64,000 bases of DNA from Kordiimonas laminariae (GTDB taxonomy: Bacteria; Pseudomonadota; Alphaproteobacteria; Sphingomonadales; Kordiimonadaceae). Below, piece by piece: positions 1 through 64,000 of this stretch. The DNA lies in assembly GCF_023008165.1 (NCBI RefSeq), contig NZ_JAKQZA010000002.1, positions 248,001 through 312,000 of the forward strand. The letters are read 5' to 3'. The position numbers were made by a program, and so were the translations under genes. Position 1 is the stretch's first letter, and the number at the start of each line of letters is the position of its first letter. A model generated the notes under the pieces. That model ran no database searches. It saw only the letters and a program-made list of their open reading frames with translations, and was not told the DNA's origin.

Positions 1-1066
1 CGGCCTGCCCTGGCGAAACCCCTGCCTCTGTTTCATTGAGTTGAATACGGGCTTTACCATCTTGTTCAAGGAACAACCGCGCAGGAACACCAGGCCGAGT
101 AGATCTGATCTTAGCGATGACTTCCAAGCCCTCATCCGGAACGCTTTCCCCAATCCAGCTGACTTCTTTAACACCAATTTCCCTGGTAAGAAGAGCTTCT
201 TTGGGGCCAACGATTACTTGTTTATCTAACGGATTAAGTTTCACTACATAGAGCGGCTCACTTACTCCACCAATACCAATACCTCGACGCTGTCCAATGG
301 TATATTTAACAATACCATCATGCTGGCCAAGCACGTTCCCATCCAGATCTACAATATCACCTGGTTCCATAGCGCCCGGACGCAAACGCTCAATAACACT
401 CACGTATTTCCCTTCAGGTACGAAGCAGATATCTTGGCTATCCGGTTTATCCGCAACAATAAGTCCAAAACGTTCGGCCTGTTTTCGTGTTTCATCCTTG
501 TCCATATGCCCGAGAGGGAAACGAAGGAAATCAATCTGCTCTTGCGTCGTTGCAAACAAGAAGTAACTTTGATCTTTGCCGCTATCTACACCGCGCACAA
601 GCTGTGCTTTTCCGTCTTCACCCAGTAAGCGCTGAACATAATGGCCAGTTGCCATACAGTCTGCTCCGAGATCACGGGCAGTATCCAACAAATCCTTGAA
701 CTTTACGGTCTGATTACACTTCACACACGGGATTGGCGTTTCACCTTTAATATAGCTATCGGCGAAATCTTCCATCACCTGTTCTTTAAAGCGGCTTTCA
801 TAATCTAATACATAATGCGGGATACCCAGCATTTCAGAAACTCTCCGGGCATCATGGATATCCTGACCGGCGCAACAACTTCCTTTTTTCTGAACCGCTA
901 CACCGTGATCATAGAGCTGCAGTGTTATACCAACCACATCATAGCCTTCTTCTTTAAGAAGCGCCGCTGTTACACTGCTATCCACGCCGCCTGACATTGC
1001 CACTACTACCCGAGTGTCTGCCGGAGCTTTTTCAAAGCCCATACTATTAATCTGTGCGCTCGTCAT
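1..1066 (-). CDS. mnmA: tRNA-specific 2-thiouridylase MnmA (3' end cut by window)
   Basis: Reading leftward from the ATG at 1066 gives 355 codons with no stop, so the last few residues lie outside the window. The enzyme thiolates uridine 34 of Lys, Glu and Gln tRNAs in the cytoplasm. The PP-loop SGGVDSS is at about residues 25-31. The catalytic cysteines of the family appear in PCVKCN (about 113-118) and in the SQDICFVP segment. CCAGQD at 64-69 is a common proteobacterial variant. The visible end, PGQA, matches the usual C-terminal beta-barrel. Family length is about 360-390 residues, so very little is missing. It is divergent from fliK and functionally unrelated to it. Confidence 0.95.
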
Positions 1067-1178
1067 CGTGTTACTCTTTATCAATACCAGTTTGGTCAGC
1101 ATTCAAGTTAGGCGCTGCATATAGGAATTATAGCGGAAAGAGGCAAGGGATTCCGAGCTTTTTTGAGCTTTCATCCAA

Positions 1179-1193
1179 TTTTGCCGGGCAAAA
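1179..1193. promoter_or_regulatory. GGCAA-type palindrome upstream of fliK, possible FlbD site
   Basis: TTTTGCC-G-GGCAAAA is a perfect 7-bp inverted repeat about 100 bp upstream of the sigma-54 promoter at 1286. That is the distance at which enhancer-binding activators usually bind. The half-site GGCAA recurs, in opposite orientation, upstream of fliF. Assignment to FlbD is inference from position and from the FlbD gene at 10677. Confidence 0.4.
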
Positions 1194-1285
1194 AAGGGAA
1201 ATAGAGCGCTCAGCTTTCCTCAATACAACTAGATACAATTTGCGACTCACTGCAAAACCACCCTTTTTCACATAGCCGTAAAAAC

Positions 1286-1301
1286 TGGCCCGTCCCTTGC
1301 T
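1286..1301 (+). promoter_or_regulatory. sigma-54 promoter of fliK-flgD-flgE
   Basis: TGGCCCGTCCCTTGCT matches the sigma-54 consensus TGGCACG-N4-TTGCW with one mismatch and correct spacing between the -24 GG and -12 GC. It predicts a transcript start near 1311, some 40-55 bases before the possible fliK starts. The local activator would be FlbD. Confidence 0.7.
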
Positions 1302-1352
1302 TATATCTGAGCGAACATTAACCAGCACCGCCTTTGTTATCGGTGCAAAACT

Positions 1353-3113
1353 TTGGCAAACGATATGACTGCTATTGACCAGTTACTACAATCTTTCGGC
1401 TCATCGCCTGCTCAGGCGCTTGGCTCATTGTTAGGTACTAATCCTGCAGAAGGCACTGAAAGTACTGGCGAATTTGCAGCAGCTCTGCAAGCAATCAAAC
1501 CAAGTAACTTTACCGCACAGGTTTCTGATACAGCTACTGAAAACAGTACTATCTACTCTGTTACGGCCACTGACGGGGTAAGCTCTGTTGAAGAGATTAT
1601 TGCCCAGTATCAAGCAGATATCTCCACAGTGGATAGTCTTGATCCTTCTCAACCAACCGCAGGTAACAAACCTGCCCTTATCGTTGCAGAAGGTCGATCA
1701 AAAGAGTTTTTGGAAGGCATTCCTGGTCTCCAGCTAACAAAGCTCTCAACAGATCAACTTACAAAAATTATAGAAACTAATCAGGCTCTAGAGGGGCCAG
1801 TTGACACGGCTGATAATGAAGCAGGGCTATTTGTATTCACTGGCACACAAAATGGCATAGAAGAAACGCCTTTCCATTTTCTATCACTTTCGGAACTTGA
1901 AAGCTTACTATCAAGCCCAGCACCAGTAGAGAACGCACCAGAAGAAATCTCAGGCAGCCAAACAAGTACGACTGCAGAAACCGTAGCAGAAGAAACTGCC
2001 GCTGTAATTCAACAAAGTGTAATAGACGGTAGCACACAAACTGATGCTGACACTGAAGAAGTAGCAGCTGCTATCAAACAAAAAACCAACGCTGCGCCGG
2101 CTCCTTCAACTCCCATTAATCAAGCTGGTAACGATGGTGAAACTATAGAAGATGCAGCTATTATCGCGGCAGCAAAAGATGCGGCGCAAAAAACGATTAA
2201 AGCGGAATCTACACAAGTAAGAGCAGATGAAAAAGCGGCTGAAGGACACAGCATACAATCCCAGCAAGCGCAACAAACTGCAGGTGCAGCTGCTCAAGCT
2301 ACAACTAACAAACAAGCTAATACCAATGGTAAAGCTAATAGTGGCATTCAAAACAAGCCGTCACTAACAGGTGAAACAGCTCAAAACAAAGCAACATCCG
2401 ATGCTGGCGATACAGTTCCCCAGAAACAGACTGAAACTCCAACCGCTAGAACAGCACCTGTTGCACAAGCCCAGCCAACAAACACTCAACCTAACCAGCC
2501 ACCTCTTACGCCAGAGCGGATTGCAGGCTTTAATGGCGGAACAGCCGCAGAATCGTTCGCGGCTGGCCTTAGCGGTTTAAAGGGTGAAGGTAGCTTCGCG
2601 TCAACGTTCAGCATTTTAGGCGGCAAACCCTCCCCTGCACTGGGAGCCCATGTCGCGAAACAAGTAAACCTTCAGGTGTCCAGAGCTGTCCGGTCTGGAC
2701 AGAATGAATTTACCGTCCGCCTCGACCCAGCGGAACTTGGACGTGTACAGGTAAAGATGAGCTTTGCTGATGGTAAAGTTACTACAAAAATTATCGCCGA
2801 ACGGCCTGAAACGCTTGAGTTAATGCAACGTGAAGTCCGCGGACTTGAACGAGCAATGGAAACAGGGGGGCATAAAGCCTCAACTGATGGCATTAGCTTC
2901 AACCTTGATACAGGCGATGGGCAAAGTGCTGGCAAATCGTTTGCTGAGGCAGTTCAAAAAGAACGCCTAGACGATCAAATCAAGAGCAGTGGAAGCGCAA
3001 CAGAAGCTAGCTCTCAAGAAGATGATGATCATCTTCTGGAAACTGACCTGGTCGCCCTCGAAGAAATTTTATCCCGAGTAACCCCTGAAACTGGCCTTGA
3101 TGTCAGAATTTAA
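1353..3113 (+). CDS. fliK: Flagellar hook-length control protein FliK
   Basis: A 586-residue protein with a long Ala/Gln/Thr-rich, low-complexity N-terminal part and a conserved C-terminal hook-length domain (about 445-530). That domain contains the family pattern FTVRLDPAELGRVQVKM followed by ERPETLELM. FliK is exported during hook assembly and switches FlhB specificity when the hook is complete. The open frame begins at a TTG (1353); the ATG at 1365 is a good alternative, and neither has a clear Shine-Dalgarno. It is first in a sigma-54-driven run with flgD and flgE, which both act in hook assembly. The N-terminal half is poorly conserved in the family, so identity rests on the C-terminus and the neighbours. 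Confidence 0.88.
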   Translation: MANDMTAIDQLLQSFGSSPAQALGSLLGTNPAEGTESTGEFAAALQAIKPSNFTAQVSDTATENSTIYSVTATDGVSSVEEIIAQYQADISTVDSLDPSQPTAGNKPALIVAEGRSKEFLEGIPGLQLTKLSTDQLTKIIETNQALEGPVDTADNEAGLFVFTGTQNGIEETPFHFLSLSELESLLSSPAPVENAPEEISGSQTSTTAETVAEETAAVIQQSVIDGSTQTDADTEEVAAAIKQKTNAAPAPSTPINQAGNDGETIEDAAIIAAAKDAAQKTIKAESTQVRADEKAAEGHSIQSQQAQQTAGAAAQATTNKQANTNGKANSGIQNKPSLTGETAQNKATSDAGDTVPQKQTETPTARTAPVAQAQPTNTQPNQPPLTPERIAGFNGGTAAESFAAGLSGLKGEGSFASTFSILGGKPSPALGAHVAKQVNLQVSRAVRSGQNEFTVRLDPAELGRVQVKMSFADGKVTTKIIAERPETLELMQREVRGLERAMETGGHKASTDGISFNLDTGDGQSAGKSFAEAVQKERLDDQIKSSGSATEASSQEDDDHLLETDLVALEEILSRVTPETGLDVRI

Positions 3114-3136
3114 GAGCCAGAGAGAAGGATAATATT

Positions 3137-3811
3137 ATGGCATTTCTATCTAACACGGCAGGTGTAACACAGACGGTTGCTTCTCAACTAGGAACTGCGT
3201 CACGTGATAGTGCTACTCTGGCAGGTGATTTTGATGATTTCCTTTCTCTGCTAACAACTCAGTTGCAGAATCAGGATCCTACCGATCCATTGGATAGTTC
3301 AGAATTTACCAATCAGTTGGTGCAGTTCACTGGCGTAGAACAGCAAATCCGTTTGAACCAGAATGTAGAAAACCTCACTCAGGTTACGCTCTTAGGTAAC
3401 ATCGGTAGCGTTGCTTCTTATTTGAATAATGAAGCCCTCATTGAAGCACCATTTGGTGACCACAGCACTGATGGCATCCAGTGGCAGTACAGTCACCGGG
3501 TTGAAGTGGAGACAGCCAATCTTACTGTCGAAGATGAAGATGGTAATGTCATTTTCGAGGCTCCTGCAGAAACAGGCCAAGGTGTTCATGACTTCCGTTG
3601 GGATGGAAGAGACAACGAAGGTAACCTCGTGGAACCTGGCAATTATGGTCTTCGGGTTACAGCTGCAAATGATGATGGTAACGAAACTGTAGTTGGTATC
3701 GCTGTGAGAGATCAAATCACAGGCGTTGATACTACAGGCCTAGAGCCTGTCTTCCAGGTTGGTCCAAACTTTGTACCACAAACACAAATTCTAAGGCTTT
3801 TCGGAACATAA
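3137..3811 (+). CDS. flgD: Flagellar hook capping protein FlgD
   Basis: A 224-residue protein. The N-terminal half holds the FlgD signature: FLSLLTTQLQNQDPTDPLDSSEF, residues about 35-57, followed by QLVQFTGVEQQ. A C-terminal Ig-like/tudor region has the family's FRWDGRDNEGN turn (about 152-162). FlgD caps the growing hook rod tip and is needed for FlgE polymerisation. The ATG at 3137 has a good ribosome site (agagaagga) and lies 24 bases after fliK, so the two are co-transcribed. Confidence 0.96.
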   Translation: MAFLSNTAGVTQTVASQLGTASRDSATLAGDFDDFLSLLTTQLQNQDPTDPLDSSEFTNQLVQFTGVEQQIRLNQNVENLTQVTLLGNIGSVASYLNNEALIEAPFGDHSTDGIQWQYSHRVEVETANLTVEDEDGNVIFEAPAETGQGVHDFRWDGRDNEGNLVEPGNYGLRVTAANDDGNETVVGIAVRDQITGVDTTGLEPVFQVGPNFVPQTQILRLFGT

Positions 3812-3925
3812 GTTTCGGAAAGTTATCTAGCTTGATAAAAATCAGGCTAAGCTTTTGGTAACAAAAGCGTTTTGAGCAGAAAGCCCAAGCAAAGTGAAAA
3901 GCAAAAGAGTTTAGGAGAAGTAACA

Positions 3926-5305
3926 ATGGCATTCACAGCTTTGGCCGCAGGCGTTTCTGGCCTGCAAGCCTTCACCGAAGGTGTTGGTGTTATCGCGGAT
4001 AACATCACAAACGTTAATACAATTGGTTATAAAGAAACACGTTCACGTTTTTCTACACTTGTAACTGAAACAGCATCACTATCCTCATATTCACCAGGTG
4101 GTGTACGTGCATTCTCAGAAACACTTGTTTCTCGTCAGGGCCTTTTACAGCCTTCCGCATCTGCAACTGATTTGTCAGTTGACGGCGCAGGGTTCTTCGT
4201 GGTTCGTGATGGTACAGGCGCACAGGATACAGACGGTGAAGTTCTCTTTACACGTGCTGGTGCATTCACACAGGATTCTGAGGGCTTCCTACAAAACACT
4301 GCTGGCCTTTATCTTCTCGGTTGGCCAGTAGATACCCAAGGCGGCATTACAAACAACCAGCAGGATCCAGCCGAACTTCAGCCAATTAACCTGAGCGCGC
4401 TAAACAGCTTTGGTTCTCCAACGCAGAATGTTTCTTTCCGTGCGAACCTGCAAAATACAACACCATCCACACCTGCTTATGCAGTTGGTACAAATGAAGG
4501 CGATCTTGCAAGTGGTGCAATTGAAGCCTCGTTTGAAACTAACATTCAAATTTTTGATAGCTTAGGCCGTGAACATACAGTTATCGTAGCCGCTGTGAAG
4601 GATGACACTACTCCGAACCAGTGGAACTATGAGATCTATTTTGATGATGAGAACCTTTTGGATCCGGCCACTCATACCGATGGTTTGATTGCAACTGGCC
4701 AGTTGGTATTCAACGATAATGGTTCCATTGATCTTGCCAGTTCCACTCAAATTGATGCATCTGGTACTGCAGTCGATCTAGCTGCTGGAGAATCCCTCAC
4801 ATTTGACTATGATCCAGCTGGTGGTACCGATAACGTAATCGTACAACAAGGTACTATTAACTTTGATTTTGGTTCCGACGGCAGCACCGATGGTTTCTCG
4901 CACTTTGATAACGAATCTACGCTTATTAGTTCTGCAGTAGACGGCGCGAACTTCCAGAACGTGAACGGTGTATCAATTGGTCAGGACGGTACTGTAACAG
5001 CCCTATTTGATAACGGACTTGAACTGACAATCTTCCAGCTACCTGTTGCAACATTCTCTAACGCAGATGGTCTTACACGCCGCCAAGGTAATGCGTTTGG
5101 CCTTTCCGATCTATCAGGTATCGCAACATTCCAGCAGGCTGGCCAAGGTGGCGCAGGTAAGATTGCCCCCAACTCTCTTGAACAGTCTACCGTTGACCTG
5201 GCCAATGAATTCTCTGAGCTGATTAAAGTTCAACGAGCATTCTCTGCTTCCACTCGGATTATTACGACATCTGATGAAATTCTTGAAGAATTGACACGAA
5301 TCTAA
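3926..5305 (+). CDS. flgE: Flagellar hook protein FlgE
   Basis: A 459-residue hook subunit. The N-terminus has the rod/hook signature with an early Leu/Ala-rich helix, then NITNVNTIGYKETRS at about residues 28-42. The C-terminal helix ends SASTRIITTSDEILEELTRI, the usual axial-protein terminus. The middle is a Thr/Asp/Gly-rich surface domain. I place the start at the ATG at 3926 because it has an aggag ribosome site and gives the canonical MAFTALAAGVSGLQAF start. An upstream in-frame start at 3872 would add 18 non-conserved residues. The last gene of the hook run, it is followed by a strong hairpin at 5336. Confidence 0.96.
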   Translation: MAFTALAAGVSGLQAFTEGVGVIADNITNVNTIGYKETRSRFSTLVTETASLSSYSPGGVRAFSETLVSRQGLLQPSASATDLSVDGAGFFVVRDGTGAQDTDGEVLFTRAGAFTQDSEGFLQNTAGLYLLGWPVDTQGGITNNQQDPAELQPINLSALNSFGSPTQNVSFRANLQNTTPSTPAYAVGTNEGDLASGAIEASFETNIQIFDSLGREHTVIVAAVKDDTTPNQWNYEIYFDDENLLDPATHTDGLIATGQLVFNDNGSIDLASSTQIDASGTAVDLAAGESLTFDYDPAGGTDNVIVQQGTINFDFGSDGSTDGFSHFDNESTLISSAVDGANFQNVNGVSIGQDGTVTALFDNGLELTIFQLPVATFSNADGLTRRQGNAFGLSDLSGIATFQQAGQGGAGKIAPNSLEQSTVDLANEFSELIKVQRAFSASTRIITTSDEILEELTRI

Positions 5306-5335
5306 CGTCGGTTCTGACTTCTCTCTTTTGCTTAT

Positions 5336-5361
5336 GCCGGGTAGCCATACGGTTACCCGGC
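5336..5361 (+). terminator. Hairpin downstream of flgE
   Basis: GCCGGGTAGCC and GGTTACCCGGC form an 11-bp stem (one G-U pair) with loop ATAC, 31 bases after the flgE stop. There is no clean T-run after it, so it may be an attenuating or mRNA-protecting hairpin rather than a classical terminator. Confidence 0.55.
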
Positions 5362-5389
5362 TACAAGCATTTAAATTTAGATCAAATAG

Positions 5390-5405
5390 TTAATGTCCTA
5401 TTAAC
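5390..5405 (+). promoter_or_regulatory. Full CtrA box upstream of sciP
   Basis: TTAATGTCCTATTAAC is an exact match to the CtrA consensus TTAA-N7-TTAAC. It continues as TTAACCTT and sits 73 bases before the preferred sciP ATG. In Caulobacter sciP is a CtrA target, so site and gene agree. Confidence 0.8.
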
Positions 5406-5477
5406 CTTACCTGTTAGGTCTTTATTAAAATCAGATTGTTAGATTTCTTCTTGCGAGTGGCAACGAGGTTTTCGGCA

Positions 5478-5771
5478 ATGCAATCTGATAATCAGCAAAA
5501 GCAAAATCAGGTTATTGGACCACTAGGGCGCCCGTTAACCCTAGATGATTTGCCAAACACCAACACCAAAAGATGGGTTATCAGACGCAAAGCAGAAGTA
5601 GTTGCTGCTGTCCAAGGTGGTTTGCTCACGCTCGAAGACGCTTGTAAACGTTATTCATTGTCTGTCGAAGAATTCTTATCCTGGCAACAGGCAATCAATC
5701 AAAATGGCCTCCCAGGCCTGAGAACTACCCGTATTCAAAAATACCGCGGCCAAGAAGTTGATAATCGCTAA
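5478..5771 (+). CDS. sciP: CtrA inhibitor SciP (DUF1153 family)
   Basis: A 97-residue basic protein with the highly conserved DUF1153/SciP core: PLTLDDLP, then TKRWVIRRKAEVVAAV, GGLLTLEDACKRYSLSVEEFLSW (about residues 15-75). The core contains a helix-turn-helix-like segment. In Caulobacter SciP binds DNA and CtrA in G1 and blocks CtrA-dependent transcription. The frame is open from a TTG at 5436, but the ATG at 5478 is preferred: it has an acgagg ribosome site and matches family length of about 90-100. It sits between flgE and fliF behind a perfect CtrA box, which supports a CtrA-SciP feedback loop. Confidence 0.93.
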   Translation: MQSDNQQKQNQVIGPLGRPLTLDDLPNTNTKRWVIRRKAEVVAAVQGGLLTLEDACKRYSLSVEEFLSWQQAINQNGLPGLRTTRIQKYRGQEVDNR

Positions 5772-5846
5772 ACCCTTGCAAAGATTGACATTTTGTAGCT
5801 TCAAAAACTTTTTTTTCCAGTTAACGAAGATTTTGCTTTACATTTA

Positions 5847-5863
5847 TAGGCAAAAATTGCCTA
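5847..5863. promoter_or_regulatory. GGCAA palindrome in the fliF promoter region
   Basis: TAGGCAA-AAA-TTGCCTA is a perfect 7-bp inverted repeat that ends four bases before a CtrA-like box. It uses the same GGCAA half-site as the palindrome upstream of fliK, but with the arms in the reverse order. In Caulobacter FlbD represses fliF from a site in its promoter, so a FlbD operator is a reasonable inference. Confidence 0.4.
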
Positions 5864-5866
5864 GAT

Positions 5867-5882
5867 TTAACTATCTGTTTAC
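5867..5882 (+). promoter_or_regulatory. CtrA-like box upstream of fliF
   Basis: TTAACTATCTGTTTAC fits TTAA-N7-TTAAC with one mismatch, 95 bases before the fliF start. fliF operons are classical direct CtrA targets in alphaproteobacteria. Confidence 0.5.
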
Positions 5883-5976
5883 TATCAGATCGTAATTTGG
5901 GGTAAATTTTTATAAGTATATCCTCTGCTAAGAGGTATGGGTAAGGCAGCAATAGCAGCCGATAGTCGAGGTAGGC

Positions 5977-7722
5977 GTGGACGGTTTAATTCAAACACTC
6001 AAAAACATGGGCATGACCAGATTGGCCATGATCGGTGTAGCAGGCACTTTAACAGTCGCCTTTTTTTGGGCAGTTATGAGTGGTGTATCCAGTTCACCAA
6101 TGGTCATTTTATACGCTGATCTTGACCCAGCTTCAGCATCTTCTATCGCCGCACAGCTTGAAGCCGAAAACATTCCTATCTCTTCTGACCCTACTGGCCG
6201 GACTATCAAAGTACCAAGAGCCCATGTTGATAGACTACGTCTGAGATTCGCAGGGGAAGGCTTGACTGGCGGCGTTGTTGGAAAAGAAATTTTCGATGCT
6301 GACAGCGGTTTTGGTCGCACCAGTTTTGAACTCAACGTTAATTATGTTCGCGCAATCGAAGGCGAACTTGCTAGAACCATAAAATATTTCCCGTCCGTCC
6401 GTGAAGCGCGTGTCCATGTTGTTATTCCTGAAAGACGCCCTTTCCAGCGTGAAGAGAGCCAACCATCAGCATCTATTATGCTCAAAACCGCCGGTTCGGT
6501 TAGCCAATCTCAGGCGCAAGCAATACAAGCACTTGTCGCTTCTGCGGTTCCAAGCCTTTCACCTGACTACGTAACGATTACCGACACAAGTGGCCGTCTT
6601 CTTGTTGATGGCGGTGGTTCTGATGATCTCGCAAGCTTTTCCAATCTGGATGAAAGCCGTAGAGCAAAAGAAAGAGAATATCGTAGCAAAATTGAAGAAC
6701 TGATTGGCAGCGTTGTTGGTGTAGGCCGCGTGAGAGCGGAAGTGGCTATTCAGATGAATATGAGCCGTACAACAACCAGCGAAACATCATTTGATCCAGA
6801 AGGTCAGGTTGTAATCTCTTCTAACGTGAGAGAAGAAAGTTCTTCAGAACCACTGCCTGGTGGTCAGGTTACAGTAGGCAACAACCAGCCCAACGCTGCC
6901 AACGGTTCCCAGAACAACAATAGCGCTGATACCAACAAAACCGAAGAAGCTACTAACTTTGAAAATTCTAAAACGGAAACGGTAACCGTTAGAGAACCCG
7001 GCGAAATAACTGGCATTCAAGTATCTGTACTTGTTGATTATAATCGCCAATTAGATGAGCTAGGGAATACAGTTGGTGACCCAACACCACGTGATCAAAC
7101 TGAAATTGATCAAATTAGAAATCTTGTTCTTACAGCCATCCCTGCCATTCGCGATTCAGATACCGGTGACATTATTCCGCATGATGATAATGTAACCGTT
7201 GCAGCGATGCGTTTTGTAGACCCAGAACCATTTGAAGCAACCGAACAACCGCTTAATATTCTGGGCCTCAATAAAGCAGATCTATTTGAACTGCTAACAT
7301 ACGGTGGGATTGTCTTGGTTGCCTTGGTATTCCTACTTCTCATCGTACGCCCACTAGTATTGAAAATAGCGGATTCCATCCCTGATCCACCCTCACCAGA
7401 AGAACTAGCTCAGCAGCAACAGTTGGAAGATATGGCCTCAGAAACACCTGCAATTGCAGGTCCAGGTGGTGTCTCTGGCCCAATTTCAGCTGATTTAGTA
7501 GCAGCAGCTGCTGCTGGTGATGAAAATGCCGCCGCTGCAGTCATGGCAGCCCGACAGACAGGCCAGCTAGCACTGGATGAAATGCGTACAGATAGCCAAA
7601 TTGACATGGCTCAAATTGAAAACCGTATTCAGGAAACAGCTATTCAAAAGGTTTCCGATATCATTAAAGCAAATCCAGCAGAGTCAGTCGCGATTATCCG
7701 TGGCTGGCTATATGCAGAGTAG
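5977..7722 (+). CDS. fliF: Flagellar MS-ring protein FliF
   Basis: A 581-residue protein with two membrane segments, at about residues 15-38 and 435-460. The large periplasmic part between them holds the ring-building motifs, including YADLDPASASSIAAQLE, the FELNVNYVRAIEGELARTI segment and VREARVHVVIPER. The acidic C-terminal tail binds FliG. FliF forms the inner-membrane MS ring on which the rotor and export gate assemble. The GTG at 5977 is chosen because a gagg ribosome site precedes it and it gives the normal N-terminus. It opens the fliF-fliG-fliH-fliN run behind a CtrA-like box. Confidence 0.96.
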   Translation: MDGLIQTLKNMGMTRLAMIGVAGTLTVAFFWAVMSGVSSSPMVILYADLDPASASSIAAQLEAENIPISSDPTGRTIKVPRAHVDRLRLRFAGEGLTGGVVGKEIFDADSGFGRTSFELNVNYVRAIEGELARTIKYFPSVREARVHVVIPERRPFQREESQPSASIMLKTAGSVSQSQAQAIQALVASAVPSLSPDYVTITDTSGRLLVDGGGSDDLASFSNLDESRRAKEREYRSKIEELIGSVVGVGRVRAEVAIQMNMSRTTTSETSFDPEGQVVISSNVREESSSEPLPGGQVTVGNNQPNAANGSQNNNSADTNKTEEATNFENSKTETVTVREPGEITGIQVSVLVDYNRQLDELGNTVGDPTPRDQTEIDQIRNLVLTAIPAIRDSDTGDIIPHDDNVTVAAMRFVDPEPFEATEQPLNILGLNKADLFELLTYGGIVLVALVFLLLIVRPLVLKIADSIPDPPSPEELAQQQQLEDMASETPAIAGPGGVSGPISADLVAAAAAGDENAAAAVMAARQTGQLALDEMRTDSQIDMAQIENRIQETAIQKVSDIIKANPAESVAIIRGWLYAE

Positions 7723-7736
7723 GATGAGTTAGTCTT

Positions 7737-8756
7737 ATGGACGAAAACGCTATTGCGCTTGAAAAGATGACCGGGTCCCAGAAAGCAGCTGCCTTTATGC
7801 TGGCTATTGGGGAGGAGCACGGCAAGGACATCTGGAACAACCTTTCAGAAGATGAAGTGAAAGAACTTTCTCAACATATGTCTTTGCTTGGACAGGTTGA
7901 GGCATCTGCCGTTGAAGCGCTGTTTGTCGAGTTTGCTTCAAAGGTATCAACGGTTGGCAGTTTGAATGGTTCCTTTGATAGTACCGAACGTCTTCTCGGT
8001 AAAATGCTGCCATCTGACCGTGTTCAGCAGATTATGGATGAAATCCGCGGCCCTGCGGGACGTACTATGTGGGATAAACTTGGCAACGTGAACGAAATGG
8101 TTCTCGCCAGTTATCTGAAAAATGAATACCCACAAACAGTAGCGGTAGTACTACAGAAGATTAAGGCCGAGCATGCCGCTCGCGTGCTTGCTGTGCTTCC
8201 TGAAGATTTTTCTATGGAAGTTATCATGCGAATGCTCCGTATGGAGTCAGTACAAAAAGATATTCTAGATAAGGTGGAACAAACACTTCGTGTTGAGTTC
8301 ATGAATAACCTTGCGCGCACAAGCCGCAAAGATAGTCATGAGACTATCGCTGAGATTTTCAACTATCTAGATCGTAGTGCCGAGGCGCGTTTCCTTGCTT
8401 CCCTTGAAGATAGAAACCGTGATAGCGCAGAGCGCATTAGAGCTTTGATGTTCACATTTGAAGATCTTTCAAATCTCGATCCAAGCGGTGTTCAGACTCT
8501 GCTGAGAAATGTAGACAAAGACAAACTTGCGCTTGCGATGAAAGGTGCATCTGACACGCTGCGGGATCTCTTCTTCTCTAACATGTCTGAGCGGGCAGCG
8601 AAAATTCTGCGAGAAGATATGGAGGCGATGGGACCTGTACGTCTCAGGGATGTAGATGAAGCGCAGATGGAAATGGTAAATAAAGCAAAAGAACTTGCCG
8701 AAGCTGGTGAAATTCTTCTGTCTGATAATAAAGGTGAGGATGAGCTGATCTATTAG
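7737..8756 (+). CDS. fliG: Flagellar motor switch protein FliG
   Basis: A 339-residue three-domain rotor protein. The N-terminal FliF-binding part is followed by the middle FliM-binding domain with the [13 protein letters not shown] region (about 130-145). The C-terminal torque domain has the charged helix [23 protein letters not shown] (about 286-308) that faces the stator. Length matches the family. It starts 14 bases after fliF and leads into fliH. It couples the stator to the MS ring and sets rotation direction with FliN and FliM; fliM itself is not in this window. Confidence 0.97.
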
Positions 8757-8774
8757 ATCCGGCGATATACAATC

Positions 8775-9449
8775 ATGGCAGACCCTATTAAATTCACCTT
8801 TGATCAAGCATTCGATGGCGGCGCAAAAAGCCGCTATGATATCGAGATTGAACGGCTAGAGAACGAAAATCAGGCAGCACAGGCAGCAGCTCTCACCCAA
8901 GGTCAGGAGCAAGGTCGTCAACAAGCACTTACAGAGATTGAAGCAGCTACACAGGAAGCAATGTCACAAGTTGCTCAAGCAGCGCACGCTTTATTTTCTC
9001 AACAGGTTCAACTAGAAGCGAGCCTGAAGCAACAAATGGTACAACTTGCTTATGCTATAGCATCAAAGCTCTCACCTGCTCTCATCCGCAACCAACCGCT
9101 TGCAGAAATTGAAGCGCTGATTGAGGACTGTTTGGCCACCGCGAATAAGGAGCCAAGGCTGATTGTAAGAGTTTCTGAAACACTATCGGAGGCAATTGGT
9201 GAGCGTTTAGAAGATATGAAAACCAAAACCAATTTCCCAGGCGATATTGTTTTAATTGGAGAGCAGTCATTTGGCCCGCAAGATTGCCGAGTAGAATGGC
9301 CTGACGGTGGTACCGAACGTAGGTTCGTTGATATTCAAAGAGAAATTGAAGATGCAGTTCAACGCTTCGTAATGTCAGATTCCAATATAGCTGAAGCTGT
9401 TGCAACAAATACCGAAGAACAAACTGCGCCTCCAGCGCAACCGATATAG
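8775..9449 (+). CDS. fliH: Flagellar export stator protein FliH
   Basis: A 224-residue protein with a Gln/Ala/Glu-rich N-terminal helical half (about 28-95) and a globular C-terminal half related to V/F-type ATPase peripheral stalk subunits. The latter contains LIRNQPLAEIEALIEDCL and the segment FGPQDCRVEWPDGGTERRF near 165-184, typical of FliH. FliH dimers bind and restrain the export ATPase FliI, encoded at 21174. The gene follows fliG by 18 bases and precedes fliN, the usual alphaproteobacterial order. Sequence conservation in FliH is low, so context adds weight. Confidence 0.88.
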   Translation: MADPIKFTFDQAFDGGAKSRYDIEIERLENENQAAQAAALTQGQEQGRQQALTEIEAATQEAMSQVAQAAHALFSQQVQLEASLKQQMVQLAYAIASKLSPALIRNQPLAEIEALIEDCLATANKEPRLIVRVSETLSEAIGERLEDMKTKTNFPGDIVLIGEQSFGPQDCRVEWPDGGTERRFVDIQREIEDAVQRFVMSDSNIAEAVATNTEEQTAPPAQPI

Positions 9450-9464
9450 GATTAAGGGAGTCAC

Positions 9465-9821
9465 ATGGCCGGAGAAGACGAAAATAATGTTGGCCTTCAG
9501 GAGCTATCTTCTGGTGAAGGTAAAGCCCCTGATCTAGCACAAAAAGAAGATGGGCAGGTTCGTTCTGCACAGGAACTTGAACCTGTGTTTGATGTTCCTG
9601 TGCAGGTGCAAGCTGTACTTGGTCGATCATCACTTGAAGTAAATCAGCTGTTAAAGCTTGGCCCTGGTGCAGTCATAGAGCTGGACCGTAAAGTTGGTGA
9701 AGCCATTGATATTTACGTGAATAACAGACTTGTAGCCCGTGGTGAAGTTGTACTGGTTGAAGATCATCTGGGTGTCACAATGACTGAGATCATTAAGCTG
9801 GATGGCAACGCCACAGCTTAA
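9465..9821 (+). CDS. fliN: Flagellar motor switch protein FliN
   Basis: A 118-residue protein ending in one SpoA/FliN domain, about residues 44-115: FDVPVQVQAVLGRSSLEVNQ, then LGPGAVIELDRKVGEAIDIYVN and ARGEVVLVEDHLGVTM. These are textbook FliN blocks. The N-terminal 40 residues are acidic and disordered. FliN forms the bottom of the C-ring and binds FliH. A strong ribosome site (aaggga) precedes the ATG at 9465. It closes the switch-complex part of the run. Confidence 0.96.
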   Translation: MAGEDENNVGLQELSSGEGKAPDLAQKEDGQVRSAQELEPVFDVPVQVQAVLGRSSLEVNQLLKLGPGAVIELDRKVGEAIDIYVNNRLVARGEVVLVEDHLGVTMTEIIKLDGNATA

Positions 9822-9851
9822 GGAAACGCACAGGCGGGGAGATAAACATTT

Positions 9852-10616
9852 ATGAGCACCCTTTTTGGAATGTTAACGGCATTCTTGCTGGTCATTGGTG
9901 CCATATTGCTAGGTGGTTCTGCGAATGCCTTTATCAACCTTCAGGGTATCCTGATTGTTGTGATTGGAACTTTTGCGGTGACCGCCATCAGCTTTCGCCT
10001 GAATGAAATGATGGCGTTGCCAAGAAATATCTGGGTTTTGCTGAGGCATAGCCAACGGGAGCCTAGCGAGGAAGCAATCAAAATTATGAAAATCGCTGTT
10101 GAAGCAAGAAAACATCATGATGTTCTTATGCTTGAACGGTTAATCCCTCGCCTCAAAGACACACCATTCCTTGCACAAGCAATTCAGTTGGTTGTGGATG
10201 GCTCACAACCAGATGAAATTGAACAAATGATGAGACGTGAAGCCAGTACTGCATCTGCTAGGCATATGCGCTCGGTAGATTTTCTAAGGCGTGCCGGTGA
10301 CGTTGCCCCTGCAATGGGCCTTATCGGCACACTGATTGGTCTCGTTCGTATGCTTGGTAATCTGGAAGATCCATCATCGCTAGGCCCAGCAATGGCCGTA
10401 GCACTACTCACAACGTTTTATGGTGCTGTTATGGCGCATCTGATTTTTATCCCACTTGCTGCCAAAACAGAACACTGCACAGAAGAAGAAGCCCTTGTAA
10501 ATAATTTGTATGCGATGGGAGCAACGTCTATCCGGCGGAACGAAAACCCTCGACGGTTGGAAATGCTGCTTAATACCATTTTACCGCCGGCACAACGCAT
10601 CACTTATTACAAGTAA
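9852..10616 (+). CDS. motA: MotA/PomA-type flagellar stator subunit
   Basis: A 254-residue MotA/TolQ/ExbB family membrane protein. Two N-terminal membrane helices (about 5-22 and 30-48), with GAILLGGS and ILIVVIGT, resemble PomA. They are followed by a cytoplasmic loop and the channel pair at about 147-210 (AGDVAPAMGLIGTLIGLVRMLG and TTFYGAVMAHLIFIPLAAK). In stators this protein forms the ion channel with MotB and pushes on FliG. No motB is adjacent, which is unusual. The choice between H+ and Na+ coupling cannot be made from sequence alone; the N-terminus leans towards PomA. Confidence 0.85.
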   Translation: MSTLFGMLTAFLLVIGAILLGGSANAFINLQGILIVVIGTFAVTAISFRLNEMMALPRNIWVLLRHSQREPSEEAIKIMKIAVEARKHHDVLMLERLIPRLKDTPFLAQAIQLVVDGSQPDEIEQMMRREASTASARHMRSVDFLRRAGDVAPAMGLIGTLIGLVRMLGNLEDPSSLGPAMAVALLTTFYGAVMAHLIFIPLAAKTEHCTEEEALVNNLYAMGATSIRRNENPRRLEMLLNTILPPAQRITYYK

Positions 10617-10676
10617 CAAGGCACAGAATTAGAAACCAATCCGCAGGAGCGCGGAGAGGTAAAACGGAGACTAAAA

Positions 10677-12092
10677 ATGCGATTGCTGATTATTGGGACA
10701 TTGGAAGGCCAGCTAGGAGCTGCCAGCAAAATTGCAATGGACCGAGGTGCACACGTAACACACGCGCCTGATATTGAAACAGCTATGGCTTTGTTGCGTA
10801 GTAAAGGTGCTGATCTTCTCATGGTAGAAGTAAGCCACGATATCCCCGGGTTAATTCCTCAGTTAAGAGCTGAGCATTTTTCAATACCAGTAATTGCTTG
10901 CGGGATCGGAACAGATCCGAAAGTAGCGGCTGCGGCTATTCGTGGTGGAGCAAAAGAATATATCCCGCTACCTCCAGACGCTGAGCTTATCGCTGCTGTC
11001 CTGCAAGCTGTGTCTGAAGATAGCCAATCTTTTATTTACCGCGATCCGGTTATGAAAAACGTTGCAAATCTCGCGGAACAAGTAGCGCCGTCGGAAGCCA
11101 GTATTATGGTAACTGGCGAAAGCGGTACTGGTAAAGAAGTAATGGCGCGTTTCGTACACGAAAAAAGCCGTCGTGCTAATAAACCATTCGTTGCTGTAAA
11201 CTGTGCTGCTATCCCTGAAAACCTCCTTGAGTCAGAATTGTTCGGGCACGAAAAAGGGGCTTTCACAGGCGCTGTTGCCCGCAGGATTGGTAAGTTTGAA
11301 GAGGCTGATGGCGGCACTTTGCTTCTGGACGAGATTTCGGAGATGGACGTACGTCTGCAAGCCAAACTCTTACGTGCTATTCAGGAACGTCAAATCGACC
11401 GCGTTGGTGGTGCAAAACCAGTGAATGTGGATATCCGTATTATCGCAACATCCAACCGCAACCTTCAGGATGAAGTAAAAGAAGGAAACTTCCGTGAGGA
11501 TTTATTCTTCCGCCTGAATGTTGTGAACCTTCGCGTGCCACCACTGCGTGAACGCCCTGCGGATATTCAGGTACTCGCGAAGCATTTTGCGCATAAATAT
11601 GCCGAAGTAAACCACGTTGAAGATAGGGAGCTATCTGATTCTGCGATTAAAGTTCTAACAGCGCACAACTGGCCAGGAAACGTACGTGAACTGGAAAACA
11701 CCATGCACCGTGCGATACTTCTTGCTACAGGCACGGAGATCGGTCCAGAAGCTATTATGCTACCAGATGCAAGCGGTAACCTAACGTTAGGAGGCAACGC
11801 AACAGACGGTGCTGTTGCATCGGCACCTGCCGCTGCTTCATCAACACCAATTGGCCAAACAGATACTGCCGATGAAAATGCAATGGTTGCAGGCCTTGTA
11901 GGACGTACCGTTGCAGAGGTGGAGCGTGATCTAATTATTGACACCCTTAAGCACTGCTTAGGGAACCGCACACACGCAGCTAATATTCTGGGGATTTCTA
12001 TTCGGACACTCAGAAACAAGCTTAACCAGTATAATTCAGAAGGCGTTTCAGTTCCTCAACCTGGAGATTCTGGTGCCCGGTCGCCAGTTTAA
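10677..12092 (+). CDS. flbD: Sigma-54-dependent flagellar regulator FlbD
   Basis: A 471-residue enhancer-binding protein. Residues 1-115 form a response-regulator fold, 125-365 an AAA+ domain with Walker A GESGTGKE (147-154), the sigma-54 contact GAFTGA (194-199) and Walker B TLLLDEI. A C-terminal Fis-type helix-turn-helix lies near 425-460. The receiver is degenerate: the phospho-acceptor position is Glu51, the acidic pair is missing and the usual KP is LP. Activation by phosphorylation is therefore unlikely. In Caulobacter FlbD is controlled by FliX, which is not encoded here. Placement between motA and flhA matches other alphaproteobacteria. Likely targets are the sigma-54 promoter at 1286 and the palindromes at 1179 and 5847. 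Confidence 0.93.
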   Translation: MRLLIIGTLEGQLGAASKIAMDRGAHVTHAPDIETAMALLRSKGADLLMVEVSHDIPGLIPQLRAEHFSIPVIACGIGTDPKVAAAAIRGGAKEYIPLPPDAELIAAVLQAVSEDSQSFIYRDPVMKNVANLAEQVAPSEASIMVTGESGTGKEVMARFVHEKSRRANKPFVAVNCAAIPENLLESELFGHEKGAFTGAVARRIGKFEEADGGTLLLDEISEMDVRLQAKLLRAIQERQIDRVGGAKPVNVDIRIIATSNRNLQDEVKEGNFREDLFFRLNVVNLRVPPLRERPADIQVLAKHFAHKYAEVNHVEDRELSDSAIKVLTAHNWPGNVRELENTMHRAILLATGTEIGPEAIMLPDASGNLTLGGNATDGAVASAPAAASSTPIGQTDTADENAMVAGLVGRTVAEVERDLIIDTLKHCLGNRTHAANILGISIRTLRNKLNQYNSEGVSVPQPGDSGARSPV

Positions 12093-12130
12093 GCAACAGC
12101 GTTGAGTAGATGAAAAGTTGGTAGATTTAA

Positions 12131-14245
12131 ATGAGTGATGCAGCACCAAGTAATAGCCCGGAACCAAGTGGCGGCAACCCGCTTCTGGGCAGTCTACTGA
12201 ATGGGATGAAAAGTTCCGATATCGCTTTCGCAGGCGGTGTGGTTGCTATTCTGCTCATGCTCATTATGCCAATGCCAAGTTGGCTTCTTGATATTGCGCT
12301 TGCAGCTTCCATGACTTTTTCCGTCATGGTGCTTATGACAGTATTGTTCCTTGAAAAACCGCTCCAGTTTAACAGTTTTCCAACTGTACTACTGGTAGCG
12401 ACCATGCTCCGGCTATCGCTCAATCTGGCTTCAACTAGGCTTATTTTGTCTGAAGGTCACACCGGGACCGACGCCGCTGGTAGTGTTATTGAAGCCTTTG
12501 GTGAGTTCCTTATGGGCGGTCAGGTGGTCATCGGCATCATCGTTTTTGCCATTTTGGTCATTGTAAACTTTATCGTAATTACCAAAGGTTCTGGCCGTAT
12601 TGCCGAAGTTGCAGCCCGCTTCAGTTTGGATGCGATGCCCGGTAAACAGATGGCCATTGATGCCGATCTATCCTCTGGTCTAATTGACGAAAAAGAAGCC
12701 ATAACCCGCCGTAAAGAACTGGAAATGGAGAGCACCTTTTTTGGCTCGATGGATGGTGCTGCGAAATTCGTACGAGGCGATGCTATTGCAGGCCTGTTGA
12801 TCACGGTGATCAATATCGTAGGCGGGATTATCATTGGTGTAGTTATCAATGACCTCAGTTTTGCTGATGCCAGCAGCCGCTATACTATTTTGACAATCGG
12901 TGATGGTCTGGTTTCCCAGATTCCGGCTTTAATCGTATCAACGGCCGCCGGTATGCTTGTATCCAAAGCCGGTATGCAAGGGCAAACGGATAAAGCCCTC
13001 TTTGGTCAGATGGCTGCGCGCCCTCGTGCTCTTGGTGTTGCAAGTACCCTGCTTTTCGGCATGGGCATCATGCCTGGCATCCCATTCCTTCCATTTGCTC
13101 TGTTTGGTGGTACTTTAGCCTATTTGGCGTATGCCCTTGGGCAGCGAAATGAAAGAGTAGCTGAAGAGGAAGCTGCGGCTATTCAAGAAGAACAGGCTGC
13201 ACCACCTGCCGAAGAACCTATTTCGTCGGCACTCGCTATTGATCAACTGCGTCTTGAGCTTGGTTATGGTCTTCTAGCACTTATCAATGATGATAGTGGC
13301 TTCCGCCTAACGGATCAGATCAAAGCTCTGCGCCGCCAAATCGCGAGCGAAATGGGCTTTGTAATGCCTTCTGTACGTATTCTTGATAACATGCAGTTAC
13401 CTGCTAACAGTTATGTACTGCGTGTTAAAGAAACTGAAGTCGGCAGAGGCGACATTCGACCGGGTATGCTTCTCGTGATGGACCCTGAAGGCCAGCCTGT
13501 TCAAATACCGGGTGAAGCTACAACTGAACCTGCGTTTGGCTTGCCTGCAACATGGGTAGATATGTCAGCGCGAGAAGAAGCAAACTTCCGTGGCTACACC
13601 GTTGTTGATGCGGCCACCGTTATTACTACGCACCTTACCGAGGTGATTAAAGATAACATGGCTGATCTTCTTTCTTATGCTGAAACACAGAAACTGATGG
13701 AAGACCTCTCGACGGAACATCAGAAATTGGTTACTGACATTGTTCCAAACCAAATCACCAACTCTGGTATTCAGCGCGTATTGCAAACTCTGCTTATCGA
13801 GCGTGTCTCTATTCGGGATCTATCGACTATTTTGGAAGGTATCGCTGAGGCAACAGGTTTTACTCAGAATATCGTATCAATCACCGAACACGTTCGTACA
13901 CGCCTTGGCAGGCAACTTTGCGCCGCCTACGCAACACCGGATGGCCTTGTGCCACTGATTACGCTCTCGCCGGAGTGGGAACAAGCATTTGCGGAAAGCT
14001 TGGTAGGCCAAGGCGAAGAAAAACAGCTAGCGATGGCCCCTACCCGTCTACAAGAGTTTATCAACGCTGTTCGAATGGTATATGACCAGCAGGCAGATCG
14101 GGGCGAGCAACCTGTACTATTGACGAGTCCGCTCGTTAGACCGTATGTACGCTCCATTATCGAACGGTTCCGTCCGGCGACTGTGGTAATGAGCCAGAAT
14201 GAAATACATCCACAGGCAAAAATCCGTACACTCGGGCAGATTTAA
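12131..14245 (+). CDS. flhA: Flagellar export gate protein FlhA
   Basis: A 704-residue protein with eight predicted N-terminal membrane helices and a large cytoplasmic domain from about residue 350. The FHIPEP signature is clear (RFSLDAMPGKQMAIDADLS, about 165-183, then GLIDEKEA). The cytoplasmic domain contains the chaperone-binding segments ending in RPYVRSIIERFRP. FlhA forms the nonameric ring of the type III export gate and uses proton motive force. Length is normal. It is followed 47 bases later by flhF. Confidence 0.97.
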   Translation: MSDAAPSNSPEPSGGNPLLGSLLNGMKSSDIAFAGGVVAILLMLIMPMPSWLLDIALAASMTFSVMVLMTVLFLEKPLQFNSFPTVLLVATMLRLSLNLASTRLILSEGHTGTDAAGSVIEAFGEFLMGGQVVIGIIVFAILVIVNFIVITKGSGRIAEVAARFSLDAMPGKQMAIDADLSSGLIDEKEAITRRKELEMESTFFGSMDGAAKFVRGDAIAGLLITVINIVGGIIIGVVINDLSFADASSRYTILTIGDGLVSQIPALIVSTAAGMLVSKAGMQGQTDKALFGQMAARPRALGVASTLLFGMGIMPGIPFLPFALFGGTLAYLAYALGQRNERVAEEEAAAIQEEQAAPPAEEPISSALAIDQLRLELGYGLLALINDDSGFRLTDQIKALRRQIASEMGFVMPSVRILDNMQLPANSYVLRVKETEVGRGDIRPGMLLVMDPEGQPVQIPGEATTEPAFGLPATWVDMSAREEANFRGYTVVDAATVITTHLTEVIKDNMADLLSYAETQKLMEDLSTEHQKLVTDIVPNQITNSGIQRVLQTLLIERVSIRDLSTILEGIAEATGFTQNIVSITEHVRTRLGRQLCAAYATPDGLVPLITLSPEWEQAFAESLVGQGEEKQLAMAPTRLQEFINAVRMVYDQQADRGEQPVLLTSPLVRPYVRSIIERFRPATVVMSQNEIHPQAKIRTLGQI

Positions 14246-14292
14246 TAAGGGGCACCGGGCTGTTAAGGCCTGATTGGGGAATAGACTAACCG

Positions 14293-15306
14293 ATGCGTTT
14301 AAAAACCTTTCACGCAAAATCCATGTTTGAAGCGATGGAGCAAGTGCGCAATAGCTTGGGCGCTGATGCGATCATCATCCAAACAGAAGAATCCGCTTCC
14401 GGTGTTCGTATCACTGCAGCCGTTGAAGCGGGTATGACACCTCCTGCACCGCAGGAAGCACCTGAGCCGGTTCAAACACCGCTTGCCTTTGAAGCATCTC
14501 ATCCGTTTCCATCAGAACCGGAATTTGATCAAGCCGATATTCGTGCTGTCCTTAATCATCACGGTCTACCGTTTGAAACAGCTGAAAACATTAATCAAGC
14601 AGCGCTTTCCTTCAATGCGATTTCTTTATCTGAAGCAATTGGTAACGCACTTGAAGCAACAATCCGTTTCAGCCCCCTCACAGATTCGCACGCACGCCCG
14701 ATCATGCTTGTGGGCCCGCCCGGGGCTGGTAAAACCATCTGCACAGCCAAGTTGCTCGCGGATGCTTTATTACATGAACGTGCGGTTCACCTTATTTCTA
14801 CAGATACGGTGAAAGCAGCGGGCATTCAGCAGCTTGATCATTTTGCTCAGCTTATGAAACAAACTGTTTCCACAGCAGATACGCCAGATGAGCTAGCTGC
14901 CGTTATCAAACAAAAACCAAATTTCAACGGGCTAACGCTCATTGACACGCCCGGCACCAACGCTTTTGATATGCAGGAACTAGAAGCCCTTCTTAAATTC
15001 ATCAAAGCAGTAGACGCGGAACCAGTACTGGTAATGCCTGCAGGACTTGACCCACTGGATGCGCAAGAGATTGCAGGTGTATTCGCTCGAATGGGGTGCC
15101 AGCGTTTCATTGCGACGAGACTGGATGCTGCACGAAGGTATGCAAGTGTCGTGATGGCAGCTCGCCCAGGATACCTATCTCTTGCAGCAATCAGTAGAAG
15201 TCCTTTTGTTGCAGATGGTTTGGAAACTGCAAACCCTCGTGAGTTTGCACGCGTTTTATCTGCACTACCAAAAGCCAATAATAATTCTTTCAGTACGGAT
15301 CAGTAA
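14293..15306 (+). CDS. flhF: Flagellar placement GTPase FlhF
   Basis: A 337-residue SRP-type GTPase. An N-terminal domain (RLKTFHAKSMFEAMEQVRNSLG at the start) is joined by a Pro-rich linker to the NG domain. The G1 loop GPPGAGKT is at 141-148, the DTVKAAG motif at about 171-177 and LIDTPGTN at 216-223. FlhF marks the site of polar flagellum assembly and works with FlhG. The usual G4 motif is weak. It follows flhA and is directly joined to flhG, a conserved arrangement for polar flagella. Confidence 0.94.
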   Translation: MRLKTFHAKSMFEAMEQVRNSLGADAIIIQTEESASGVRITAAVEAGMTPPAPQEAPEPVQTPLAFEASHPFPSEPEFDQADIRAVLNHHGLPFETAENINQAALSFNAISLSEAIGNALEATIRFSPLTDSHARPIMLVGPPGAGKTICTAKLLADALLHERAVHLISTDTVKAAGIQQLDHFAQLMKQTVSTADTPDELAAVIKQKPNFNGLTLIDTPGTNAFDMQELEALLKFIKAVDAEPVLVMPAGLDPLDAQEIAGVFARMGCQRFIATRLDAARRYASVVMAARPGYLSLAAISRSPFVADGLETANPREFARVLSALPKANNNSFSTDQ

Positions 15307-15307
15307 C

Positions 15308-16096
15308 ATGACCAACGAAACACAAACCCCAGATATCAAAGCACTCGAGAAACGCTTTATTACCGTTGCATCTGGTAAAGGTGGCGTTGGTAAAACATGG
15401 CTATCAGTTACCCTTGCCCATGCCCTTTCGCATCTCAACAAAAAGGTCGCTCTTTTTGATGGAGATCTTGGGCTGGCAAATGTAGATATTCAACTCGGCA
15501 TCGTACCAGAGATGGATTTAGGCCATGTTATTTCAGGCCAGTCCAATTTTGCAGGTATTGCTCAGCCTTACCGTGATAAAGATGGCAGCAGTTTTGACGT
15601 TCTGCCAGGAAAGTCTGGTTCAGGGTCACTCGGCTCTCTTTCTCAGCAAGCGCTGACTAACATCCGGATGGGCTTGACAAAACTTACAGTTAATTATGAT
15701 CATATCTTGCTAGATCTAGCCGCTGGTATCGATCCTTCTGTAACGACTCTTTCAAATCATGCGGGCAAGATTATTGTTGTGATGACCGCCGATCCTACGT
15801 CGCTCACGGATGCATATGCTTTTATTAAGGTTACAGCAATGCGCAACCCGAAAGCCGATATCGCTGTTGTTGTAAACAACGTAGGATCAAAGAAAGAAGG
15901 CGAACGAGCCTTTGGAGCCATCAAAAAAGCCTGTGAAGGATTTTTGAAGATTTCTCCCCCACTTATCGGTATTATCAGAAAAGACGATAAAGTAGTGGAT
16001 GCTATTCGCTCGCAGGTTCCTATCCTTGTCAGACACCCGCAATCAGACGCGGCATCTGATGTAAAGGCCCTTGCTGTAGCTCTTACCAGAGGCTGA
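15308..16096 (+). CDS. flhG: Flagellar number regulator FlhG (MinD/ParA ATPase)
   Basis: A 262-residue MinD-like ATPase. The deviant Walker A SGKGGVGKT is at about 22-30 and FDGDLGLANVDIQLG follows near 55. FlhG limits flagellar number by acting on FlhF. The open frame extends upstream to 15182, but the ATG at 15308 is chosen because it follows the flhF stop directly and gives the family N-terminus. The C-terminal amphipathic membrane-targeting helix typical of MinD is not obvious. Together flhF and flhG suggest a single or few polar flagella. Confidence 0.93.
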   Translation: MTNETQTPDIKALEKRFITVASGKGGVGKTWLSVTLAHALSHLNKKVALFDGDLGLANVDIQLGIVPEMDLGHVISGQSNFAGIAQPYRDKDGSSFDVLPGKSGSGSLGSLSQQALTNIRMGLTKLTVNYDHILLDLAAGIDPSVTTLSNHAGKIIVVMTADPTSLTDAYAFIKVTAMRNPKADIAVVVNNVGSKKEGERAFGAIKKACEGFLKISPPLIGIIRKDDKVVDAIRSQVPILVRHPQSDAASDVKALAVALTRG

Positions 16097-16132
16097 TACT
16101 ACACGGTGCAATCTTAAGCGTGGGGGACGTTT

Positions 16133-18250
16133 ATGAGCGACATCAGCGGCCCTCCGGCCCCAAAGCCTATTCAATCCGTTACTCACGGAGCCGAGAAGGC
16201 TGCCGCTACTTCTAAAGACCCTAAACACACTGGCAACCCAACAGCAGATGAAAAAGGCGAACAGCGTGCCCATCAAGATAACCGTCATGCCTTAGAGGCC
16301 CGCGATCCAGCCGTTTCTATCGCGGCTACGGCAGCCCACATCAGAGTGGGTGATGAACTAAAAGCCCCTGTACTTCAACAGGACCCTGAAGGTCGCCCTA
16401 TCATCGAAACGCCTACAGCCACCTTTGCTCTCAAACCAAGTGCTGGTTTGAAACCAGGGGACGACGCAGTTCTAAAAATCACCGAAACTGGAAAGCAAGT
16501 TACAGCGGACCTATTAACCCGTAACAACATCCCAGTTAATCCACCCATTAATGTGCAGCTTATTGTAATTTCCGTGCATAATACGGGAGGCACTGAAGCA
16601 GTTGAAACACAACAGCACCAAACTCAACAACCACCTGTTGATGTGAGAGTTAATAGCGTTCCTTACAGACCTACAGCTGTTGTCAAAAACGCTCCCTTAC
16701 CTGATACCACGAGCCTGCTTACTCAGGGACAATCCCAAAACCAAATTCGACCAGAGATAACCGACCATACATCCTTCAAACCACCTGCTGATAATCCGGA
16801 TCAAGCTATTATCAGAGCAAGCAGCCAAGATTTAGCGACGCTCCTCTCTGCCCAGCAGGAAAAAACCATAGCAGACACGCAGAAATTATCTGACCAAATA
16901 GCAGCACAAACCCAGAAGGCTACATCGCCTGTTTCTGCGTCACCAGATGGTTTAGGGCCTATTATTACAGCAACAACGTTCTCAGGAGCTTCTGTAAATC
17001 TGCAGATACTTGACCCTGCCATTAGCGAAGTATCACCAAGGGAAGTAGCACAGGTATTGTCCCAAACTCCCGTTACCGCAAATGATGTAAAGTCTCTGCC
17101 AGTTTCACTGTTAACCGCGTCCGCAACAAGCGAACTTGTGAAACTGGAAACCGATAAAGGTGATTTTATTGTCCCTGCGAAAGAAACAGCAAACTTCAAA
17201 GGCGAGCTCGTCAGAGTTTCTGAAGCTGCACAAACTCTGCAAGCTCAAACGCCCCAAAACAACCTTCCAACCTATGAAGCAAAACTAACAGCACCTGAAA
17301 ATGCCCATACACGAACAGTTACCGTGCAGTTCCCGGAAGCAGGATCCAACAATGTTTCTCAGTTAACTACTGAGGTACAGGCCGTGCACACATTACGGGC
17401 TTTTCTTGCCCCCTCAGGCCCCAGAAGCGACATTAGGTTAGAAACTCCTCTAGGCGATGTAAAAATCACGCTGGATAATACTATCAGACCAAATGCAGGC
17501 GATCCCATAACAATTATTCCACAGCAGCCAGCAACGGCAACCATACCAGCCGAGGTAACGCAGCAACTTGCGCCGCTTGTTGCCAGCACGACAGGCACAT
17601 GGCCTAGTTTACAAGAAGCTTTTTCCGTACTCGCCCAGTCTAATCCTGATGCGGCAAATACGCTCGCTGCAAAGACAGCATCAACAGGCGGCAAGGTAAC
17701 CAATAGCCTGCTTTTCCTCATGTCAGCATTAAAGGGTGGAGGGCCAGATACATGGCTTGGTAACAAAGTGGAAAGTGCTCTACATCAAGCAAACACAAAC
17801 CTACTTGAAGCACTAAAATCGGATGTAGTTCGCCTACTCAACAGCGCCGGTGAAACTATCGGTGATTGGCGAACATTTGTAATCCCTACCGATCCGCGGG
17901 GAGACATGCCACTTATCGCACTGTTATTTGGACAACCAGTTCATGTTAATCCCGACGACCATCGACGTAATTCAGGACCAGACGAGCACGACGGTAACAA
18001 CGCAGAACGCTTCATTCTGGAGGTACTGTTTTCGGTATTGGGTACTGTCCAGCTTGATGGCTATATCCGCGAACGGAAATTTGACCTCACTGTCCGTACA
18101 GAAAGGGCGTTACCTCTGACGCTTGAACATGATACCCGAACAATCTTTTCTGATGCTTTGCTTGCCAATAACTTCAGCGGTAGTCTGAGCTTCATTGCGG
18201 GTGAAGAATTTCCCGTTAGTGCGGCTGCACTGCTGGCAAATAAATCATAA
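16133..18250 (+). CDS. Second FliK-like protein, putative hook-length control domain
   Basis: A 705-residue protein, strongly Ala/Thr/Pro/Gln-rich and probably disordered over the first 350 residues. The C-terminal 90 residues resemble the FliK hook-length domain: FSVLGTVQLDGYIRERKFDLTVRTERALP (about 635-663) followed by FSGSLSFIAGEEFPV. Such proteins occur next to flhG in other alphaproteobacteria and are often left as hypothetical. It could be a second ruler or an export-related protein, or a regulator that merely reuses the fold. It begins 36 bases after flhG with a gggggac ribosome site. Role is inferred from domain resemblance and context only. Confidence 0.6.
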   Translation: MSDISGPPAPKPIQSVTHGAEKAAATSKDPKHTGNPTADEKGEQRAHQDNRHALEARDPAVSIAATAAHIRVGDELKAPVLQQDPEGRPIIETPTATFALKPSAGLKPGDDAVLKITETGKQVTADLLTRNNIPVNPPINVQLIVISVHNTGGTEAVETQQHQTQQPPVDVRVNSVPYRPTAVVKNAPLPDTTSLLTQGQSQNQIRPEITDHTSFKPPADNPDQAIIRASSQDLATLLSAQQEKTIADTQKLSDQIAAQTQKATSPVSASPDGLGPIITATTFSGASVNLQILDPAISEVSPREVAQVLSQTPVTANDVKSLPVSLLTASATSELVKLETDKGDFIVPAKETANFKGELVRVSEAAQTLQAQTPQNNLPTYEAKLTAPENAHTRTVTVQFPEAGSNNVSQLTTEVQAVHTLRAFLAPSGPRSDIRLETPLGDVKITLDNTIRPNAGDPITIIPQQPATATIPAEVTQQLAPLVASTTGTWPSLQEAFSVLAQSNPDAANTLAAKTASTGGKVTNSLLFLMSALKGGGPDTWLGNKVESALHQANTNLLEALKSDVVRLLNSAGETIGDWRTFVIPTDPRGDMPLIALLFGQPVHVNPDDHRRNSGPDEHDGNNAERFILEVLFSVLGTVQLDGYIRERKFDLTVRTERALPLTLEHDTRTIFSDALLANNFSGSLSFIAGEEFPVSAAALLANKS

Positions 18251-18337
18251 AGATTGCCTTGTCCGAAAGCTAAATCCTCTTTTCTTGACAGTTCTTCATA
18301 GCGTGATACCCCTCTCTTCTTAGAAGGGAAGAAGTGT

Positions 18338-19225
18338 ATGCGTGTTGTTCTAGCTTTTGCAGCCTGTGTTCTTATTTGGGGCTCCACCTGGTATGGTATC
18401 GAGTGGCAACTCGGTTATGTGGCCAAAGAATGGTCGCTTACCTACCGCTTTGGTTTGGCTTCAGCATTATTATTTGCTTGGTGCTACTATAAGAAACTAC
18501 CGCTTTCTTTCTCAAAATCAGCGCATCTTTATATGCTGGGAACGGGTTTTTTCTTGTTCTCCGCTAACTATAACATGATGTACCTTGGTACTATTCATCT
18601 TACGTCAGGACTGGTAGCCGTTGCTTTCTCACTGCTATCCTTTTTGAATATCGTGAATGGGAAGCTATTCCTTAAAACTGATGTGCAATTTTCAACTTTT
18701 GCAGCCGCAATGCTGGGTGTTTTTGGGTTGGTTTTAATCTTTAAACCAGAAATACAGAGCTTTGACCTAGGGGATATGACCACCTACGGACTTGCGGCCT
18801 GCGTTTTTGGAACGCTACTAGCTTCATTCGGCAACACCATTGTTGGTACAAAAAAGGTAAAATCCATACCACTTCTCCCCTTCAATGCCTGGGGCATGGC
18901 ATATGGCACTGCCTTTAATCTGCTAGCTGCACTCATTACTGCTGGCGCTCCTACTCTTGACCCAAGGCCTGAATATTATGGCGCTCTACTTTATCTCTCC
19001 GTGATGGGAACCGTGGTTGCCTTCTCTCTATACCTCTGGCTTATTGATGAAATTGGCGTGGCAAAGGCAGCCTATATGTCGGTGATGATGCCGCTTGTTG
19101 CACTCTTTATTTCCACCTTCCTTGAAGGCTTTACATGGACCTTATATGCGGCAGCGGGGCTTTCTCTGGTTGTCCTCGGCAATATCCTTATGATCAAAAG
19201 TAAAACGCCAGCAAAACCTGAATAG
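18338..19225 (+). CDS. EamA/DMT family inner-membrane transporter
   Basis: A 295-residue protein with about ten hydrophobic helices arranged as two EamA repeats. The first repeat begins AACVLIWGSTWYGIEW. These permeases export or import amino acids and other metabolites; the substrate cannot be predicted. It has its own start with a gaag ribosome site, and a TTGACA -35-like hexamer lies at 18285, though no good -10 was seen. It interrupts the flagellar block with the aminotransferase that converges on it. Its last codons form one arm of the terminator for that gene. Confidence 0.88.
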   Translation: MRVVLAFAACVLIWGSTWYGIEWQLGYVAKEWSLTYRFGLASALLFAWCYYKKLPLSFSKSAHLYMLGTGFFLFSANYNMMYLGTIHLTSGLVAVAFSLLSFLNIVNGKLFLKTDVQFSTFAAAMLGVFGLVLIFKPEIQSFDLGDMTTYGLAACVFGTLLASFGNTIVGTKKVKSIPLLPFNAWGMAYGTAFNLLAALITAGAPTLDPRPEYYGALLYLSVMGTVVAFSLYLWLIDEIGVAKAAYMSVMMPLVALFISTFLEGFTWTLYAAAGLSLVVLGNILMIKSKTPAKPE

Positions 19226-19235
19226 TTTGCTGGCG
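19196..19235 (-). terminator. Rho-independent terminator of the aminotransferase gene
   Basis: On the minus strand CGCCAGCAAA and TTTGCTGGCG form a perfect 10-bp stem with a 10-base loop, followed by TTTTACTTTT. It lies 29 bases after the aminotransferase stop and overlaps the last codons of the convergent transporter gene. Confidence 0.75.
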
Positions 19236-19263
19236 CTTCGAATATTAGTTTTATTACGGTCTA

Positions 19264-20646
19264 TTACATTGCCTGTAGCTTGCCATAAATTTCAGTAAGA
19301 GCTTCCTGAAGAATTGCTATAGCAAAATCAATTTCCTGATGGTTAATGACAAGTGGCGGACACATCACCAACACATTACCTGTTGGCCGGAGCACGACCC
19401 CGCGCATCAAACATGCCTGAGAAACCGCATCACATACATTTCCTTCAAGTGGGTATTGTTCTCTTGTTTCTTTATTCTTGGTAAGCTCAATACCTGCCAT
19501 CAAGCCGCTACAACGCACCTCCCCTACAAGTGGATGAGCTTCAAGTTCTTTCAAGCGTTTGGCGAAATAAGGGCCGGTATCGCTATGGGTTCTTTCAATC
19601 AAGCCTTCTTCTTTTAGAATATCAATATTACGAAGAGCAACTGCACACATCACCGGGTGCGAAGATGTTGTAAAACCGTGCTGGAAGATATCATCACCGC
19701 TTTCAAGAACTTCAGAAATGCTGTCATGAATAACAGCAGCAGAAATTGGTACGTAAGAAGAAGCCATACCTTTCGCAAGTGTCATGATATCTGCTTTGAA
19801 GCCAAAGGTTTCCTGTGCGAACCAATTACCGGTACGGCCAAAGCCAGTAACAACTTCATCAGCTACCAGAAGGATATCATTTTTCCGGCATACAGCTTCT
19901 ACTGCTGGCAGGTATCCTTCCGGCGGCACGACAGCGCCCATAGTTCCCTGAATTGGTTCAACAAACATGGCGGCTATATTTTCGGCGCCTTTTTCCTGAA
20001 TGGCAGCTTCAAGAGCTTCGATCATTTCCTGACCATGTTCTTCTGGTGTTTTATCACCACCTGTACGGTACCAATATGGCGCTGGCACCTTACAGACATT
20101 TTCACCCGGCTCCAGCCCAAACACTTCATGCATGGCTTCATTACCATTGAGGGCCGTTGTCGCCATTGTGCTACCGTGATAGGCATAATCACGAGTAATG
20201 ATAATCTTCTTCTGTGGCTGGTTTTTCTTACGCCAATACATGGCAATAATCTTAAGAATAGTCTCATTCGCTTCCGAACCAGAGTTCGCGAAGAAAACCT
20301 TGTTCATACCTGCTGGTGTGATCTCTGCAATTCTACCTGCCAGAGCAGCTGCAGTTGGATTAGAGACCGCTGAAAAGCTATGATAGTAGCTAAGTTGATC
20401 CATGGCTTTAGCACATGTTTCAGAGAGCTCCTTGCGGCCGTACCCCACATTTACCCCGCCCAGACCAGCCATCATATCTAAAAGCTGAATTCCCTGACCA
20501 CCAATCAGGCAACCTTTAGCATTTTCAATTAGAAACGGTGGTGCTTGTTTTAAAGATGCGGGCGCGGTGAAAGGATGCATATGGTGCGCCCGATCATATT
20601 CCTGAAGTGTTTCTCTGGTCGCACCAGCTTTTGTATCAATGCTCAT
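19264..20646 (-). CDS. Class III PLP-dependent aminotransferase
   Basis: A 460-residue fold-type I aminotransferase of the omega/putrescine-pyruvate group. Visible motifs are FFANSGSEANETILK (about 118-132, phosphate binding), ADEVVTGFGRTG with the cofactor Asp at 263, and the Schiff-base Lys at about 292 in LAKGMASSY. The family moves amino groups from diamines or omega-amino acids to pyruvate or similar acceptors. Putrescine, cadaverine or beta-alanine are all possible donors. No pathway partner is adjacent; the convergent EamA permease could be linked in amine metabolism, but nothing proves it. Confidence 0.9.
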   Translation of the reverse strand: MSIDTKAGATRETLQEYDRAHHMHPFTAPASLKQAPPFLIENAKGCLIGGQGIQLLDMMAGLGGVNVGYGRKELSETCAKAMDQLSYYHSFSAVSNPTAAALAGRIAEITPAGMNKVFFANSGSEANETILKIIAMYWRKKNQPQKKIIITRDYAYHGSTMATTALNGNEAMHEVFGLEPGENVCKVPAPYWYRTGGDKTPEEHGQEMIEALEAAIQEKGAENIAAMFVEPIQGTMGAVVPPEGYLPAVEAVCRKNDILLVADEVVTGFGRTGNWFAQETFGFKADIMTLAKGMASSYVPISAAVIHDSISEVLESGDDIFQHGFTTSSHPVMCAVALRNIDILKEEGLIERTHSDTGPYFAKRLKELEAHPLVGEVRCSGLMAGIELTKNKETREQYPLEGNVCDAVSQACLMRGVVLRPTGNVLVMCPPLVINHQEIDFAIAILQEALTEIYGKLQAM

Positions 20647-20723
20647 TCAGCTAACTCCCTGCCCTGTATACTCTTTCTGTAGCAGAAACTAAGAGAGAGG
20701 TGAATTAACTTCTGTCAAACGCC

Positions 20724-21158
20724 TTACTGAGCGCTATCAAACATATCATCTTTCTGGAAATATCGCTGCAGCCCTTGCTCATCGAGCATATCCTGCTCAA
20801 ACTTAGCAAGTTTTTGTGCTTTCTTCTTTTGCTGCTGTTCAAGCGCAATTTCATATGTTTTTAATTCTCGAAAGCTTTCAGCAACTTTATCCTGCTGTTC
20901 TTCTATAACAGCATCTTTCTGTACGATCTGATCATAGATGAGTTTTTGCTGCTTCCGAGAACCTTCCATATATGCCCCTAGGGATGTCGCAAATACTTCC
21001 AATGCAGAGTTTTTAGATTGGTCTGCCATCTCGGCATCAATCGCTTCAATACGGCGCACCATCTCATCGCGTTCTTCAAGCATTTCAGCAAGAACACGTC
21101 TGGCTTCATCAAGCTCCCACTTCCTTAAACGTATAAGATTTTGAAGGCTTTCAATCAT
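20724..21158 (-). CDS. fliJ: Flagellar export protein FliJ
   Basis: A 144-residue, highly charged protein that is helical throughout and predicted to form a two-stranded coiled coil. It starts MIESLQNLIRLRKWELDEARR, like alphaproteobacterial FliJ. FliJ sits in the centre of the FliI ring as a rotor-like stalk and escorts export chaperones. It is directly downstream of fliI (15 bases), the conserved pair. Sequence identity in FliJ is low, so context carries much of the call. Confidence 0.88.
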   Translation of the reverse strand: MIESLQNLIRLRKWELDEARRVLAEMLEERDEMVRRIEAIDAEMADQSKNSALEVFATSLGAYMEGSRKQQKLIYDQIVQKDAVIEEQQDKVAESFRELKTYEIALEQQQKKKAQKLAKFEQDMLDEQGLQRYFQKDDMFDSAQ

Positions 21159-21173
21159 CTCAGAAAATATACC

Positions 21174-22520
21174 CTATTGTTGCCCGGTAAGCACTGCAGC
21201 AGCAGGGCCCATTTCCATAATCTGACGTAATCTCGCATATCCATCCAACAGCGATGTTTGATCATCTTTCCACTGGCCAAGGAACTCTTCAATATGAGGA
21301 TTATATCCAATAGCCGCATCTACATCGGGGTTGCTGCCCTGCCGATAAGCACCAAGCCTTATCATCTCCTCCATATCTGTGTAGGTGGACATATAACGCT
21401 TAGCCTCCCGCACCAGAATATTTTCATCATCCGTATTACAGCGCGGCATGGTTCTAGATACTGATTTTAGCACGTTAATGGCAGGGTATCTGCCACGCTC
21501 GGCAATAGCGCGTTCCATCACAATGTGGCCATCTAGAATACCGCGTACGGCATCCGCAACGGGCTCGTTATGGTCATCACCCTCCACAAGAACGGTGAAA
21601 AGGCCCGTTATGTTACCAGCACCACGTGGCCCAGGCCCAGCACGCTCCAGCAACCTTGGTAACTCAGTAAATACAGTCGGCGTATAGCCTTTGCTGGTTG
21701 GTGGTTCACCGCCTGCAAGCCCGATTTCGCGCTGTGCCATAGCAAAACGTGTTACGCTATCCATCAAACACATAACATCAGCACCTTCGTCGCGGAAATG
21801 TTCTGCAAGCGTAAGGGTCATATATGCTGCTTGTCGGCGCATCAGAGCGCTTTCATCAGAAGTCGCAACAACTACGACAGATTTAGCAAGCCCATCAGGT
21901 CCGAGATCGTCTTCAATAAACTCCTGAACCTCTCTGCCCCGCTCACCGATGAGACCAATAACACTGATATTGGCATCAGAATGACGTGCAATCATGGAAA
22001 GGAGAACTGACTTACCAACACCTGATCCAGCAAAAATACCCATCCGCTGTCCCTGGCAGCAGCTCACAAATGTGTTAAGTGCCCGAACACCGAGATCAAT
22101 TTTTTGTCCTACTCTCTGGCGGTTATGAGCTGGTGGCGGTCCCGCACGCAAAAGGCGAGGCTTCGTACCGTGCACTATCGGTCCTTTACCATCCACAGGT
22201 TCGCCAAAGGCATTAACCACCCGTCCAAGCCAACCGTTTGAAGGAAAGACAACAGGGTCTGATTGAGTAAGAACGGCCTTACAGCCAACCCCAACACCTT
22301 CAAGCTGATCATAAGGCATTGCGAGAGCGGTATCATGGCGAAAGCCAATAATCTCAATAGGTACACGGCGAAAATCACGTGTTTCCACCTCGAGACGAGA
22401 CCCAATAGAAACATGCTGGCCAATGCCAGACACTTCAACAAGCAAACCACGAACACCAGCTACACGACCGTAGCGACGTTCAGTTCTTATTCGCTCAACT
22501 TCCTGAATAAGACTGTGCAA
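21174..22520 (-). CDS. fliI: Flagellar export ATPase FliI
   Basis: A 448-residue F1-beta-like ATPase. Walker A AGSGVGKS is at about 164-171, [13 protein letters not shown] near 192, and the ATPase alpha/beta signature region with a conserved [11 protein letters not shown] follows at about 345. FliI energises type III export with FliH and FliJ. The frame opens at a TTG (22520) immediately after an in-frame TAA, so TTG is the first possible start and gives the family N-terminus [11 protein letters not shown]. It diverges from ctrA across a 277-base regulatory gap. Confidence 0.97.
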
Positions 22521-22665
22521 TTACCACACCCCAAAAAACGCAAGACAACGTAAAATTATTGATACCCAGAGCTCATATAATCTTACAAACGGTTTAAATA
22601 ATAGTAAAAACAGTAAGGTTAATAATCAAATCAATCTCAGCAATTTAATTTTTATTGGACATATC

Positions 22666-22681
22666 GTTAACCTTCGTTAAC
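22666..22681 (+). promoter_or_regulatory. Paired GTTAAC sites upstream of ctrA
   Basis: GTTAAC occurs twice, 10 bp apart, as GTTAACCTTCGTTAAC. Each contains the CtrA half-site TTAAC, but the spacing is TTAA-N6-TTAA, one base shorter than the consensus. The pair lies 117 bases before the ctrA ATG, in the gap shared with fliI. CtrA autoregulation is the natural guess; the short spacing makes it uncertain. Confidence 0.45.
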
Positions 22682-22739
22682 AATAATAAAGCAAGCACGC
22701 GTTACTGCTGGCCAAATAAAAGCATAGGGAAGATAAAGA

Positions 22740-22768
22740 ATAGACAGCTTGAGGAACGTTTTGTCTAT
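22740..22768. promoter_or_regulatory. Dyad in the ctrA leader
   Basis: ATAGACA and TGTCTAT form a perfect 7-bp inverted repeat with a 15-base spacer, ending 29 bases before the ctrA start. Flanking AAG/CTT bases extend the symmetry imperfectly. It could be an operator or an RNA hairpin. Confidence 0.35.
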
Positions 22769-22797
22769 CTTTGTCGCAAACCTTTAGGGGAAATAAT

Positions 22798-23499
22798 ATG
22801 CGTGTTCTATTGATTGAAGACGATCCTACGATGACCCGCAGCATTGAATTGATGCTGAACTCAGAAGGTTTTAACGTATACAGCACTGATCTCGGGGAAG
22901 AAGGCCTCGATCTGGGCAAGTTATACGATTACGATATTATTTTACTGGATTTAAACCTTCCAGATATGCACGGGTATGATGTTCTTAAAAAACTTCGCAC
23001 AGCGAAGGTGAATACTCCTATTCTCATTTTGTCAGGCCTGACAGAAATGGAAAATAAGGTGAAAGGTCTTGGCTTTGGTGCCGATGACTATATGACTAAG
23101 CCTTTCCATAAAGAGGAATTAGTTGCACGTATCCATGCGATTGTACGCCGCTCTAAAGGTCATTCACAGTCTATTATCAAGACAGGTAAGCTAGCTGTTA
23201 ACCTTGATACCAAGACAGTGGAAATCGGCTCTCAGCGCGTCCATCTTACTGGTAAAGAATACGCGATGCTTGAGCTTCTCTCCTTGAGAAAGGGCAGTAC
23301 GTTAACCAAAGAGATGTTCTTAAACCATCTTTACGGCGGCATTGACGAGCCTGAGCTGAAAATTATTGATGTATTCATCTGTAAGCTCCGTAAAAAGCTA
23401 GCAGCAGCTTCTGAAGGCGACAACTATATCGAAACTGTTTGGGGACGTGGATATGTTCTTCGTAACCCTGAAAATGAAGTAGATGCAGCCGCAGGATAA
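22798..23499 (+). CDS. ctrA: Cell-cycle master response regulator CtrA
   Basis: A 233-residue OmpR-type regulator very close to known CtrA. The receiver has Glu/Asp residues 7-9, phospho-acceptor Asp51 in [15 protein letters not shown] and the KPFHKEEL loop. The winged-helix domain contains [31 protein letters not shown] and ends in [11 protein letters not shown]. CtrA controls flagellum, chemotaxis, division and replication genes. Its phosphate donor ChpT is encoded at 29842 and its inhibitor SciP at 5478. The ATG at 22798 (agggg ribosome site) is chosen over an open frame from 22771. The C-terminus ends DAAAG, related to but not identical to the Ala-Ala degradation tag of Caulobacter CtrA. 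Confidence 0.98.
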
Positions 23500-23521
23500 G
23501 GCTGGCACATACAGGTAAAAG

Positions 23522-23548
23522 AAAAGCGGCATTTAAGCCGCTTTTTTT
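23522..23548. terminator. Bidirectional terminator between ctrA and cheR
   Basis: AAAAGCGGC and GCCGCTTTT form a 9-bp stem around a 6-base loop, with seven T on the plus strand and A-rich sequence on the other side. It serves ctrA and can serve the convergent che operon. Confidence 0.85.
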
Positions 23549-23576
23549 GTATCTATTCCTGAAAAGGTTGGATTTT

Positions 23577-24419
23577 CTAACCCAATCCCATCAGCTGTTC
23601 TGCTGTACCATCTGACGGAACATACATTCCTCGCTGGCCTTTAACAGGTTTGAAAGAGTCTGTAATACCCAGAACGGTTTCTGCAGCACCAAGGAACAAG
23701 GTTCCATCGCTCGCCAAAACTTTACGCATACGGTCAAGCACTTGGCCTTTGGTTTTCTGATCAAAGTAAATCAATACGTTACGACAATAAATCACATCAA
23801 ACGTACCCAGTGCTGCAAAGTTATCAAGCAAGTTAAATGGGCGGAATTTCACCATATTGCGAATATCATCGCTCAGTTGCCAAACATCGCCTTCCTGCGT
23901 GAAATATTTGATAAGCAGCTGAATTGGTAAACCACGCTGAACTTCAAATTGGCTATATTTGCCGGCCTTAGCCTTTTCAAGAACCTGCGTACAAATATCT
24001 GTACCAACAATTTCGATATTCCAATTGCTATACTTAATACCTGCCTCTTTTAACAAGATCGCAAGCGAATACGGCTCCTGCCCTGTTGAAGCAGCAGCAC
24101 ACCAAATGCGTAAACGTTTCTGTGTACCACGTGCCTTTTCCATTGCTGGCAACACATGGTTTTTGAAAAGATCAAACGGTGTGTTGTCACGGAAGAAGAA
24201 CGATTCATTTGTGGTCATCGCTTCCGTCACATCTTTCAACAGCGTCTGATCTGTCTTCATCCGTAATTTCTGCACCAGTGCATCAAGTGTATCTAGGCCT
24301 CGTTTCCGCGCAAGCGGTGTAAGCCTACTTTCAAGGAGATACACCTTATCCGGTGTCAGCATCAGGCCTGACCGCTCTTTCAGAGTCCCTGCGAGAAAGT
24401 CAAAATCAGCTGTATTCAC
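23577..24419 (-). CDS. cheR: Chemotaxis protein methyltransferase CheR
   Basis: A 280-residue SAM-dependent methyltransferase. The N-terminal helical domain ends in TTNESFFFRD (about 69-78). The SAM-binding domain has AASTGQEPYSLA (109-120) and IYCRNVLIYFD near 210. CheR methylates glutamates of chemoreceptors. It starts at a GTG that shares its G with the cheB TAG stop (TAGTG), so the two are translationally coupled. Last gene of the cheAWYBR run. Confidence 0.96.
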   Translation of the reverse strand: MNTADFDFLAGTLKERSGLMLTPDKVYLLESRLTPLARKRGLDTLDALVQKLRMKTDQTLLKDVTEAMTTNESFFFRDNTPFDLFKNHVLPAMEKARGTQKRLRIWCAAASTGQEPYSLAILLKEAGIKYSNWNIEIVGTDICTQVLEKAKAGKYSQFEVQRGLPIQLLIKYFTQEGDVWQLSDDIRNMVKFRPFNLLDNFAALGTFDVIYCRNVLIYFDQKTKGQVLDRMRKVLASDGTLFLGAAETVLGITDSFKPVKGQRGMYVPSDGTAEQLMGLG

Positions 24420-25693
24420 TAGTGTCCTCCTTGCAACCGCTTCACAGTCGCGTCGCCCAAATCATCAATAGACAGCACCTCAGTACAAAGCCCTGCTGTC
24501 GCTACGGCGCCTGGCATACCCCACACCACGCTGGACGCTTCATCTTGTGCCAAGAGCGTACCCCCCGCTCTCACCAAATCTCTGGCCCCTTTTAGACCAT
24601 CGTGCCCCATGCCGGTTAAAATAACGGCAAGTGTAGCACCACCATATAGTTTACTCGCACTTCTAAAGAGCGGATCAACCGCTGGCTTGCAGAAATTTTC
24701 TGGTGGATCATCCGTTAACCGAACAATTTTTTTACCATTTTCTTCTGCCACTTCCATGTGCTTACCGCCGGGAGCGACATAAATATTACCGCCTATCAAC
24801 TCTAAACCATCAACTGCTTCCTGCGAAGGCCATCCAGTTGTCTGCCCGAGGTGATCTGCAAGAATAGCCGTAAAAGTTGCCGGCATATGCTGGGTAATCA
24901 GGATAGGTACATTTGGTTGCTTATCCTTAAATTGCCCAAAAAACTTCATCAGCGCCTGTGGTCCACCCGTTGAAGATCCAACAAGAAGAGCTTGTGGTTT
25001 CTTCGGAATACCCATCTGCTTACGCAGTGTAAACGCTGTGCCACCAGTTTGCGGCGCAGCGGCTGCTTCAGGCTTTACAGCGCGTGTCACCACAGGAGTA
25101 GGCTTTGGTCTAGTTGGCGCTGCTACAAAGCCTGTAGGTTTTGCTTTTACTTCAGGTTTCGCGAAAGCTACGTTTTCACGAGCTGTTGCAGGCCCTGTCG
25201 CTGCTTTTGCAGATACAGGCAATGCCTCACCACGCTTGGAACGTCTACGCCCCGCCCATGCTTTAACTTTATCCACTAACTCACGGCGGAAATCGATATT
25301 AGCATTCACTGAACGTGCTGTTTCCGGCTTCGGAACATAATCCACCGCGCCCATCTGTAGAGCACGCAAACTAATCTCGGCATTCTTACGCGTAAGCGTA
25401 GATGCCATAACAACTTTAATATCCGGCACCTTCTCAATTAATTTTGGAAGCGCCGTCATCCCATCCATCTCAGGCATTTCAATATCAAGCACAACCGCTT
25501 CGAGATCGTGCTTTTCAATCTGCCGTAGTGCAACAGCGCCATTATTAGCTGTTGTTACCACTTCGATATCTGGGTCTTCTGATAAATACCTACAAAGAAA
25601 TCCACGAATAATGGCACTATCGTCCACCACCATAACACGGTATGGACCCGGCTCTTTTAAGCTTTCAGATGCCTTGCTCACAATAGAGTGCAC
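24419..25693 (-). CDS. cheB: Chemotaxis methylesterase/deamidase CheB
   Basis: A 424-residue protein: receiver (about 17-130, Asp70 in VVLDIEMPEMDG), an Ala/Pro/Lys-rich linker (about 150-235) and the esterase domain. The catalytic residues are visible as Ser243 in GSSTGGPQAL, His271 in ITQHMPATFT and an Asp in LTGMGHDGLKG. CheB removes methyl groups from receptors for adaptation. The linker is longer than in E. coli (family about 350). A GTG at 25693 is used, 13 bases after cheY. Confidence 0.96.
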   Translation of the reverse strand: MHSIVSKASESLKEPGPYRVMVVDDSAIIRGFLCRYLSEDPDIEVVTTANNGAVALRQIEKHDLEAVVLDIEMPEMDGMTALPKLIEKVPDIKVVMASTLTRKNAEISLRALQMGAVDYVPKPETARSVNANIDFRRELVDKVKAWAGRRRSKRGEALPVSAKAATGPATARENVAFAKPEVKAKPTGFVAAPTRPKPTPVVTRAVKPEAAAAPQTGGTAFTLRKQMGIPKKPQALLVGSSTGGPQALMKFFGQFKDKQPNVPILITQHMPATFTAILADHLGQTTGWPSQEAVDGLELIGGNIYVAPGGKHMEVAEENGKKIVRLTDDPPENFCKPAVDPLFRSASKLYGGATLAVILTGMGHDGLKGARDLVRAGGTLLAQDEASSVVWGMPGAVATAGLCTEVLSIDDLGDATVKRLQGGH

Positions 25694-25706
25694 TCAATTA
25701 TCCTGA

Positions 25707-26072
25707 TTAAATCAAACCAACTTGCGAGAATTTAGCCTCGATGATTTCACGATCAAACGGCTTCATAATATACTCGTTGGCACCCGCCTCAATTGCTGTG
25801 CGAATGTGTGACATATCGTTCTCTGTTGTACAGAAAACAACAACTGGCTGTTCAATACCATCTTTGGCACGCAGCGTTTTTAAAAACTGCAAACCGTCCA
25901 TAACCGGCATATTCCAATCAAGAAGAACCACATCAGGCAGGTTACGATCACACGCATCAAGCGCGTCCTGTCCATCAACAGCTTCTTCAATCTCGAAGTT
26001 CAGTTCTTCCAGAATGCGCCTTGCGACTTTTCTAATCACTCTGGAATCATCGACAACAAGACAGAGTTTCAT
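25707..26072 (-). CDS. cheY: Chemotaxis response regulator CheY
   Basis: A 121-residue single receiver domain. The acidic pocket is VVDDSR (7-11), phospho-acceptor Asp52 in LLDWNMPVMDG, and the conserved Lys lies in IMKPFDREII near 107. It is phosphorylated by CheA and binds the flagellar switch. It resembles the alphaproteobacterial CheY that sits between cheW and cheB. Spacing to cheB and cheW is short, so it belongs to the operon. Confidence 0.95.
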   Translation of the reverse strand: MKLCLVVDDSRVIRKVARRILEELNFEIEEAVDGQDALDACDRNLPDVVLLDWNMPVMDGLQFLKTLRAKDGIEQPVVVFCTTENDMSHIRTAIEAGANEYIMKPFDREIIEAKFSQVGLI

Positions 26073-26125
26073 ATTCAGTATCTCCCAAAATATCCTTTGA
26101 AAAGGGGAAACCGCTTCACCTTAGT

Positions 26126-26617
26126 TTAAGCAGCTTTTCCTTGAGTTTCAAAGGCAAGAAGTTTGTCTACATCCAGAATCGGCAACAATTCCCCCTCCAA
26201 ACGGTAAATACCGCGGCTCACTTCTCTCCAACGAGGGTCAAGCGTCACCGGATTACGTTCGAAAAGTTGATCATCGAGAGATAATACTTCTCCCACAGAA
26301 TCAATCTGCAAACTATATGGTTCTTCGTTATGCTCTACCACAACTGACATGCTTTGCTTATCGCCTTCAAGCGGATCAAGCCCCAAGCGGTTACGCAAGT
26401 CAATGGCGGTTACAATTCTACCACGCAGGTTCAACACACCAGAAACCCATTTAGGGGCCAGTGGGATCTTGGTAATTTTCTGGGCATTTAGCACATCATG
26501 CACAGCAAGAACCGGGATACCCAATGTCTGGCCAGCAAGTTTGATAGTTACAAAATCCTGACTACCAGTGCCAACAGCTACAACACTTAAATCATCACGC
26601 ACTACGAGATCATTCAT
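26126..26617 (-). CDS. cheW: Chemotaxis coupling protein CheW
   Basis: A 163-residue single CheW domain. Family blocks include FVTIKLAGQTLGIPVLAVHDVL (about 22-43), GVLNLRGRIVTAIDLRNRLGL (about 61-81) and SRGIYRLEGELLPILDVDKLL near the end. It links chemoreceptors to CheA. The ATG overlaps the cheA stop by four bases (ATGA), so it is translationally coupled to CheA. No chemoreceptor gene is in the window. Confidence 0.96.
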   Translation of the reverse strand: MNDLVVRDDLSVVAVGTGSQDFVTIKLAGQTLGIPVLAVHDVLNAQKITKIPLAPKWVSGVLNLRGRIVTAIDLRNRLGLDPLEGDKQSMSVVVEHNEEPYSLQIDSVGEVLSLDDQLFERNPVTLDPRWREVSRGIYRLEGELLPILDVDKLLAFETQGKAA

Positions 26618-29600
26618 GCTGCATCTCCTTTGATTTTAAGTTGCTGTGCTAAACTTCTCAGCAGCGTATCCTTGTCGAATTTCGCTACATAATCATCAAA
26701 ACCGGCTTCATAGCCCCTGTTGATATCTTTCTCTTTCGCAAGAGACGACAAAGCAACGATTGGAGTATTCGCCCAGCGATCATCAGCCTTAGCTGCCGCA
26801 ACGAATTCATATCCATTCATATCCGGCATTTCGATATCAGAGATAATCAAATCAAACATCTGACCATCTTCCATCATTTGAAGTGCACCAGCAGCGCTCG
26901 AAACAGTAGCAACACTATAACCCGCTACTGTAAGAACAGGTTTCACCATATTACGGAAGAAATCACTATCATCGACAAGAAGCAGTTGCAGGCCACGATT
27001 ATCCAAACCTTCTTCAACCATCTCGCCAGAACGCATCCAGTCCGAGAATGCTAAGTTCAAATAATAAGATACATCAATAACTTCAGAAGCTTTTCCTGCA
27101 ATTACTGCAGAACCAACAACACCAGCCTGATTAGAAGCCAGTTTTACATCAAGCTTCTCTTCTACAATATCTTTAATCTCATCAACCGCGAGGCCCATTG
27201 TGTATTCACGGTCAGTGAACACAAGAACTGGCTGTCTGCCTTCTTCAAGCAACTCCATATCTGGATTTGCTTTAATAAGAGGCATAAGGTTGCCGCGATA
27301 CTGAACCATATGGCGACCGTCTGAAATCTCAACATCAGCAGTATCGATTTCCTCTAGTCGAGCAATAAGAGCTAACGGCACAGCTTTAGGGTTACCGCCA
27401 CCAGCAGTGAACACAAGCATGCTCTCTGTTTCGTCGTATTTAGCTCGTTGTACGGCTTCTTGCTCACCATCAGCATCTTGCTGCTGATCTTGAACACCAT
27501 TATTCGCAAGAGATGCAACACCGTTCGGATCAAGGATCATAATCACACTACCATCACCGAGAATGGTATTTCCTGAGTAAATATCCAAATCCTTCAGGAT
27601 AGGCGCAACAGGTTTCACAACAATCTCTTCGGTATCAAACACCTGATCCACAACGATACCAAAAGTGAATGGGCCCACCTGTGTTACAACAATGAAATCA
27701 TCAGCTTCTTCACGTGCATCAATTTCTTCCCGTGTCATAAAGCCAAGAACTTCATTCAGATACACAAGCGGCAACAAACGGTTTCTCAAACGAAGAACAG
27801 GTGCGTTGTTAATGGTCTCGATCTTATGTTCTGAATTATTGCTTGAATTCGCCGAAGCACGCACAAGCTCAAGTACACTGATTTGAGGAATTGCATAACG
27901 CTCTTCCTGCGCCTTAACGATAAGGCCAGCAACAATTGCTAGGGTCAGTGGGATTTTGATATCAAACGTTGTACCTTTACCCTCAACCGAGGTCATATCG
28001 ATGGTACCACCGATTTTCTCAATATTAGAGCGTACCACATCCATCCCTACACCACGGCCGGAAACACTTGTTACCTGCTCCGCTGTAGAGAAACCTGGGT
28101 GGAAAATGAATTTCTGGATCTGATTATCTGACATTTCAGCAAGTTCTGCTTCCGTCGCCAGACCTTTTTCCAGAATTTTCTTCGCAAGCTTAGCAACCGG
28201 AATACCTGCACCATCATCTTTAATTTCAATGATGATGTGACCGCCTTCATGGAACGCGTTCAAGGTAATCGTACCTTGCTCAGGCTTACCATTTGCCATC
28301 CGTACTGCAGGTGTCTCAATACCGTGATCGGCAGAGTTACGAACCATGTGAGTAAGCGGGTCTTTGATAAGTTCTAGAACCTGACGATCCAGTTCTGTAT
28401 CAGCACCGATCATCTCAAGTTCAATTTTCTTATCAAGTTCAACTGTCAGGTCACGTACAATACGCGGCAATTTTGCCCAAGCGTTACCGATTGGCTGCAT
28501 ACGCGTTTTCATCACGTTTTCCTGCAGCTCAGTCGTACACTGGCTGAGGCGCTGAAGCGGTACTGCAAGCTCTGTATTATCCAAATTACGTGTAATCTGC
28601 AGAAGCTGGTTACGGGTCAGAACAAGTTCTGAAACCATATTCATCAAATCTTCAAGCAGTTCCACATTCACACGAATAGACTGCGATACCTTCTTCGTCT
28701 CTTTTGCAGGGCCTGCAGCACCAGCGGCCGGGCCTGTTTTCTGCTCGGTACCTGCTTTATTTGGGGTGGATTTTGCAACTTCCTTCGAAGCATTCACAAC
28801 AGCTTCACGAATAAGCTCAAACGTCATCACCGCTTCATCGGCATCATCACTTGATACCTGACATTCAACGAGAGCTTCTTTGACAAGTTTAAGCATCTTA
28901 TCAAAGTGACCATCACCAAAGCCTGTAACCGTTACCAGTTGACGCCCAATGGTGTCCGCCGCATCAATATCATCCTTAAAGAGAGCCATCATCAGGCCAA
29001 GGAACTTCGATTTACGAAGATCAATCGCGACAGCTTCAAAAAACTTCTTAAGCTGATCATCATTTGCGATACGTGTCGCAACCAAATGCGCGGCCACCGC
29101 CACACTATCTTCACCACCAACACGATCGTAAAGAGAACCACCAGATGAAGCCGGGGCTGCTGCTTCAGGTTCTGGCGCCGTGTCATCCGCCGTATCTTCA
29201 GGGCCCGGTGCATTTGCAAATGCAGCTTCAAGCTCTTCTAGAGATACTTCACCAGGCTTCAGTGCACGCCCAAGTGTTGTATCAACAATCTCGCCATCAA
29301 CGGTGTCCGGTTCATCTTCTACAGGCTCTGCATCTGCACCTTCAGCAATTGCGTCCAGACGGTTGATCAGATCACTATCATCACCATCAGGCTCTTCTTC
29401 CGTTGCCTCAAGGCCAGCTAGAATTTCTTTAATACGGTCCAAACTCTCGAGAATCACCGTTACCGAATGCTCGGAAACTTCAAGTTCACCATCTCGGAAT
29501 TTGCCTAGTACGTTTTCAGATGCATGCGCCACTGATTCAAGCCTTGGTAGCCCAAGGAAGCCACATGTACCTTTAATTGTGTGCACTAGGCGGAAGATAT

Positions 29601-29712
29601 TATCCAATACTTCCTTGTTGTTAGGATCTTGTTCGAGCTTCACGAGCTCAATATCAACAACATCAATGCTTTCCGCTGTTTCGGTTAGGAATTCATTTAA
29701 CAGATCATCCAT
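26614..29712 (-). CDS. cheA: Hybrid chemotaxis kinase CheA with an internal globin-like domain and a C-terminal receiver
   Basis: A 1032-residue kinase. Domains in order: HPt with His44 in RLVHTIKGTCGFLGL; an acidic linker; a segment at about 193-306 that resembles truncated haemoglobins (SLYDRVGGED, DDQLKKFFEAV, GFGDGHFDKML); dimerisation about 340-400; ATPase about 440-590 (HMVRNSADHGIE, DDGAGIP, SGRGVGMDVV); two CheW-like domains, about 590-730 and 760-890; and a receiver about 907-1025 with Asp959. The receiver and second CheW-like domain resemble the CheA-CheY fusions of other alphaproteobacteria. In the globin-like segment the expected proximal His aligns with Gly256 and the distal B10 Tyr with Val211, so haem binding is doubtful. 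The gene heads cheAWYBR behind a CtrA-like box. Confidence 0.95.
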   Translation of the reverse strand: MDDLLNEFLTETAESIDVVDIELVKLEQDPNNKEVLDNIFRLVHTIKGTCGFLGLPRLESVAHASENVLGKFRDGELEVSEHSVTVILESLDRIKEILAGLEATEEEPDGDDSDLINRLDAIAEGADAEPVEDEPDTVDGEIVDTTLGRALKPGEVSLEELEAAFANAPGPEDTADDTAPEPEAAAPASSGGSLYDRVGGEDSVAVAAHLVATRIANDDQLKKFFEAVAIDLRKSKFLGLMMALFKDDIDAADTIGRQLVTVTGFGDGHFDKMLKLVKEALVECQVSSDDADEAVMTFELIREAVVNASKEVAKSTPNKAGTEQKTGPAAGAAGPAKETKKVSQSIRVNVELLEDLMNMVSELVLTRNQLLQITRNLDNTELAVPLQRLSQCTTELQENVMKTRMQPIGNAWAKLPRIVRDLTVELDKKIELEMIGADTELDRQVLELIKDPLTHMVRNSADHGIETPAVRMANGKPEQGTITLNAFHEGGHIIIEIKDDGAGIPVAKLAKKILEKGLATEAELAEMSDNQIQKFIFHPGFSTAEQVTSVSGRGVGMDVVRSNIEKIGGTIDMTSVEGKGTTFDIKIPLTLAIVAGLIVKAQEERYAIPQISVLELVRASANSSNNSEHKIETINNAPVLRLRNRLLPLVYLNEVLGFMTREEIDAREEADDFIVVTQVGPFTFGIVVDQVFDTEEIVVKPVAPILKDLDIYSGNTILGDGSVIMILDPNGVASLANNGVQDQQQDADGEQEAVQRAKYDETESMLVFTAGGGNPKAVPLALIARLEEIDTADVEISDGRHMVQYRGNLMPLIKANPDMELLEEGRQPVLVFTDREYTMGLAVDEIKDIVEEKLDVKLASNQAGVVGSAVIAGKASEVIDVSYYLNLAFSDWMRSGEMVEEGLDNRGLQLLLVDDSDFFRNMVKPVLTVAGYSVATVSSAAGALQMMEDGQMFDLIISDIEMPDMNGYEFVAAAKADDRWANTPIVALSSLAKEKDINRGYEAGFDDYVAKFDKDTLLRSLAQQLKIKGDAA

Positions 29713-29803
29713 CTCGGTCGCCCCTGCATGGAAAAATACTAAAGTCAGGAATTATGAGGCTGGTTACCAAACAATTCACCATTGCCCCAAATTTGACGAA
29801 AAA

Positions 29804-29820
29804 GGTTAAGAACGTGTAAA
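29804..29820 (-). promoter_or_regulatory. CtrA-like box upstream of cheA
   Basis: On the minus strand TTTA-CACGTTC-TTAACC fits TTAA-N7-TTAAC with one mismatch and has the extended TTAACC half-site. It is about 92 bases before the cheA ATG. Confidence 0.45.
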
Positions 29821-29829
29821 ATATTACAC
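29814..29829. promoter_or_regulatory. GTGTAA-N4-TTACAC dyad upstream of cheA
   Basis: A perfect 6-bp inverted repeat that overlaps the first half of the CtrA-like box. No T-run follows on either strand, so it looks more like an operator than a chpT terminator. Confidence 0.35.
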
Positions 29830-29841
29830 ATTATTTCAGAA

Positions 29842-30480
29842 TTAATTATCTGAAATTATTACGGCTTTCACTTCTAACGTCTCACCATCAATATCATTGA
29901 TTGTAATTTGCCCATCACATTCCCCTATTATTGTTGCCGCCAGAAAAGCCGGAGCTGTTCTAGGTTCTACTTCTTCTTCAGAAACTTCCCCTAATAAAGC
30001 TGCCTTAACACCTTCCTGTAGAATGATCCGGTTCCCCACCCCCGTCATCTTCAGCGTGTATTGATTACTATCCTCGGACACTTCAACACGCAAGCTTCCG
30101 CCGCGGATTAATGTTTCAAACGTAGTAAGGCCTAAATTTAACAGCAACTTTACGACGTTTTTCGACAAGCTACGCACAGAAGAATGCCATTCCAATTCGA
30201 CACGGCTACCGCTGAGCAATGCACGCATAGCTTTTTCAGCCTCAGATACATCCAAGTGCTCAGAAAAACCGCCCGCGGCCCCAAAAGCGAGCCTAAAAAA
30301 CTGCAGCTTATTTGCTGTTTGTTGAGTGGATTTGGAAATCAAATCAAGAACAGCATCCCGCATACTTGCATCCTGCTCTTCCTCAAGAATTTCAAGCCCA
30401 TTATTAATTGCCCCCACTGGACTTACCAGATCATGGCAAAGCCGCGAGCATAACAAGGCTGCGAAATCCATTTTAGGCAT
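29842..30480 (-). CDS. chpT: Histidine phosphotransferase ChpT
   Basis: A 212-residue protein with a DHp-like N-terminus carrying the phospho-accepting His16 in LCSRLCHDLVSPVGAINNGLE. A degenerate GHKL-type C-terminal domain follows that lacks ATP-binding G-boxes, as expected for ChpT. It shuttles phosphate from CckA to CtrA and CpdR. A good ribosome site (aggag) precedes the ATG at 30480. Lying just upstream of cheA on the same strand, 129 bases apart, it is the relay partner of ctrA encoded 7 kb away. CckA is not in the window. Confidence 0.94.
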   Translation of the reverse strand: MPKMDFAALLCSRLCHDLVSPVGAINNGLEILEEEQDASMRDAVLDLISKSTQQTANKLQFFRLAFGAAGGFSEHLDVSEAEKAMRALLSGSRVELEWHSSVRSLSKNVVKLLLNLGLTTFETLIRGGSLRVEVSEDSNQYTLKMTGVGNRIILQEGVKAALLGEVSEEEVEPRTAPAFLAATIIGECDGQITINDIDGETLEVKAVIISDN

Positions 30481-30636
30481 AAATTATCTCCTGCAGTCGA
30501 ATAGTATGCATTACTTGTAGCGTTTTAAAAATTGTGCCACTAAATCCACAAATGGCCTTATCTAATAACTCTATAGAAGGATTATTACAGGGCCAAGGGA
30601 ATATGTCACATAAGAAATATTTGAAGGTCATCCTAC

Positions 30637-31443
30637 ATGGAAATGAACGCCTTAATTGAACCTATTCTAACCACTATTCTTCAAGCTGGCGATGTGGTGA
30701 TGGATGTATATCACTCGGACTTCGAGGTTTACGGCAAGGCCGATCAATCTCCCGTTACTGAGGCGGACCGCAAAGGTGAGGAAATAATAACCACGGCTCT
30801 GCAGACGATAGCTCCTGATATCCCTATTGTTGGTGAAGAAGCAAAATCTGAAGGGCAATGCCCTGACATTTCAAACGGCACCTTCTGGTTGGTAGACCCT
30901 TTGGACGGTACAAAAGAGTTCATTAAAAAGGGATCAGATTTTACTGTTAATATCGGATTAATTAAAGACGGCACCCCCATCATGGGCTTTGTATTGGCGC
31001 CTGCTATGAACAAATGTTACTGGGGCCTTGTAGGTGAAGGTGCATGGATCGCAGATGCCTTAGATGGCAAACTTGTTAATAAACAAGCAATTTCGACCCG
31101 CACCGCAGATAAAGACAACCTCGTTATTGTTGCCAGTAAATCCCATAGGTCTCCAGAATTAGAAGCATATCTGGAACATTTCCCCGGTGCAGAAAACGTT
31201 TCTATTGGGTCGAGCTTGAAATTATGCCTCCTGGCGACAGGTGAAGCCGATTTATATCCGCGCCTTGGGCCAACATGCGAATGGGATACGGCAGCGGCTC
31301 ATGCCGTACTATTGGCAGCAGGCGGACACGTTGAAATTTCAGACGGGTCACCCCTTACGTACGCGAAAGACCTCAAAACCTTCCTTAATCCTTGGTTTTT
31401 GTGTCGTGGCGATATTAAATTTCCAGTTCCCAAACTCAAATAA
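30637..31443 (+). CDS. cysQ: 3'(2'),5'-bisphosphate nucleotidase CysQ
   Basis: A 268-residue inositol-monophosphatase-fold enzyme. Metal-binding motifs are GEEAKSEG (about 67-74), WLVDPLDGTKEFIKK (about 86-100) and CEWDTAAAHAVLLAAGG (near 210-226). It hydrolyses PAP, a by-product of sulfate assimilation, and acts at the membrane or in the cytoplasm. Length is typical. Divergent from chpT and apparently its own transcription unit. Confidence 0.93.
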   Translation: MEMNALIEPILTTILQAGDVVMDVYHSDFEVYGKADQSPVTEADRKGEEIITTALQTIAPDIPIVGEEAKSEGQCPDISNGTFWLVDPLDGTKEFIKKGSDFTVNIGLIKDGTPIMGFVLAPAMNKCYWGLVGEGAWIADALDGKLVNKQAISTRTADKDNLVIVASKSHRSPELEAYLEHFPGAENVSIGSSLKLCLLATGEADLYPRLGPTCEWDTAAAHAVLLAAGGHVEISDGSPLTYAKDLKTFLNPWFLCRGDIKFPVPKLK

Positions 31444-31471
31444 CGATAGCTAAAAGAAACAGGAAACTTTG

Positions 31472-31479
31472 TTAACCAT
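31472..31479 (+). promoter_or_regulatory. Single CtrA half-site (TTAACCAT) upstream of a binding-protein gene
   Basis: TTAACCAT is the extended half of the CtrA box and lies 46 bases before the ATG at 31525. No TTAA is present at the right distance upstream, so this is suggestive only. Confidence 0.2.
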
Positions 31480-31524
31480 TCTGTAGAATAATATTTATGA
31501 ATATTTTCACGTTTGGGTTCGAAG

Positions 31525-32223
31525 ATGAGTTTCCTGTTATCATTCGCCGGTGCTGCTCTTTTGCAGGCAACACCTATATCGATGGATGAGCAACTTCATT
31601 TAATTACTGAAGAAAATTATCCCTTCACATATACGGATCAAACAACAGGCAAAGTAACCGGTACTGTGTCTGAAATCATTTTCTCTCTTATGAAGAAGGC
31701 TGATATCCAATACACCCTCGCGGTGATGCCTCATAAACGAGGTAAAAGAGAGGCCTTAAAGAAAAACCACTGCATCTTTGCTTTTAACGAAACCTCAGAA
31801 CGGTTACCGCATTACACTTGGGTTGGCCCAATTCTTATTGGCGGCTGGGCTTTTTACACCAGATCAGAAAATTTGATCACGGCAAAGTCTCTTGACGACC
31901 TTCGACAATATAAAATCGCTGCTACAGATGGTACCGCCAACACATCTACACTAAAGAAGTTAGGCGGTTTCGATATGGTACTTACACCTACAGACGATGT
32001 AGCGCTGAACATGCTTGTTAAGGGACGCGTTGATATTATGTCTGGCGGTGTGATTGATGTAACCAGTACAGTGAGAAAACAGGAACTCCCTGAGCCGAAA
32101 ATGATCTACTACTGGCGTAAAGCTATATTGAGCATGGGCTGCGGAAGAGAAACTGATCCCACAACCATTGAACGGCTGAATACACTCAACTCTCAAAGAA
32201 TAGATTATCAGCCTAGAGACTAG
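31525..32223 (+). CDS. Periplasmic solute-binding protein-like protein, family 3 (copy 1)
   Basis: A 232-residue protein with a short hydrophobic signal segment, then a family 3 solute-binding fold: LHLITEENYPFTYTDQTTGKVTG near the start, LVKGRVDIMSGGVIDV near 170-185 and YYWRKAILSMGCG at about 199-211. Such proteins bind small polar solutes or act as sensor domains. The ATG at 31525 is preferred over a TTG four codons upstream. No ABC permease or ATPase is nearby. It is a tandem paralogue of the next gene (shared TEENxPxxYTD, TDGTA, YxWRK and ACxxGTD-like blocks). Confidence 0.75.
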   Translation: MSFLLSFAGAALLQATPISMDEQLHLITEENYPFTYTDQTTGKVTGTVSEIIFSLMKKADIQYTLAVMPHKRGKREALKKNHCIFAFNETSERLPHYTWVGPILIGGWAFYTRSENLITAKSLDDLRQYKIAATDGTANTSTLKKLGGFDMVLTPTDDVALNMLVKGRVDIMSGGVIDVTSTVRKQELPEPKMIYYWRKAILSMGCGRETDPTTIERLNTLNSQRIDYQPRD

Positions 32224-32289
32224 TTTCCTGTTGACCAAGTACACATCTAACGTCACTCTTTACCAAAGGCTTATTATATAGGGGTGAGT

Positions 32290-33003
32290 ATGTCTTTTGT
32301 TTCCTTAATCTCAGCTGGACTGATGTTATTAACCGACAACACTCATCCTACTCTTCAGTTAGTAACAGAAGAAAATCATCCATATAGTTATACAGATAAA
32401 GAAACCGGCGAGTTAATTGGCGCATCTGTCGAAATGATTCAGCTTCTCATGAAAAATGCAGATGTTAGTTACAGCCTTATGGTTCTTCCAAGAAAACGCG
32501 CCTTAAGACTTGCGGAAGAAAACCCGAATGTTTGCATGTTTTCGGTAAATAAAACACCAGCCCGATTAAACCGCTTTGAATGGGTAGGCCCGCTCGTTGA
32601 AGGTGGCTGGGGGTTCTTTTCAAAACCCGGAAGCACATACAACATTAAGTCGCTTCAAGATTTAAAGAATTATACAGTAACAGGGACAGACGGCACAGCC
32701 AGTATAGAAATGCTCCGTAACAATAGTGATGCTAAGATCATCACCTCAAATTCAGATGAAGGCGCTATTGCCATGCTTTACCACGGCAGAGCCGATTTCC
32801 TATTAACGGGTGTTATCGAAATCAAACCCACCACTAAGTCTCTGGGCTATGAAGAGCCTCAATTAAGCTACCTTTGGCGTAAATCACATCTGGCTCTTGC
32901 GTGTGCCAAAGGAACAGATAAAACAATCATCAAACGGTTAAATGATGAAAACACCAAGATAGCAACAGAGCGCTTCAATATTCTTCAAAAACATCTGCAA
33001 TAA
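32290..33003 (+). CDS. Periplasmic solute-binding protein-like protein, family 3 (copy 2)
   Basis: A 237-residue paralogue of the upstream gene, with the same layout: hydrophobic N-terminus, LQLVTEENHPYSYTDKETGELIG, VGPLVEGGWGFF, TGTDGTASIEMLRN and LSYLWRKSHLALACAKGTD. The two differ enough to suggest separate ligands. The ATG at 32290 is used (agggg ribosome site); a GTG two codons upstream is also possible. Followed by a strong terminator. No transporter partner is present, so a sensory or scavenging role cannot be excluded. Confidence 0.75.
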   Translation: MSFVSLISAGLMLLTDNTHPTLQLVTEENHPYSYTDKETGELIGASVEMIQLLMKNADVSYSLMVLPRKRALRLAEENPNVCMFSVNKTPARLNRFEWVGPLVEGGWGFFSKPGSTYNIKSLQDLKNYTVTGTDGTASIEMLRNNSDAKIITSNSDEGAIAMLYHGRADFLLTGVIEIKPTTKSLGYEEPQLSYLWRKSHLALACAKGTDKTIIKRLNDENTKIATERFNILQKHLQ

Positions 33004-33004
33004 A

Positions 33005-33030
33005 AAACGGCGCACAAGGCGCCGTTTCTT
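33005..33030. terminator. Bidirectional terminator between the binding-protein genes and tolB
   Basis: AAACGGCGC and GCGCCGTTT form a 9-bp stem with loop ACAAG. T-rich sequence follows on the plus strand and a run of T on the minus strand, so it serves both convergent units. Confidence 0.85.
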
Positions 33031-34398
33031 TTATCTACCACGCTGTGTTACTGGCAGTGGCGGAGACCAAGCAGGATCACTGGAATCGTAAGGTGTGTTT
33101 ACCCTGCGCTCATTATGCCCGGTAAGGTCTACTGACCACAAGCTCGGCTTACCGCCTTCTGGAGTACCGTCAAACGGTGTTGTACGGAAGAACATCAACA
33201 CACGGCCATTTGGCGACCAAGTCGGCCCTTCATCCTGGTATGCATCTGTCAACAACCGTTCGGCATTACCGTCCGGGCGCATCACGCCAATACGAAACTT
33301 ACGCTGGCCAATTTTTGTGAACGCGATCAAATCACCACGCGGGGACCACACAGGTGTAGAATAACGACCGTTACCGAACGAGATACGGTGAACATTAGAA
33401 CCATCTGCGTCCATTACATAAAGCTGCTGGCTACCGCCACGGTCAGAGTTAAACACGATTTTGCGGCCATCCGGCGAATACGAAGGCGATGTATCAATAC
33501 CAGGGTTATCTGTAAGACGCGTTACTTTGCGAGTACGTAAATCCATCACATAAATGTCTGAATTACCGTTCCGCGCAAGGGTCATAATCACCTTATTGCC
33601 ATCCGGTGAAAAGCGAGGAGCAAATGTCATTCCAGGGAAATCACCCAGCACTTCAAAACGGTTCGATAGAATATTAAACAGATAAACCCGTGGGTTATCA
33701 TTATAGTAACTCAGGAACGTAATTTCCTGGCGGTTCGGGCTGAAACGCGGTGTAAGAACCAGATAACTACCATCAGTAAGAAGCTGTTGGTTTGCACCAT
33801 CTTGGTCCATGATAGCCAAACGCTTTTTACGCTCAGTAGCACCACCCTGTTCCGCGATATAAACAATGCGCGTATCAAAATAACCATCTTCACCAGTAAG
33901 GCGCGTATATATACGGTCAGAAATCACATGTGCAATCCGGCGCCAATTAGAGACAGGTGTATTATAACCAACACCCTCCATTTGAAGCTCGGCTACAACA
34001 TCCCAAAGACGGAATTCGACACGAAGATTACCATTTGGAAGAATTTCGATACGCCCAGTTACCAAACCTTGAACTGCAAGCGGGCGCCAAGATGCAAAAC
34101 TGGGAAGCTCTCGCGCCGCAGTAATTCTTTCAATGAAAGCACTTTCAGGTACAGCCCTGAATAGGCCAGTAGATACAAGATTGTTCGTAATAACCTCGCT
34201 AATACTTGCACCAATTTCTGATAAACGACCAGCTGGCGTTTCAACATCAGTTACCGGAGCGAAGTCGGGTACTGCAATCGGCACAGGATCGCGAGTGGCG
34301 CCGGTTACATCAACTTGCAACTGGGCATGTGCCGCGACAGTACCGAGCACGGCAATCACGAATAAACCGATAATCTTACGAACGGCAGCAAGTGACAT
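33031..34398 (-). CDS. tolB: Tol-Pal system beta-propeller protein TolB
   Basis: A 455-residue periplasmic protein with a signal peptide ending near AAHAQ (about residue 25), an N-terminal alpha/beta domain and a six-bladed propeller. Repeats such as [25 protein letters not shown] and [25 protein letters not shown] are plain. TolB couples TolA to Pal during outer-membrane constriction. It is the last gene of the ybgC-tolQRAB run; the usual pal gene does not follow, because a terminator and convergent genes lie immediately downstream. Confidence 0.96.
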
Positions 34399-34406
34399 GA
34401 TACTTG

Positions 34407-35282
34407 TTATCCCCCGGCGAACTCAGCGCCATCAAAATTAAAATCAATTGTGTTTTCGCCCAAATCGAACAGTGACTTGGCAACATCCGAATATGGTGCA
34501 CAGTTAAGCACAGCACGACGTGCGCTTTCAACAAACACTCGGTAAAAACCTTGGTTCATATCGCCCGATTGAACAATCTCGGGTTGACGACGCAGACTTC
34601 CATCTTCGCGAAGTGAAATCCGAACTTTTACTTGGAACGTTTCGGCATTTTTAGCACCTGTCGGGAAATTCCAACAACCTGCAAGCTTTTGGCTAAGCGC
34701 ATCACGAATAGAAGCGGTCGCCAAACGCCCTGCAAGCCCCACAAGAGCGCTAGGCTTTTTCTTCGGCTCGTCCGCTTTCTTTTTTTCTTCCTTCGGCTTA
34801 TCAGCTTTTTTCGTTACTTCATTCTGTTCCTTGGCAGCTTTATCAAGAAGTGCGCGCTGAATCTTAGAAACCTTAAGCCTTGAAGGTGGTTTAGGCTTAG
34901 ACCGAGGACGAATAGCACTAGCAAGCTTTCTTGCCTCAGAAAGCTGTGGCTTTGGTTTTGGCTTGGGTTTTGGAGCAACTTTAGGGGGCAGCTTTTCTGG
35001 CAGTGGAACAGCATCTGCCGCCTCAGCTTCTTGCACTGCGGACGCCGCAAACTTGCTACGTTCCTGCTCTTGTTCTTGTTCCTGCTGCTTTTCCTGTTCA
35101 GGGATCACCTGCTGTGTTTTGGCAGCAATTTTCACAAATTCGATTGCAACAGGCGGGGGGGGCGCAGGTGTAGGCCGGGTAAGATACGGCAAACCCACAA
35201 AGGCAAAAGCCACAACACCTACATGCAGCAGAACCGAGATAACCCAGCCAAAAGCCAATCCTGTTGAAGTGTTTGATTTCAC
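34407..35282 (-). CDS. tolA: Cell-envelope integrity protein TolA
   Basis: A 291-residue protein with one N-terminal membrane helix (about 12-32), a Pro-rich start, a long Lys/Glu/Pro/Gln-rich helical region (about 55-195) and a C-terminal TonB/TolA-like domain. The C-terminal domain contains [30 protein letters not shown]. TolA spans the periplasm, driven by TolQR. Sequence conservation is low in this family, but domain layout and position between tolR and tolB are decisive. Confidence 0.93.
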
Positions 35283-35300
35283 GCTTTCTGCCTCGAAACC

Positions 35301-35735
35301 CTAGTTCTGTTCTGCCACCAATGCCACTCGGGTAAACCCACCAGCATTAATAGCACCAATAACCTGCATTACCTGCCCATAATCAAGCTTGGTATCACCA
35401 CGCACATAAATGCGCGTTTCCTTATTATTACCAGCAATCGCAGTAAGGCGAGGAACCAGCTCATTCAGGCCGATTTCAGTCTCAACAAGAAATATGGCAC
35501 CTTCATGATTGATGGTAATTTCAAGAGGTTTATTATCTTGCGGCAATGGCTTGGCTTGTGCCTTCGGTAGATCAACTTGAACACCTGCTGTAAGGAGCGG
35601 TGCCGCCACCATGAAAACAATCAGCAGAACAAGCATAACATCCACAAACGGGGTTACGTTAATCTCAGCAAGAGGACGGTAACGCCCTCTCCTACCACCA
35701 TTGCGGCCACCACCACCTGTAACAGTCGCGCCCAT
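35301..35735 (-). CDS. tolR: Tol-Pal motor protein TolR
   Basis: A 144-residue ExbD/TolR protein. A cytoplasmic N-terminus rich in Gly/Arg precedes INVTPFVDVMLVLLIVFMVAAPL (about 25-47), where the Asp in the membrane helix is the proton-carrying residue. The periplasmic domain follows with the family's ITINHEGAIFL and YVRGDTKLDYGQVMQVI. It works with TolQ. Two bases separate it from tolQ. Confidence 0.97.
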   Translation of the reverse strand: MGATVTGGGGRNGGRRGRYRPLAEINVTPFVDVMLVLLIVFMVAAPLLTAGVQVDLPKAQAKPLPQDNKPLEITINHEGAIFLVETEIGLNELVPRLTAIAGNNKETRIYVRGDTKLDYGQVMQVIGAINAGGFTRVALVAEQN

Positions 35736-35736
35736 T

Positions 35737-36462
35737 CTAGTGCCCTCTTTCGTCTAGCTGGCGTGAAAGGATTGCAGCAAACTCATCCGAGAAACCCTCA
35801 ACACGGCTTGCATAACGGCCAAGGTCTGTGGAAAGCTTGTTATATGCAATTACGGACGGAATAGCTGCCACAAGACCAAGAGCCGTTGCAAGAAGCGCTT
35901 CCGCAATACCTGGGGCCACCGTTGCGAGCGAGGTATCAGAAGCCTGCGCAATCGCTGTAAAGCTGTTCATAATACCCCAAACCGTACCGAAAAGGCCTAC
36001 GAACGGCGCCGCAGAGCCAATGGTTGCCAGATAGCCAACCTGACCTTCAAGGCGGTCCATCTCGCGGCCAGTGGTAACGTGCATAACCTTTGAAATTCGA
36101 TCCTGTACCGTAATTTTATCCACACCACTATGAGGCGCACTTAAGCTGCGCTGCCATTCGCGCATAGCTGCTACAAACACAGCTGCAAGCGGATGTGTTG
36201 GCGCCGCCTTCATACGGGCATAGAGCTCATCAAGACTACTGCCCGACCAGAAAGTTTCTTCAAAACTATCTGCTTTCGCACGAGCTTCTTTTACACGCTT
36301 CCAAGTATTGAAAATGATCGACCATCCCCAAATACTTGATGTAACAAGCAGGATCATAACAGTCTGAACGATAAAATCGGCTTGAAGAAACATACCGATA
36401 ATGGAAAAATCTGGTGCATTACCACCCAGTTGAACCGCTTCGACGGCTTCATTCTGCATCAT
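35737..36462 (-). CDS. tolQ: Tol-Pal motor protein TolQ
   Basis: A 241-residue MotA/TolQ/ExbB channel protein with three membrane helices: about 25-48, 140-165 and 175-205. The channel blocks are LATIGSAAPFVGLFGTVWGIMNSF and APGIAEALLATALGLVAAIPSVIAYN. With TolR it uses the proton gradient to energise TolA. A gggag ribosome site precedes tandem ATGs at 36462. First of the tol genes, 37 bases after ybgC. Confidence 0.97.
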   Translation of the reverse strand: MMQNEAVEAVQLGGNAPDFSIIGMFLQADFIVQTVMILLVTSSIWGWSIIFNTWKRVKEARAKADSFEETFWSGSSLDELYARMKAAPTHPLAAVFVAAMREWQRSLSAPHSGVDKITVQDRISKVMHVTTGREMDRLEGQVGYLATIGSAAPFVGLFGTVWGIMNSFTAIAQASDTSLATVAPGIAEALLATALGLVAAIPSVIAYNKLSTDLGRYASRVEGFSDEFAAILSRQLDERGH

Positions 36463-36498
36463 ACTCTCCCTACACCAGGTTGGTGCAAACTAATCTCT

Positions 36499-36984
36499 TT
36501 AAACATGTCCAGCAGCTTTTGCTGCATCATACCAATCTTTCCAGCAAGCACGTGCTTCTGGGTGCCAGCGTTTGGGACGCCCATCTTCTCCAATAACAGC
36601 AACAAGTACTTCTGCTTCCGCAATCACTTCGTCACCGCGTTTGATCCACTGCTTCACTTCAATAGCAGCAGCGCGTACTTTTGTGACCATACTATGACCA
36701 ATAAGCAGATCATTTAATTTTGATTGAGATTTGTAGCTAATATTGAGGTTGCTTACCACATATGTAAGCGGACCACCTTCTTCATCAGGAATATCAAAAA
36801 GGAAATCAACATCAGCCTTCGTACCGCGAATACTTTCTGAACGAACCCGCTCAAAAAAACTCACGTAACGACCGTGATAAGCCATGCCGCCAACATCAGT
36901 ATCTTCATAATAAACTCTGATTGGAAAGTGAAAAATACCTTCTTTCCACATGCCTTCTGCTGGCACTACCGCATCACTCATCAC
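36499..36984 (-). CDS. ybgC: Tol-Pal-associated acyl-CoA thioesterase YbgC
   Basis: A 161-residue hot-dog-fold thioesterase. The catalytic region [26 protein letters not shown] (about 24-49), with its Asp, is the family signature. It hydrolyses acyl-CoA or acyl-ACP and is widely linked to the Tol-Pal complex. It overlaps ruvB by four bases, joining the ruv and tol groups into one run. Confidence 0.94.
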
Positions 36985-38027
36985 TTTCCTCCAAGCAGAT
37001 CAAACTGGCTGCCGCCTTCTTTTGTCGGAGGCGGTGTTAACCCCATATGACGCCAGCCATCAGGCGAGAGCATACGACCACGCGGCGTACGCTGCACGAG
37101 GCCAATCTGCATCAAATAAGGTTCAATAATATCTTCAATCGCATCTCGAGGTTCCGAGAGCGCTGCTGCCAGAGTTTCAACACCAACCGGTCCGCCCATA
37201 TATGTCTCACCGATGCAGGAAAGATATCTTCGGTCCATGGTATCAAGGCCGATATTATCCACTTGAAGACGGGTAAGTGCCGCATCTGCTGCTACTGCAT
37301 CCACTTCTTCTCTTTCGGCAACAAGAGCGAAATCGCGCACTCGGCGCAACAAACGACCTGCAATACGCGGCGTACCACGGGAGCGTGCAGCTACCTCACG
37401 TGCACCATCTTCTGTCATCTTTAAATCAAGCAGCCTCGCACCACGTGTTACCACTTCAGTCAGCTCTTCAACTTTATAGAATTCAAGCCTTGTTGGGATA
37501 CCGAAACGGTCCCGGAGTGGTTTGGTTATAAGGCCGGAACGCGTTGTAGCACCCACAAGAGTGAAACGCGGCAGGTCAATCTTCACAGAACGAGCAGCCG
37601 GACCTTCACCAATAATCAGATCAAGTTGGAAATCCTCCATCGCGGGATAGAGCACTTCTTCAACAGCCGGGTTTAATCGGTGGATCTCATCAATAAATAG
37701 AACATCACGCTCCTGCATATTGGTAAGAAGCGCCGCCAAGTCACCTGCTTTTGAAATCACTGGCCCTGACGTGGCACGGAAATTTACACCGAGTTCACGA
37801 GCAACAATCTGCGCCAAGGTGGTTTTACCAAGACCAGGAGGGCCAAAGAACAGCACATGATCCATGGCTTCACCACGTGCACGGGCTGCCTCAATAAATA
37901 CAGAAAGATTTTCTCGCGCTTCTTTCTGACCAATAAAATCATCAAGCGCTTGTGGGCGAAGACCAGCATCAATAACGTCTCCACCGCTTTCAGTGCCGCT
38001 TACAATTCTGTCCTGCTCGTCGGTCAT
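36981..38027 (-). CDS. ruvB: Holliday junction helicase motor RuvB
   Basis: A 348-residue AAA+ ATPase. It shows the RuvB N-terminal [19 protein letters not shown], Walker [10 protein letters not shown] (about 62-70), Walker [10 protein letters not shown], the sensor [18 protein letters not shown] and the winged-helix C-terminus with RTPRGRM. It drives branch migration with RuvA. It overlaps ruvA and ybgC by four bases each. Confidence 0.98.
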
Positions 38028-38650
38028 AGAATGCTACTCAATTCTTTAAGGGCCGCAGGTACAAGCGTTCCAACATCAGCATCTTCCCCAAGTTCATTTA
38101 TCACACGCGCAACGGCACCGTGTGCATCCGTTGGTTTGTAGCCAAGATTAACAAGCGCTGATACAGCATCTTCAAGGGCACCAGCATTTGCTGGTGCTGC
38201 TGGCGCACCGCCCGCAGGCATTTGCACACCGGGCTTCTGGAACACAAGGCCGGTAACTTTATCTTTCAGCTCGGTTACAATACGTGTTGCCACCTTGGGG
38301 CCGACACCCTTCGCACGTGCAACAGCAGTTTTATCCTGTGCGGCAATCGCATTCTGAAGTTCATTTGGTTGAAGTGCAGAAAGTATAGCTAGCCCTACCT
38401 TAGCACCTACACCTTGCACACTTGTGAGAAGTCGGAACATATCACGCTCGGCAACATCAACGAAACCAAAGAGCGTAATGGCATCTTCCCTCACCACTGT
38501 TTCAATATGCAAGCCACAAGCTTCACCAGCGCGCGGCATTTCGTTCAGTGTTCGCATACTTGCATGCACCAAATAACCAACACCATTCACATCAATGATG
38601 GCCCAATCTTCACCAGCGCTATCAACAAAGCCTTTTAATTTCGCGATCAC
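38024..38650 (-). CDS. ruvA: Holliday junction DNA-binding protein RuvA
   Basis: A 208-residue protein with the OB-fold start [28 protein letters not shown], two helix-hairpin-helix motifs ([16 protein letters not shown] and [19 protein letters not shown], about 70-130) and a flexible Ala/Pro-rich linker before the C-terminal RuvB-binding domain. It binds four-way junctions as a tetramer. Confidence 0.97.
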
Positions 38651-39144
38651 CGACCCAATACTCCCATATTCTGCATACTTACCATATGATGCGCATGACA
38701 GATTGCAACTGCCAAAGCATCGGCCGCATCAGGGCCATTAATGGTTATCCCGGGCAAAAGAACCTGTACCATGGCATCCACCTGCTCTTTAGCGGCATGC
38801 CCAACACCCACAACAGACTTTTTTACGTGGTTTGGTGTATATTCGGCCACGCTAATACCAGCCATGGAAGGCACAAGGAGCGCTATACCACGAGCTTGGC
38901 CCAGCTTCAGCGTACTGGTCGGATTTTTATTAACAAAGGTTTCTTCCACCGCGCAGCTTGCTGGTTGCCATTCGGCAATCACTTCAGTTATGCCGTCATG
39001 AAGTTCCACAAGTCGTTCTGCGAGGGATTTTTTCGGAGAAGATTTCACCACACCGTTAGCGATGTGCGTGAGGCGGGTACCGCGGCTTTCCACAATACCC
39101 CACCCTGTTTTTTGCAAGCCTGGATCAAGCCCTAAAAGACGCAT
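38647..39144 (-). CDS. ruvC: Holliday junction resolvase RuvC
   Basis: A 165-residue RNase H-fold endonuclease. The catalytic acidic residues are seen in [13 protein letters not shown] (Asp7), [11 protein letters not shown] (Glu near 67) and [16 protein letters not shown] (Asp pair near 138-141). It resolves junctions bound by RuvAB. First gene of ruvCAB, 37 bases after yebC. Confidence 0.97.
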
Positions 39145-39181
39145 GAATTTAGCGCTCCTCCCCAGAGCTTATTTCAAGTGA

Positions 39182-39931
39182 TTAACCAGCGAGTTCTTCA
39201 AGAACCTCAGCCGGAATATCATAGTTACCGAACACAACCTGAACATCATCGTTATCTTCGAGGTTATCGATTAGGCGCATCAGTTTCTCAGCACCATCTT
39301 TATCCAGTGTCATTGGCTCTTTTGGCTTCCAGATAAGCTTCGCACCTTCTGGCTCCTTGCCAAGAGCTTCGGTAAGTGCAGCTACAACGGCATGAAGATC
39401 TGATGCTTCTGTGTAGATCGCGTGACCATCATCATCAGATTCAACTTCGTCTGCACCTGCTTCAAGTGCCGCTTCAAACATGTCATCCGCTTCAGCGGCA
39501 TCTGCCGGGAAGTTAATTTCCCCAACACGGTCGAACATAAAACCAACAGAGCCACTTTCACCAAGATTACCACCAGCTTTACCAAAAATTGTACGAACAT
39601 CTGACGCTGTACGGTTACGGTTATCTGTTAGTGTTTCAACGATAACACCAACACCGCCCGGGCCGTAGCCTTCATAGCGCATTTCCTCGTAGTTCTCGGC
39701 ATCACCACCAGCAGCTTTTTGAATAGCACGCTCGATGTTATCTTTTGGCATAGACTGTCCGCGTGCTGTTGCAACAGCAAGACGAAGGCGTGGGTTACTA
39801 TCCATTTCAGGACCGCCCATTTTGGCAGCAACGGTGATTTCACGGCTCAGCTTGGAGAAAACTTTTGAACGCTTTTTATCCTGAGCGCCCTTGCGGTGCA
39901 TGATGTTTTTAAATTTGGAATGGCCAGCCAT
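39182..39931 (-). CDS. yebC: YebC/PmpR family protein
   Basis: A 249-residue protein with the invariant start [25 protein letters not shown] and the block [16 protein letters not shown] (about 54-69). YebC proteins were long called transcriptional regulators. More recent work assigns some of them a role in relieving ribosome stalling at proline-rich stretches. Length is standard. It heads yebC-ruvCAB-ybgC-tolQRAB, a conserved order. A short AT-rich dyad lies just upstream. Confidence 0.95.
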
Positions 39932-39948
39932 GGTTATCCTCTGTACCT

Positions 39949-39964
39949 AAATTCTGTAGAATTT
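39949..39964. promoter_or_regulatory. AAATTC-TGTA-GAATTT dyad upstream of yebC
   Basis: A perfect 6-bp inverted repeat 18 bases before the yebC ATG. It could be an operator or a leader hairpin. No alphaproteobacterial LexA box (GTTC-N7-GTTC) was seen here despite the downstream ruv genes. Confidence 0.25.
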
Positions 39965-40107
39965 CTTGCGCCGCACAGCAGAAGGCGGCGGCAGTTGGCC
40001 CTTTATTACCATTTTTTCCGCGCTTGAACAGGGCAAATATTAGCCTTGAGCATTCATGAAAGCCTGATTAAGCTTATTTCCACAAAAAACAGGTTAGGAA
40101 GTAGCTT

Positions 40108-40548
40108 ATGGCAACGATGATTGGTGGCTGTTACTGCGGTAACATTACCGTAAAGCTGGAAACAGAAACACCGGCATCTGAAATGACCCCACGGGCGTGT
40201 GATTGTGATTTTTGCACGATCCACGGTGCTGAGTGGATTTCAACACCAGAAGCTAACCTTGAAATTGAAGTACAAAACGAAGCTGCTATTAACCTGTTCT
40301 CCCAAGGAAGTGAAAACGCACGCTTCTGGCTATGTCAGCGATGCGGGGTTGTGCCCGCTGTTACCTGCGACATGGGTGATCACAGAATTGGTGCACTAAA
40401 TAAACGCGCCATGCTCGATTTAAAGAAATTTCCCGCCACAGAACCTGTTAGCCCCAAGAACCTGCCACCAGAAGAAAAGAAAGCCCGCTGGGAAGGCCGC
40501 TGGATACAGAATGTGACTGTAAAAGATTGCTGGGATGTCGGTCTTTAA
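40108..40548 (+). CDS. GFA/CENP-V family zinc protein
   Basis: A 146-residue single-domain protein of the GFA (glutathione-dependent formaldehyde-activating) fold. Zinc-binding Cys groups are GGCYCGNITV (about 7-16), CDCDFC (about 30-35) and CQRCG near 75-79. Most family members have no proven substrate. A second, distinct GFA gene occurs at 53948. Its own start has a gaag ribosome site. Confidence 0.85.
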   Translation: MATMIGGCYCGNITVKLETETPASEMTPRACDCDFCTIHGAEWISTPEANLEIEVQNEAAINLFSQGSENARFWLCQRCGVVPAVTCDMGDHRIGALNKRAMLDLKKFPATEPVSPKNLPPEEKKARWEGRWIQNVTVKDCWDVGL

Positions 40549-40633
40549 TCCTATCTAAAATTGAGATAAGTCAAAGAAACACTGTAAATATCTTCTTATA
40601 AAGTCATGAGGGGTCGAGCTAGCATAGTGAGGT

Positions 40634-41395
40634 ATGCCGGTGAAATCACGTTGGGTAGTGTTTCTAATTGCACTTAGCCTGTTATCAGGCGCGGTGAATA
40701 GTTCCGATAAAGCTGAAAAACTATACAGACAGTGCCTGAACTGTCATAAATCAAATGACCCTCGACAATACGCAACTGCCCCCTCTCTGGAAGGTATAAT
40801 CGGCCGAGATATCGCAAGTATTAAGGGGTTTGACTATAGCAAGCGCCTGTTATCCGAAGAAGGTGTATGGACAGCGGAGAAACTGAATACATTCCTCACT
40901 CGCCCTGGTAAAGCACAGCCTGGTACGAAAATGCATTTTCGTGGTTTCAGAAACCCTCGTGACCGAGAGGTTCTTATCGCATGGCTCGCAGGAGAAGAGA
41001 TTTCTGATCTGGAAAACTCAGAAACTTTATCTGAAGCAGAACTCTTCAGGCCGTGTAAAGTTTGCCATAGCTATCAACCCAACGCACCCGCCAAGATTGC
41101 CCCCAATCTATATGGCATATACGGAAGGAAAATCGCCTCCTTCCCGAACTTCCAATACAGCGAACAGCTTCTCGCATGGGAAGGTGTATGGAATGACGAC
41201 ACTCTCAACGCTTTCTTCGTAGAGTTTAAAGGGCTGCGCCAAGGCAGCCATGCCGCCTTCAGGGCTTTAACCAAAGAAGAAGACCGAACAAGACTTATCG
41301 GCTTCCTTAAAGGTATTTCGCCTCAGGTATTCGAGAAAAATCAGGAAGATTACTTACAGCCTGACATCATGGAAACAGCACCAGAAACACGCTAA
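40634..41395 (+). CDS. Periplasmic diheme cytochrome c
   Basis: A 253-residue protein with a signal peptide (hydrophobic 7-20) and two class I cytochrome c domains. Haem motifs are CLNCH (34-38) and CKVCH (141-145). The first domain has the axial Met100 in PGTKMHF. The second domain keeps the fold but has GSHAAF (204-209) at the equivalent place, so the Met is missing and His206 is next to the position. The two domains look like an internal duplication. It would carry electrons in the periplasm, partner unknown. No oxidase or reductase gene is adjacent. Confidence 0.9.
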   Translation: MPVKSRWVVFLIALSLLSGAVNSSDKAEKLYRQCLNCHKSNDPRQYATAPSLEGIIGRDIASIKGFDYSKRLLSEEGVWTAEKLNTFLTRPGKAQPGTKMHFRGFRNPRDREVLIAWLAGEEISDLENSETLSEAELFRPCKVCHSYQPNAPAKIAPNLYGIYGRKIASFPNFQYSEQLLAWEGVWNDDTLNAFFVEFKGLRQGSHAAFRALTKEEDRTRLIGFLKGISPQVFEKNQEDYLQPDIMETAPETR

Positions 41396-41412
41396 ATCTT
41401 CTCAAGTACTCA

Positions 41413-41772
41413 TTAGTCAACGAATACGCCATCAAATCCGGCACCTGATTCATAAAACTCGGACTTCTTAACTTCGCCTTTGTTCGAAGTATTCCCATTT
41501 ATTCGCTCAAACAGCAAATTTAACAACGCCCCACGAGCGCCCTTGTAAGATAAATCATTTCGTTGCTCTGAGTTAAGCCTATTAAAGTCGTCCTCGTTTA
41601 AATAACGCGCATAAGCTAGGTAGTGATACTTTGATGACAACTTAATTTTCTTCAATACATCATCTACAACACACAAACTATAGGTCGGACCGACATCTCC
41701 AGCTTGGGTTAGTTTTTTGTATAGAGAAGCTACCTTTTTAGCCGCTCTCCGTTCAAAATATCGCTTAAGCAT
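41413..41772 (-). CDS. Small basic protein of unknown function
   Basis: A 119-residue protein, Lys/Arg-rich over the first 25 residues, with no signal peptide or membrane segment and no family I can name with certainty. Its ATG overlaps the stop of the upstream kelch gene (TAATG), so it is translationally coupled to it. A TTG three codons upstream would also be open. The C-terminal half (NLLFERINGN and EFYESGAGFDGVFVD) is Gly/Phe/Asp-rich. Function unknown. Confidence 0.7.
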   Translation of the reverse strand: MLKRYFERRAAKKVASLYKKLTQAGDVGPTYSLCVVDDVLKKIKLSSKYHYLAYARYLNEDDFNRLNSEQRNDLSYKGARGALLNLLFERINGNTSNKGEVKKSEFYESGAGFDGVFVD

Positions 41773-42827
41773 TATTCGCAAACACCTGTCATAAAATTAA
41801 CAGCACCAGAAACACGCTGATCCTTATAAAGGCCGCCAATGGTAAGCCAGTCATCTTGCCAGCGAAGTAGACCACGGTGATCCATAGTGGGTGTAACTTT
41901 ATCTTCAAGAGCTACCCAATTATCTCGGTTAAAGTCCCATGCAAACACATGTGCTTTCGGTGTAGCTGGCGTACCGTCATATCCGATGCCTGAATAATTA
42001 TAGGCCGTAGGAGTGCCCCCCGCGAACAAGATGCGGTTGCCTTCTCTATCACCCTCTCCCGCCATGCGGTAATGCCCTCGGCCTGGAAGTTGCGGTAGGC
42101 GTCTATATGTAATTTTTGTTGGATTAGCAGGATCAATGGTTCCCATCCAACCTTCATTCACAGTATCAAATTTGCGGCGACCCTTTTCATCCCTGCCAAC
42201 AACAGCGACACCGTCCGCAATCACAAACCGGTTTCCAACAATACCGCCCGCATGCCCGAACACTGGCGTACCTGGATAATCTGTCGCTTTGAACCAGCGC
42301 TTATCCTTTATGTCATACACTTGCACATCACGAATATTGCCTACGTCGTGCCAACCAGAAACTAAGTATATATAACGGTTCTGATAAACAAAGCTTACCG
42401 CATCATCTGTTGGCACCGGCATATCTGGAATGCGGACATATGTACGGTCATAGGGATTATATTCAAAATTCTCAGGCGTGGACTTTTCGCTGCCATCTTC
42501 AGCGACCGTATAACCGCCAAAATAGTAGATACGCTCATTCACAAGCTCAGCAGTAGCAGCGAGACGCCCCTCTTCAACAGGTAAATCAGGCAGTCGCTCC
42601 CAACCTTCACGGCCTTCTACAAACATATAAGCTTCTTTGGATGTATCCTGCCAAGTTTTACCTGCTTTGAGGCCAGCGAAAGAAAACAGATGCATTTTGT
42701 CGTGCATAACGCCGCCTGCAATCGCATTATTCGCATGTGGCACTGGCATCGGCGGTAAACACTTTTGCTCTGCCTGATCTACTTCGGCAACAGTTAACAT
42801 CGCCATTCCTGTCATCAATGCAAGCAT
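41772..42827 (-). CDS. Secreted kelch-repeat beta-propeller protein
   Basis: A 351-residue protein with a signal peptide (MLALMTGMAMLTVAEV at the start) and five or so kelch-like blades such as GRLAATAELVNERIYYFGGY, NRYIYLVSGW, and NRILFAGGTPTAYNYSG. It probably binds another protein or a glycan in the periplasm. The frame is open from 42854, but the ATG at 42827 has a taggaga ribosome site and starts the signal peptide. It follows the GNAT gene by 10 bases and overlaps the small gene downstream, so the three form a coupled unit. Confidence 0.8.
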   Translation of the reverse strand: MLALMTGMAMLTVAEVDQAEQKCLPPMPVPHANNAIAGGVMHDKMHLFSFAGLKAGKTWQDTSKEAYMFVEGREGWERLPDLPVEEGRLAATAELVNERIYYFGGYTVAEDGSEKSTPENFEYNPYDRTYVRIPDMPVPTDDAVSFVYQNRYIYLVSGWHDVGNIRDVQVYDIKDKRWFKATDYPGTPVFGHAGGIVGNRFVIADGVAVVGRDEKGRRKFDTVNEGWMGTIDPANPTKITYRRLPQLPGRGHYRMAGEGDREGNRILFAGGTPTAYNYSGIGYDGTPATPKAHVFAWDFNRDNWVALEDKVTPTMDHRGLLRWQDDWLTIGGLYKDQRVSGAVNFMTGVCE

Positions 42828-42837
42828 TACTGCTCTC

Positions 42838-43326
42838 CTATAAATCCATACCAAATACGATCATGTCTCTGCACTCAATCCCGTTTTCGATAATGATGCC
42901 TGAGTAATTCAGTGTGAAGAAATTTTTGGCTATGCGCTGCATACGAAAACCAGCTTTCTGATAAAAAGCGATCTGATCAATGCTTGAGTTCCCTGTTCCC
43001 ACCTCAAGATATGTACCGCCTTCTGATTGCACAGCATCAATTGCACCTTCAACCAATGCTTTCCCTACACCTTTACCCTGCCATTCTTCCGAAACAGCAA
43101 TGTTTTTAAGTTCCCAGTCATTCTCACCGAGCGGTACAATAACAAAGACACCTACAACGGTTTCTTCCCAAGCAGCAGCGAAGAGTTTCCCGTCTGCTAA
43201 ATACTCTTCAATCATAGAACGTGATGGATCGGCGAGCAGAAGCAAATCCCAGTATGGCTCAGGGCTATTTACTGCACGGATATCTAGATCAATAATGGGA
43301 ACTATCCTTCCAAAAATTAAGGTCAC
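42838..43326 (-). CDS. GNAT family N-acetyltransferase
   Basis: A 162-residue acetyltransferase. The acetyl-CoA loop is EEWQGKGVGKALVEGAI (about 79-95), preceded by WELKNIAVS, and the C-terminal block is AFYQKAGFRMQ (about 119-129). It transfers acetyl groups to an unknown amine. The only good start is a GTG at 43326, which lies inside a hairpin; the first internal Met (residue 38) would remove conserved strands. First of the GNAT-kelch-small-protein unit. Confidence 0.85.
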   Translation of the reverse strand: MTLIFGRIVPIIDLDIRAVNSPEPYWDLLLLADPSRSMIEEYLADGKLFAAAWEETVVGVFVIVPLGENDWELKNIAVSEEWQGKGVGKALVEGAIDAVQSEGGTYLEVGTGNSSIDQIAFYQKAGFRMQRIAKNFFTLNYSGIIIENGIECRDMIVFGMDL

Positions 43327-43349
43327 CTTTTGGAAAGTAACCTTAATTT
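43312..43349 (-). terminator. Terminator-like hairpin overlapping the GNAT start codon
   Basis: On the minus strand AAATTAAGGT and ACCTTAATTT form a perfect 10-bp stem, followed by TTT, 31 bases after the stop of the upstream gene at 43380. The GTG start of the acetyltransferase lies within the loop side of the right arm. It may stop the upstream transcript or restrict translation of the acetyltransferase. Confidence 0.5.
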
Positions 43350-43379
43350 CAAAGTTTTGATCTTTCCAGAAAAGAATAA

Positions 43380-44234
43380 CTAAGCGAGCTGTTCTGATGG
43401 CTGATGCCGGTCAAGGGCTTCTATAAAATTCGTCCAGAACTCTTTATCTCGCTGATATTGGCCCTCTGGTAACTGCCCCTTAATATGCTCGTTCCATTCA
43501 AGCCGACCAAGCGCATGCTCTCGGTAATCGTAAGCTGGGTTACTATACGGATTACTCCACCCTTCATCACCTGGCCAATTAACCTGAGTTTTCCCGCTAT
43601 CAATATTCACAGAAAGAACACTGATGAGAAAACGCCCTTCAGCGAGCATCTTTTCGCCATTTGACATATCTTTTGTCAAATCTTCCCAAGCATCCTTTAC
43701 ATGCTGAGGCGTGTGGTTACTGGGAAACCTAAAAGTATCAGCCCGACCAATTTGATATAGACCATCACCATCCCAATCTCCTTGAGCTCCTGGAGGAAGT
43801 ATGAAATTTAAGGCAGCTTCTTCTGTAAACGCCTCAAGGGCTTTATCACTTACAGGATCAGCGTGCCCTTGAACGATACGCAGGAAATCTCTGTCTTCAG
43901 ATGAGAGTGACTTCAGGAATGTTTTAGGGTCAGAGAACCCTCCTTCTGCTTCCGCACGTTCAATGATATTGGCGAATTTCGCCTTCATATCGTCCACACT
44001 TAATCCAAGTTTTTTTGCTGAATACTCAGTTCCCGTTTCAAATCTTTCTGGCCACCAATTAACCGAGAGATTTGGCGAACCTGAGGTTCTACCTTTTCCT
44101 TCCGCATAGCCTTGGGCATTTTCGGCATTAAACTGGCGTAACATGGAAAGAAACCCTTCTTTACCTGAAGTTTCCTTCCTCTCGCCATTTGCCAACAAAT
44201 AGGATGAAGTAGATGATATCTGTTCAATAGGCAT
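43380..44234 (-). CDS. Protein of unknown function with a DxDxDG calcium-type loop
   Basis: A 284-residue acidic protein with no signal peptide or membrane helix. It contains GDWDGDGLYQIGRAD (about 153-167), which resembles an EF-hand or dockerin calcium loop, and a Trp/Tyr/Asn-rich stretch, GDEGWSNPYSNPAYDYREHALG near 221-242. I do not recognise the family. The ATG at 44234 has a ggggac site; an upstream TTG adds four residues. The gene appears to be its own unit, ending at the hairpin at 43349. The Ser/Thr-rich start could be an export signal, but that is speculation. Confidence 0.65.
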   Translation of the reverse strand: MPIEQISSTSSYLLANGERKETSGKEGFLSMLRQFNAENAQGYAEGKGRTSGSPNLSVNWWPERFETGTEYSAKKLGLSVDDMKAKFANIIERAEAEGGFSDPKTFLKSLSSEDRDFLRIVQGHADPVSDKALEAFTEEAALNFILPPGAQGDWDGDGLYQIGRADTFRFPSNHTPQHVKDAWEDLTKDMSNGEKMLAEGRFLISVLSVNIDSGKTQVNWPGDEGWSNPYSNPAYDYREHALGRLEWNEHIKGQLPEGQYQRDKEFWTNFIEALDRHQPSEQLA

Positions 44235-44387
44235 ATTCGTCCCCAATCAATTGCCCGGCATCAAACATCAAGCAACAGAGAGGCCAAAAACAAATAAGCA
44301 CGTCTAAAAACAATATTTTAGGTTAAACTTGCGATAGGGTGTTATGGTTTCACTTCAGCAAGTAAATTATTCGAGCGGAACACTGTT

Positions 44388-44780
44388 ATGAGAAAAATTT
44401 TACTCTCCTCACTCGCGCTCTGCGCAAGTATTCACTCTTTCGCAGAGGAAAAAAAGCCAGCAATTTCTGCCGAACCTCTCTTAAAGTCAGCGATTACAGG
44501 TATTGACAGCCATGAAGTTTTAATGGCGAGAGTAACAGTTGCTGCAAACTCAGAAGCGGCACGTCATTATCATCCTACAGAAGAATATCTATACGTACTT
44601 TCCGGCAGCACCATTCTTAGAATTGATGGTGAAGAAGATGTATTACTGAAAGCTGGCATGCATGCCCGCATACCTGCCAAATCGGTTCACACGGCGGTAA
44701 CTAAACAAGAGGCCGCTGAACTTATTGTTTTTCGAGTGCATCCAAAAGGCCAGCCAGTCAGAAAGCTGGCACCAAATTAA
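44388..44780 (+). CDS. Secreted small cupin protein
   Basis: A 130-residue protein with a signal peptide (cleavage near SFA-EE, residue 19) and a single cupin barrel. Metal ligands fit the cupin pattern: His60, His62, Glu66 and His101 (RHYHPTEEY and VHTAV). Such periplasmic cupins may be dioxygenases, isomerases or binding proteins; substrate unknown. Convergent with the membrane protein gene that follows, overlapping by four bases. Confidence 0.85.
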   Translation: MRKILLSSLALCASIHSFAEEKKPAISAEPLLKSAITGIDSHEVLMARVTVAANSEAARHYHPTEEYLYVLSGSTILRIDGEEDVLLKAGMHARIPAKSVHTAVTKQEAAELIVFRVHPKGQPVRKLAPN

Positions 44781-45256
44781 TCGCCAGCAGCTTCCGCTTT
44801 TTGAATAATTTCTATCAGTTCATGAGGCACATCAAGCGCTACCGTACTGTTAGCCAACCAGTAAGCTGCAACTAGAGGCACAAACATGGTTGATACATAA
44901 TAGATGGAATACCCCTGAACGAGAAAATATCCACCAACTGCAAGAGCTGCCATATTCGCGAATACAACAAGGTGCAGCTTTGGATGGCGAATTTTATGTC
45001 GCTTTATCAGCTCATCTTTTTTGCTGTGTTTATCAACACCGGGAAGGCTGCCCGTAAGATTCACAGCATGATACATTGGAAAAACCAGGCACATCAGAAA
45101 TGCGATAACACTCACAGGGATTAACACGTATAGCAGAACGCCAAAATCAAGCATGATCGAAGCACCAATCAAGGCTGCCAGCGCGAGAACCATAATTCCA
45201 AAACTCGAAAATAATTCGACAATAACATTTTGCTCAAACGTATATTTTTCAGTCAT
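44777..45256 (-). CDS. Four-helix inner-membrane protein of unknown function
   Basis: A 159-residue protein with four hydrophobic stretches, at about 15-35, 40-60, 96-113 and 118-138, and an Lys-rich cytoplasmic loop between the second and third (HSKKDELIKRHKIRHPK). No family is recognised. It precedes nothing obvious in function, although the DUF817 membrane gene lies upstream on the same strand, 36 bases away, so co-transcription is likely. Confidence 0.7.
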   Translation of the reverse strand: MTEKYTFEQNVIVELFSSFGIMVLALAALIGASIMLDFGVLLYVLIPVSVIAFLMCLVFPMYHAVNLTGSLPGVDKHSKKDELIKRHKIRHPKLHLVVFANMAALAVGGYFLVQGYSIYYVSTMFVPLVAAYWLANSTVALDVPHELIEIIQKAEAAGD

Positions 45257-45292
45257 AATTCCCCCTTAAGACCGAATTAAACATACTCAAAA

Positions 45293-46072
45293 CTAACCTT
45301 TACAATTTTCTTCCATAGGCTTTTGAATAGTAGTTAGCAAGACGCCACTGATAATCATCAATAAAAACCAGGAACCAAATTTACTAACTGGCACCATTTG
45401 CCACCCATCTATCTGGTTTGGGTAAAGCCATATATTGCTATAGGTCGCAATATTTTCAGCAAACCAGATAAAAAATGCCCCAAGGAAAATAGCGAGTAGT
45501 ACTGGCATCCGATACCGTGTTGCCCGTACAGAAAAATAAATCCACGTACTGCGAAACATCAGCACTACTGACAGCATCAATATATACCTAAAATCCCAGA
45601 CATAATGATGACTGAAAAAATTGACATATACCCCCATGCCTACCGCCAGCGTCTGCCAGAAAGGAGGGTAATTCTTATAGCGAAAATCAAACTCGCGCCA
45701 GACGCGGGCCAAAAAACTTCCTACCGCTGAATACATAAAGCCTGAAAAAAGCGGCACGCCATAGAGCCGGATATAATTTTCTTCCGGATAGCTCCATGAA
45801 CCAACATGAGTTTTGAACAGTTCCATCACCGTACCAACGATGTGGAAAATAAGGATAACCTTGGCCTCTTCCCATGTTTCCAGCTTCAAGAACAGGAAAC
45901 TGGCCTGAATAACGACTGCATAAATAAAGAGAAAATCATAGCGTGGAAGCAAAGCATCATCTAGCCAAAAGAAATGACTTAGTAATATACCAAGCAGCAA
46001 GAGCCCACCAAACATACATGCCCATGCCTGCTTGAGACCAAACCACCATAAATCAACAAACAGTTTTGCCAT
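45293..46072 (-). CDS. DUF817 family integral membrane protein
   Basis: A 259-residue protein with about seven membrane helices and the DUF817 pattern, including THVGSWSYPEENYIRLYGVPLFSGFMYSAVGSF (about 90-122) and WFAENIATYSNIWLYPNQIDGWQMV (about 203-227). Family function is unknown. It lies 12 bases after the ABC-F gene uup and just before the four-helix protein on the same strand. Confidence 0.85.
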   Translation of the reverse strand: MAKLFVDLWWFGLKQAWACMFGGLLLLGILLSHFFWLDDALLPRYDFLFIYAVVIQASFLFLKLETWEEAKVILIFHIVGTVMELFKTHVGSWSYPEENYIRLYGVPLFSGFMYSAVGSFLARVWREFDFRYKNYPPFWQTLAVGMGVYVNFFSHHYVWDFRYILMLSVVLMFRSTWIYFSVRATRYRMPVLLAIFLGAFFIWFAENIATYSNIWLYPNQIDGWQMVPVSKFGSWFLLMIISGVLLTTIQKPMEENCKG

Positions 46073-46084
46073 ATAATCCTGTCT

Positions 46085-47893
46085 TTAGCTATTCAGGCTA
46101 TCCTTCAATTCCTCAAGTTCAAGCCAGCGCATTTCTTTTTCATCAAGCAGTTCTCGTTTCGCTTCTAGCTCCTTGCTGATCTGGCTGAATTTAGCTGGGT
46201 CTTTCGCATATAAGTTAGGATCTGCGAGCTGTGCTTCCATTTCAGCAATTTGGAAGGACATGCTTTCAACCTCTGCAGGCAGATTATCAAGCTCTCTTTG
46301 ATCTTTATAAGACAGTTTGGTGGCTTTTTTCTTTGGGGCTGCCTTAATAGAAACCACATTGGACTTCGGTTTTTGAGGTTCTTCCCTTGGCTTTTCATTT
46401 AGCGCCTTCTGGGATTTATAGTCTGTATACCCACCCGCATACTCTGTAATACTGCCGTCACCCTCCAGCACAATGGAGCTGGTTACCACACGGTCCAAGA
46501 AATCCCGATCGTGAGATACTAAGATGATGGTCCCTTTGTAGTCTGCCAGCACTTCCTGCAGCAGATCAAGCGTATCCATATCCAAGTCATTGGTCGGCTC
46601 ATCAAGCACCAACAGGTTTGATTGCTTCGCGAAATTAAGCGCAATTAACAGTCGGTTTCGTTCTCCGCCAGAAAGAGCAGATACCGGCATTTTGGCAACA
46701 CTCGGATCAAACAAAAACTCTTTCAGATAGGTCATCACATGGCGATCTTCCTCGCCAATTTTGATCCACTCACCACGGCCACCTGTGAGCACATCCATAA
46801 TGGTCATATCTTCTTCAAGATCAGCACGTCTCTGGTCGATAATTCGAGTTTCCAGATTAGTCCCCAGTTTAACCGTTCCCGTATCGGGCGCCACTTCACC
46901 CATAAGTATTTTCAGGAGTGTAGATTTACCCGCACCGTTCGGCCCAATAATTCCCACCCGGTCACCACGGTTTATACGCACAGTAAAGTCTTCAAACAGG
47001 GAACGGTCACCAAACTTTTTGGAGATGCCTTTGGCTTCGATCACACGCTTGCCAGACTGCTCGCCACCAGCCATGGTGATGGTAACACTGCCTTCGGCCT
47101 TAATCATATTCTTGCGCTGATCACGGAGATCATAAAGCCGCCTTAGGCGCCCCTGATTGCGAGTCCGGCGTGCGCTGATGCCTTCTACAGACCAGCGGGT
47201 TTCCTCTTTAATAAGCTTGCTCAGTTTTTTAAGGTTCTCTGCCTCTTCCTCGAAAACCTTTTCTTGCCACCCTTCAAACTTTTCAAACTTATCATCCATA
47301 CGGCGGATTTTACCGCGATCAAGCCATAGAGTTGCGCTCGTCAGGTTATTCAGGAATGCTCGGTCGTGGCTAATAAGCATAATCGCCCCACGCCATGCCT
47401 TAAGGTATCCTTCAAGCCACTCAATCGTGCCCACATCCATATGGTTGGTGGGCTCATCAAGCAATAGAAGATCAGGTTCACTTACTAGTGTACGGGCAAG
47501 TGCTGCACGGCGCAGTTCACCACCAGAAGCGCTTGATGGGCTTGCATCGGCTTTGATATTCAGATCCTCCACCAAAACATCCACCCGGTATGTTTCGTGA
47601 TCCTGCTCAGGATCAAGCCCACCAGCGATATAAGCATAAAGGCTATCATAACCACTGGCATCAGGTTCCTGCGGCAGATAAGCGATACGGCTGCCTGGCT
47701 GCACCCAACGTTCACCATCGTCCGCCTGAATAATACCTGCGATCAACTTCATCAGCGTTGATTTACCTGCACCATTTCGACCAACAAGGCACAGCCTGTC
47801 AGTTTCACCGATATGCATTTCTAGCTTATCCAGCACAGGATCAGCCCCCCAATGGAGATCAATATTACGCAAACTCAAAATCGGTGGTGCCAT
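46085..47893 (-). CDS. uup: ABC-F family ATPase, Uup-like
   Basis: A 602-residue soluble protein with two ABC domains. The first has VGRNGAGKSTLMKL and ASGGELRRAALA; the second has IGPNGAGKSTLLKI and LSGGERNRLLIALN. A charged linker and a C-terminal coiled coil of the Uup type (about 535-600) follow. Uup binds branched DNA and affects ribosome-related processes. The ATG at 47893 is used (gaagg ribosome site); an upstream frame to 47941 adds 16 unconserved residues. No membrane domain, so it is not a transporter. Confidence 0.92.
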   Translation of the reverse strand: MAPPILSLRNIDLHWGADPVLDKLEMHIGETDRLCLVGRNGAGKSTLMKLIAGIIQADDGERWVQPGSRIAYLPQEPDASGYDSLYAYIAGGLDPEQDHETYRVDVLVEDLNIKADASPSSASGGELRRAALARTLVSEPDLLLLDEPTNHMDVGTIEWLEGYLKAWRGAIMLISHDRAFLNNLTSATLWLDRGKIRRMDDKFEKFEGWQEKVFEEEAENLKKLSKLIKEETRWSVEGISARRTRNQGRLRRLYDLRDQRKNMIKAEGSVTITMAGGEQSGKRVIEAKGISKKFGDRSLFEDFTVRINRGDRVGIIGPNGAGKSTLLKILMGEVAPDTGTVKLGTNLETRIIDQRRADLEEDMTIMDVLTGGRGEWIKIGEEDRHVMTYLKEFLFDPSVAKMPVSALSGGERNRLLIALNFAKQSNLLVLDEPTNDLDMDTLDLLQEVLADYKGTIILVSHDRDFLDRVVTSSIVLEGDGSITEYAGGYTDYKSQKALNEKPREEPQKPKSNVVSIKAAPKKKATKLSYKDQRELDNLPAEVESMSFQIAEMEAQLADPNLYAKDPAKFSQISKELEAKRELLDEKEMRWLELEELKDSLNS

Positions 47894-48018
47894 GAGGCAT
47901 ACTTCCTTCACATACTTGTATAACCCGAGCCTTATACCCATTTAACATTACTTGAGACAAGCGAGGAAAATATGGTTAGAAAATTAACCGCGCAGCCAAC
48001 AGGCGCCTTCTAGCCAAC

Positions 48019-48041
48019 CATATGTAGGGGGAATACATATG
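48019..48041 (+). promoter_or_regulatory. Ribosome-binding-site hairpin at the start of the PH-domain operon
   Basis: CATATGTA and TACATATG form a perfect 8-bp inverted repeat around GGGGGAA. The purine-rich Shine-Dalgarno is in the loop, and the right arm contains the ATG at 48039. In mRNA this would place the start codon in a stem. Confidence 0.5.
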
Positions 48042-48584
48042 TCAGATACTGTTTTTGAAAATAATGTGGTACTTGAAAACTCCGTACCGCCCGTAGAAGA
48101 ACTTAATTTTGCACCACTGGCATCAACCTATGCCCGCACGTTAATTATCGAATCTTCTATCTTCTTCACCATTCTGGCGATTATACCAGCAGTGATAAAT
48201 TGGTTCGTCGCCGATGGCTGGTTGCTAACTCAGTGGTGGTTCTATGTGCTCTGGTTATTGCTGGCACTATCCCCTTTTATTTGGGCACCAATGGTGGCTA
48301 AATCTCGGGGCTTCAGCATGCGGGAAAAAGATATCCATTATCGTTCCGGTTTAATCTGGAAAAAAACTGTATCTCTCCCCTATAACCGCATCCAACATGT
48401 GGAAATTGAAAGTGGTCCGCTCGAACGTATATTCAAATTAACCACACTGAAGTTTTTCACGGCAGGCGGCGCCATGTCCGACATGAAAATCCCTGCACTT
48501 GAATTTGAACGGTCGAGTAAGCTACGTGCCTTTGTAATGGAAAAAGCTGGTGTAAGTGAGGCAGAGGCTAAAGATGCCAACTGA
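48039..48584 (+). CDS. PH domain-containing membrane protein, YdbS-like
   Basis: A 181-residue protein with two membrane helices (about 38-56 and 68-86) and one bacterial PH domain: YRSGLIWKKTVSLPYNRIQHVEIESGPLERIFKLTTLKFFTAGG near 108-151. The family (bPH_2, YdbS/YdbT in Bacillus) is linked there to resistance to antimicrobial peptides; the role here is unknown. It overlaps the next gene by 11 bases, as in the Bacillus pair. Confidence 0.88.
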   Translation: MSDTVFENNVVLENSVPPVEELNFAPLASTYARTLIIESSIFFTILAIIPAVINWFVADGWLLTQWWFYVLWLLLALSPFIWAPMVAKSRGFSMREKDIHYRSGLIWKKTVSLPYNRIQHVEIESGPLERIFKLTTLKFFTAGGAMSDMKIPALEFERSSKLRAFVMEKAGVSEAEAKDAN

Positions 48585-50133
48585 TACTGTGGTAACCACA
48601 AAACTTGATGCCGGCAAATGGCAGCGTCTGTCGCCTTACGCCGTTATTTATTATATTGTAAAATTCATTTCTGCTTTTGTGAAGCAAGGGGTGCAGAGTT
48701 TAGCGCCTTTAGCTGCCGTTATTTTTACCGCTGGTGAAAATCGCTGGCTAATTATTGGTTTTATCGCTGCAGGCGCCGTTGTCTTTCTGTTAGCAGGCGC
48801 CGTACTCAGCTATTTGAAGTTCCGTTTTCGTATTGCAAATGACACCTTCCTTATTCAGCGGGGAGTGTTTAAACGTAAACGACTAACCCTCACATTTGAT
48901 CGTATTCAAAATGTGGCGTTCAAAGAACCCATCTATTTTAGACCTTTTGGTTTAGTGGTGCTTTCCATTGAAAGCGCAGGATCATCTTCCGAAGAGGTAG
49001 GATTAGGCGGCATCCCTCGTTCATTGGCCGAGGAAATACGCAAAAACGTTTTAAAGGTAAAAAGCAAAGTTAATTCAGAAACGGGTACCGTAGCTGAAGA
49101 TACTTTAACCGCGGCACCAGACTCTGATGATGCACAGACCATTATTAAACAACCAGCTTCAGAGCTGGTGCGTTATGGTCTTTCTAACAATAATATTTGG
49201 GTATTCGCGGGTATCATTGGTGGTTCATTGGCGCAGGTAGATTGGGACGAATACACTTTCGCACAAGAAACAGAAAATTTAATCGTCTCTCTTATCGGCA
49301 CGAGCGGCGCTGCTCTCACCGCTTTTTTCATCAGCGTTCTATTTTTCATTGTTTTTATCTTATTGATGCTCTCAGCAATTGGCGCCGTGGTTTCAAACTA
49401 TAACTATCACCTTACTCGCCATCATGGGCGTTTTCACCGCACGAAAGGTTTATTCGAACGACAAGAGAAAAGCCTGTTGGAGAGCAAAATTCAATGCCTG
49501 CAGATTGATCAACCATGGGCAGCTCGGCTTTTATCTCGCTTTCACCTTTACCCTAAACAGGTTGGCTTCGCCAAACTAGGTCAGGAAGGCGGCGAGAATG
49601 ACATGACGGGAGCCCCGCGTTTTCTGATTCCTAGTGTTACGAATAGCTTTGCGGTAGATTTTTCCAAGCTTCTTTATCCCGACTTCCACTGGGAAAAGGC
49701 TACGCTGAAACCGATTGACCGAATGTATACCAGAAAGATGCTGGCGTGGGTTTTTGCTCCTATAGCAATTCTACCTGCTACAAGCCTTTCTATAGTCTTT
49801 AGCCCATGGTTTATGCTTATCCTGCTGTTTCCCCTATTGGTGATGCCCCTCGTTATGCTGCGGCGTTCCAAGTTTGGTTACGCCTCGGACGGCACCCATG
49901 GCATTATACGCTCCGGCTTCCTTGGTCAAAAACTGACGGTATTCCCTTTCTTCAAGGTACAAACGGTACAGCTTACTCAGTCCCCTGCACAGCGGAAAAA
50001 AGGGTTGGCTAATCTGGTCATTAAAATGGCTGGTACATCACTTCAAATACCTTTCATGCCGCTGCTGGATGCCAAGTCATGGCGAGATCGCATTTTGTAC
50101 GAAGTGGAAAGCAATAACTCCTCTTGGATGTAA
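48574..50133 (+). CDS. PH domain-containing membrane protein, YdbT-like
   Basis: A 519-residue protein with pairs of membrane helices and three bPH_2 domains. PH cores include FRIANDTFLIQRGVFKRKRLTLTFDRIQNVAF (about 88-120), TRHHGRFHRTKGLFERQEKSLLESKIQCLQID near 285, and IRSGFLGQKLTVFPFFKVQTVQL near 450. The ATG at 48574 (agagg ribosome site) is preferred over an upstream in-frame start at 48556. It overlaps the YdbS-like gene, so the two proteins probably form one complex at the inner membrane. Confidence 0.88.
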   Translation: MPTDTVVTTKLDAGKWQRLSPYAVIYYIVKFISAFVKQGVQSLAPLAAVIFTAGENRWLIIGFIAAGAVVFLLAGAVLSYLKFRFRIANDTFLIQRGVFKRKRLTLTFDRIQNVAFKEPIYFRPFGLVVLSIESAGSSSEEVGLGGIPRSLAEEIRKNVLKVKSKVNSETGTVAEDTLTAAPDSDDAQTIIKQPASELVRYGLSNNNIWVFAGIIGGSLAQVDWDEYTFAQETENLIVSLIGTSGAALTAFFISVLFFIVFILLMLSAIGAVVSNYNYHLTRHHGRFHRTKGLFERQEKSLLESKIQCLQIDQPWAARLLSRFHLYPKQVGFAKLGQEGGENDMTGAPRFLIPSVTNSFAVDFSKLLYPDFHWEKATLKPIDRMYTRKMLAWVFAPIAILPATSLSIVFSPWFMLILLFPLLVMPLVMLRRSKFGYASDGTHGIIRSGFLGQKLTVFPFFKVQTVQLTQSPAQRKKGLANLVIKMAGTSLQIPFMPLLDAKSWRDRILYEVESNNSSWM

Positions 50134-50200
50134 GTACATTAAAACAGCATGCTATGCGCTAACTGCAACCCAGCTTAACGCCATCCATTTTTGTTTCATA

Positions 50201-50232
50201 AAGGTGTGATCATTTCGCAACGATCACACCTT
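50201..50232. promoter_or_regulatory. 11-bp perfect inverted repeat between the PH-domain genes and a TonB-domain gene
   Basis: AAGGTGTGATC and GATCACACCTT flank a 10-base spacer. It lies 68 bases after one gene and 48 bases before the next. No T-run follows on either strand, so an operator is as likely as a terminator. Confidence 0.45.
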
Positions 50233-50279
50233 ATAAAAGTTTCCAGACAACAACCCCACAGGACAGTCTGGAGCCCACA

Positions 50280-50693
50280 ATGTCTATTATTAAAAACACT
50301 GTAATCGCCGCAGTAGTTACAATGTCTGCTGCTCTTCCTGCAATCTCATCTGAAACAACAAAGAATTGGCAAGATGCGTTTCGCAGCAAACTTGCCAATG
50401 CCAATCAATATCCAAACAATGCGTTAAACCGCAATATTGAAGGCACTGTTAAAATCCGAGTTAAGTTTGACAAAGATGGTTCAGTAAAAGGAGCCGAAGT
50501 TTTTCAATCTTCAGGTCATAAAGTACTTGATAAAGAAGCACTTCAGTCCGTGATTGCAGTAAAATCTCTTCCTTCTCTTCCTGACAATCACAAAGAAATG
50601 TCCGTGATCGTACCTGTAGTATTCCAAATTCAGGATCGTGCAATTGCTCGGTCTACATCCAGTGTGCGCGTGTTCGCATCTGCACATCAATAG
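50280..50693 (+). CDS. Stand-alone secreted TonB C-terminal domain protein
   Basis: A 137-residue protein with a signal peptide (cleavage near AIS-SE, about residue 23) and a single TonB C-terminal domain: YPNNALNRNIEGTVKIRVKFDKDGSVKGAEVFQSSGHKVLDKEAL, residues about 43-87. It lacks the membrane anchor and the Pro-rich region of true TonB. It may bind outer-membrane receptors or another periplasmic partner; no ExbB/D genes are near. The last 20 residues are polar and unconserved. It is flanked by two perfect inverted repeats. Confidence 0.85.
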   Translation: MSIIKNTVIAAVVTMSAALPAISSETTKNWQDAFRSKLANANQYPNNALNRNIEGTVKIRVKFDKDGSVKGAEVFQSSGHKVLDKEALQSVIAVKSLPSLPDNHKEMSVIVPVVFQIQDRAIARSTSSVRVFASAHQ

Positions 50694-50706
50694 GTAAAAA
50701 GACTGT

Positions 50707-50739
50707 GCCTGGAACTATAGTTTATTAATAGTTCCAGGC
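50707..50739 (+). terminator. 12-bp stem downstream of the TonB-domain gene
   Basis: GCCTGGAACTAT and ATAGTTCCAGGC flank a 9-base spacer, 14 bases after the stop. The stem is strong but lacks a T-run. The remaining gap to 50977 is AT-rich and shows no further gene or clear site. Confidence 0.55.
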
Positions 50740-50977
50740 TATCCATATTTCAGAACTTCATGAAATACTTTTCTCTTTACATCGTGTTTCATAAACCAAG
50801 TTTTTTACCTTTTCTGAATAGTCACAATTAAGCCACATTCTAAATGTTGCAAATATACAACATTTATATTTTCGTTGCTTCACCACTCTAAAATACGCTC
50901 AGCACAGTTCTTGTGATTTACCACGTCAATACATACATACTGGCTCCTATTAAAAACTTTTTGTTGGGAGTTAAATT

Positions 50978-51451
50978 ATGAAAAATACAATTATTGCTAT
51001 CGCTTCCGCGGCCCTTCTTTCTTCAATAGCTACTGCTGATGATGCCAAGAAGTTTGATGGTGCGTTCGCTGGTGTCGAAGCTGGTTATGCAGATTTTGGT
51101 GCTGCAGACGCATTTATCTACGGTGCAGAAGCCGGTTACCGCAAACAGTTCAACAACAACGTTGTAGTTGGTGTTGAAGGTACATTTACTGGTGTTGATT
51201 TAAATGGCGTTGACTTCCTTTGGTCAACAACACTGACAGCTGGTCGCACATTTGGCACAAACAATGACCATCTTCTTTTCCTTGGTGCTGGCCTTGCTCA
51301 AATCAACACAGATTTTGGTTCAAGCGAAGCATTCAAAACAGATCTCGGTTATGAATACGCGTTAGAAAACGGTTTTAGCGTTCGCGTTAAAGCAACTACA
51401 TACGATTTCGACGACTTCCAAACGACTGCTGGTATTTCTTACCGTTTCTAA
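50978..51451 (+). CDS. Small outer-membrane beta-barrel protein (copy 1)
   Basis: A 157-residue protein with a signal peptide (about residues 1-20), alternating hydrophobic beta-strands and a C-terminal Phe (ISYRF), the outer-membrane insertion signal. The pattern resembles small eight-stranded barrels of the OmpA-N/OmpX type; no specific family is named. It has its own ribosome site (tgggag) and terminator. The next gene is an equal-length paralogue with shared blocks KKFDG, VEGTF, STTLT, LGYEYAL, KATTY and FQTTAG. Confidence 0.75.
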   Translation: MKNTIIAIASAALLSSIATADDAKKFDGAFAGVEAGYADFGAADAFIYGAEAGYRKQFNNNVVVGVEGTFTGVDLNGVDFLWSTTLTAGRTFGTNNDHLLFLGAGLAQINTDFGSSEAFKTDLGYEYALENGFSVRVKATTYDFDDFQTTAGISYRF

Positions 51452-51473
51452 TTGGCATATCAAATTACTTACG

Positions 51474-51502
51474 AAAAGGCGGCTATATAGCCGCCTTTTT
51501 TT
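51474..51502 (+). terminator. Rho-independent terminator after barrel copy 1
   Basis: AAAGGCGGCTAT and ATAGCCGCCTTT form a perfect 24-base palindrome followed by a T-run, 23 bases after the stop codon. Confidence 0.88.
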
Positions 51503-51648
51503 ACGCTCTAACGAGAGCAAATCCACGTGCCTACACCTGAAACAGGCCTGCGAATGCTCACCTTACAAAAACGTTACCTTCAGCCTCTTGCTTATTAAAT
51601 GAACATTATATAGATGTTATATCATCACATAAATATGGGGTATAAAAG

Positions 51649-52122
51649 ATGAAAAACGTTATTCTAACATTAGCCACTACAGCACTTGTCTCAACAGCCG
51701 CTATAGCCGATGACAGTAAAAAATTTGATGGCTTTTTTACGGGGGTTGAAACTGGTTATGTTTTCTCGGGATCATCCGATGTTTTCATCTATGGAGGAAA
51801 TATAGGTTATAGAAACCAATCTGAAACCGATATTGTTTTCGGTGTAGAAGGCACATTTTCTGGGACAGATGTTAACGGCATAGATTTCTTAGCTTCAACA
51901 ACTCTTACCATTGGACAGGCCTTCGGTTCTAAGAAGAATCAACTATTTTATCTTGGAGCTGGTTACGCTTTAACAAAAACAGATTTCGGCTACAACGGCG
52001 CTTTTAAAAGTGATTTGGGTTATGAATATGCTTTAGACAATGGTTTCAGCATTCGTCTTAAAGCCACAACATATGAATTTGATGAATTCCAAACGACAGC
52101 TGGTTTCGCATATCGCTTCTGA
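51649..52122 (+). CDS. Small outer-membrane beta-barrel protein (copy 2)
   Basis: A 157-residue paralogue of the preceding gene, aligning end to end without gaps by eye. It keeps the signal peptide, barrel strands and final AYRF. Surface-loop positions differ most, for instance in the regions around residues 35-42 and 90-100. It has a separate ribosome site (tatgggg) and a 196-base gap from copy 1, so it is expressed independently. The differences suggest divergent ligands or immune/phage-exposed loops. Confidence 0.75.
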   Translation: MKNVILTLATTALVSTAAIADDSKKFDGFFTGVETGYVFSGSSDVFIYGGNIGYRNQSETDIVFGVEGTFSGTDVNGIDFLASTTLTIGQAFGSKKNQLFYLGAGYALTKTDFGYNGAFKSDLGYEYALDNGFSIRLKATTYEFDEFQTTAGFAYRF

Positions 52123-52147
52123 CGTGCTGGTTAACTATATACAAGAA

Positions 52148-52175
52148 AAGGCGAGGATAGCCCCCGCCTTCTCTT
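52148..52175. terminator. Hairpin between barrel copy 2 and ettA
   Basis: AAGGCG and CGCCTT pair with partial inner pairing (GG with CC), followed by TCTCTT on the plus strand. It lies between two convergent genes. Confidence 0.5.
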
Positions 52176-52191
52176 AAATCTTCTGAAACAA

Positions 52192-53862
52192 TTACCGTTC
52201 AAACTTCCGGTATTTAATACGGTGAGGCTGTGTAGCCTCTGCACCCAAGCGGCGCTTCTTATCTTCTTCATACGCTTCGAAGTTACCTTCAAACCATTCA
52301 ACATGGCTGTTACCTTCAAAAGCAAGAATGTGTGTTGCGATACGGTCAAGGAAGAAACGGTCGTGGCTGATAACCACAGCACAACCAGCGAAGTTTTCAA
52401 TCGCTTCCTCAAGCGCTGCTAGTGTTTCTGTATCAAGGTCGTTTGTCGGTTCATCGAACAGCAGTACGTTGCCGCCTTCTTTCAGCATTTTTGCCATGTG
52501 AACACGGTTACGCTCACCACCAGAAAGCAGACCTAGTTTCTTCTGCTGATCACCACCTTTGAAGTTAAAGGCGCCACAGTAAGCACGTGTGCTGATCTCT
52601 GTTTTACCAAAGTAGAAGATGTCATGACCGTCAGAAATTTCTTCCCAAACGTTCTTATTGTCATCTAGCGAATCTCGGCTCTGATCCACATAACCAAGTT
52701 CAACAGTATCACCAACCTCAATTGAGCCGGCATCTGGCTGTTCCTGACCAGTGATAAGTTTGAAAAGTGTTGATTTACCAGCACCGTTTGCACCAATTAC
52801 ACCAACGATACCACCCGGTGGCAGGCTGAATGATAGGTTTTCAAACAGAAGCTTATCACCAAATGCCTTTGTAAGACCTTCAGCTTCAATTACCTTGCCA
52901 CCAAGGCGTGCGGGTGGCTGAATTTTAATCTGAGCAGGGCCCGATACACGCTCTTGCTGCTGCTGGAGCATTTCATCATAAGCTTTAATACGGGCTTTTG
53001 ATTTCGCCTGACGTGCTTTCGGGCTCTGTCTGATCCACTCAAGCTCAGCATTCATTGCTTTTTCGCGTGATTTGTCTGCACGTTCTTCCTGCGCCATACG
53101 CTTGGTCTTCATTTCAAGCCAAGCGCTGTAGTTACCTTCGAACGGGATACCGCGCCCACGGTCAAGCTCAAGAACCCACTCAACAACATTATCAAGGAAG
53201 TAACGGTCGTGCGTCACGAGAATTACACAGCCTTTATACTGCTGTAGATACTGCTCAAGCCACGCTACAGATTCAGCGTCAAGGTGGTTTGTCGGCTCAT
53301 CGAGAAGCAGGATATTTGGCTTTTCAAGAAGCAACTTACAAAGAGCTACACGGCGTTTCTCACCACCAGAAAGTTTATCAACAGACCAATCATTTGGTGG
53401 GCAGCAAAGTGCATCCATCGCCACTTCCGCCTGAGACTGTAGGTCCCACGCATCAGCCGCATCAATTTGCTCCTGAAGTTCACCCATACGGTTCAGAAGA
53501 TCCATATTCTCAGGATCCATACCGTAATCACCAGCCACCTGATTAAACTCATCAACAAGTGCCTGAGTTTCAGCTAGGCCAAGCATCACATTACCAAGAA
53601 CATCAAGGTTTTCATCAAGCTGTGGTTCCTGCGGAAGGTAACCAACCTTGATACCGTCAGCCGCCCAAGCTTCCCCTTGGAATTCCGTATCCATACCAGC
53701 CATGATTTTCATGAGCGTGGATTTACCGGCGCCGTTCTGACCAATGATGGAAATCTTTGCATCAGGCAGGAAGTTAAGAGAGATATTGTTCAGAACCTGC
53801 TTACCACCCGGATATGTTTTCGACAGGCGGTGCATCTGATACACATATTGATAAGAAGCCAT
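52192..53862 (-). CDS. ettA: Energy-dependent translational throttle protein EttA (ABC-F)
   Basis: A 556-residue ABC-F protein with two ATPase domains (GQNGAGKSTLMKIMAG near 38-53; GANGAGKSTLFKLITG near 355-370; LSGGEKRRVAL and LSGGERNRVHM signatures). The EttA-type linker between domains carries the charged RQSPKARQAKSKARI segment. EttA binds the ribosomal E site and gates the first elongation cycles by ATP/ADP ratio. The start, MASYQYVYQMHRLSKTYP, is typical. Confidence 0.96.
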   Translation of the reverse strand: MASYQYVYQMHRLSKTYPGGKQVLNNISLNFLPDAKISIIGQNGAGKSTLMKIMAGMDTEFQGEAWAADGIKVGYLPQEPQLDENLDVLGNVMLGLAETQALVDEFNQVAGDYGMDPENMDLLNRMGELQEQIDAADAWDLQSQAEVAMDALCCPPNDWSVDKLSGGEKRRVALCKLLLEKPNILLLDEPTNHLDAESVAWLEQYLQQYKGCVILVTHDRYFLDNVVEWVLELDRGRGIPFEGNYSAWLEMKTKRMAQEERADKSREKAMNAELEWIRQSPKARQAKSKARIKAYDEMLQQQQERVSGPAQIKIQPPARLGGKVIEAEGLTKAFGDKLLFENLSFSLPPGGIVGVIGANGAGKSTLFKLITGQEQPDAGSIEVGDTVELGYVDQSRDSLDDNKNVWEEISDGHDIFYFGKTEISTRAYCGAFNFKGGDQQKKLGLLSGGERNRVHMAKMLKEGGNVLLFDEPTNDLDTETLAALEEAIENFAGCAVVISHDRFFLDRIATHILAFEGNSHVEWFEGNFEAYEEDKKRRLGAEATQPHRIKYRKFER

Positions 53863-53947
53863 TCTTTTCTGGTCCTTGATATCTGAAAAATTAAATTAGC
53901 TTGCTGTTACCTTAGTTAGCGCCAAAGAACAAGCGCGAACGCACGCT

Positions 53948-54364
53948 TTAACGTGCATTCCGAGGGAAAGTCTCAAACGTGATCAAGCCATCATCCAGAT
54001 GCACCCACGGCATACGAGTACGTACATAAGCGTGCCCTTCAGGTTTGAATTCCGAAGCGTTTTCAAAAAGTGCTACATGCAGATGAATTTCATCCGGCCA
54101 AGCTTCACCTTCAAAAGCAATACTACTGCCGCAAGTACCACAGAAACTTCGCTTCACACTCGCACTGGATTTAAAGATTTTTGGAGTGTCTCCGCTGAAA
54201 CGCACATGCTCTGCCGCAAACCCCGCATATGTTGCAAAGCCGGCGCTCGTCGCTTTTTGGCAACTCGGGCAATGGCAATGCCCCACCCAGCGTTCCTTAC
54301 CGTACACCTCAACATGCACAGCCCCGCAAAGACATTTACCAGTATAGAGTGGTTCACACGTCAT
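53948..54364 (-). CDS. GFA/CENP-V family zinc protein (second copy)
   Basis: A 138-residue GFA-fold protein. Zinc-ligand groups are GKCLCGAVHVEV (about 8-19), HCHCPSCQKATSAGF (about 29-43) and FCGTCGSSIAF near 74-84, closer to the classical GFA pattern than the gene at 40108. The ATG at 54364 is chosen over more distal starts because the family N-terminus begins close to it. Substrate unknown. Confidence 0.85.
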   Translation of the reverse strand: MTCEPLYTGKCLCGAVHVEVYGKERWVGHCHCPSCQKATSAGFATYAGFAAEHVRFSGDTPKIFKSSASVKRSFCGTCGSSIAFEGEAWPDEIHLHVALFENASEFKPEGHAYVRTRMPWVHLDDGLITFETFPRNAR

Positions 54365-54433
54365 AATAATCCCCATATCTTGATAGAAAATATGGGGAAA
54401 AGGCAAAACTATTTCAACAGCATAATAAAACGA

Positions 54434-55075
54434 TCAGGAAAGCTGATGCTGAATAAGGGTAGCGCACACTGCCAACATGATAATGGCAATAAGGGAATCT
54501 AGAATACGCCACGTTATTTTCTTTCGGAACAAAGGGGCAGCCTTCTTTGCACCGTATGCCAAACCATAAAACCAGATGGCCGACGCCGTCCAGGCACCAA
54601 TCATAAAGGCATTCCGAAGCGCATCAGTTTCATATTTAATGCTTACGCCACCAATCAACACCATTGTATCCACGTAAACCCATGGATTCAAAAATGTGAA
54701 AGCAAGTGTGTGCAGGATAGCGATTTTCACACCCTGTCCGGCCGCATCACCAGCAGATGCATCAATATCATCCTGAGTAATAGCTTCTGGCTTTAAGGCA
54801 GACTTAGCGCTTTTTAAAGCAAACCAAAGCAGGAAAACAGCTCCTCCCCACCCTATCCAAGTGGAAAGTGTTTCATTTTCTGCGATGATTTTTCCCGTCC
54901 CGAAAACACCCAGACCAATTAATAAGATATCAGACAAAAAGCATACGGTTGCCACTGGTAGTACATGGCGCTGCCTCAAACCTTGCCTAAGCAAATAGGC
55001 ATTCTGCGGGCCGATAGCGACAATCAACCCAAATGAAATCATAAAGCCTTCTATAAATATCGGCATTGTCATCAC
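54434..55075 (-). CDS. LysE/ArgO family amino-acid exporter
   Basis: A 213-residue membrane protein with six hydrophobic helices. The LysE signature is visible as GLIVAIGPQNAYLLRQGLRQRH (about 16-37) and FTFLNPWVYVDTMVLIGG (about 126-143). Members export lysine, arginine or related basic amino acids; no dedicated regulator (LysG/ArgP) is adjacent. Confidence 0.92.
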   Translation of the reverse strand: MMTMPIFIEGFMISFGLIVAIGPQNAYLLRQGLRQRHVLPVATVCFLSDILLIGLGVFGTGKIIAENETLSTWIGWGGAVFLLWFALKSAKSALKPEAITQDDIDASAGDAAGQGVKIAILHTLAFTFLNPWVYVDTMVLIGGVSIKYETDALRNAFMIGAWTASAIWFYGLAYGAKKAAPLFRKKITWRILDSLIAIIMLAVCATLIQHQLS

Positions 55076-55290
55076 CGCAGTATCCTTATTTCAGAACTTT
55101 CTTCTGCATTATCACACTGTGTTCACATTCAATAGATCAAGCTCCTGATGCAAAGATGAAAAGAACTTAAGTACCTTACTGAAAAACTTAATCGCATATT
55201 TTCTGCTATAGTCGGGTTCGTACTCAAGTGATTGGAGGTCTATAGCCCTTAGGAACGTTAATAGGAAAAATAGCCAACAGGAGAGAGAAT

Positions 55291-55848
55291 ATGAAAGATA
55301 CTTTTGAGAAATTTAGTAGCATAACCGTGGTGCTACACTGGCTTGTCGGTTTATCTATTATTGGGCTAATTGCTGTTGGTATCTATATGGAAGAAAATGA
55401 AGTTTATGCACTTTATGATATCCACAAAGCATTTGGGGTATCGATCTTTGCCTTCATTCTCTACAGGGTTTTCTGGCGTATTAAAAACGGTTGGCCAACA
55501 CCAACTGGTGACTACAGTAAAATCGAACATCTATCAGCAAAAGTGATCCATTATGTGCTCATAATTGGCACCCTGCTTTTCCCTATTTCCGGGATGATCT
55601 ATTCCGGTTTCGGTGGTTACGGCATTGATGTATTTGGCCTTCAGCTTGTAGCAGAAAATCTAGACCCAAATAATGCTGAGGAATTCCTTGCTCACAACAA
55701 AACCATAGCAAGCCTTGGCAAAGAGGTTCACGGCATACTTGGTGATGTCATGATCATTGCGATCCTGCTTCATGTTGCAGGGGCCCTTAAACACCACGTG
55801 ATGGATAAAGACGGCACTTTGAAACGGATGCTGGGCAAAAGTATTTAA
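55291..55848 (+). CDS. Cytochrome b561 family membrane protein
   Basis: A 185-residue protein with four membrane helices and candidate haem-ligand histidines: His16 (VLHWLVG), His45 (DIHKAFG), and in the C-terminal half EVHGILGD and LLHVAGALKHH. The family shuttles electrons from quinol. A gagag ribosome site precedes the ATG, and a strong terminator follows. Partner unknown. Confidence 0.92.
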   Translation: MKDTFEKFSSITVVLHWLVGLSIIGLIAVGIYMEENEVYALYDIHKAFGVSIFAFILYRVFWRIKNGWPTPTGDYSKIEHLSAKVIHYVLIIGTLLFPISGMIYSGFGGYGIDVFGLQLVAENLDPNNAEEFLAHNKTIASLGKEVHGILGDVMIIAILLHVAGALKHHVMDKDGTLKRMLGKSI

Positions 55849-55873
55849 CGAACCTGCAAGCAACAAACACAGC

Positions 55874-55901
55874 AAAGCCTCATTCATTTGATGAGGCTTT
55901 T
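55874..55901. terminator. Bidirectional terminator between cytochrome b561 and hydrolase genes
   Basis: AAAGCCTCAT and ATGAGGCTTT form a perfect 10-bp stem with a 7-base loop. T-rich sequence follows on the plus strand. Confidence 0.85.
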
Positions 55902-55932
55902 GTATATTCAAAACATAACGCTGTAGCTTGGC

Positions 55933-56925
55933 TTAGAAATATTCACGTATCCAGCTATGAATAGCTTCATTTACCTCTTCTGAACGTTCCTGTTGGCTCC
56001 AGTGCCCACATCCCTTCAGATCATGTCTGGTATAGGGCTCACAGAGGTCTTCCATACCATCCGCCAAATTAGGCGGGCACGCGCGGTCCATCTCTGCCGT
56101 GATCATCAGGCATGGCTTTTCCACCTTTGGAAGCTGTCTGCCCACAAGGAACTGTTTCTGCGCTTCCCAATTCTCAGCCATATTACGGTACCAATGGAGA
56201 GGCCCAGTGAAGCCACTTTCTGTGTATGCCTCTATATAATACTCAAGCTCTTTCTCAGGCATCAAAAGCTCACCGCCCCAAGCATCTTCACCCGCTTGTA
56301 GGAGACTAATGAGATCAAGACTTTCCACCTCAAAAGCAAAACTTGTTTTGCCGCCGCCATTGCCGCCCCCTGGCTTACGAAGGAAAAACTTGAACGTTTC
56401 ACGAAGGTCTTTTTCGAGGATCGGCTCACAAGCCCCCTCTTCCTGGAACCGAACAATATACATTTGCTCGCCAAGACGTTCTCTGAAAATAGTGATCGGA
56501 TCGATAGGGAAATGGCGCATAAGAGGCACATTTAACCCTGCACACCCCATAACACGCTCGCCGATATAAAACGGCAATTGCCATAAAACTATGGCACCCC
56601 AGTCGTGGCCAACAAAGATAGCTTTTTCAATACCATAGTGATCCAGTAAACCAGCCAGATCACCACTCAAGTGTTTCATGGTGTAGTTTTCTTTGCCCTG
56701 CGGCTTTGATGACCTTCCGTAACCACGCTGATCAGGCGCGATAACAGGATATCCAACTTCAGAAAAATACTCTAACTGTGCTCGCCAACTATATGCGATT
56801 TCTGGAAAACCGTGGAGAAACACGATAGCTGGTTTATCAGTTTCACTAAAATCAGGGCCAGCGCGGTACACTGGCAGTGTTACACCATTTGTTTCCACAA
56901 ACTCCGGATTAGTGAAATCAACCAC
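55933..56925 (-). CDS. Alpha/beta hydrolase, epoxide-hydrolase-like
   Basis: A 330-residue hydrolase. The oxyanion motif HGFPE (38-42), the nucleophile Asp108 in GHDWGA and the catalytic His in GCGHWSQQE near the end give the Asp-His pattern of epoxide hydrolases and haloalkane dehalogenases. HGFPE favours epoxide hydrolase. The start is a GTG at 56925 with an aaggaag ribosome site. It lies 15 bases downstream of the transporter gene stop. Confidence 0.88.
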   Translation of the reverse strand: MVDFTNPEFVETNGVTLPVYRAGPDFSETDKPAIVFLHGFPEIAYSWRAQLEYFSEVGYPVIAPDQRGYGRSSKPQGKENYTMKHLSGDLAGLLDHYGIEKAIFVGHDWGAIVLWQLPFYIGERVMGCAGLNVPLMRHFPIDPITIFRERLGEQMYIVRFQEEGACEPILEKDLRETFKFFLRKPGGGNGGGKTSFAFEVESLDLISLLQAGEDAWGGELLMPEKELEYYIEAYTESGFTGPLHWYRNMAENWEAQKQFLVGRQLPKVEKPCLMITAEMDRACPPNLADGMEDLCEPYTRHDLKGCGHWSQQERSEEVNEAIHSWIREYF

Positions 56926-56940
56926 GTTAGCTTCCTTTTC

Positions 56941-58314
56941 TTAGTGCCCGCCTCCAAAGATCGCTGTCAGGAACAAGGCAATGATCGCAATCGGCACCAG
57001 ATATTTGAGCGCCCCATACCAAATGCTAAATAGCGCGCCATTTTCCATGGGCAAGGCAACACGCACATCTTCGCGCTTCAAGCCCCATCCCACCATAAGA
57101 GCAAATGCGAGGCCGCCCAGCGGCAACACTACATTGTTTACACCTTCACGGATCAGGTCAAACGGTGTCATACCCTCAAACCCCAGGAATGCGAGGGGAT
57201 GAAATTCTGCCCACGAACTAAAGGATAGTGTTGTTGCAAGGCTCAGAACAAAAGCGCATGCCCCCATCACCCAGGCCGATTTAGCTCTACTCCAACCAGC
57301 TTCTTCTAGGCGCGCAGTAGGTGGCGATAATAGGCTAATTGCGGATGTAATAGCTGCAAATGTCAGCAACAGAAAAAACACAAATGCTAGTATCGCACCG
57401 CCCGGGATACCGGAGAAAGCAAGTGGCAGCGTGATAAACACAAGCCCCGGCCCCGCCGCAGGGTCAATATTCGCAGAGAAAAGAATTGGAAAAATTGCCA
57501 GACCCGCCAGCAGCGCAACCGAGAGGTCCATCAACACAATCCAGAGCGATGCTTTCGGTAGGTTTACATCATCTCCCATATATGAACCGTACAGCATAAT
57601 ACCGCCTACTCCGACGGAGAGGGTGAAGAACGCTTGTCCAACTGCTTCCATCAGGATTTTCGGTGATAGCTGCATCTCGTTAAAGCCAAACAGGAAATTA
57701 AATGCCGCGCCAAAACCAGCCCGCAATACAGCGAAGATCACCAAACCGATAAGCATTACAAACAAAACTGGCATCATCAGCCTGCTGGCACGTTCAAGGC
57801 CTTTACGGATATCAAGAGATACAATAGCCGCCGTTGCTACCAGAAACAGGATGGACCAGAAAATCGGTACACTTGGGTCCGCCTTGAAAGCTTTATCAAG
57901 CGCGATGATTTGGTCTTTTTCCCAGCCTGCAAAGCCACCCTGCAGTGCTTCCCAGCCATAAGCCATCACCTGCCCTGATATCACCGCATAGAAACTAAGC
58001 ACCAATATAGTTGCTACAAGCCCTATCCACGCGGGCAGCGCCCAAGGCAGTTTTGAGCCTGCACTAGTTTGAAGTTTTTTTAGAGATGTTGGGGTACTTG
58101 CTTTACCTAGTCGCCCAAGAAGCATTTCCGCCATGAAAACCGGGGTAGCAATAAAAGCAAGAGTAAGCAGGTAGATAAGAACAAATCCGCCGCCGCCATT
58201 TTTTCCGGCAACATAGGTAAAACTCCAAACGTTCCCAAGCCCAACAGCCGCACCAGCTGTAACCAGAATAAAACCAATTCTGCTTGAGAAAGACGGATGC
58301 TCCCGCTTGCTCAT
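56941..58314 (-). CDS. Sodium-dependent transporter, neurotransmitter:sodium symporter family
   Basis: A 457-residue membrane protein with eleven or twelve helices. The N-terminal SRIGFILVTAGAAVGLGNVWSF and GGGGFVLIYL are the family signature, including the sodium-site helix. Substrates are usually amino acids, not predictable here. It is probably co-transcribed with the hydrolase downstream (15 bases). Confidence 0.93.
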   Translation of the reverse strand: MSKREHPSFSSRIGFILVTAGAAVGLGNVWSFTYVAGKNGGGGFVLIYLLTLAFIATPVFMAEMLLGRLGKASTPTSLKKLQTSAGSKLPWALPAWIGLVATILVLSFYAVISGQVMAYGWEALQGGFAGWEKDQIIALDKAFKADPSVPIFWSILFLVATAAIVSLDIRKGLERASRLMMPVLFVMLIGLVIFAVLRAGFGAAFNFLFGFNEMQLSPKILMEAVGQAFFTLSVGVGGIMLYGSYMGDDVNLPKASLWIVLMDLSVALLAGLAIFPILFSANIDPAAGPGLVFITLPLAFSGIPGGAILAFVFFLLLTFAAITSAISLLSPPTARLEEAGWSRAKSAWVMGACAFVLSLATTLSFSSWAEFHPLAFLGFEGMTPFDLIREGVNNVVLPLGGLAFALMVGWGLKREDVRVALPMENGALFSIWYGALKYLVPIAIIALFLTAIFGGGH

Positions 58315-58463
58315 ACATGCCTCCCCTTAATCCCACACAATGCTTTTACTTGCGCCCAATACTTTATTTTTTCATGCTGTGTAAAAGCTTTGGAAGAAAC
58401 CATAGTTGGGGAAAATAGGGAGCACAACCACCTTGTGTTCACGATGCCTAGGGGAGGCCCGTC

Positions 58464-60113
58464 ATGAAACTTAACAAACTCAAATTGTTAGCAACTATCA
58501 GTGCATTTGCATTTGGTGCCATAACGCTTCAGGCACAAGATAAAACATTACCAGGTGATGAGAACGAGCTACGTGTTAAAAAAGCGGGGCTTGAGTTTCC
58601 ACTTGAAGCTACCGCCCGCACAAAAGAAAACAGCCACGGCCCCTACAAACGATTAGTTATTCGGGGGGCAACCATGGTGGACGGCACTGGCGCACCACCG
58701 ATTGGTCCTGTGGATATTGTAATCGAAGACAACCGCATCACTGGTGTACACACTGTCGGCAACCCCGGCGTTCCTATCAATGAAGCATACCGCCCGGAAA
58801 AAGGGGATTACGAAATTGATGCCCACGGTGCTTATGTGTTGCCCGGTTTTGTAGATAGCCACAGCCATGTGGGGAATGCACTTTGGGGGCTAACCGGCCC
58901 CATGCCTTCAATGGATTATGTATTCAAACTATGGATGGCCCACGGTATTACAACAAGCCGAACAGTCGCCTGTGGCCTAGGTGCTGATTATACACTTCGT
59001 CATAAAAAATGGTCAGATGCGAATGAAATTGTTGCACCGCGTTTGCTTGCATACTGTTCATTCCCAACCCAGTTCTCACAGCCGAAGCAGGCGATTGACT
59101 GGGTGAAAGGTTTTAAAAAGCGCGGCGGTGACGGCATTAAATTCTTTGGTGGTAACCCTGCTGTTCTTGAAACAGCGATCAAAGAAGCGAAGAAACAAAA
59201 CCTTGGCACAGCTTTCCACCACGCACAGGTTTCTGTAACACGCGTGAATGTACTTGATAGCGCCCGTTGGGGTCTTGATAGCATGGAACACTGGTATGGC
59301 CTTCCAGAGGCCTTGTTTACTGACCGTGTGGTGCAGGATTACCCGCTTGATTATAACTACCAGAACGAACAACACCGTTTTGGAGAAGCCGGAAAGTTAT
59401 GGCAGCAAGCGGCAAAACCGGGTAGCAAGAAATGGAATGAAGTGATGGAAGAGCTTTTAGAGCTCGATTTTACTCTCAGCCCTACCTTCACTATCTATGA
59501 AGCCAACAGGGATGTGATGCGTGCCAAAAATGCTGATTGGCACCCTGATTATACCCTTCCCTCAGTCACGCGCTTTTTCACACCAAACCGTATACTGCAC
59601 GGCAGCTATCATTTTGACTGGACCACACAAGATGAGATTAACTGGAAAGAAAATTTCCGCCTGTGGATGCAGTTTGTGAACGACTATAAAAATCGTGGGG
59701 GCCGCGTAACCACGGGCTCAGATAGCGGTTTTATATATAAGCTTTTTGGCTTTGATTATATCCGTGAATTTGAACTACTGCAGGAAGCGGGTTTTCATCC
59801 ACTGGAAGTTATTAAGTCTGCGACCCTAAACGGTGCTGAACTTATTGGACGCGAGAAGGACATCGGCAGTATCGAAGTGAGCAAACTGGCAGACCTTGTG
59901 ATTGTCGAGGAAAACCCTATCCAAAACTTTAAGGTGCTATACGGCACGGGCCATATGCGCCTGAATGATAATACTGGCAAAGTGGAACAAGTAGGCGGTG
60001 TTCGCTGGACCATTAAAGACGGCATTATCTATGACTCCAAGCAGCTTCGGAAAGAAGTACGAGATATGGTAAAAGCCGCAAAAGAAAACGAAGAAAATCA
60101 GGCTCTCCAATAA
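58464..60113 (+). CDS. Secreted metal-dependent amidohydrolase
   Basis: A 549-residue protein with a signal peptide (about residues 1-24, cleavage near LQA-QD). Metal ligands of the amidohydrolase family are HSH (133-135), the carrier-Lys region with GGDGIKFFGG, AFHHAQVS, MEHW and GSDSG. The C-terminal ATLNGAELIGREKDIGSIEVSKLADLVIV block is typical of imidazolonepropionase/dipeptidase-like enzymes. Substrate unknown; a peptide or cyclic amide is possible. A gggag ribosome site precedes the ATG. Probably co-transcribed with the DUF302 gene that follows. Confidence 0.9.
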   Translation: MKLNKLKLLATISAFAFGAITLQAQDKTLPGDENELRVKKAGLEFPLEATARTKENSHGPYKRLVIRGATMVDGTGAPPIGPVDIVIEDNRITGVHTVGNPGVPINEAYRPEKGDYEIDAHGAYVLPGFVDSHSHVGNALWGLTGPMPSMDYVFKLWMAHGITTSRTVACGLGADYTLRHKKWSDANEIVAPRLLAYCSFPTQFSQPKQAIDWVKGFKKRGGDGIKFFGGNPAVLETAIKEAKKQNLGTAFHHAQVSVTRVNVLDSARWGLDSMEHWYGLPEALFTDRVVQDYPLDYNYQNEQHRFGEAGKLWQQAAKPGSKKWNEVMEELLELDFTLSPTFTIYEANRDVMRAKNADWHPDYTLPSVTRFFTPNRILHGSYHFDWTTQDEINWKENFRLWMQFVNDYKNRGGRVTTGSDSGFIYKLFGFDYIREFELLQEAGFHPLEVIKSATLNGAELIGREKDIGSIEVSKLADLVIVEENPIQNFKVLYGTGHMRLNDNTGKVEQVGGVRWTIKDGIIYDSKQLRKEVRDMVKAAKENEENQALQ

Positions 60114-60140
60114 CCTGTCACAAAGAAGTTAGTGAATGTC

Positions 60141-60611
60141 ATGACAAGAATTTTAATACTCACTCTATCTATCTGTGTAGGAATGTTTTTTGGAAGCGCA
60201 CTAAACGCTTCTTCTGCACAGGATAATATTATGGATATCAAAAGCTCACACTCCTTCAGCGATACTGTTGAAAGGCTGGAGAATGCAATTACCTCTCGCG
60301 ATCTGAAGATCATAGCTAAGGTTGAACACAGCAAAGGTGCCGCAGCTGCAGGCCTTGAACTTCGTCCTACTGTGCTTGTTCTATTTGGTCATCCCAAAGC
60401 TGGTACCCCACTTATGCAGCAGGACCAACGTGTTGGGCTGGATCTACCGCTCCGTGTTGTTGTGTGGGAAAACGCTGATGGCGAAACCGTGCTTACATAC
60501 CGAGAGCCGTCATTTGTCAGCGAAGCATGGGAACTTGATCCCACACCACCACAAATTGGTGGCATGACAAAGGCCATTGAAGCCATCACAGCAGAAGCGG
60601 CTAACAATTAA
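60141..60611 (+). CDS. Secreted DUF302 domain protein
   Basis: A 156-residue protein with a signal peptide (about 1-25, ALNASSAQ) and one DUF302 domain: SFSDTVERLENAITSRDLKIIAKVEHS, RPTVLVLFGHPKAGTPLMQQDQRVGLDLPLRVVVWE. Function unknown. A GTG at 60132 three codons upstream is an alternative start with somewhat better ribosome-site spacing. Followed by a terminator. Confidence 0.85.
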   Translation: MTRILILTLSICVGMFFGSALNASSAQDNIMDIKSSHSFSDTVERLENAITSRDLKIIAKVEHSKGAAAAGLELRPTVLVLFGHPKAGTPLMQQDQRVGLDLPLRVVVWENADGETVLTYREPSFVSEAWELDPTPPQIGGMTKAIEAITAEAANN

Positions 60612-60617
60612 GCATAA

Positions 60618-60648
60618 AAAAAAGAGGCTAGTTTCAGCCTCTTTTTTT
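60618..60648. terminator. Bidirectional terminator after the DUF302 gene
   Basis: AAAGAGGCT and AGCCTCTTT form a 9-bp stem with a six-base loop, flanked by A and T runs. It separates the convergent glutathione peroxidase gene. Confidence 0.9.
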
Positions 60649-60664
60649 AGGGTCGAGCTTTAAG

Positions 60665-61144
60665 TTAAAGCAGTGCTTCAATAGCTCCGCGAATGGCTTC
60701 TGGTTTTGCGGTTGGCGCAAAACGCTTCACCACTTCGCCATCCTTGTTCACAAGAAACTTCGTGAAATTCCATTTGATTTTCTGCGTACCTAGGAAGCCT
60801 TTTTTCTCAGCCTTCAAGTGCTCATAAAGCGGCGCAGCATCAGGGCCATTCACATCAATTTTAGCAAACATCGGGAAACTTACACCATAATTGATCTGGC
60901 AAAACTCACCAATTTCATCAGCGGAACCTGGGTCCTGATTAGCGAACTGGTTACACGGGAACCCCAGTATAACCAGCCCTTTGTCTTTCAGGTCTTTGTA
61001 CAGTTTCTCAAGACCTTCAAACTGCGGTGTAAGGCCACATTTTGAAGCTGTGTTCACAATCAACATTACTTTGCCTTTAAATTCAGACAGGTCTTGTTCC
61101 TTGCCTGTAAGGCGATCCATTTTAAAATCATGAACACTTGTCAT
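60665..61144 (-). CDS. Glutathione peroxidase (cysteine type)
   Basis: A 159-residue peroxidase. The peroxidatic Cys is in [12 protein letters not shown], the Gln in [14 protein letters not shown] and the Trp in WNFTKFLV. It uses Cys, not selenocysteine. It reduces peroxides with glutathione or thioredoxin. The ATG at 61144 (ggagcagag site) is used; an upstream extension has no family support. It ends at the shared terminator. Confidence 0.95.
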
Positions 61145-61165
61145 GGTCTCTGCTCCCAAAGCGGT

Positions 61166-61543
61166 TTAGCTGTTTTTATCCAACTTAGCGCTTAAACCGG
61201 CAATGACAAGCTCCAGACGCTTAATTTCCCGCGCGGTAAAAGCCCGGTTCATTTCCATCCAAGACCACTGCTTGAGGGCGATTTGCATCATCATCAGCCC
61301 CACTGAACAGAAACCCCAATAAATATAAGATTCTCCAGCCGTAAAAAAATTATAGATACTCCAGACCATAAAACCGGTAACGATAAGTGTAAGCGGCCAC
61401 ACAAGGAACATCCAGCGACGCAAGCCCCCTTTAAAAGAGGCTGAGATCATATCAGGCAACCCGCCTTCACTGGCAAGCAAGGCATCTATTTCCTTTGTAT
61501 CCTGTTCAAGTGCCGTTTTAATACGGTCATCAATACTGGTCAT
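61166..61543 (-). CDS. Two-helix membrane protein coupled to an ECF sigma factor, putative anti-sigma
   Basis: A 125-residue protein with a charged N-terminal cytoplasmic part, two membrane helices (about 45-65 and 72-90) and a charged C-terminus (REIKRLELVIAGLSAKL). It overlaps the sigma gene stop by one base, and I think it belongs to the DUF6768 group, though I am unsure. Position and shape suggest an anti-sigma or co-regulator, but no zinc-binding anti-sigma (ZAS) motif is present. Confidence 0.65.
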   Translation of the reverse strand: MTSIDDRIKTALEQDTKEIDALLASEGGLPDMISASFKGGLRRWMFLVWPLTLIVTGFMVWSIYNFFTAGESYIYWGFCSVGLMMMQIALKQWSWMEMNRAFTAREIKRLELVIAGLSAKLDKNS

Positions 61544-62073
61544 TATTCTTCTCCTTCTGTTTGCTGTCGTAATCGGGCGCGAGCCGCGTGCAAGCGGGAT
61601 TTTACAGTTCCCGGTTTTGTTTCCATCACTACCGCAATTTCAGCGATACTGAGTTCTTCAAGATAGAAGAGATACACGGTGTGCTTTTCCACGGGTGGTA
61701 ATCCACTGATCAGTGCATTAATCTGCCCAGATGTGGCAGCTTTGCTTTCATTTTCATTATCAACTGCTGCTTCATCAGAAAGCTCCTCATGAGAATTATC
61801 TCGCTTCCTGAGCAAATCAAAAGCCCGCCAGCGAACTGCACGAAAAGCGCGGGCACGAAACATGGAAGTATGCTTTAGTTCAGACAAAGTCCTTGCCAAC
61901 ATTATCCATGCATCCTGCATAGCATCCTGTGCAAGATCAGCATCACCGAGTATCTTAAAAGCAAATCTGAGGAGAGAAGGTTGGTATAATTTATAAAGAA
62001 GCTCGAATGCTTCCTTTGATCCGGCTTGCGCCTTCAATACCAATAATTCTTCTTTTGTGCGTGTACCTGTCAC
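61543..62073 (-). CDS. ECF-type RNA polymerase sigma factor
   Basis: A 176-residue sigma-70 family protein with region 2 (FELLYKLYQPSLLRFAFKILGDADLAQDAMQDAWIMLAR, about 23-61) and region 4 (LPPVEKHTVYLFYLEELSIAEIAVVMETKPGTVKSRLHAARARL, about 125-168). No region 3. It starts at a GTG; upstream the frame closes at a TAA within 15 codons. The start codon and its gagga ribosome site lie inside an unusual RNA-structure region. Target genes unknown. Confidence 0.9.
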   Translation of the reverse strand: MTGTRTKEELLVLKAQAGSKEAFELLYKLYQPSLLRFAFKILGDADLAQDAMQDAWIMLARTLSELKHTSMFRARAFRAVRWRAFDLLRKRDNSHEELSDEAAVDNENESKAATSGQINALISGLPPVEKHTVYLFYLEELSIAEIAVVMETKPGTVKSRLHAARARLRQQTEGEE

Positions 62074-62119
62074 AGGTAAGCTCCTCTTGCTTTACCTTAA
62101 AGACGCACGCACAAAAGAA
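62050..62119 (-). promoter_or_regulatory. Structured leader enclosing the ECF sigma ribosome-binding site
   Basis: On the minus strand TTCTTTTGTGCGTG (62119-62106) is an exact reverse complement of CACGCACAAAAGAA (62063-62050), which covers codons 4-8 of the sigma gene. The 42 bases between hold the ribosome site GAGGAG and the GTG start. Inside, AGGTAAAGC can pair with GCTTACCT (ribosome site in the loop), or alternatively TACCTG with CAGGTA around the start codon. These two are mutually exclusive because they share TTACCT. Confidence 0.6.
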
Positions 62120-62146
62120 AAGGTTCGAAAATATCTTCGATTTTTT

Positions 62147-62503
62147 TTAAGCCTTAGCCCAGGCCTTGATCATATCTTGATCTTTCGGAGCGAAGCCAAG
62201 CTGATATTCACCAGCTTTTTCCCATACTGGGCGTTTGATAATAGCATCATGGGCAACCATGAGCGCTTTTGCTGTATCGGCATCCACATCAGCTTTATCT
62301 GCGTCATTCAGTTTCCGCCATGTCGTGCCACGGGTGTTAAGGAGCGCTTCCCAACCAAGGCTAGCCTCAAAGTTCTCTACCATATCCGCAGTTAAACCAT
62401 CTTTGCGGAAATCGTGAAACGTATGTTCCACACCTTCTTCTTTAAGCCACTTAAGTGCTTTCTTAACTGTGTCGCAGTTTTTAATGCCATAAATAGTAAG
62501 CAT
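62147..62503 (-). CDS. ArsC/Spx family protein, YffB-like
   Basis: A 118-residue thioredoxin-fold protein. It has IKNCDTVKKALKWL at the start with a single Cys10 and FHDFRKDGL. The single Cys fits YffB-type proteins rather than the CxxC of Spx. Some family members bind glutathione or act as reductases; role unknown. It ends 74 bases upstream of the sigma leader and is separated by 9 bases from the CDF transporter gene. Confidence 0.85.
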   Translation of the reverse strand: MLTIYGIKNCDTVKKALKWLKEEGVEHTFHDFRKDGLTADMVENFEASLGWEALLNTRGTTWRKLNDADKADVDADTAKALMVAHDAIIKRPVWEKAGEYQLGFAPKDQDMIKAWAKA

Positions 62504-62512
62504 AAATACCCC

Positions 62513-63403
62513 TTAATTTTCCGCGCTTGAAGGCGGGTCAATATGAATAAGAATTTCAGCCTGAGGATATTGAGAACTTAATGCGAGTTCAACCTGCTCA
62601 GCTATAGAGTGCCCTTCCCTCACCGTAATATTACCATCAACCTCTATATGCATTTGAATAAATAGATCTCGGCCAGATGCACGCGTTTTAAGATGATGCA
62701 TACCTAAGACATTCGGCACCGCTGCAACAATAGCAATGATACGTTCTTCATCCGCCATTCCCATCTCTTTATCCATCAACATATCGATGGCTGGAATTGC
62801 TACATCCCATGCACCATGAAGAATATAAAAAGTAATCAAAGCGGCAAAGATGGCATCCGCATATATATAACCGTATCCAGCCGCGATAGCAGAAGCGATA
62901 ACACCAATATTGAGTAGAAGATCACCCGTATAATGAAGTTGGTCACCAGCAATAGCGATGGAACCCGATTTCTTCACTACATAGGATTGAAATATTACCA
63001 AGCCAAATGATAGCACTACCGCCAATAACGAAACGCCAATAACATAATCAGGTGCTTGATATGCTTTGGGATTCAGGAAATGCTCGACTGCCTCTACCGC
63101 CAATAAAACTGATAGAACCACCATCACCGCCGCCTGAAATAGCCCCGCTAGAGCCTCTGCTTTGCCGTGGCCAAAACGGTGATCATCGTCGGCGGGGATA
63201 AGAGCTGCTTTCACAGCAAAGAGCGTAACAACTGAAGATGCCATATCTAGAAAAGAGTCAGACAATGACCCAAGCATTGCGACAGAGCCTGACATCCACC
63301 ATGCGATTGCTTTGGTAATTACCAGCACCAAAGCAACTGATACAGCGGCCCATGTGGCATAGCGCATTAGCTGGCCTGTATTCTCTCTGTCCATATACTG
63401 CAT
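62513..63403 (-). CDS. Cation diffusion facilitator family transporter
   Basis: A 296-residue protein with six membrane helices and a cytoplasmic C-terminal domain. Metal-site residues are SDSFLDMASS (Asp pair in helix II) and DQLHYTGDLLLN (His/Asp in helix V), the FieF/ZitB pattern. Members export zinc, iron, cobalt or manganese. The C-terminal domain has HHLKTRASGRDLFIQMHIEVDGNITVREGHSIAEQVE. Probably co-transcribed with the YffB-like gene. Confidence 0.93.
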   Translation of the reverse strand: MQYMDRENTGQLMRYATWAAVSVALVLVITKAIAWWMSGSVAMLGSLSDSFLDMASSVVTLFAVKAALIPADDDHRFGHGKAEALAGLFQAAVMVVLSVLLAVEAVEHFLNPKAYQAPDYVIGVSLLAVVLSFGLVIFQSYVVKKSGSIAIAGDQLHYTGDLLLNIGVIASAIAAGYGYIYADAIFAALITFYILHGAWDVAIPAIDMLMDKEMGMADEERIIAIVAAVPNVLGMHHLKTRASGRDLFIQMHIEVDGNITVREGHSIAEQVELALSSQYPQAEILIHIDPPSSAEN

Positions 63404-63416
63404 CCTTTTCTACATA

Positions 63417-63452
63417 ATAAAAAACGCCCTACCATTTTGGTAGAGCGTTTTT
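63417..63452 (-). terminator. Terminator of the ATP synthase b genes
   Basis: On the minus strand AAAACGCTCTACC and GGTAGGGCGTTTT form a 13-bp stem with one mismatch and an AAAAT loop, followed by a T-run, 28 bases after the atpF stop. Confidence 0.8.
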
Positions 63453-63479
63453 AAATCATTACACGATGCCTATAGAAGT

Positions 63480-63968
63480 TTAGTGGAGTTTTGTTTCCAC
63501 ATCTTCGATTGCAGCGTTAGCAAGCTCTTTGCCAGCTTTGCCTTTAAGCGTATCAGCAAGAACAGCTGTTGCAGCATTTACCGCTACATCTACAGCTGTA
63601 GCCTGTACTTCCTTAACAGCAGAAGCTTCAGCCTGCGCGATCTTCTCTTCAGCAGCTTTAGTGCGGCGCTCAACCATGTTAGCGATATCGCCTTTAGCAG
63701 CTTCAGTCATGATCTTCGCATCTTCTTCAGCGCGGGCCAGGATTTCAGCAGCTTCTTTTTCTGCATCACGCTGTTTGCGCTGATAGTCATGAAGCATTTG
63801 CTCTGCTTCATCACGAAGGTTCTTTGCTTCTTCGATTTGCGAACGGATTTCCTCTGCACGCGCATCCAGCATTTCGCCAAGGAGTTTAGGAACACCTTTC
63901 CAAAGCAAAATGCCAACGAATACGAGGAAGGAGCCTGCTACCCAGAAGGTTGGATCTGAAAAGTCCAT
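63480..63968 (-). CDS. atpF: F-type ATP synthase subunit b
   Basis: A 162-residue subunit with one N-terminal membrane helix (FWVAGSFLVFVGILLWKGVP, about 8-27) and a long Glu/Ala/Lys-rich helix typical of the peripheral stalk. It anchors F1 to F0. The start follows the preceding gene closely and fits the alphaproteobacterial order b'-b. Length matches the family. Confidence 0.95.
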   Translation of the reverse strand: MDFSDPTFWVAGSFLVFVGILLWKGVPKLLGEMLDARAEEIRSQIEEAKNLRDEAEQMLHDYQRKQRDAEKEAAEILARAEEDAKIMTEAAKGDIANMVERRTKAAEEKIAQAEASAVKEVQATAVDVAVNAATAVLADTLKGKAGKELANAAIEDVETKLH

Positions 63969-63969
63969 G

Positions 63970-64000
63970 TTACGCCCCCTTCGCTGTATCGAGTGCAGCT
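63970..64000 (-). CDS. ATP synthase subunit b' (last residues only)
   Basis: On the minus strand the frame ending in TAA at 63972-63970 reads AALDTAKGA, one base before the atpF start. Position directly upstream of atpF points to the b' subunit of the split stalk, but only nine residues are visible. Confidence 0.5.
   Translation of the reverse strand, partial: AALDTAKGA

Follow-up and report, generated by a model that had tools for sequence, protein, structure and literature searches.

What does a globin-like stretch do inside a chemotaxis kinase, and can it still hold haem? The question is raised by the cheA gene of Kordiimonas laminariae, which lies in the stretch of 64,000 nucleotides analysed here as a whole (the window; contig NZ_JAKQZA010000002.1, positions 248,001 to 312,000). 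The first-pass annotation, made from the letters of the window, had read a group I truncated globin between the HPt and dimerisation domains of this CheA. The features of the locus, in window positions, are as follows.

23577-24419, minus strand: cheR
24419-25693, minus strand: cheB
25707-26072, minus strand: cheY, encoding a single receiver domain
26126-26617, minus strand: cheW, the next gene downstream in the row of cheA, which it overlaps by 4 bases
26614-29712, minus strand: cheA, 1032 amino acids (open reading frame and Pfam)
28693-28779, minus strand: variable globin-P3 linker, CheA residues 312-340
28795-29136, minus strand: degenerate group I truncated-globin domain, CheA residues 193-306
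29140-29382, minus strand: P1-globin linker with the motif LGRALKPGEVSLEELEAAFANAPGPED, CheA residues 111-191
29842-30480, minus strand: gene of a ChpT-like histidine phosphotransferase, upstream of cheA

In the window, the genes for the ChpT-like phosphotransferase, CheA, CheW, CheY, CheB and CheR form one row on a single strand. A ChpT-like gene beside cheA was common to many related loci, including those of several other globin CheAs, and such a neighbour may tie chemotaxis to CtrA-type phosphorelays. As a separate observation, two adjoining related genes at positions 31513-33003 of the window resemble, by eye, small periplasmic solute-binding proteins.

The domains of CheA were assigned with Pfam: Hpt (P1, residues 3-96), globin (193-306), H-kinase_dim (P3, 343-403), HATPase_c (451-590), two CheW domains (best match 596-734) and a receiver (911-1019). 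This order bore out the placement of the globin between P1 and the dimerisation domain, within a P1-P3 linker of 231 residues. The protein also contains VHTIKG (residues 43-48), HMVRNSADHG (455-464) and LIISDIEMP (955-963), which we take to be the histidine motif of P1, the N-box of the kinase and the Asp motif of the receiver, respectively. In the available part of a published survey, two CheW domains are given as the mark of CheA class F5 (Berry et al., PMC10782961). By Pfam, the window CheA has two CheW domains and a C-terminal receiver, and its F5 label was taken from this domain set, not from the published class models.

The homology of residues 193-306 to group I truncated globins was confirmed by Pfam, by phmmer and by a profile of relatives. 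The search with PF01152 (Bac_globin) that had been proposed as a check scored the domain alone at 22.4 bits against a cut-off of 21 bits (E 1.5e-4), and the whole CheA at 15.3 bits (E 0.024), which is under the cut-off. The match covered exactly residues 193-306, corresponding to profile positions 1-118 of 121. When the PDB was searched by phmmer with the window domain, truncated globins filled the top 18 of the 21 rows, Chlamydomonas THB1 having E 8.8e-6. A profile built from 39 CheA relatives matched 21 PDB sequences at E <= 0.01, all of them truncated globins (best E 1.2e-15), and a profile of haem-type truncated globins matched the linker of the window CheA at E 3.6e-16 (Z set to 1000). 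The single domains of ten relatives were also submitted to Pfam. Those of L046, L049, L101, L102, L105 and L109 were above the cut-off and those of L018, L029, L038 and L041 below it, all four of the latter belonging to the window's order, which contributed six of the relatives; L018 and L041 scored 13.9 and 12.8 bits, and L029 and L038 gave no globin match.

The structure of the domain was predicted in two AlphaFold2 runs from an input of three sequences, which gave models of moderate confidence. The best models had mean pLDDT values of 72.6 and 75.1 and seven helices, and the other four models reached 47.6-59.1 in the first run (poor) and 62.7-69.5 in the second. Alignments A2 and A4, in which the added CheW-globin of L033 was misaligned, were kept out of the folding input. 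The suggested fold search agreed with the sequence searches, with truncated globins ranked at the top by Foldseek for both models. VIA-align against THB11 gave Z 13.3 (rmsd 2.5, 119 residues) and Z 12.8 (rmsd 2.5, 118 residues), values that taken alone are borderline for mostly helical models by VIA-align's own guidance; sequence and structure agree. As judged from the predicted models alone, the domain has the 2-on-2 fold of truncated globins.

Neither a plain Hpt-like bundle nor profile scores at background level were seen, so the globin reading stands, and we regard the globin fold and homology of the domain as strongly supported. A helical bundle of the Hpt or P2 type was ruled out by the profile matches and the fold matches. 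That the region is no globin, and that an Hpt-like or P2-like helical stretch resembles one by chance, is hardly credible: although the Pfam score of the whole protein lies below the cut-off, the matches of the relatives' profile to truncated globins only, the match with the haem-globin profile, the fold matches and a graded series of relatives leading up to unmistakable globins in the same slot all speak against it.

When the domain is aligned with single-domain globins and globins of solved structure, F8 (the proximal His) falls on Gly256 of CheA, as the first-pass annotation had it, and B10 (the distal Tyr) falls on Ala212, one residue beyond the Val211 that had been named; the claim that the usual haem ligands are missing holds at both positions. 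The ligand table covers 73 distinct globin domains of CheAs, of which the window's order supplied 50 and other lineages 23, and four single-domain globins (L064, L121 and two in L122) stand outside this table. His F8 is missing in 62 of the 73 CheA domains and is kept, in the same alignment, in all 30 single-domain and reference globins. All 50 order domains lack it: the F8 region is a few residues shorter than in haem globins in 38 of them, and F8 is Phe in 12, all of family f8. In this protein family, ordinary haem binding is unlikely without His F8. With Gly256 at F8 and Ala212 at B10, ordinary haem binding of the window domain is therefore unlikely, and we infer from its sequence that this CheA globin is haem-free. 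Haem might still be bound through a substitute ligand such as His209, with gas sensed as the relatives probably do, but this seems quite improbable. His209 is present in 97% of 38 and in 100% of 9 order domains (two sub-sets), yet it precedes B10 by three residues, at a site that is often Asp in haem-type copies, and the F-helix region is shortened in the 38 order domains and carries Phe at F8 in the 12 domains of f8.

Some positions, among them His209, Lys234, Gly239, Met296 and Glu299, are almost invariant among the order domains without being so in haem globins. Such newly fixed positions point to a changed role more than to simple decay. These residues, His209 among them, and the persistence of the fold without its ligands would also suit a haem-free sensor, in which some other ligand occupies the former haem pocket or a physical state is sensed by the fold, a role that we consider rather unlikely. 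The models resemble 3zta, a globin of the stressosome (Z 10.2 and 9.4), and RsbR-type non-haem globins have been proposed to act likewise; these Z values are lower than those for truncated globins, and the likeness may reflect the shared fold alone. In the accessible part of one report, binding of ethanol by the HemAT globin is described as independent of haem (PMC7542364).

A query made of the window domain matched 65 of the 196 genomes sampled from the window's order, single-domain globins included, and P1, globin and P3 were verified in one frame in 50 of the 196, the window's own genome included. The 50 CheA globins come from families f1, f2, f6, f7 and f8. With the same query in the order sample, no CheA-length frame of family f5 was matched, nor was every genome of the five families (exceptions include G020 of f6, four genomes of f2 and G048 of f8). 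A genome-wide search of Kordiimonas laminariae with Bac_globin found no match at E <= 1e-3, the CheA domain also being missed there. The possibility that the domain is a private oddity of the window's genome was ruled out by the matches across the order and class samples. On the core tree, 25 rows of the window lineage, L031 included, stand together on one branch (SH-aLRT 96), and all 18 order rows tested lie on one branch of the reduced globin tree (support 99). Since the lineage forms a single branch in both trees, loss of the haem ligands probably came before the divergence of the five families with globin CheAs.

Across the class, the profile of relatives matched 51 of 385 genomes, many of the matches being single-domain globins. 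In the class sample, 171 genomes have a CheA match at E <= 1e-60; the CheAs of 119 of these were examined, and a globin was located between P1 and P3 in 21 of the 119 (the window's own included; G515 weakly). A hidden globin in every F5-type CheA was ruled out, as 98 of the 119 genomes gave none at E < 1e-3. Because the haem-globin profile matches the window's linker and these 98 genomes have no match, the signal is no background effect; the linker profiles were built partly from the same domains, so that the recovery of those members is circular, whereas absence elsewhere is not. P1-P3 linkers without a globin measure 71-284 residues (median 118), against 178-255 residues (median 202) for those with one, some loci being counted twice.

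His F8 is kept in 11 of the 73 CheA globins, all outside the window's order (11 of the 23 non-order domains), with Tyr at B10 in ten of the 11 and Phe in one. The whole CheA frames of L094, L095, L096, L098, L099, L100, L112 and L116 scored above the Bac_globin cut-off (38.4-122.7 bits), those of L098 and L116 ending at contig ends; the values for whole ligand-bearing CheAs were 63.2 bits in L094, 68.6 in L096 and 59.8 in L100. The globin domain of L094 matched cyanoglobin at E 4.1e-31. The gene row is chpT-cheA-cheW-cheY-cheB at L094 and L095, chpT-cheA-cheW-cheY at L100 and, within the available stretch, chpT-cheA at L098 and L116. At L096, L099, L112 and L114, chpT was not seen near cheA and the surroundings differ. 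Judging by these sequences, several alphaproteobacterial families carry CheA globins with haem ligands in the same P1-P3 slot, a finding that is new here.

Other arrangements were observed in the same samples. CheAs with two truncated globins are encoded at L095 (1354-4953) and L098 (2-2620), where the second globin splits the first CheW domain and keeps both His F8 and Tyr B10. In three cases a CheW has a C-terminal truncated globin, of which the one in L033 (5272-6423) retains the ligands and those in L117 and L118 have lost them. The CheAs inspected from the genomes of the latter two, L176 and L187, have no globin. Receptor-like proteins in which a ligand-bearing truncated globin is followed by PAS-like repeats were found at L097 (2465-5329), which has an MCP signalling domain, and at L115, which runs off its contig. 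In L102 and L138 (G569), CheA is broken into two frames by an in-frame stop, and two CheA frames are likewise present in the related G492 (L104). The CheA of L139 (G225) has a P1-P3 linker of 213 residues with an approximate internal repeat, seen by eye, and no globin match. A query with MamC, as a test for magnetotaxis, matched none of the nine genomes of family f44 in a run without positive control.

Outside the Alphaproteobacteria, 18 distinct CheA records chosen among the matches listed for a phylum sample, two of them cut before P1, gave no globin-profile match at E <= 0.01. Also among the matches listed, five non-class rows align from about residue 1 of a globin-bearing CheA (G613, G578, G854, G868 and G740), and G613, the one of the five that was examined, has no globin. 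For plasmids, 485 records matched, none of which covers 80% of the globin-including query, and the match begins after the globin in every one of the 30 rows listed. Since no globin was found among the non-class CheAs examined and no plasmid record covers 80% of a query with the fusion, the samples searched show the fusion in Alphaproteobacteria only.

Compared with its counterpart in a close genome, the window's globin domain shows 7 base changes and 1 residue change (dN 0.004, dS 0.081), and the whole cheA shows 118 and 8, respectively; by this comparison, the CheA globin is under purifying selection between the two genomes. Over 17 CheAs of the genus, the mean pairwise identity is 0.68 in the globin, 0.96 in P1 and 0.94 in P3, so that the domain is kept but not tightly, and it is 0.63 in the P1-globin linker and 0.33 in the globin-P3 linker. 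This moderate conservation of the globin, near that of the neighbouring linker (0.68 vs 0.63), would fit an inert spacer, namely a decaying globin retained just to set the distance from P1 to the kinase core, and in many F5-type CheAs a domain-free linker of about 118 residues is enough. We consider such a spacer distinctly unlikely, as the globin is present in the CheAs of 50 order genomes at nearly constant length, dN/dS between the two close genomes is low, some positions are newly conserved, and the globin-less F5-type CheAs themselves show that so large a spacer is unnecessary.

On the best core tree, 10 changes are required to explain which CheAs have the globin, but only 1 is forced by well-supported branches. 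The larger globin tree contains 6 changes between CheA and other contexts, with the ligand-bearing CheA domains scattered among single-domain globins. In the reduced tree, from which the longest branches were left out (L230, L110, L109, L112, L118, L113, L065, L066, L042, L043 and the first globin of L098) and in which near relatives were thinned, one clade for 36 CheA globins was not rejected (p-AU 0.49). These trees are compatible both with a single capture followed by many losses and with repeated capture.

We favour, with a probability of about 0.6, the reading that a gas-binding globin was captured by CheA and that the window lineage lost haem and keeps the domain as a haem-free interaction or regulatory module. 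The host is an F5-type CheA with the order P1-globin-P3-P4-CheW-CheW-receiver, in which the globin sits where P2 does in E. coli. The ligand-bearing CheA globins would most likely bind O2, NO or CO, feed the gas signal straight into the kinase and act by changing the access of P1 to P4. In the window lineage, the haem ligands would have been lost and the module kept since then without haem. Its globin would most likely serve now in regulation or docking, as a body between flexible linkers that may hold P1 relative to P4 and offer a binding face to CheY, CheB or another partner, like P2 of E. coli. We infer for the window globin the absence of haem, the loss of gas sensing and a docking or regulatory role; the domain may thus be a new input or scaffold, as the first-pass annotation had proposed. 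After P1, a motif of the approximate form GEVSLEELEAAFxxAPGPED was found by pattern search in 46 of 73 globin CheAs against 19 of 99 globin-less CheAs, and the motif in the P1-globin linker of the window CheA is common in CheAs of its order. This conserved linker motif is possibly a docking motif.

A broader reading, which we hold tentatively and at somewhat less than even odds, is that a branch of alphaproteobacterial CheAs consists of receptor-free gas-sensing kinases and that in the window lineage the sensor became a haem-free regulatory domain. These kinases would carry a captured truncated haemoglobin in the P1-P3 linker, and two of them a further one inside the CheW domain of P5, and O2, NO or CO would set the kinase output. 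If this is true, a CheA globin with haem ligands would be the kinase's own cytoplasmic input and a route to aerotaxis that is independent of receptors, and the ligand-less branch would offer a natural series in which a sensor changes its nature at a single, constant position of one kinase. The ligand-bearing CheA globins in several alphaproteobacterial families are of wider interest than the window copy alone.

In the available part of a survey of 13,673 CheAs, the kinase is said to rely on chemoreceptors and to have no sensor domain, and the word "globin" is absent from its main text, supplements aside (PMC10782961). No description of a globin in CheA or CheW was recognised in the open-access literature, as judged from titles and the starts of abstracts among the matches listed. 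It is possible that an earlier report of a CheA globin exists, for example in subscription papers or in the supplements of the survey.

Several known systems share features with the window CheA. The CheY-binding P2 domain of E. coli CheA has the same position between P1 and P3 as the window globin, but its fold, an alpha/beta sandwich, is unrelated. No Pfam match to a P2 or CheY-binding domain was found in the window CheA at E <= 1, and such models are insensitive according to the part of the survey available (PMC10782961). The group I truncated haemoglobins (HbN, cyanoglobin and Chlamydomonas THB1; PF01152) belong to the same sequence family and share the predicted fold and the length of about 115 residues; the window domain differs from them in having neither His F8 nor Tyr B10 and in being embedded in a kinase. 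The RsbR proteins of the stressosome, whose globin domains are of haem or non-haem type according to the accessible part of one source (PMC9237108), likewise use a haem-free globin fold in signalling, but there it is joined to a STAS domain with no histidine kinase and is structurally farther from the window models than truncated globins are. In Corallococcus, the receptor Cc_4972 has the order Bac_globin-PAS-MCP, as given in the part of the report available (PMC6194562), and it places a Bac_globin in a chemotaxis protein; L097 and L115 are similar fusions. Such receptors have the globin fused to the receptor, unlike the CheA and CheW fusions described here. The globin-coupled sensors, HemAT among others, likewise tie a globin to a chemotaxis or kinase output. 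Their haem globin (of the protoglobin type in HemAT) is N-terminal on receptors or enzymes, an arrangement that the window CheA does not have; its globin is internal and truncated, has no haem ligands and lies downstream of the receptors.
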